Positions 1 to 24,315 of a stretch of 24,315 nucleotides of DNA are shown here, one piece after another (positions within the stretch are counted from its first letter, which is position 1; every line of letters begins with the position of its first letter). The DNA is taken from assembly GCA_000787465.1 (NCBI GenBank), contig JSYX01000511.1, positions 1 through 24,315 on the forward strand, read 5' to 3'. Made by a program: the position numbers and the translations under genes. The notes beneath the pieces are model-generated. The model ran no database searches and had not been told where the DNA came from. It worked only from the letters and a program-made list of their open reading frames with translations. The stretch is from Thermomucor indicae-seudaticae. Its lineage: Eukaryota > Mucoromycota > Mucoromycetes > Mucorales > Lichtheimiaceae.

Positions 1-819
1 ATACCTCTTGTACCTGTCATTGATAACAGTGAGAGAACTTCGTACGTGACCATGGAAAAGACTTTTCCCTTTATAAACATGAGCGCATCCAATTTCAATA
101 GAAGACTCATTATTCAGTCTCGCTGGCATGTTGTCTACCTTTCCATTCCTTTAAGATTGTGCTCTATCTCACTCAAGCTAAATCGTTGACAGCATTTCTG
201 TGCTCGCAAACAGATCTCCGTCTCGTGACATGATTGCGGCTCGTCCGCTCCATGTTTGCGCCATATAGACAATCTAGCCATCGGCCTCAAAAGGCGCTAC
301 GCGCACTGAAAACCCCAGGGCACTATCTACTTGCGAGAGTTTCTGTGAATAGTGTAATCAGGTACTTCTGTGTCTTCTCATCAAACAAAGGATCATACGA
401 GGCTTACCTGTACGATCTCACGTTTGAGGGTCCCTGTGAACCGTACCCATTGTCTTGCCAAAGTCTGTATCTTCGATTGTTGGGTTGCGTTCAAACCCTT
501 GGCAGCACTTGCTCTCGAGCATATATGTCTTCCGCCCTATTTAGGGCCCAGTTGGACCGTGATTTCCGCTGTTCGTGCGTGCATGCTTTCGCAGGCAAAG
601 CTGCATCAGAGTCCACCACGAAGCATACTCTTCGCTATCCATTGTCGGTCAGTGGCCGGGAAAGTGACAGCAGCTTTCGCACGAAAGTTTCAGCTAGCTC
701 AGCGGGTGTTTCCTCCTCATCCTCGCCGAAAATCATGACAACTATCAACAAGAGTGGGATGATGATTAATGGCACGGTCGCTGTATTGAAAAGGAAGACG
801 AACCTCGCTCATGTTTCAG
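1..819. other. Unassigned 5' end of window
   Basis: Several overlapping open frames exist on both strands, none with a recognisable domain. A plus-strand frame at 370-738 could hold earlier exons of the 820-1469 gene. A minus-strand frame at 635-806 would encode a hydrophobic stretch followed by acidic residues. I could not connect either to a start codon with credible splice sites. Confidence 0.3.
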
Positions 820-1469
820 CGCTCTTGCAAAGAGCTTGTCAACAACAGCGGACTGCAGCAACCAGAAGAAGCTGCAGCAGACGTCCACAAGTAAAAGGTC
901 TACTTGCTTGTTCGAAAGGCTTTGCAAGAGAGGCACTTTATCCTCGTACGCCAGAGCCTTCTTGGCGAAGTAATGTAAAGAGTGTACGTCCATAGGAATC
1001 ACAGACAAGAAGACAGGAAGACAAGGAGTTGTGTTATCAGAGACTGGCGCAATCTATCAAAAGGCAAAGTGCTGCGGCTGCACGTCTCAAGTTTGGTTCC
1101 AGTTCCGTTGCAGACCCCTTCCGCAGTGTGCGAATGGAAAGGTCGCACCGACGTTGCTGATGATAAGAAAAGGTAACGGCGCATGAGGATATAGACAAGC
1201 GTTCAATCAGATTCATCTCGAAAGTCTTGGGGAGGGGAGGGGGCGAGGACTTCACAGAGAAAGCTGCTACTTCTGTGGTATGTAAGAGCGTGCTACCCAA
1301 GATATTGACTGACACAGATACAGAGCGCGTTACTCCCAATGGGCAGTCTGCTACTCCTTGGGAAGCAGCCAATATAGTAATCGTTTCGCGCAAATTGAGA
1401 GGAGCACTTGACGCAAATCAGTGTCTCCTCCAGCGCAAAATGGATCCGGGTCCAGTGCAAATTGCATAA
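820..1469 (+). CDS. Unrecognised protein, 3' exons (5' part unresolved)
   Basis: I do not recognise this protein. The last exon, about 1173-1469, is open for 98 codons and ends TAA; it reads KVTAHEDIDKRSIRF at the start and DPGPVQIA at the end. The exon before it, 1017-1127 (begins EDKELCYQRLAQS), is entered through CAG at 1014-1016 and leaves through GTGCGA. The 45-nt intron between them carries TGA TGA TAA and so must be removed. Upstream, 898-969 (VYLLVRKALQERHF) joins in phase through intron 970-1016 (GTAATG, 47 nt). The same frame runs back to a TTTCAG acceptor at 819 but holds a TAA at 892-894. Composition is helical and charged, with no membrane segment or recognisable domain. Earlier exons probably lie in 1-800 but I could not chain them. 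Strand choice rests on splice phase and protein-like composition only. Confidence 0.4.
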
Positions 1470-2246
1470 AATTTGGCCGCAAAAAGAACACTCTCAAACG
1501 CCAAAGTGAAGGAAAAATCCAGTATGCGTGCTTTTTTGATTTTGATTGTACTGCTTGTCGTGTGCTGCCGTAACACATGAGACTATAAAGCAATGGTTTT
1601 GAGCCATCGTAAATTGCGATGCTATATCGAAGATACTCTGCAACGAAACTTGGAGAAAAAGGGGAATCAGTTTACCGTTGATTTTTGCCTGGTTATATCG
1701 GAAACGAAGAGGAGACGAGGCATGAATCAGCTGATAAAACAAGTATCCAGCTAAGAATATAAATATACGACTTAAAGTCCATTGATCGTTCTCCTTTTTT
1801 GATGTTCTAGTACAAAGTCCTGCTGCAAACCCTGAGATGCGAAAGGGAAAAAAGGGACTCATGCTTTTCGTATGATGTCTGCCAGTTCAATAGCCATAAA
1901 CCCTTACCACGTATAATTAACTGTATGAATTTTTCTGCAGGCATGCAGATGCAGGTGCCACGTGGCATCAGTCGAAGTTATGGATTCCTGCAAGGAAGAA
2001 TCACTTATGCTGGCTGTGATATTTTGCGGCTAACTGATCGACGAATCTTACTTCCTCCCCTGTATTGTCTTGCAGTTTTTTCTCCTTGAGGACTCGAGTG
2101 ATAATGCTTTAATTTCCGGCACCGGAAGAAGAGGACGGGCGGAAAAGAGCGCTGTATTGTTTGATCTGGAGGCGCTTTCTTTAGAGCCATGATTACGACG
2201 CCACTGTGATTCTTCCTTGCCAGTCGAAATTGTGGTTCATTCAGCA
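1470..2246. other. Intergenic region upstream of CCH1
   Basis: This 777-base stretch lies between the 3' end of the unidentified gene and the CCH1 start codon. Open frames on the minus strand (1494-1862, 2005-2247) have no domain and no supporting splice chain. It presumably holds the CCH1 promoter and 5' UTR; no clear TATA box or binding site stands out. Confidence 0.4.
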
Positions 2247-5200
2247 ATGTCAGATGCCGAGAATAAACCGAAAAAGCCGGACATAGACCAGTTGGAAACA
2301 GCAGCCCATGCTTCTTCGCCTCCAGTGCCGCAGATAACCTTAACCGAAGCTGTTGATAGTCCTTCAGACGAACTCGACATCAACAACCAACAACAAGCAT
2401 CGCGATTAACCCCTTCACCTAATTCCCTGTCCCAAACGCTCGGTCGAACTGCAGCATCACCCAATAACTCATCTATTCCTTTACCGCTTACCCGAGATCT
2501 TTTGCAAAGAAAAAACAAGTTGGACAAGCTTCTGCATAACAATAATAATAATAATAATAATAATAATGGTCGTAAAAGATCCCAGCAACAACAGCAAAAA
2601 GCTCTCCCGATCATGACTTTCTCTAGTAGTGACAGTAATATTGCTGTGGACGAAAGAGTTACTGCTGGACTTGGTATATCGACACCAACATCCAGGAGGA
2701 GGACATCGATACAAAATCTGAGGAACCGCCGCTCTTCGACTTCAGCCAACATAACAGACGAAAATCCTCTTCAGTCACCAACGAGTATCGAGCATCCTGC
2801 GTGGAATTACTACTGCTACATGGATCAAAAATCCATATCCAATTCGACGTCAATCATGGAACATATGATAATCCACCCTGCTACTACTATTACAGCGGCT
2901 TCGCATAGCGCATCGTCATCCATATACAGCATTATCAGCAACAAAAAAAAAATGTATCACCGTGAAAAGCAACCTCATCAACAACATATGCATGCACAGC
3001 AATATACCCAACCACATTACCCAGAGTCTTTTTATCGGTCGCCTTTCGTCTACCACCATCAACAAGAAAATAGAGCGCTTCAATTTCTATTCAGTGCTGC
3101 TTCTCGAGTCATCAATTTACGCGGTCTGGAACGGCGGAACAGTCTGAATATCGCCAAGTCAGACTCTCTTCTCCAACGCTCGCCTAGCATAGTTGATAAC
3201 AAGTCGCCCAGGTACTCGGATCCTATCGATACCGAGGATTGGTGCTATTATGCCGCGAATCGGTACCCTACCCAGCATTCTGACTTGTCCAAACTATCGG
3301 AAAAACGGTCCATCCGGAGCCACGCTAGCTCACCCATTTTTCACGTTTTCTCGAGGACAAGCTATTCCGATTTGCCGCCAGCTCCTGAGCACGAGTCCCG
3401 AAGCAGCACGATACCGGAAAAACAGCAATCGGATCCTACTAATTTTGCGGAAGAGGAAGCACTTCAGTTTCACCCACCCAATCCGCTCCATGGTAAAACT
3501 TTGGGTCTATTTTCTCCAGAGAACCCGGTTCGTTTGACTTTATGGAAAAACGTCATCGGCTCCAGGTGAGAGTTCCACGCCGTGAACGAAAACAACCAGG
3601 CCAAGCAAGTATGATAGCTCATACTGCTACGTATCTAGATACGTCGAGCTCTTTTTGTTATTCGTCTTGTGCTTGCATTATTTCTTGCTGGTGTGCGTTC
3701 CCATTTACGAGAACAAGGAAAAGACAGTGTTTGGTGGTCAATGGACTCATTATGTGATACTGGTAATACAGATAATATACAGGTGAGTGGGTCAGCTGTA
3801 TGAGTTAGTGGACGGGGAGAGCCGTTGACTTTGCAAACTCACGAGTTAGTGCATCATCATAGCCTGGAAGCACTCTGTAAAATAGTAGTATACGGATTGT
3901 GGATTCCGCCATACAGAAGTGGTGGTCACCAAGATGGCTCAATCAGAGGTTACATGGCTCAGCTCTTGCGTACGGACAAGTTTATATCTGCACCTATTGT
4001 CCATGAGGTAGAGGAGGAGGAACAAGCAAATCAACTTAAAAAGGACCATCCGGCATTTTACCACAAAGCGTATATAAGCGGTGTGGCGAACGTGCTTGAT
4101 CTTGTTTCTATTGTTTCTTACTGGATCGACTTTGGCTTAATGCTCCATGAGTACCCTTATTGTTCCCTATTCAAGGCTATGGGTGCTTTACGGCCTTTGC
4201 GGCTGTTATCGATACTACAAGGTACAGCGGTAAGTTTCTGTGGATACATATATGACTCGCGTAGATGTCTGACAAGTGCCATGTGCCAGACCATCATGAG
4301 GTCACTCGAAGTTAGCTGGGGCATGCTCAAGGACGTCATTGGCTTCATATTCTTCTTTCTTTTGCTATTTGCACTCATTGGACTGACGTCTTTCAAGGGT
4401 GTCTTTTCAAGGCGGTGCTATGTTATGGAACCGGATGGTCAACGTAAGCCTGTTATCGTATGTTAAATCGTATCATGAAGATCTTACTGACATTTGGTAC
4501 TGTGAAGCAAGCCTTGTGGATCCGCCTCTGTACTGCTCCGGCTACTATAATGGCACTCAGGTCACTGGCGCGTATAATCCCTCAACGAACACGTACAGCA
4601 ACCCAGGGTACAAAGGGTACCTTTGCGAAAGCGGGCAAGTATGCTTGGAAATTACCGAGAACAACCCTGATTATGGCTTTGTCAATTATGATACAATCTA
4701 TTATGCGTTCCTGAGCGTTTATACCACCGTGTCATTGGAGCTTTGGACCGAACTGATGTACAACAATATGGATGGAGACTCTGCTGTAGTAGCATTGTAC
4801 TATTGTTTAAGCGTTTACGTTATCAGCTTTATTATGTTATTTCTGATCTTTGGTAAGCTAATGAACGGTTTCTTTATTCAGAGAAGGAAGGGACATGAGG
4901 GCTGACTTGTCTGTGATAATTAGCTGTCATAACATCTGGATTTTCTCGCGTACGAGCTGAAAGTAAAGTGAGTGCGTTTACGGGCAAAAAGAAGAAACAT
5001 CGTATGCTACGGCCGGCGCATATGACAGATGATCAGGAGGAGCTCGTGTGGAGATATGAGGATCCCGAGCATGATCCGCGCCACTTGACGACAAGGCTCA
5101 GGTTTAAGCGACTGCTCACACGGTTCGCGAAGAGCACTGCGTTCTTTTATCTGGGAGGATTATTGGTATTGCTGGACATAGCATTCATGTGCTTGCGATC

Positions 5201-8200
5201 AGCTCATGCAAGTGACGATACACTTGAAATGATTGGTAAGTATTTTATAGTTAGTGGCTTCCGAGTGCTACGAATATCAACTCTCAAACTTCCTTCCAAA
5301 GACAATGCTGAAACTGCTTTCACGTTTTTGTTCGCGTTGGAGATCCTGATACGAATGTTGGGAGCCGTAAACTGGATGAAATTCTGGATGTCGACTAGGA
5401 ACAAGTTTGATCTTTTCCTGGTCATTGTCACTTGCATTATTCAGCTGCCCATGATTCAAGATTCAGCAGCGTACAAGTATCTGACCATATTCCAATGTTT
5501 ACGGATTTATCGGCTATTTATTTGTATTCCTCGTGTGCGCAGACTAGTGGTATTTATCGTGGCATTGAACTTGATGGAGCTTGTGCACCGCTAAGACACG
5601 TTTGCCCTATTAGGCCGCTGCGCTGGGTAACGGTGAAAGCGTTATCAATGTCGTCATATTTTTGCTCTTGGCCACCGCCCTTTGCGTTCCTATTTTCATG
5701 CAGCTCTTTGGAGGGGATTTCGGGTTTATCGGTCGTGACGAAACAGAACTACGGTGCGACACCTTTTGGGAATCTTTTCTTACGCTGACAATGGTAAAGC
5801 AAGCGCATTCCTTACTTGATACATGGGATTTTGCTCGACTTACATGTACGTTTTCTGAACAGATTTACACGAGTGAAACATGGACAGTAAGTCCAGTCTC
5901 TCTTCGAAAGCAAGGAACTATTTAATATTGAATGGTTGTATAGGAATTCTTGTACAATGCAATGGCTAGTCAACCGAACTTTTCAGCAGTTTATGCAGCA
6001 ATTTTTACTTGCGGCTACTTGGCGTTTGCTAGATGTAAGTAGACGAGTTTTTTGTAGGCCCTTAGGCAGCGGACTGACAAGCATACTAGATATTATGTCT
6101 GGGCTGTACATTGCTGTCATTTTAGAGAATTTCGAACTTGAAGACGAGGAAATCAAACGGTATCAAATAAGACAATTTATACAAAGAAAGGCACTAAAAA
6201 GCAAGAACAAGGTACAGAGCTTCCTCGACAGGTAAGTAAAACTAAATATGCAATAAGTCATCAAAAGTATTAAAGAGTTTGCAGGATACTTGGACCTCTT
6301 TATATCAAGTCAGACCGTAAACAAGTGCATCTATCACATTTACCCTCTGCATTGACGGCTGCAATGAACAAGAATGCACTTACCGATATGCTATCTAGCC
6401 ACCAAGATGGGACGCCAAGTTCTTCGGACGGCTGTGCTTTAACAGAAGAACCAAAGGCCTCCAAGTTGATGCATATCTTAGCGCCATGGTCTAGAGACCG
6501 GAAAACGAACAATAAGAGGTACAGTACATTAAGAAATTCACGAGAACTCGCTTGCTAAACGATATCCAACATCAATAGCAACAGTCGCGAGGCCGAGCTG
6601 TCCATAGAAGAAAACAATGAGGATTACGAACTGATCGTGGAAGAAGAAAACAGAAGAGCGTACATGAACGAGATGCCAGAGCTTAAGTCTTTGTTTCTAT
6701 TCTCGTCTCAGAACAGGTTCCGCCGATGGTGCAAAGTCCTAGCTGGCTCCAGTGCCGATGGCCGGACAGAGCGTCGCAATCTCTTTAACTGGTTCATTAC
6801 CGCCTGCGTGGTTGCAAGCACCCTTATCGTGATTCTCGACGAGCCATCAACACGCGTGATCCGGATGCATACGCTCCGACAAACCGCGACACGGACGGTG
6901 GATATGGTGTTGAGCACTATATTTGTCGTCGAGATTTTTATACGCGTTGTTGCGGATGGCCTAATCCTTCCGCCAAACGCTTACCTCCGAAACTCTTGGA
7001 ACCGACTGGATTTTACAGTGGTAGTTTTGAACTTTGTAGTGCATTTTGCAAGCGACGGCAGCGATTTGTCGAGAGCTGTGGGCACGGTACGCAGCCTCCG
7101 TATACTGCGCTTGATCCGGTATTTTAGCGGGATGCGGGACGTTTTCGTGGACTTGTTTTATGCTTTCCCTTTGATGCTGGATGCGCTTTTGCTGGTTTTC
7201 CTGGTCATGATATTCTTTTCGATCTATGGCGTCAACATGCTGGGCGGTCGTATGATAACGTGTAACGATGATTCCGTTTCGGGTCGTAATGAATGCGTAG
7301 GCGAGTTTCAGAACGATGTAGGCGACGCGCGTGAAATCAATATTCTTCAGCCACGAGTGTGGGCACTTCCCGACGAGGGGTTATACAGCTTTGACGATTT
7401 TCCGGCCGCGTTGGCTCAGCTGTTCAGCTTATCTTCAACAGAAGGATGGGTAAGGAAGGGCTTGAGTGGCGGGAAAAGAGGACATGATTTTTAATGTGAT
7501 GTCGTTCTTGCCTTAGATTGACTCTCTGTTTCTTGCCATGAGCGCTCCTAGCGAGCCTGACGTACAACCAGAATTTAGTTGGGACTCACCGGCTGTCTAT
7601 CATTCCATCTTTTACGTCATTTTCATGATAGTTTCGCATGGAACACTTCAACTGTTTGTTGGCGTATGTTTGATGATCAGAGTTGATATGTACCGATTAC
7701 ATATAGACTAACATGTACCTTTGGCAGGTTATTATCGAGAAATTTAAGCAAAGAGCAGGTATAACGACGATGACCACGACGCAGCGTCAGTATGCCGATC
7801 TACGACGCCAACTGGCAGAAATCAAGCCAACGCCAAAGGTTTACAGACCAAATACCAGGATCCGCAGGTGGTGTTATGATCTTGTGGCAAACAAACGAGG
7901 AGCATTCACCAAGGTTATGATGGGCATAATCATTCTCAATATATGTAATTATGTGCTGGATATGGTAAAAAAGACGAGGGATTAACTGGATTTTGTAATA
8001 GGCGTGATCGCAACCGAGTACCAGAATTCACCTGGATGGCTAGTGCGGCTACAAGGTCTGTTTTTGGAACTTTAACATCCCGCAGTGTTTCGATCCTAGA
8101 TAACTTATCGATCTATTCTCTGCAGATGCCGCATATCTTACATTCATAATCGTCTTTATTTTGGAGTCGATCATCAAGTATCTCGGTCTGGGTTGGAGAA

Positions 8201-10516
8201 AGGTAGCTTCTTGATATGCAAGCGCGTAGAAATCACGATAGAATTAACATGTTCTTCTTTTCCACAGTGGAGCAAAAGCAAATGGAATTGGTTCAATGCA
8301 TTCATTGCAATTAGTGCTTTCGTCCTGATGATGATACGATTCTGGTCTTTAAACGTACGTAGTGCATAAGCGCGAGCTTTCGATGATTTTGCGCCAGCTA
8401 ACCATTATGTGTTGTATTAACCATAGCTTTGGGTGCCACGGATCGAGCGTTATTGTCTTGTAATTGCAGCTTTTCGCCTTGGTGAGGGCATCGATGCTCT
8501 TCAAACTTTGTATCATACTGTTCGGTAAGGTTTAAATTTCGCTATTCACGCTTGTCATGGAAATGGAAGTTTTAATCTTTCCATAGGATATCACTGCCAA
8601 ATATTGTACATGTAACGGCTGTATTTCTACTCGTTATGTGTATTTTTGCGATGATCTTCATGGAGCTCTTTGGCCTTACGAAGTACGGCTCTGAGACAGG
8701 GAACCATAGCAATTTTCGGGATTACGGCAATGCCTTGCTGTTATTGATCCGAATTACCACTGGAGAAGCCTGGGTAGGTGCAGAGAGAGTATTTGTACGG
8801 GAAGATATTGCTAACTTTACTTTTTCAAAAAAAGAATGTGATAATGATGGACTATACAGTGCAGCCACCGAGCTGCGTTTACTCTGACAACTACCTGTAC
8901 ACTGACTGTGGATCGCCTGGCTGGGCATACTTTCTCTTTAACTTTTTCTACCTCATTTGTACGCACATTTTTCTAAACCTGTTTACTGCGGTAAGTAAAC
9001 TAGAACGTTTTATAGGCGTGAACTTGTTCATGACACTGTCATACTAGACCGTCATCAGTAATTTTGAATATACATACGAGACACGGTCAAGATTTACTCG
9101 ATTGAGAAAGGAAGATCTCCGCAAGTACGTAGTGCTGCTTTGTCTATGCATTTCCGGTACATTGGACTAAAATTATGCCTCCTCCTTTTAGTTTCAAGTT
9201 TGCTTGGTCAGAGGTCGATCCAAACGGGACAGGCTATATGCAGAAGGAAGACGTAGCGAAATTTCTGCACGTAAGTGGGTTTCCCTTAGCGCTAGTTATA
9301 GTCGTAGGCAAGCTAATCATCCGGCGACAGCTTCTAGATGGACGCTTTCGGATACGCATATATGATGATATGCACAGTATCAAGGCTCTTCAGAGAATAG
9401 CAAAAAAAGGGATTATGTCTCCTCAATTGGGGAATGAAAAGCCGGTTGACAATTCGGTATCCCCACAACTGCATCAATACAATATTGCCGAGCTCAATCA
9501 GTGTCTATCTCGCATCAACCCTGAAGAGCTACAAAAGCGTCGCAAAGAGTATAACCTGTACTATCTGGTAAATGACCATTGTGCAATACTAGTGTTCTGC
9601 AGCTTTCATATTCAAAGCTATGGGTATCACTAGGAAATCATCAGTGCAGCGACTTCGAAAGGCATATCGTTTGATGATGTACGAACGATCCTGTCTTATC
9701 GATTCCTTAACATCGAAGACGCGCTGACGTAAGTCATCAACCAACAACAACAGTCAGGGTGAAAGGGAGTTTCCTAACAAACATACTGATTTCAGTATTG
9801 ATCCTCTCATTGAGCGCCTTGAAAAACTGGATCAACTCAATAAGGCATACGCAGCCGAAAAAGCGCGAGGCGTCTTTCTTACTATGGCTCAGAGGAAGCG
9901 TTACTTGCATCAGCTTTGGCAGAAAAGAAACGAGGACGAATTACGCAAACTAAGTGTACCGAACAAGACAGGGCTGCACTTGGATACGTCTGCTGCAGGT
10001 TTGATCCCAAGGAGTCCGACTGACAGATCGCAGAAAAGTTCACCAGGTACATACTACCAAATCTATAACTTGTGTTCTTTTTCTGCATACAACCTCCTAA
10101 AGACATTTTGGTTAGTGCCTACTATTGTGATTGAAGATGCACCACCGTCTCCTGGTATTCTGTCCGATTACGTTCCGTCTCCTGCCTCGCTCACAGTACC
10201 TGTTTCACCCATGTCAAATTATTCGCTCGACACAATGTACGGCTCACCGATTAGACCCGCTGGGGGGGACTCACTTAGCGTCACGTTTGGAACCAACAAC
10301 AGTCTTCAAAATTCTCCCTGTCCGACGAGCGTAGTAGAACTGGATGATAATGCTTCTGTATTCAACAACAGCAACAATGTGCTGTCGCCTCATAGCCCAA
10401 CGGTTTTGCGTCAGAATTGGCAACTTGTAGTAGATGGCAACTCTACTAATATAACTCCAGAACTTGCTGCCTCAATAATGGAGTCTCTAGAAAAGAATTT
10501 TTGGTCAGGTGGGTAA
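2247..10516 (+). CDS. CCH1: Cch1-like voltage-gated calcium channel alpha subunit
   Basis: Pore-forming subunit of the fungal plasma-membrane high-affinity calcium channel, which in yeasts works with Mid1. My model has 27 exons: 2247-3565, 3639-3782, 3863-4229, 4290-4443, 4481-4852, 4924-5235, 5302-5549, 5614-5793, 5863-5886, 5944-6034, 6090-6231, 6285-6518, 6579-7449, 7517-7663, 7728-7944, 8002-8055, 8126-8202, 8268-8354, 8427-8524, 8587-8773, 8835-8990, 9048-9124, 9192-9270, 9331-9567, 9634-9728, 9796-10046, 10116-10516. They total 6621 nt (2206 residues plus stop), a usual size for Cch1. Residues 1-430 are low-complexity with a run of 10 Asn and a run of 5 Gln. Four six-helix domains follow, about 440-790, 860-1085, 1260-1605 and 1660-1835. 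S4-like arginine-rich helices are clear in domains I-III (e.g. RSLRILRLIRYF). Pore motifs are SLELWTELM, YTSETWTEF, SSTEGWIDS and TTGEAWNVI, giving Glu 748/1037/1484/1773. A degenerate EF-hand-like segment (EVDPNGTGYMQKED) follows domain IV. The acceptor of intron 1 is ambiguous (3599, 3617 or 3638 are all in phase), and intron 10047-10115 is optional. ATG 2247 is the first ATG in this frame. Confidence 0.93.
2541..2567 (+). repeat. (AAT)9 microsatellite encoding poly-Asn
   Basis: Nine consecutive AAT codons preceded by one AAC give ten asparagines in the N-terminal cytoplasmic region of the Cch1-like channel. A CAG/CAA-coded glutamine run follows about 20 bases later. The uniform AAT codons suggest slippage, so the tract length is probably polymorphic. 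Confidence 0.9.
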
Positions 10517-11326
10517 AACGGGCATATTTCTGCGCTGTGAAAATCCAAAGCTAACGAGAGAGTGTAGAAATGCTTCACGAAGAAGGTCAAAATGAAAGCC
10601 CTTCTCCTTCTCAAAGCGCATAGCTAATCTGTAGATGTATAATAACCACTGTATACCCGTATTATCCATCACACACTCGAAATTGTACAAAGTTACTTGT
10701 AATGAATATTCTGTATCATTTGAGAAAAAATGACTATGCTGTTTTCTCCTCAAGAATTGCCCAGAATGAAACCGGTTTGGGCCCGGGAAAAAAGGATACA
10801 GGCGACAAATGTTATCAATGCTAGCGTTTGCAACGAGTTAATCAGACTCAGCAGCTGTCAAAAAGATAGTTTGAGAAAACAGAGAGAGAGCTGCATATAA
10901 TTTGAACAAGTGGACTTGCTTATGGCTCAATGCACGTTTGCAAAGGGTGCTTTCAACCTGTCCCGAAGCGAAACGGAGTTAGAAAATCGTTCCTGCATCC
11001 AATCAGATTTTATTAGCGAACTCCAGAACGTCGGGACCCAATGTTCAGACAAAATCTGGGGCGGGGACTTGGAGGTGAAACAGAACAGATTCTATTAGTA
11101 CTTGTGAGAAAGAGGCTTTCGCTTTGGAACATCTTAGAAACAGCTTGAGGGGCACACCAAAGTCCAGGGCCTGGGTGGCATCGTATACGGACGCAGCGGA
11201 AGATAGCAATGTGTATCAATAGCCTTCTTGGCGCTGTGTTTTTCAGCAGCGGAAGAATGTTTTGAAAAGATCCACTGGGATCCAAAATTGGCACGCAGCG
11301 CGTGACTGCTTCTAGAGTCTGCCGAA
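10517..11326. other. Intergenic region between CCH1 and U1 gene
   Basis: This holds the CCH1 3' UTR and the U1 upstream region. A short plus frame at 10910-11098 has no domain. I see no further gene in it. Confidence 0.5.
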
Positions 11327-11328
11327 AA

Positions 11329-11338
11329 ATATAAAAAG
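11329..11338 (+). promoter_or_regulatory. TATA-like element of the U1 snRNA gene
   Basis: An A/T-rich ATATAAAAAG block lies about 35-40 bases upstream of the inferred U1 5' end (11369). The spacing fits a Pol II core promoter. No separate proximal sequence element could be recognised by eye. Confidence 0.5.
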
Positions 11339-11368
11339 AGGCTCATTCCGTGGCCGTCGGTTTTCTTC

Positions 11369-11534
11369 ATACTTACCTGAGCCGTGCGTCTGGTGATCAA
11401 GAAGGCTGGGCGTACAGGACGGATGGCTACCATTGCACTACCGGCGGCCAACTGTCCTGCGAACACCCTTCGGGGTGTCTCGAGGCTACAATTTTTGTTT
11501 GGGGGAGCTGGTTGGTTCGCTGACTAGCTCCCCG
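11369..11534 (+). ncRNA. U1: U1 spliceosomal small nuclear RNA
   Basis: The RNA recognises 5' splice sites of major-class introns. The 5' end ATACTTACCTG (11369-11379) is the invariant U1 sequence complementary to CAG/GTAAGTAT. Stem-loop I has arms 11386-11393 and 11406-11413, pairing fully with wobbles, around the loop TGATCAAGAAGG, close to the U1-70K-binding loop. Stem-loop II carries CCATTGCACT (11430-11439), the U1A-type loop. Stem-loop III is a perfect 6-bp stem with a TTCG loop (11463-11478). The Sm site AATTTTTG (11490-11497) is followed by a terminal stem GGGGAGCT/AGCTCCCC (11502-11509 with 11526-11533). Total length, about 165 nt, matches U1 in other eukaryotes. The 3' end is placed just after the terminal stem and is approximate. 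Many donors in this window are GTAAGT or close variants, which this 5' end would pair with. Confidence 0.95.
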
Positions 11535-11926
11535 CAATTAAAAAGAAGAAAATGACAAAAACTATTCTCCTATTCTTTGGATCCAGCATTATGCTGCAGA
11601 TGTGGCATTAGCGAAAGCAAACAGATAAAAATTGCAGTCAGACCTCCTATTATTAACACTGAAGACTCATACTCACCAAAACTTATAAACTTCAATGTCA
11701 AACATCACATAAACCATAACCTCTCAAAACCATAGAAGTATCTGTATACCGGGAGGTATGAGAGGTTTGACTGTACGTTGATCAGTGCAGGAAAGTTTTT
11801 GATACCCTGTCGATAGTTGATTCGTGTGCAGTACAAGGGGAATAAGCAAAATCCCACGCCCACGTGATCATCTAGTTTCCTATTTTAAGCGGGCCAATAT
11901 CCTGTACTTGAGAGGAACACGCAGTA
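11535..11926. other. Intergenic region with a palindromic, TE-like end
   Basis: Between the U1 gene and the dehydrogenase start. It contains an inverted repeat (AACCTCTCA 11718-11726 and TGAGAGGTT 11759-11767) with a smaller ATACC/GGTAT hairpin inside, running on to GACTGTA. The GAGAGGTTTGACTGTA end resembles termini of Tc1/mariner-pogo class DNA transposons. No transposase is nearby, so at most it is a remnant. The remainder is presumably promoter and 5' UTR of the dehydrogenase gene. Confidence 0.35.
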
Positions 11927-13214
11927 ATGTTCGGCATAGCAGCTCGCAGCTTAAAGTCCCCCTTGGTACGCATTGCTCAGGTTGGAACCCGAAATGGCCT
12001 TTTCCAAAACATAAAGAGTTAGTTAATGTCGTAAACAGGGCAATGCAGCGAGACGATTCAGCACGTCAGTGCCAAACGCCACTGTAAGTTCGTATTTCGA
12101 CCTTGTCCATTTGTATGCTGACTTGTCTACCTACTACTACTATTGCGATTCAGGCCAACATTGACCACATTAAGCGGGTTGGCGTTATTGGTTCGGGACA
12201 AATGGGCGTTGGTATCGCCTATGTCGCAGCGAATGTGTCGCGTCTTCCTGTCGTTATAATGGATATCAACAAGGAACAAACCGAGAAAGGCTTGCAATTT
12301 ATCAGTAACGTCTCTATATATATACCCTTTATTTACCTCTTGATGCTTGACAAATAACTTTTGTATATACACATACAGACCGGTTGTTGGAAAAGGACGT
12401 TATGAAATCAAAGATCACGGCCGAACACGCCAAAGGCACTCGGGAACTGATCACTACAACTACTTCGCTGTCGAACCTCTCTGATTCTGATTATGTCATT
12501 GAGGCTGCGTCCGAGAATTTGAACGTGAAGACGGCTATTTTCCGTGACCTGGATTCTATCTGCAAGCCAGATGCAGTATTGGCGACGAACACGAGTAGCA
12601 TCAGCATCACCAAGATTGCTGCGGCTACTAAAAGAGCGGAAAAGGTATGACTGATATGGAACAGAGCAGTTCAAGGATGATTTACTGACAGAGGAGGTAG
12701 GTCATTGGTATGCATTTTATGAATCCTGTTCCTGTGATGAAACTTGTCGAGATCATTCCTGGCCTAGCGACCCATGAGGACGTGCTGAAAACAACCTTGG
12801 CACTTGCTGAGGCTATGGGCAAAACATGCACCGTGGCAAAGGACATTCCTGGGTTTGTGGCCAATCGATTGTTGATGCCTTATATCAATGAAGCAGTGAT
12901 GCTTCTGGATAATGTAAGAGAAACCGAAATTTGGCGTGTCAAAGCAGTCGGGGAACTCAATTTTCTTTTTGTTCAAGGGCTGTGCAAGTGCTGAAGACAT
13001 TGATAAGACCATGAAACTGGGTACCAATATGCCAATGGGTCCATTAACATTAGCGGATTTCATTGGACTTGACACATGCTTAGCAATCCAAAAGGTTTTG
13101 CACGAAAATACGGGTGATTCCAAGTATCGACCGAGTGAATTGCTGCAAAGATATGTGGATGCTGGATGGTTGGGCAAAAAGACCGGCCGTGGATTCTACG
13201 TTTACGACTCATAG
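11927..13214 (+). CDS. Mitochondrial-type 3-hydroxyacyl-CoA dehydrogenase (short chain)
   Basis: NAD-dependent oxidation of L-3-hydroxyacyl-CoA (or 3-hydroxybutyryl-CoA) to the 3-oxo product in beta-oxidation. Six exons: 11927-11965, 12039-12083, 12154-12304, 12379-12644, 12701-12913, 12978-13214; 951 nt, 316 residues, the usual length for this family. The N-terminus ([13 protein letters not shown], then [12 protein letters not shown]) has the basic, Ser-rich look of a mitochondrial presequence. The Rossmann motif [10 protein letters not shown] follows at about residue 38. Further on are the NTSS motif (catalytic Ser), [13 protein letters not shown] (catalytic His and Glu) and [11 protein letters not shown] (conserved Asn), with the C-terminal 3HCDH domain in the last exon. 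Exon 1 could instead end at 11980 (CAG/GTTGGA), adding five residues. It is a monofunctional dehydrogenase, not the multidomain peroxisomal enzyme. I cannot tell the acyl chain-length preference from sequence. Confidence 0.93.
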
Positions 13215-14573
13215 AGTTAGAAAGATGTATCTTTTGCGTTGTATCTATTTTGAAATTAGACAGCTTGCCCTCCCTATTTAAAGCTCGCTGAATCATAGCA
13301 TAAGCTTTAGGGCTTGGTGAGGTTCAACCATCGTTTTTTAGTGCCATTATTGTGTCCATATCCTAGCGCTGCCTTACTGCACGATAACGGTTTGCCATGC
13401 CATAGCCACCCGAGCATTAAACTAGGATGCCGAAATTCGTGACACTGTTATGGTTGCCGGAAACAATAAGCAGCGCTTATACGTACAGTAAGTTGTATTA
13501 GCACAAGCGAGTAATATCGGGATCGAGGATCCAATATCTGAACCTGTAATACCGAGCGAGCCGTTACAGTGCGGCGTATCACTTACGCGTTTCTCCGAAT
13601 ATAACGCGACAGCACATCATAAGGTGCTAATATTATAGCACACGAAGACTACTCCATGGCTACGATAAAGCAGTTCTCTGGTACGCCACTTGTAATGAGT
13701 GACACCAGGACCACACAACGTGAAATGCAACATCAAGAGCCGGCTGAACCTCACCCGTACTAGTCATTATGCAAAAAGCGCTTTTACAAGCGACCTTGTT
13801 TTCCTTCTTCGAACTGTATTCTGCATAGACAGCAGTAATGATCTTGTTACATGCACTAAACACAGATCGACAAAACGCGGAATAACGCTCTTTTCGGATG
13901 CATAGACTTTGACGGACAGCAATAGAGATCTGGTTAAACAAGTTCTTGGTGCTCGTTCTCCTTTCTGAAGCTGATGTCTCTAGCGGCACAAGTATATGCC
14001 GGCCTTTGAGATAAACCGGACCAAGTCCGGTTTGCCGAATGGCAATATTTCATCTAGCAAGTATATGGTTAGCGTTCCCCTGTCATAATAGTCAAAAGAG
14101 GGACAGTTCAATGGATGTGCAGGGTGGGATGTAGAGGACACCATGCAGGGTATCCAAAAAAGGGCGTCACTGAAGGAGCGCGTGACCATACCAAAACTGG
14201 TTAATTAGCGACATTCAAGCGTACCAGACCGCGCGGGGGGGGTCAGCTTTCCCAAAGATAAACCATAGTGGATGAGCGTCTTGCCCAGGTATTCCAATAA
14301 TCAGTTCTGAAGGTGCGTTTCTGGAAGATAGGAATACCAATGTAAAGGATCCTTTACTGTTTGAGGGGCTCTGTTGTCGAACTGGGTCCCAAATGGCATA
14401 GTGATTGATCGTCCGCTTATAGGGGGGCAAATGTTCAATCCCCTAAATCAATAACCGTCCAACATCCCTATATTATCACGCCTGTTATTTTTGTACGCGC
14501 ATCTAATAAACCCTGCTTTCTTTTTTTCCCTTTCCACTTCTCTCCTTTTTGAAAAGGCTACCTGCATTTTGCA
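13215..14573. other. 1.36-kb intergenic region, possibly decayed mobile DNA
   Basis: No gene can be supported. Short frames exist on both strands (13660-13989 minus, 13980-14189 minus, 14215-14430 minus) without domains or splice chains. A perfect 9-bp hairpin lies at 14013-14033. A pyrimidine-rich tract (about 14516-14555) just before the next gene is probably its core promoter or transcription start region. The many interrupted frames and the hairpin would fit a decayed transposon, but no terminal repeats or transposase motif could be identified. Confidence 0.4.
14013..14033. repeat. Perfect 9-bp hairpin
   Basis: AAACCGGAC and GTCCGGTTT are perfect reverse complements separated by the three bases CAA. 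There is no T-run after it and no gene immediately beside it, so a role as terminator is not suggested. Confidence 0.8.
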
Positions 14574-17500
14574 ATGAAGGAAGCTCACTCTATGCGTCAG
14601 GCATACTCTTCATCAAGGCAAGCCGATGACTACCGTTCTTTCCTTGTGTTCATAGGGATCGCCTTGCTCATCATCGTCATCATCCGATTCTTTACAGGGA
14701 CCTTGGCGTACTGCTTGAAGAAAACGAGAATAACGTGCCCATGTCGCAATCGAGCATGAGCTATCTTGATCAGGTTCTGGACCCAGCGCTGCCTAACTCC
14801 CTCAGTTTTCTGCGAGGCTTGCACACCAAAGCAGGAACTGCATCTATCGCTGCCTACCACCGTGCAGATATTCCTACAACGTCTTCGATGGAGAGTGCTC
14901 ACACACCTTTACCTATGCGCCGTGCTCGTGCTGGCACTATGCCTTCACTTGGTTATATCCCTGACGAGCGATCCCACCGATCCCCGTTAATGCGACCTAC
15001 AGTGACGTCGTCGACTGTTACTAGCGTCGCAGCCGTTGATACGCGACATAGGTCTGGTTCTCTCAATCTGCCTATCGCACCTCCGATGCATCATCTATCT
15101 TTCGACAATCCAATGTTTGGTTCTTCTTCCGCTTCTTCTTCTTGGTCAACAATCGAAAGGGACAATAGCATGATACAGCAGCAGCAAGTGCATTCCTCTC
15201 TCCCATCACCTTCTACTGAACAACTTTTACGGGGAGATAGCGATAATAGCATTGCACGGACACTGCGATTAATGGGCCTAGAAGACGACCGAGCAACGCC
15301 CATGGGGGATATGGTTAATATGCATACTACAGCGACTAGCAATGGAATGTTTCATCATATTCAGCAGCAAGCACAACAACATCACCTTCATCAGCAACAA
15401 GAACAACAACAGCATATAACGCCAACAGCAGCCGAACTTCACCATATACCCGCCGGTCGGTCCTTATTGTCCGCAAATAGAAACCGTTCATATTCTGTGA
15501 ATGCCGCTGCAAGATACCAGGATCCTACACCTTCAGCTTCTATTCATGTTTCTAGATCACGCGCAAGCTCTGTGTCCCGCTCATATGCCAATCCACTTGA
15601 TAATCTAAACGTGCATCGAAACAGACCGAGAGCAGCCAGCATGGGACGCATGGATTATGGACGCTCCGTAAATCCTCCGATATCTTCATCCTTGTGGAAA
15701 TTGCAGCGTGTGCCACTGGAGACATTGGCGGATGACGAAAGCGATTATCAGTCACAAGGATACGCGGAAAGCTTGAAATCGAATCATCAGGCCGAGACAG
15801 TAGCGACCAAACTCCCACTGTCACTCGGCGACTCTGAGTTGCTGGCGAATATGCTACAAAAACAAGTTTATGCAGTCCCTAGGACTGTTGCAGACGAACA
15901 ACAAGAAGCCCTGAACGGTTACAGAAATGGGAACGGACAAGCTGCTGCAGAAGTAGGGAGAGATTCTTTTTTTTTCTTACTGCTCACATCCCGACTAAAC
16001 TTTGTATGTTCCAGCCGTACTTGCATTTCAGTCAGTCTACGCCGACTTTCCGCAGCCCTCAGGCACAGTTGACTCCTTCCGCTAGCTCACCGACACAGGC
16101 AGCTACCCGTTCGCTGTGGATAGGCAATATTGATGCAACTGTCAGCGTAGAAAATCTGACGCAAATGTTCATTTCGTTCGGGCCTATCGAAAGCGTTCGG
16201 TTACTTCTAGAAAAGGAATGCGCCTTTGTGAATTTCTTTCACGTGGAAGATGCAGTGCGGGCCAAGGAGGAAGTTCTGGGACGTCTTGGTGGTCGCATCG
16301 GCAACTGCATAGTACGTATCGGTTTCGGTAGAGCTGATGCTGTGGTGCCAGATACGACAGCTCTTCAACCGACACGAGCGCTCTGTATGTGTCCATTGAA
16401 TTAAGCGAGGGAAGGGACTTTGAATTAATTTTCCCTTTTACTAGGGCTCGGTAATATCCCGCCTGGCACAGCACCTTCGACTTTACAGCATATGTTTGCA
16501 TCCTTCGGACCAATCGAATCAGTACGGGTTCTCTCACATAAGAATTGCGGATTTGTCAATTTTGAACAAGTCGAAAGTGCGGCAAAGGCACGAGAGGCAC
16601 TGTTACAGAATGAAATTGGTGCTCAGGGGTTCGCTGGTGTCCGAGTGGGCTTTGCAAAAGTACCGCCTGTAAAGTCAACCAACCCTGACAATGCTACAAC
16701 AAGCAACCATGGAAGTAAATCATCATCGTCATACGATGGCAACGAGCGTACAGCCTCTGCAGACAACGAGACGTGGCTATCCGACCTTTGGTCCATTATG
16801 CTGGAATTTGGTGCTGATGAACAAGCATCAAGTCTGGTTAAAGGTGGGCATATTGATGTTTAAGGTCTATTTTTAGCTATCTTACACTCGTGTGTACATA
16901 GCATTAGAGACCTCATCAAGTTATTTTGAATCCATTCCACCTGTTCCAGAGTTTGGCGTTAATCGCAAATTTGACGCTAACCGATTGCGTGAAATTCGGA
17001 AAAAGCTGGATGCCGCTGATCGCGCTACAAAAGAAGTGGAAAACATTGCTTATGATTGCATGGATGAAATCGCAGAACTAAGCAGCGGCAAGTATTTATC
17101 GTCAGGGGGCCAGGAAGGGAATACAAGAGACTGACGGTGATTCAAAAAAGATTATATTGGCAACACAGTTGTGCAACGTCTTTTCGAGAAATGCACGGAG
17201 GACACCAAAACGGCGATGCTGGAACGCATTGCTCCTCATTTAGCAGCCATCAGCATTCATAAGAATGGTACTTGGGCGGCCCAGAAAATCATTGACACGA
17301 TCAAGACACCTGCTCAAGTAAGGGGAATTGAAGTGCTAGCAAAATTGGACCCATAGCTGACTCCTTATAGATCCATCTCGTTTGTACTCATCTTAAACCA
17401 TACGTCCCACCGCTCCTTCTTGACCAATTTGGCAACTATGCTGTGCAATGCTGCCTGCGACTGGGAGAAGTGCATAATCAATTCATATTCGATGCAATGG

Positions 17501-18128
17501 TAGAAAAGCTTTTGAATGTCGCACAGGGCCGATTCGGTGCTCGGGCCATGCGTGGCATTTTGGAAAACCAGCATGTAACACGGAACCAACAGGTGCGTCA
17601 TTGCATAACCCGCGTACTATGTATTCATGATTCTAAACAAACGCACTTTAGATATTTGTGTCTGCGGCGCTGGCGCAAAATGCAGCATCCCTTGCGATGA
17701 ATGCCAACGGCGCGCTACTTTTGTCGTGGCTGATGGATTCTTCAAACATCGAAAACAGACACAGTCTGGTAGCGAATCGCTTGTCCCAACAAATGGTGCA
17801 AATCGGGACACACAAGCTCGGCTCGCAAATGCTTCTGAAATTAATTAACCAAGAGAATGACCCAGTCGCGCGTGAGACGATCCTGAAGAACCTGACGAAT
17901 GAAAAGATATTGGAGGATATCTTGGCTGATCAAACCCGCGGCGTCTCATTAATCCAAAAAGTCATGACAAACTCGCATCTATCAGCTTCTGAACTGCAAC
18001 ACTTAAACACCATTGTTCGACCCATCCTTAGTAATGGACAAATTGCGGGTCACAAAAAGCTCCTGGACGAGCTCATGGCTAGAGACAACAACAAGAAAGA
18101 AGACGACGACCAGCGTGTGAACGAATAG
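14574..18128 (+). CDS. RRM-RRM-PUF RNA-binding protein, JSN1/Puf2-like
   Basis: Probable cytoplasmic mRNA-binding regulator of the yeast Jsn1 (Puf1)/Puf2 type. Exons: 14574-14647, 14698-15952, 16015-16384, 16445-16843, 16902-17087, 17151-17317, 17371-17592, 17652-18128; 3150 nt, 1049 residues. Residues 1-460 are Ser/Gln/His-rich and likely disordered. Two RRMs follow, about 474-550 (LWIGNI; CAFVNF) and 565-643 (LWLGNI; CGFVNF), both with the phrase FGPIESVR. A PUF array occupies about 700-1000, with repeats such as DYIGNTVVQRLF, KNGTWAAQKIID, FGNYAVQCC, FGARAMRG, LGSQMLLK and RGVSLIQK. The N..Q base-reading residues are evident in only about three repeats, as expected for the divergent Jsn1/Puf2 class. 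Exon 5 leaves through a GC donor (GCAAGT). Exon 1 is tentative: its donor GTTCAT is weak, though the join reads DDYRSFLVDLGVLLEENEN. The safe start is ATG 14741 (1010 residues). Confidence 0.88.
17088..17150 (+). other. GC-AG intron in the PUF gene
   Basis: The exon ends AGCAGCG and the intron begins GCAAGTAT and ends AAAAAAG. Only this donor gives the phase needed to join AELSS to DYIGNTVVQ, the start of a PUF repeat. The nearby GT (17092) leaves the wrong phase. Apart from the C, the donor is near-perfectly complementary to U1, as is usual for GC-AG introns. Confidence 0.8.
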
Positions 18129-18812
18129 CTTATCTACAAGTATACCCGAGGACTCCCAATAACAGACAAGTGCCGCATGGAACGATATCTTAACTGTTAT
18201 AATCAAGGAAGATTGACTTGACTAATCGACCACGAAAGAAAAGACAAAGTCATGTATATTTCCACCATGTTTAAGACCCCATTAAAGTACATTTCAACAT
18301 CATGTAGTACCTTATGAAGCAGCCTGCATCGGTTATTTCTTTCTAGGCTTAACAGACATCAAACTTTCTACATAAATAGCGACTAGAGGCTTTGCTTTCT
18401 CTTGAAGGAATAATCCAGCTATTAGTCAACGAATTTTGACTTATAACATCGTTGAATGTTTGACTGGGTTCATAACGATAGTAAACTGTCGTAAAGCAGC
18501 GTTCGGCCGTAGCCGTGATATGGATGAGTTCTAGGTATTCTTACCACCTGACTGCTTGCCATGCTACGCTTGATGTACATTTAGCGTACCCAACCGCAGC
18601 GTACTTTCTTAGCAAATACGTAGTGTAAAAAAAATTCAATAAGCATCCATTGTGCGCTATATGTTCGTGACAGGTGCAAAGTAAATGCTGCCACAGTAAA
18701 ACGTGGCTATATTTGCCTTTTATTGTGATATTAGGAGTCCCTCGTTTCATGGGTGAGTTTTTACATCGCATTCTCGGGTCATCGGAAAAGGTACGACAGT
18801 GGTTTACTATCA
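18129..18812. other. Convergent intergenic region
   Basis: This separates the 3' ends of the PUF gene (plus) and the pinin-like gene (minus). It is A/T-rich with no domain-bearing frame, tRNA-like structure or repeat that I can see. It presumably contains both 3' UTRs. Confidence 0.5.
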
Positions 18813-19805
18813 TCAAACTTTGTCTGCAACTGCTTCCTCCGGCGTCGGCGACTCTAAGCGTGGACTGCCATTCTGTTGCTGGTGCTGCTGCTGCTCATCA
18901 TCCTCATTTGGCCGCTTTTCTTCTTCCTGGCGCTTAAGGGCTTCATCTATCACCGCTTTGTGTTTGGATTCTTCTTCTTCTGCCTCCTTTTTGCGTGCAT
19001 CTCTGCGCTCTTCGTAGGCTTTGCGTTCCTGTTTTGCAAGCTCTTTCTGTTCCTCAATCTGTTTCTCCATTTCCTCCGTGAGCTTCTTTGGCCGATAGTA
19101 TAATACCGGTTCAGTTTTGGTCTTTATGTAGTTTGCAACGTATTCCTTTTGTTGGACACATGTGGAATCCTATAGCAAAAGTATTTAGCGATGAAAGGTC
19201 AGAACCAACATGCTGCATATGGATCCACGTACTATCTTCTCTTCCAAAATTCTCTTCTCTCTCTGCCTGAGTAACGCTATCTCCCGTTCTCGCCGCTCTC
19301 TTTCTTCAGCGACCTTCTCAGCTATTTCTCTCTTTTCGTTCTCAAGCTTTTCCTGAAGTTTGCTGTCGATCTCTCGCCTTTTCTTTTCCTGTATTCATTC
19401 AGACACGTTAAAAACATGCTTACGACAAACTATAAAGACAAGTTTTATCTACTTACCGCTTCGCTCTTGCTCATGCTTTCGTCTTTGAATTTGTTGAGAG
19501 TGCCAAGCAAGACATTAAACATTCGTTGTCCTCGTTGTTTGTTGTCAGCATTCAAGTCAAGTCGAGGCCTTTTCACCTAAACTCAAGTGTCAGAATATAC
19601 ACCAGATTCCGTAGCTTTTCTTTTTTTCACCAAGTTGTGTTACACGTACTTCGGCCGGTCCTTCAGATGCTTCAGAAACGCGACTCGATTGGGTATGATC
19701 ATTATTACCATTGTTGCTGGACCCTGACTCGTCCTGATCTATCGGCCTTTTCCTGAGCGACGATCCTTCCGAATGCGATGGAACTACGATGCTTGATTTG
19801 ATCAT
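18813..19805 (-). CDS. Pinin/SDK/MemA domain protein
   Basis: Likely nuclear, splicing- or exon-junction-associated protein of the pinin family. Four exons on the minus strand: 19805-19650, 19576-19457, 19388-19233, 19169-18813; every intron is phase 0 (73, 68 and 63 nt) and the total is 789 nt, 262 residues. Residues 1-52 are Ser/Asn-rich. The pinin/SDK/MemA core runs from about 53 to 180: RPRLDLNADNKQRGQRMF, then LLGTLNKFKDE, a long charged coiled-coil helix (REIDSKLQEKLENEKREI), and the signature IKTKTEPVLYYRPKKLTEE, which matches the conserved TKTEP..F/Y..P block of pinins. The tail is Glu/Lys-rich, then Gln-rich. It is far shorter than animal pinin and lacks an RS-rich tail. It is divergently arranged with the LRR gene, the start codons being only about 137 bases apart. 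Confidence 0.88.
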
Positions 19806-19942
19806 TCTTTCTCAATTTAATTCAGGTTTCTTGACGGGAAACTTTGGTTGGTACACGGAGAGTGAGAGAAAGGGAAACCAGGCTCCGCACGCTTTTTGCA
19901 CTGCACAAATTAGTGACTTTCAAACAAGGCCAACCAACGGCA
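19806..19942. promoter_or_regulatory. Short divergent promoter region
   Basis: About 137 bases separate the start codon of the pinin-like gene (minus) from the first usable ATG of the LRR gene (plus). Both promoters and 5' UTRs must fit here or overlap the coding regions, unless the LRR gene starts farther downstream. No specific binding motif could be named. Confidence 0.4.
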
Positions 19943-20911
19943 ATGCTCATGGATTTCCAAAAGAAACGAGCAGTGATATGGCATTTGCAGACCTGTGTGG
20001 TGACATTTTACCCTGTCAATGAAAACGATAAGCGGCAAGATCGCAAGCAACCCATTGCCACGGAGAGTCTTCTTCCCGACAACAGTTTGGCTTACAGACA
20101 GATTCAAGAGTTGGTAGGCATAATAGTAGGAAAAAAAAGAACACTATCCATGAAGACACTGAGCCGTGCTACTCTTCAGTTCTCACAGTGTGCAATATTT
20201 TAGAATATCTCGAAGCCTTCTCTCCCGCATTTGAAGCACCTCACTAGACTAATAATCAACGGCAATTATCTTTCGAATTTGCCTTCTGAGCTATGGCGAC
20301 TTCCAAATCTCCGTGAACTCAATGTCGCAAGGAATCGCATAAAACGTTTGCCGCCGGATATCGCGCGGCTGGAACATCTCGAGGAGTTTTATATTCACGA
20401 TAATACGTTAGAGGAAATACCTGTGCAAGTCGGTCGGCTTTCGCGTTTACGAGTTCTGGATGCCACGGGGAACAATTTGCGATGTCTGCCAGCGCAGATA
20501 CTGAACCTACGGTTAACGAATTTGTGGGTCGAGCGAAACTGCTTTTACACCTCCTCTGCACCCGAAGAGAAGATCGTTAGCAATGCAGAGGAAAACCAAG
20601 ATTGTGTTATACTGCCGCTACGATCTGTTTGCCTGCAAGCTGTGGGATCAGCGATATTGTCTCACCCATTACTTGAAGATTCACTGAAAAACTCAGTGCT
20701 AGCAGAAAGCGTTGTAGATCAGCTATTATCGATCAAGGATGATCCAGTCATTGCACCTCTTTGTTTCCAATGCTCAGCAATTATGTTTCACAACGGCCTT
20801 TCAATAGTTCGCTATGTAGACGGGATTGGCATGGGAAGAGTACCCTTCCTCTATAAGGTTTGCAGCCAATCTTGTCTGAATAATCTTGTAAAATCTGATA
20901 CTGCATTTTGA
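19943..20911 (+). CDS. Leucine-rich-repeat protein with C-terminal Cys pairs
   Basis: Probable protein-interaction protein of unknown partner. Exons 19943-20113 and 20204-20911, joined in phase 0 through a 90-nt intron (GTAGGC...TTTTAG); 292 residues from ATG 19943. At about 65-165 lie four to five LRRs of the typical short class, e.g. LTRLIINGNYLSNLPSELW, LRELNVARNRIKRLPPDI and LRVLDATGNNLRCLPAQI. The C-terminal 130 residues contain LCFQC and, about 36 residues later, VCSQSC, a spacing that suggests zinc binding and occurs in a family of fungal LRR proteins. The frame is open upstream to about 19844 without an ATG, so the true N-terminus may use a further exon. A donor at 20126 would add four residues. 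Confidence 0.75.
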
Positions 20912-21036
20912 AAAATGCTTCACGTTTTCTCGACCAAAAATCGAGTTTGCAGCAGAAATTTCACGCAGATTCCATGGAAAAGTTCAATACATCATTTCTT
21001 TAGCTAATACCCAAATCAACGGTAGATTCGTAAACT

Positions 21037-23098
21037 TTATGATGGTCTTTGACGACAATACACAACGACATCTCCCCTTCGGCGCCAGTCATCGTGGAAG
21101 TGGCTATTGAAGAATCGTTCACATTCTTGATATCCGGCACTGTCTATAACATGTCCAACGGTCGTGGTATTTCCGGTTGCCGTACTGCCTTTCATCGCTG
21201 CTAGACTGTCAAATAGTACCAGATACTCGGGCCATGGCTTCACTGTACCCATATTCCGGGTCAAAAACAACACGGGATCGTTATAGAACAAGTCAGCTTC
21301 ATCCATATATTCCTGTTCATGGCCTGTAAGAGGTGGTTCACAGGTGAGAAACCACATGGACGCGTCTTGTCGGTGAACCAGCGATTGCCAAGGCGTCGAA
21401 TGACAAGGCATTAGTATACCGACGGACAGGCTACCAGTTTCCTGGCGACTTCTTATCCAGTGCATGACGTCCACTACTCCTCTCTGGTGCCAGAGTGACA
21501 GGTACAATGCCATCGGAATTTGAGTCAATATCAAAGCGACAAGTGTCTTCTTTCGCCAAGCAGAAGGCAGTTCCGTTAGACCGGCGGATGCAAATACGCA
21601 GAAAATAGGCATTAGAGGAAATAAGAACCGGAACTCCTTATGCGACAGTAGGCTGTACACAAAGACAACCCAAACGATGAGACTCTTCAGGATTTGCTTT
21701 TGCGTGCGCGCAGCAGTTGTGTTGTTTTTGGAGAATAGGCCGAGCAATACCAGCGGGAGCATGGTTGTCATAATAGCAGGTATTCCTTGTGAGATATACC
21801 AATGCCAAGAATGCACGCCGTAAACAAGCGACACAGCATCCAGAACATTGACCTTGAAAAAATTCAAAGGCGTAAGCACCGGTTCAAGAAGGAGCTGTCG
21901 CAATGTTCCCGTATACAGGTATGTATCGATGGCGACATTTAGAGCCAGGATGGAAGAGCTAAAATCTGATGAGAATTTTGCAGCAGGTATACGTTCTCTT
22001 ATCCCGCAGCTTACAATATAGCCGCCGCATTCAATGCAATGGGTATCCTGTAACCTGGACTGGATACCAATAAGCGAATTCCCAAATAAACCCATAATAA
22101 TGCATTCGTTGGCCGCATAATGCAAGCAATAGAAGCCCAGACAAGAGATTTACGGAAACGTCTGCAAAAAAGGCGTCGTTCAGTATGCTCCTTGCGGGAG
22201 CGAGCTGCCTTCCCCAACGTGTCCATAAATTACATACTGGAAACTGTGTTTACTGGGACGAAATTGTCCACCATCTGAAAATGGCCAGTAATTTAAAGCG
22301 ACGGTAGTAAGAACAGTCTCCATCGTATTTGAAAGTGTGCGGCCCGCCATGAAGAAGTTATACCACGACAGCAGGGTTATTGATAGCTGAGGCAGCAAAC
22401 TTTTCTTGTCAGTAACGTTTTGTGTTGGCGAAGAAGATCGATACTTGCAACATAGGGTGCAACTGAATTTCCAATGACTCGTTTCCCGAGCGTATATGTC
22501 GCATAGTCATTTATAGCAGCAAGACAAGCTTGAGCATACTTTGGTGCCAGAAACTTTTTATATCATCTAGGGCAGGGGTTATCGACCGGGTGAACGTAAT
22601 ATCAAAAGCCCTTACCAATATTTGGCCATTACTATCTAGACCTAGCCACGCGACAGTTTCATAAATCAGCGCAAAGAATGCCGGATGCAAAAAACTGCGT
22701 ATCCTGGCCTTCCATTCCCAAGTAACATAACCGTATGTATAGCACGCTGGTTAAGGAAGGGGGGAAATAATATAAGCGATCATCATGCGAAAGCGTGAAA
22801 AAAAAGGATATCCAAAAACCATGTAATGAGCGATTTCTTGGGCTTGCCAGTACTCGTCGGGATTGTCATAGGTACGTGTCATGTAAGCGTTCATCAATCG
22901 AAAAGAGAGGCAGAGGGCAAAGACAAAGGAGCGTGATCCAACCGTAGATCGTTGTTCACCAATGCCGTGCACTGCATTCTTGTGACCAAGCGAAGGTTCT
23001 TTGAGCGTCTCATTACCAGCCGGTAAATTATCATCACTCGACGTCGTTTTCCCTCTGATATCTGTGCGGTGCCGGAGCTGCTGCGAATCGATTGTCAT
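21037..23098 (-). CDS. GPI10: GPI mannosyltransferase III (Gpi10/PIG-B)
   Basis: ER multispanning GT22-family enzyme that adds the third, alpha-1,2-linked mannose to the GPI-anchor precursor, using dolichol-phosphate mannose. Exons on the minus strand: 23098-22812, 22736-22616, 22553-22452, 22386-22238, 22161-22015, 21958-21037; 1728 nt, 575 residues. Family signatures in order: FRLMNAYMTRTYDNPDEYWQ (first luminal loop with the acidic catalytic-site residues), VFGYGYVTWEWKARIRS, then GRTLSNTMETVLTTVALNYW, CIMRPTNALLWVYLGIR, LTPLNFFKVN, the hallmark SHKEFRFLFPLMPI, and a C-terminal domain with CEPPL and DEADLFYNDPVLF. Many hydrophobic segments agree with a polytopic enzyme. The first intron (22737-22811) is AT-AC. 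The third intron (22387-22451) needs a weak GTTGCA donor; the others are ordinary. The gene converges on the LRR gene (125 bases between stops). Confidence 0.93.
22737..22811 (-). other. U12-type AT-AC intron in GPI10
   Basis: On the coding strand the exon ends GTTTTTGG. The intron then begins ATATCCTTTT, identical to the U12-type AT-AC 5' splice-site consensus. It contains TTCCTTAAC (22758-22750), identical to the U12 branch-site consensus, and ends GCTATAC, 14 nt after the branch A. Removing exactly these 75 bases joins phase 2 to phase 1 and restores HYMVFGYGYVTWEWK, a highly conserved part of the family. The nearest GT-AG alternative (GTTTTTGG to TTAACCAG) puts the next exon in the wrong frame. 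Confidence 0.93.
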
Positions 23099-23489
23099 AT
23101 GAGGAGCTGAATTTCCGGTGAAAACAATGAACGGTCTTTTCTTTGACGCTGCTTCGAAAAATTTACGCTGACTACAGGTTTATCTAATTCTAAAGGACGC
23201 GAAACTCGCGGGGGCGTTCTATACTCGTCTGGCTGTGGTCAGGTGACATGAATTTAGTATTCGATTACAACGTAACTAGCGTTCCTCTCTTGCTTCGCTT
23301 CGGGAAACGCTAGGAAGGACCTTCGGGCTGTTATTGACATATATGTTCCGCAATAATAAGTTAGTGTATTCCCAATGACATAATGTATCGACTAGTGCTT
23401 TATAATTGCTGGCTATCCATCAGGCCAGGGCTTCATAAGCAAAGTGCACTTGTGCCTCGGATAAACTATGTGCCGAAAGCGTGACATCG

Positions 23490-23505
23490 GACAGACAGAC
23501 AGACA
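23490..23505 (+). repeat. (GACA)4 microsatellite
   Basis: Four perfect tandem GACA units in the intergenic region upstream of GPI10. Confidence 0.85.
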
Positions 23506-23640
23506 CAACTGAGATGTTTGGGTAGAAGTAAAAATAAGAAAGGGACAACTACGGTGCAAGACACCTTAGATCGCCATGGTTGAGTCCTTGACTTTGAAGT
23601 GCTAAGGATATTTCCCGGCACCACCCTGCGAGATTCTGAA

Positions 23641-23683
23641 CCGATAAATCGATTATTTTTGGGCCGCTGAATCGATCTATCGG
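23641..23683. repeat. 14-base inverted repeat
   Basis: The left arm CCGATAAATCGATT (23641-23654) and right arm AATCGATCTATCGG (23670-23683) are reverse complements with one mismatch, separated by 15 bases. Each arm contains the palindrome ATCGAT. Confidence 0.85.
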
Positions 23684-23983
23684 ATCAGATTTTTTGAAAA
23701 AAGGCTGTGTGACAGGCTATAACGGTTCAAAGTCGGGCTATTTTTATAAGTGCCGGAAAATTTTGTCCATCCAGTTCTCATGCCTCTGGCCAATGAGATG
23801 GCGTATCTTACCCGGATAGGAGCAGGAACAATGGAGCTCATACGGAAGTGGACGACCGGAAACACTGGATACAAAAACAGCTCAGTAAAGTAAAGAGAGC
23901 TATCAGATGCGAACGGTACCGATATAATAACGGCAGATTTAGGAGATAGGATTAAAGAAATCCTTCAACGAAAGCTATAAAAT

Positions 23984-24289
23984 ATGTCCAAGCTTGTTGT
24001 AATAAAAGTTCGTACATCTTTATTTGTTATCGAGAAAATCTATTCAGCATGCCGTGATGCCAAAGGACGATTTGGGGCAAAACTGCAAGACGATCCGATG
24101 ATCGATTTCTCAGAAGACAGCTCTGGCGACGAAACCGACCTGGATGATGAGGAGAAGGAAGCGTTGGATAATGCCACCCAGGCGTTGCTCCAATTCAAAT
24201 GGCATGCAGATGCTGGAAGTTACCTGCGGCAACCATATACAGGTATGCGATATACAAAGAGGGGATGTTTAGTATCTGGACTTAACTGA
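23984..24289 (+). CDS. Unidentified acidic protein, 5' part (gene runs off window)
   Basis: I do not recognise this with confidence. The frame opens at ATG 23984 (MSKLVVIKV). From about residue 24 it has KGRFGAKLQDDP, then a strongly acidic Ser/Asp/Glu stretch (SEDSSGDETDLDDEEKEA), then QALLQFKWHADAGSYL and RQPYTG. A good donor (G/GTATGCG) follows at 24243, so the unspliced stop at 24287-24289 is probably intronic and the gene continues beyond the window. The acidic linker followed by a PYTG-like motif recalls N-termini of some fungal transposase-like proteins; this is a weak resemblance from memory. The first 23 residues could be replaced by an alternative upstream exon ending at the TATTCAG acceptor (24047). 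Confidence 0.4.
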   Translation: MSKLVVIKVRTSLFVIEKIYSACRDAKGRFGAKLQDDPMIDFSEDSSGDETDLDDEEKEALDNATQALLQFKWHADAGSYLRQPYTGMRYTKRGCLVSGLN

Positions 24290-24315
24290 GAACACCGATA
24301 GGTCAATCAAAAAAG

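Follow-up and report, generated by a model that had tools for sequence, protein, structure and literature searches.

Minor (U12-type) introns have been described in a number of fungi, and the section of PMC2846911 on Rhizopus oryzae and Phycomyces blakesleeanus gives, for one of the two methods used, one AT-AC and two GT-AG U12-type introns in the former and nine AT-AC and eight GT-AG in the latter. Passages of PMC10639083 give counts of 205 minor introns for Rhizophagus irregularis and 249 for Basidiobolus meristosporus, and report for R. irregularis the full set of four minor snRNAs together with proteins of the minor spliceosome; a subset of its introns is reported at positions common to animals and plants, and no convincing minor introns are reported for Ascomycota and Basidiomycota. 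The initial annotation of the DNA studied here stated that U12 introns are reported in Mucoromycota, which is borne out by what these two papers say in the parts cited.

We analysed an AT-AC intron of the GPI10 gene in a stretch of DNA of 24,315 nt (the window, by which we mean this whole stretch). Since minor introns in Mucoromycota have been published, this intron belongs to a known kind; the U12 introns of R. oryzae and P. blakesleeanus have the same class and motifs and also include AT-AC members (PMC2846911, section on these fungi). In contrast, that section names no GPI10 intron for either fungus, PIGB/GPI10 is not among the genes that occur in the passages of PMC10639083, and the 205 and 249 introns given there for R. 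irregularis and Basidiobolus compare with two exact-motif introns seen in the present genome. In the literature search, PMC6929111 matched PIGB together with U12-type. No paper linking PIGB/GPI10 to minor introns was found, which says little, because gene lists lie in supplements beyond the search. What is added here is protein-sequence evidence that fishes and several early fungal lineages have this intron in common and that gene annotation suffers from it.

The GPI10 gene and its first intron

The six exons of the gene (Table 1) encode an intact product of 576 aa that aligns with its relatives over its length. This product belongs to the Alg9-like mannosyltransferase family (PF03901, E = 2.3e-98) and its matches include homologues named GPI mannosyltransferase 3; judged by these matches, the gene is that of GPI mannosyltransferase 3 (GPI10; PIG-B in animals). 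The top homologue, P0001, shows 97% identity over 55% of the query, and the best named one, from Zychaea mexicana, 55% identity over 99% of the query. The 19 best named homologues (P0002 to P0022 minus P0005 and P0010) come from genera that we take to belong to the order Mucorales, and the organism itself is probably a Mucorales fungus.

Intron 1, read on the minus strand from 22811 to 22737, is ATATCCTTTTTTTTCACG...CCCCCCTTCCTTAACCAGCGTGCTATAC. Its 5' splice site, ATATCCTTT, matches exactly the U12-type criterion RTATCCTT, and its branch site, TTCCTTAAC, matches exactly the criterion TTCCTTRAY; the second A of the branch-site AAC, at 22751, lies 14 nt ahead of the last base of the intron. Excision joins ..AHYMVFG to YGYVTWEWK.. 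in frame, in phase 2. When the intron is retained, the frame stops at residue 116, which is the TAA within the branch site. The initial annotation had described an exact U12-type 5' site, an exact branch site 14 nt from the end and a terminal AC, and all the letters are as described; its 75-nt AT-AC intron within a fungal GPI10 gene holds in class, gene and frame, as does its remark that the size resembles that of the U2-type introns of the gene (56-76 nt for the other GPI10 introns).

Introns 2 to 5, which were positioned by eye and by the reading frame, are of 62 nt (GT-AG), 62 nt (GC-AG), 76 nt (GT-AG) and 56 nt (GT-AG). Intron 3 (window 22387-22448, minus strand, phase 0) is apparently a GC-AG intron (GCAAGT..CTCAG), and with this intron cut in that way the protein is gapless when compared with its relatives.

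Table 1. Window coordinates of the GPI10 exons and of the elements of GPI10 intron 1
Feature	Position	Strand	Remarks
AT-AC U12-type intron (GPI10 intron 1)	22737..22811	minus	75 nt, phase 2
5' splice site ATATCCTTT	22803..22811	minus	complements both the 5' end of U11 and AAAGGA in U6atac
Branch site TTCCTTAAC	22750..22758	minus	likely branch adenosine 22751 or 22752; contains TAA
3' splice site AC	22737..22738	minus	terminal dinucleotide of intron 1
GPI10 exon 1	22812..23098	minus	first in-frame ATG at 23098
GPI10 exon 2	22616..22736	minus	starts YGYVTWEWK...
GPI10 exon 3	22449..22553	minus	
GPI10 exon 4	22238..22386	minus	
GPI10 exon 5	22015..22161	minus	
GPI10 exon 6	21037..21958	minus	includes the stop, ending at 21037

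Other features were observed on the same contig. A gene for spliceosomal U1 RNA (Rfam RF00003, 96.2 bits, cut-off 69.5) lies at window 11369-11533 on the plus strand, on the contig that also carries the minor intron. The exons of an ion-channel gene extend over window ~3804-9720 (plus strand), three pieces of which match Ion_trans (PF00520); our reading of this gene is a CCH1-like voltage-gated calcium channel. An RRM domain (15883-16401, plus), a pinin/SDK/memA region (18816-19169, minus) and leucine-rich repeats (20204-20908, plus) are also present.

Probable traces of the intron in proteins of other species

Mis-annotated proteins of other species were taken as witnesses, on the rationale that predictors unable to use AT-AC ends sometimes retain part of the intron as coding sequence. 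When a phase 2 intron is retained in this way, the first base of RTATCC completes the split codon and the rest gives Tyr-Pro; at the other end, AC and the first exon base together give Thr. The codon in a retained-intron protein does not distinguish A from G as the first intron base, and an AT start in the intron of other species was deduced from its AC end.

We compared at the splice point 165 distinct proteins among the matches listed. One homologue query was the R. clarus protein P0065 (best 53 of 65 candidates); since this protein itself retains the intron, counts among the 165 proteins are not frequencies. In this set, 106 proteins were contiguous, 19 failed in the upstream pattern only, 6 matched upstream only, 27 showed neither pattern and 7 had an insertion. 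The 19 upstream failures are read as contiguous and, together with the 106 and with P0084 (by eye), they bring the contiguous proteins to 126 of the 165 among the matches listed; contiguous homologues are thus most of the set and are silent on the presence of the intron.

The insertion lies exactly at the splice point in 7 of the 165 proteins among the matches listed, ending in Thr in all seven and starting with Tyr-Pro in six. Its carriers are Rhizophagus clarus (P0065), Boleophthalmus (P0122), a further protein (P0123), Mugilogobius (P0132), Periophthalmus (P0135), Seriola (P0144) and Symphorus (P0162), among which P0122, P0132, P0135, P0144 and P0162 are the five named fishes. In these fish PIGB proteins the codon of insertion is the same as in GPI10, as known from protein records, and the inserted residues fit RTATCC plus a terminal AC, except in Symphorus P0162, where the insertion is Val-Thr without Tyr-Pro and fits the terminal AC alone. 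The insertion of P0122 ends in FLNTDT, which fits a branch site TTC-CTT-AAC followed by the terminal AC, and those of P0123 and P0132 have CLN near the end, which fits TGC-CTT-AAC, so that CCTTAAC may be read in P0122 and P0132. A run-on with Tyr-Pro was observed in four of the six upstream-only proteins, namely those of Umbelopsis nana (P0023), U. vinacea (P0027), R. irregularis (P0036) and Entrophospora (P0126), and was absent from P0084 and P0092. A second R. irregularis record, P0048, is contiguous at the splice point. The annotated Fennellomyces protein P0009 starts ..AWFLDILFF, which resembles ITWFLDILFF of the window sequence in another frame, so that it too, like the four run-on proteins, extends into the 5' site of the intron.

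It had been proposed to compare the position with that in animals and plants. For fishes, proteins that retain pieces of the intron indicate a shared position; the named plant records (P0108, P0115, P0127, P0130 and P0133 among the matches listed) are contiguous at the splice point and uninformative. Loss of the block around the intron was rejected as a test of intron 1. Among the 120 homologues listed, the block at intron 1 is missing or broken in 28, and the blocks at introns 2, 3, 4 and 5 are lacking in 33, 9, 50 and 3, respectively; the loss is unspecific, being commoner at introns 2 and 4, and only retained letters are specific. A search of genome contigs for relatives gave 35 loci, and the best-scoring of them (L040, MNJR01000089.1, 4832-6764) is contiguous at this codon, with no intron there; in viral contigs no relative locus was found. 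L040 is filed under an Acidobacteria MAG, but its PIG-B-like coding sequence is interrupted by an intron, and for this reason it looks like fungal contamination.

Looking for the same codon, phase and class in animals gave a strong protein-level signature in fishes, from protein records. Because insertions at the same codon occur in fish and early fungal proteins, the GPI10/PIG-B intron probably predates the split between animals and fungi, an age that we infer from the protein records of other species. An alternative, which we consider unlikely, accepts a real minor intron in this gene but takes the fish and Glomeromycotina insertions for unrelated annotation artefacts, so that the intron would not be ancestral. 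The evidence consists of protein records, one query itself retains the intron, three of the fishes are gobies, which are related to one another so that the seven insertion proteins are not independent, and the 126 proteins contiguous at the site form most of the 165 among the matches listed. However, the insertions share a single codon as well as the Tyr-Pro start (6/7) and the Thr end (7/7), the FLN of P0122 and the CLN of P0123 and P0132 near the end fit YCCTTAAC, and P0023, P0027, P0036 and P0126 continue into Tyr-Pro from that codon.

Choice of splice sites and chance expectation

To compare the possible splice sites, we listed the GT-AG, GC-AG and AT-AC pairs separated by 40 nt or more. 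Donors were taken between 60 nt ahead of the intron start and 75 nt after it, and acceptors to a limit of 70 nt beyond the intron end. The frame was kept without a stop in 26 of the 97 donor/acceptor pairs. The AT-AC pair 22811..22737 obtained the top summed score against three homologues (839), and the runner-up (794) was also AT-AC; the best GC-AG pair scored 782 and leaves extra residues. No GT-AG pair was found among the best 8 of the 26 frame-keeping pairs, and among these 8 VFGYGYVTWEWK was uninterrupted under the proposed AT-AC pair alone. The claim that excision restores a conserved block in frame is therefore sustained, in phase 2 and with the best score of the pairs tested.

These results make it very improbable that the major spliceosome removes this stretch, whether at GT-AG or GC-AG sites close by or as an AT-AC intron of the U2 type. 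U2-type AT-AC introns exist, and the other GPI10 introns have a similar length (56-76 nt) and GT-AG or GC-AG ends; nevertheless, the best GC-AG pair scores below the AT-AC pair, GT-AG pairs are absent from the best 8 of 26, and both the 5' site and the branch site of intron 1 are the exact U12 consensus.

From base composition, the exact pair ATATCCTTT..TTCCTTAAC, with 31 spacings allowed, should occur 0.04 times in the 24.77-Mb genome, both strands counted. It was seen twice, in GPI10 intron 1 and at C381, among the five genome matches to the looser pattern TATCCTTN{20,50}TTCCTTRAY; the reversed pattern gave 0 matches and composition alone predicts ~2. A scan of 224 kb with one mismatch allowed (the first 10 kb of 19 of the 735 contigs, the window and L016) gave 19 matches, the GPI10 and C381 introns included, vs 12 in the reversed sequence.

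The second exact-motif AT-AC intron (G000:C381, minus strand of L016) is 78 nt long and its flanks are open in phase 0 (EPII/VAAASEN); both exact-motif introns found in the genome are AT-AC. The C-terminal pieces of the C381 gene resemble FANCE (2ilr_A) only weakly (E = 0.19), and no Pfam family was matched over its cut-off by the pieces of this gene; FANCE may serve as a lead to its identity. The remaining looser-pattern matches, C124, C268 and C374, were rejected: they end in TTCCTTGAT, and the opposite strand, judged by eye, reads as coding ATC-AAG-GAA. Window 9664-9720 (ATATCG..TTCCTTAAC..AC) was also rejected as an intron; it reads as coding GISFDDVRTILSYRFLNIEDALT, beside the calcium-channel-like exons.

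That the motifs of GPI10 intron 1 match by chance, or that the gene is damaged or misassembled there, is hardly credible, for although near-matches arise by chance, as in the coding sequence at 9664-9720, and the one-mismatch scan gave 12 matches in reversed sequence against 19, the genome-wide expectation of exact pairs is only 0.04, the rest of the gene is intact, with a frame aligning full length with its relatives, and the signature of the same intron appears in other species. The GPI10 AT-AC intron is, in sequence terms, real, and its dependence on U12 splicing is almost certain.

Minor-spliceosome genes in the same assembly

The assembly (24.77 Mb, 735 contigs) was searched for minor snRNAs. 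U6atac scored 48.2 bits against an Rfam cut-off of 33, with three more matches of 16.6-20 bits below the cut-off, and U11 scored 73.1 bits against 39. A U12 candidate fell below its cut-off (32.6 bits vs 53, E = 0.001) and has an intact branch-recognition segment, UUAAUGAGUAAGGA. The U4atac candidate (C618) was weak (25.2 bits vs 53, E = 0.3); a U4atac stem II plus Sm-site pattern had two matches, this candidate and C88, and the reversed control had 1. In 14 prokaryotic control genomes, matches appeared in 8 (U6atac), 3 (U12), 1 (U4atac) and 1 (U11), none of them over the cut-off. The initial annotation had called for this snRNA search and had named a genome without U12/U6atac genes as evidence against its reading. 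The outcome does not refute that reading: U11 and U6atac are over their cut-offs in this genome, the U12 gene is a candidate below its cut-off with the pairing segment intact, and U4atac is the weak part of the result.

The start of U11, AAAAAGGG, and a segment of U6atac, AAAGGAGAGA, are complementary to CCTTT of the 5' site, and GUAAGGA of the U12 candidate is complementary to TCCTTA(A)C of the branch site. RNA duplex energies for the GPI10 sites were uninformative, as 129, 53 and 107 of 500 shuffled strands were equally good.

Five minor-spliceosome protein families were also searched (SNRNP25, PDCD7, zf-U11-48K, CCDC84/CENATAC and SCNM1). An SNRNP25 homologue was found over the cut-off (E = 3.5e-19 vs the human 25K chain, 8r7n_B), and a PDCD7/U11-59K homologue exceeded the cut-off in two places (E = 2.7e-9 and 4.2e-9); we take SNRNP25 and PDCD7 to be proteins specific to the U11/U12 di-snRNP. 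For zf-U11-48K there was no match in the assembly, and for CCDC84/CENATAC there was none either, the controls being silent too; SCNM1 had a single match, below the cut-off. The protein search that had been suggested was thus positive for SNRNP25 and PDCD7, and gave nothing over the cut-off for the 48K finger, CENATAC and SCNM1. It is very probable that the minor spliceosome of this organism is functional.

Discussion

It is very likely that intron 1 of GPI10 is a functional AT-AC minor intron, recognised by U11, U6atac and U12, and probably an old one, and we infer that splicing at this intron takes place. The steps by which these RNAs pair with an intron are established for the minor spliceosome. 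In GPI10, U11 and then U6atac would pair with the 5' site ATATCCTTT, U12 would pair with TTCCTTAAC leaving the branch adenosine bulged, and the minor spliceosome would ligate ..VF(GG) to (A)YGYVTWEW... If the intron were retained, the TAA of the branch site would end translation at codon 116, so that the expression of GPI10 would depend on minor splicing. As regards its age, the same codon, phase 2 and the AT-AC ends would probably have been present already in the ancestor from which animals and fungi descend.

A broader reading, to which we give slightly less than even credence, combines an AT-AC intron ancestral to opisthokonts, with codon, phase and subtype kept from moulds to fishes, a compact 24.8-Mb genome that keeps a minor spliceosome for a small group of introns rich in AT-AC members, and N-termini mis-annotated in several fungi because of the intron.

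The approach offers a cheap way of detecting such introns without genomes or RNA, through mis-annotated proteins in which Tyr-Pro stands for RTATCC and Thr for the terminal AC. For the family, the GPI10 intron would be an AT-AC intron at a favourable position, with an age that can be followed through animals and fungi, and it bears on the persistence of AT-AC introns. For the organism, the result would add a Mucorales-like genome with minor-spliceosome genes to the known set.
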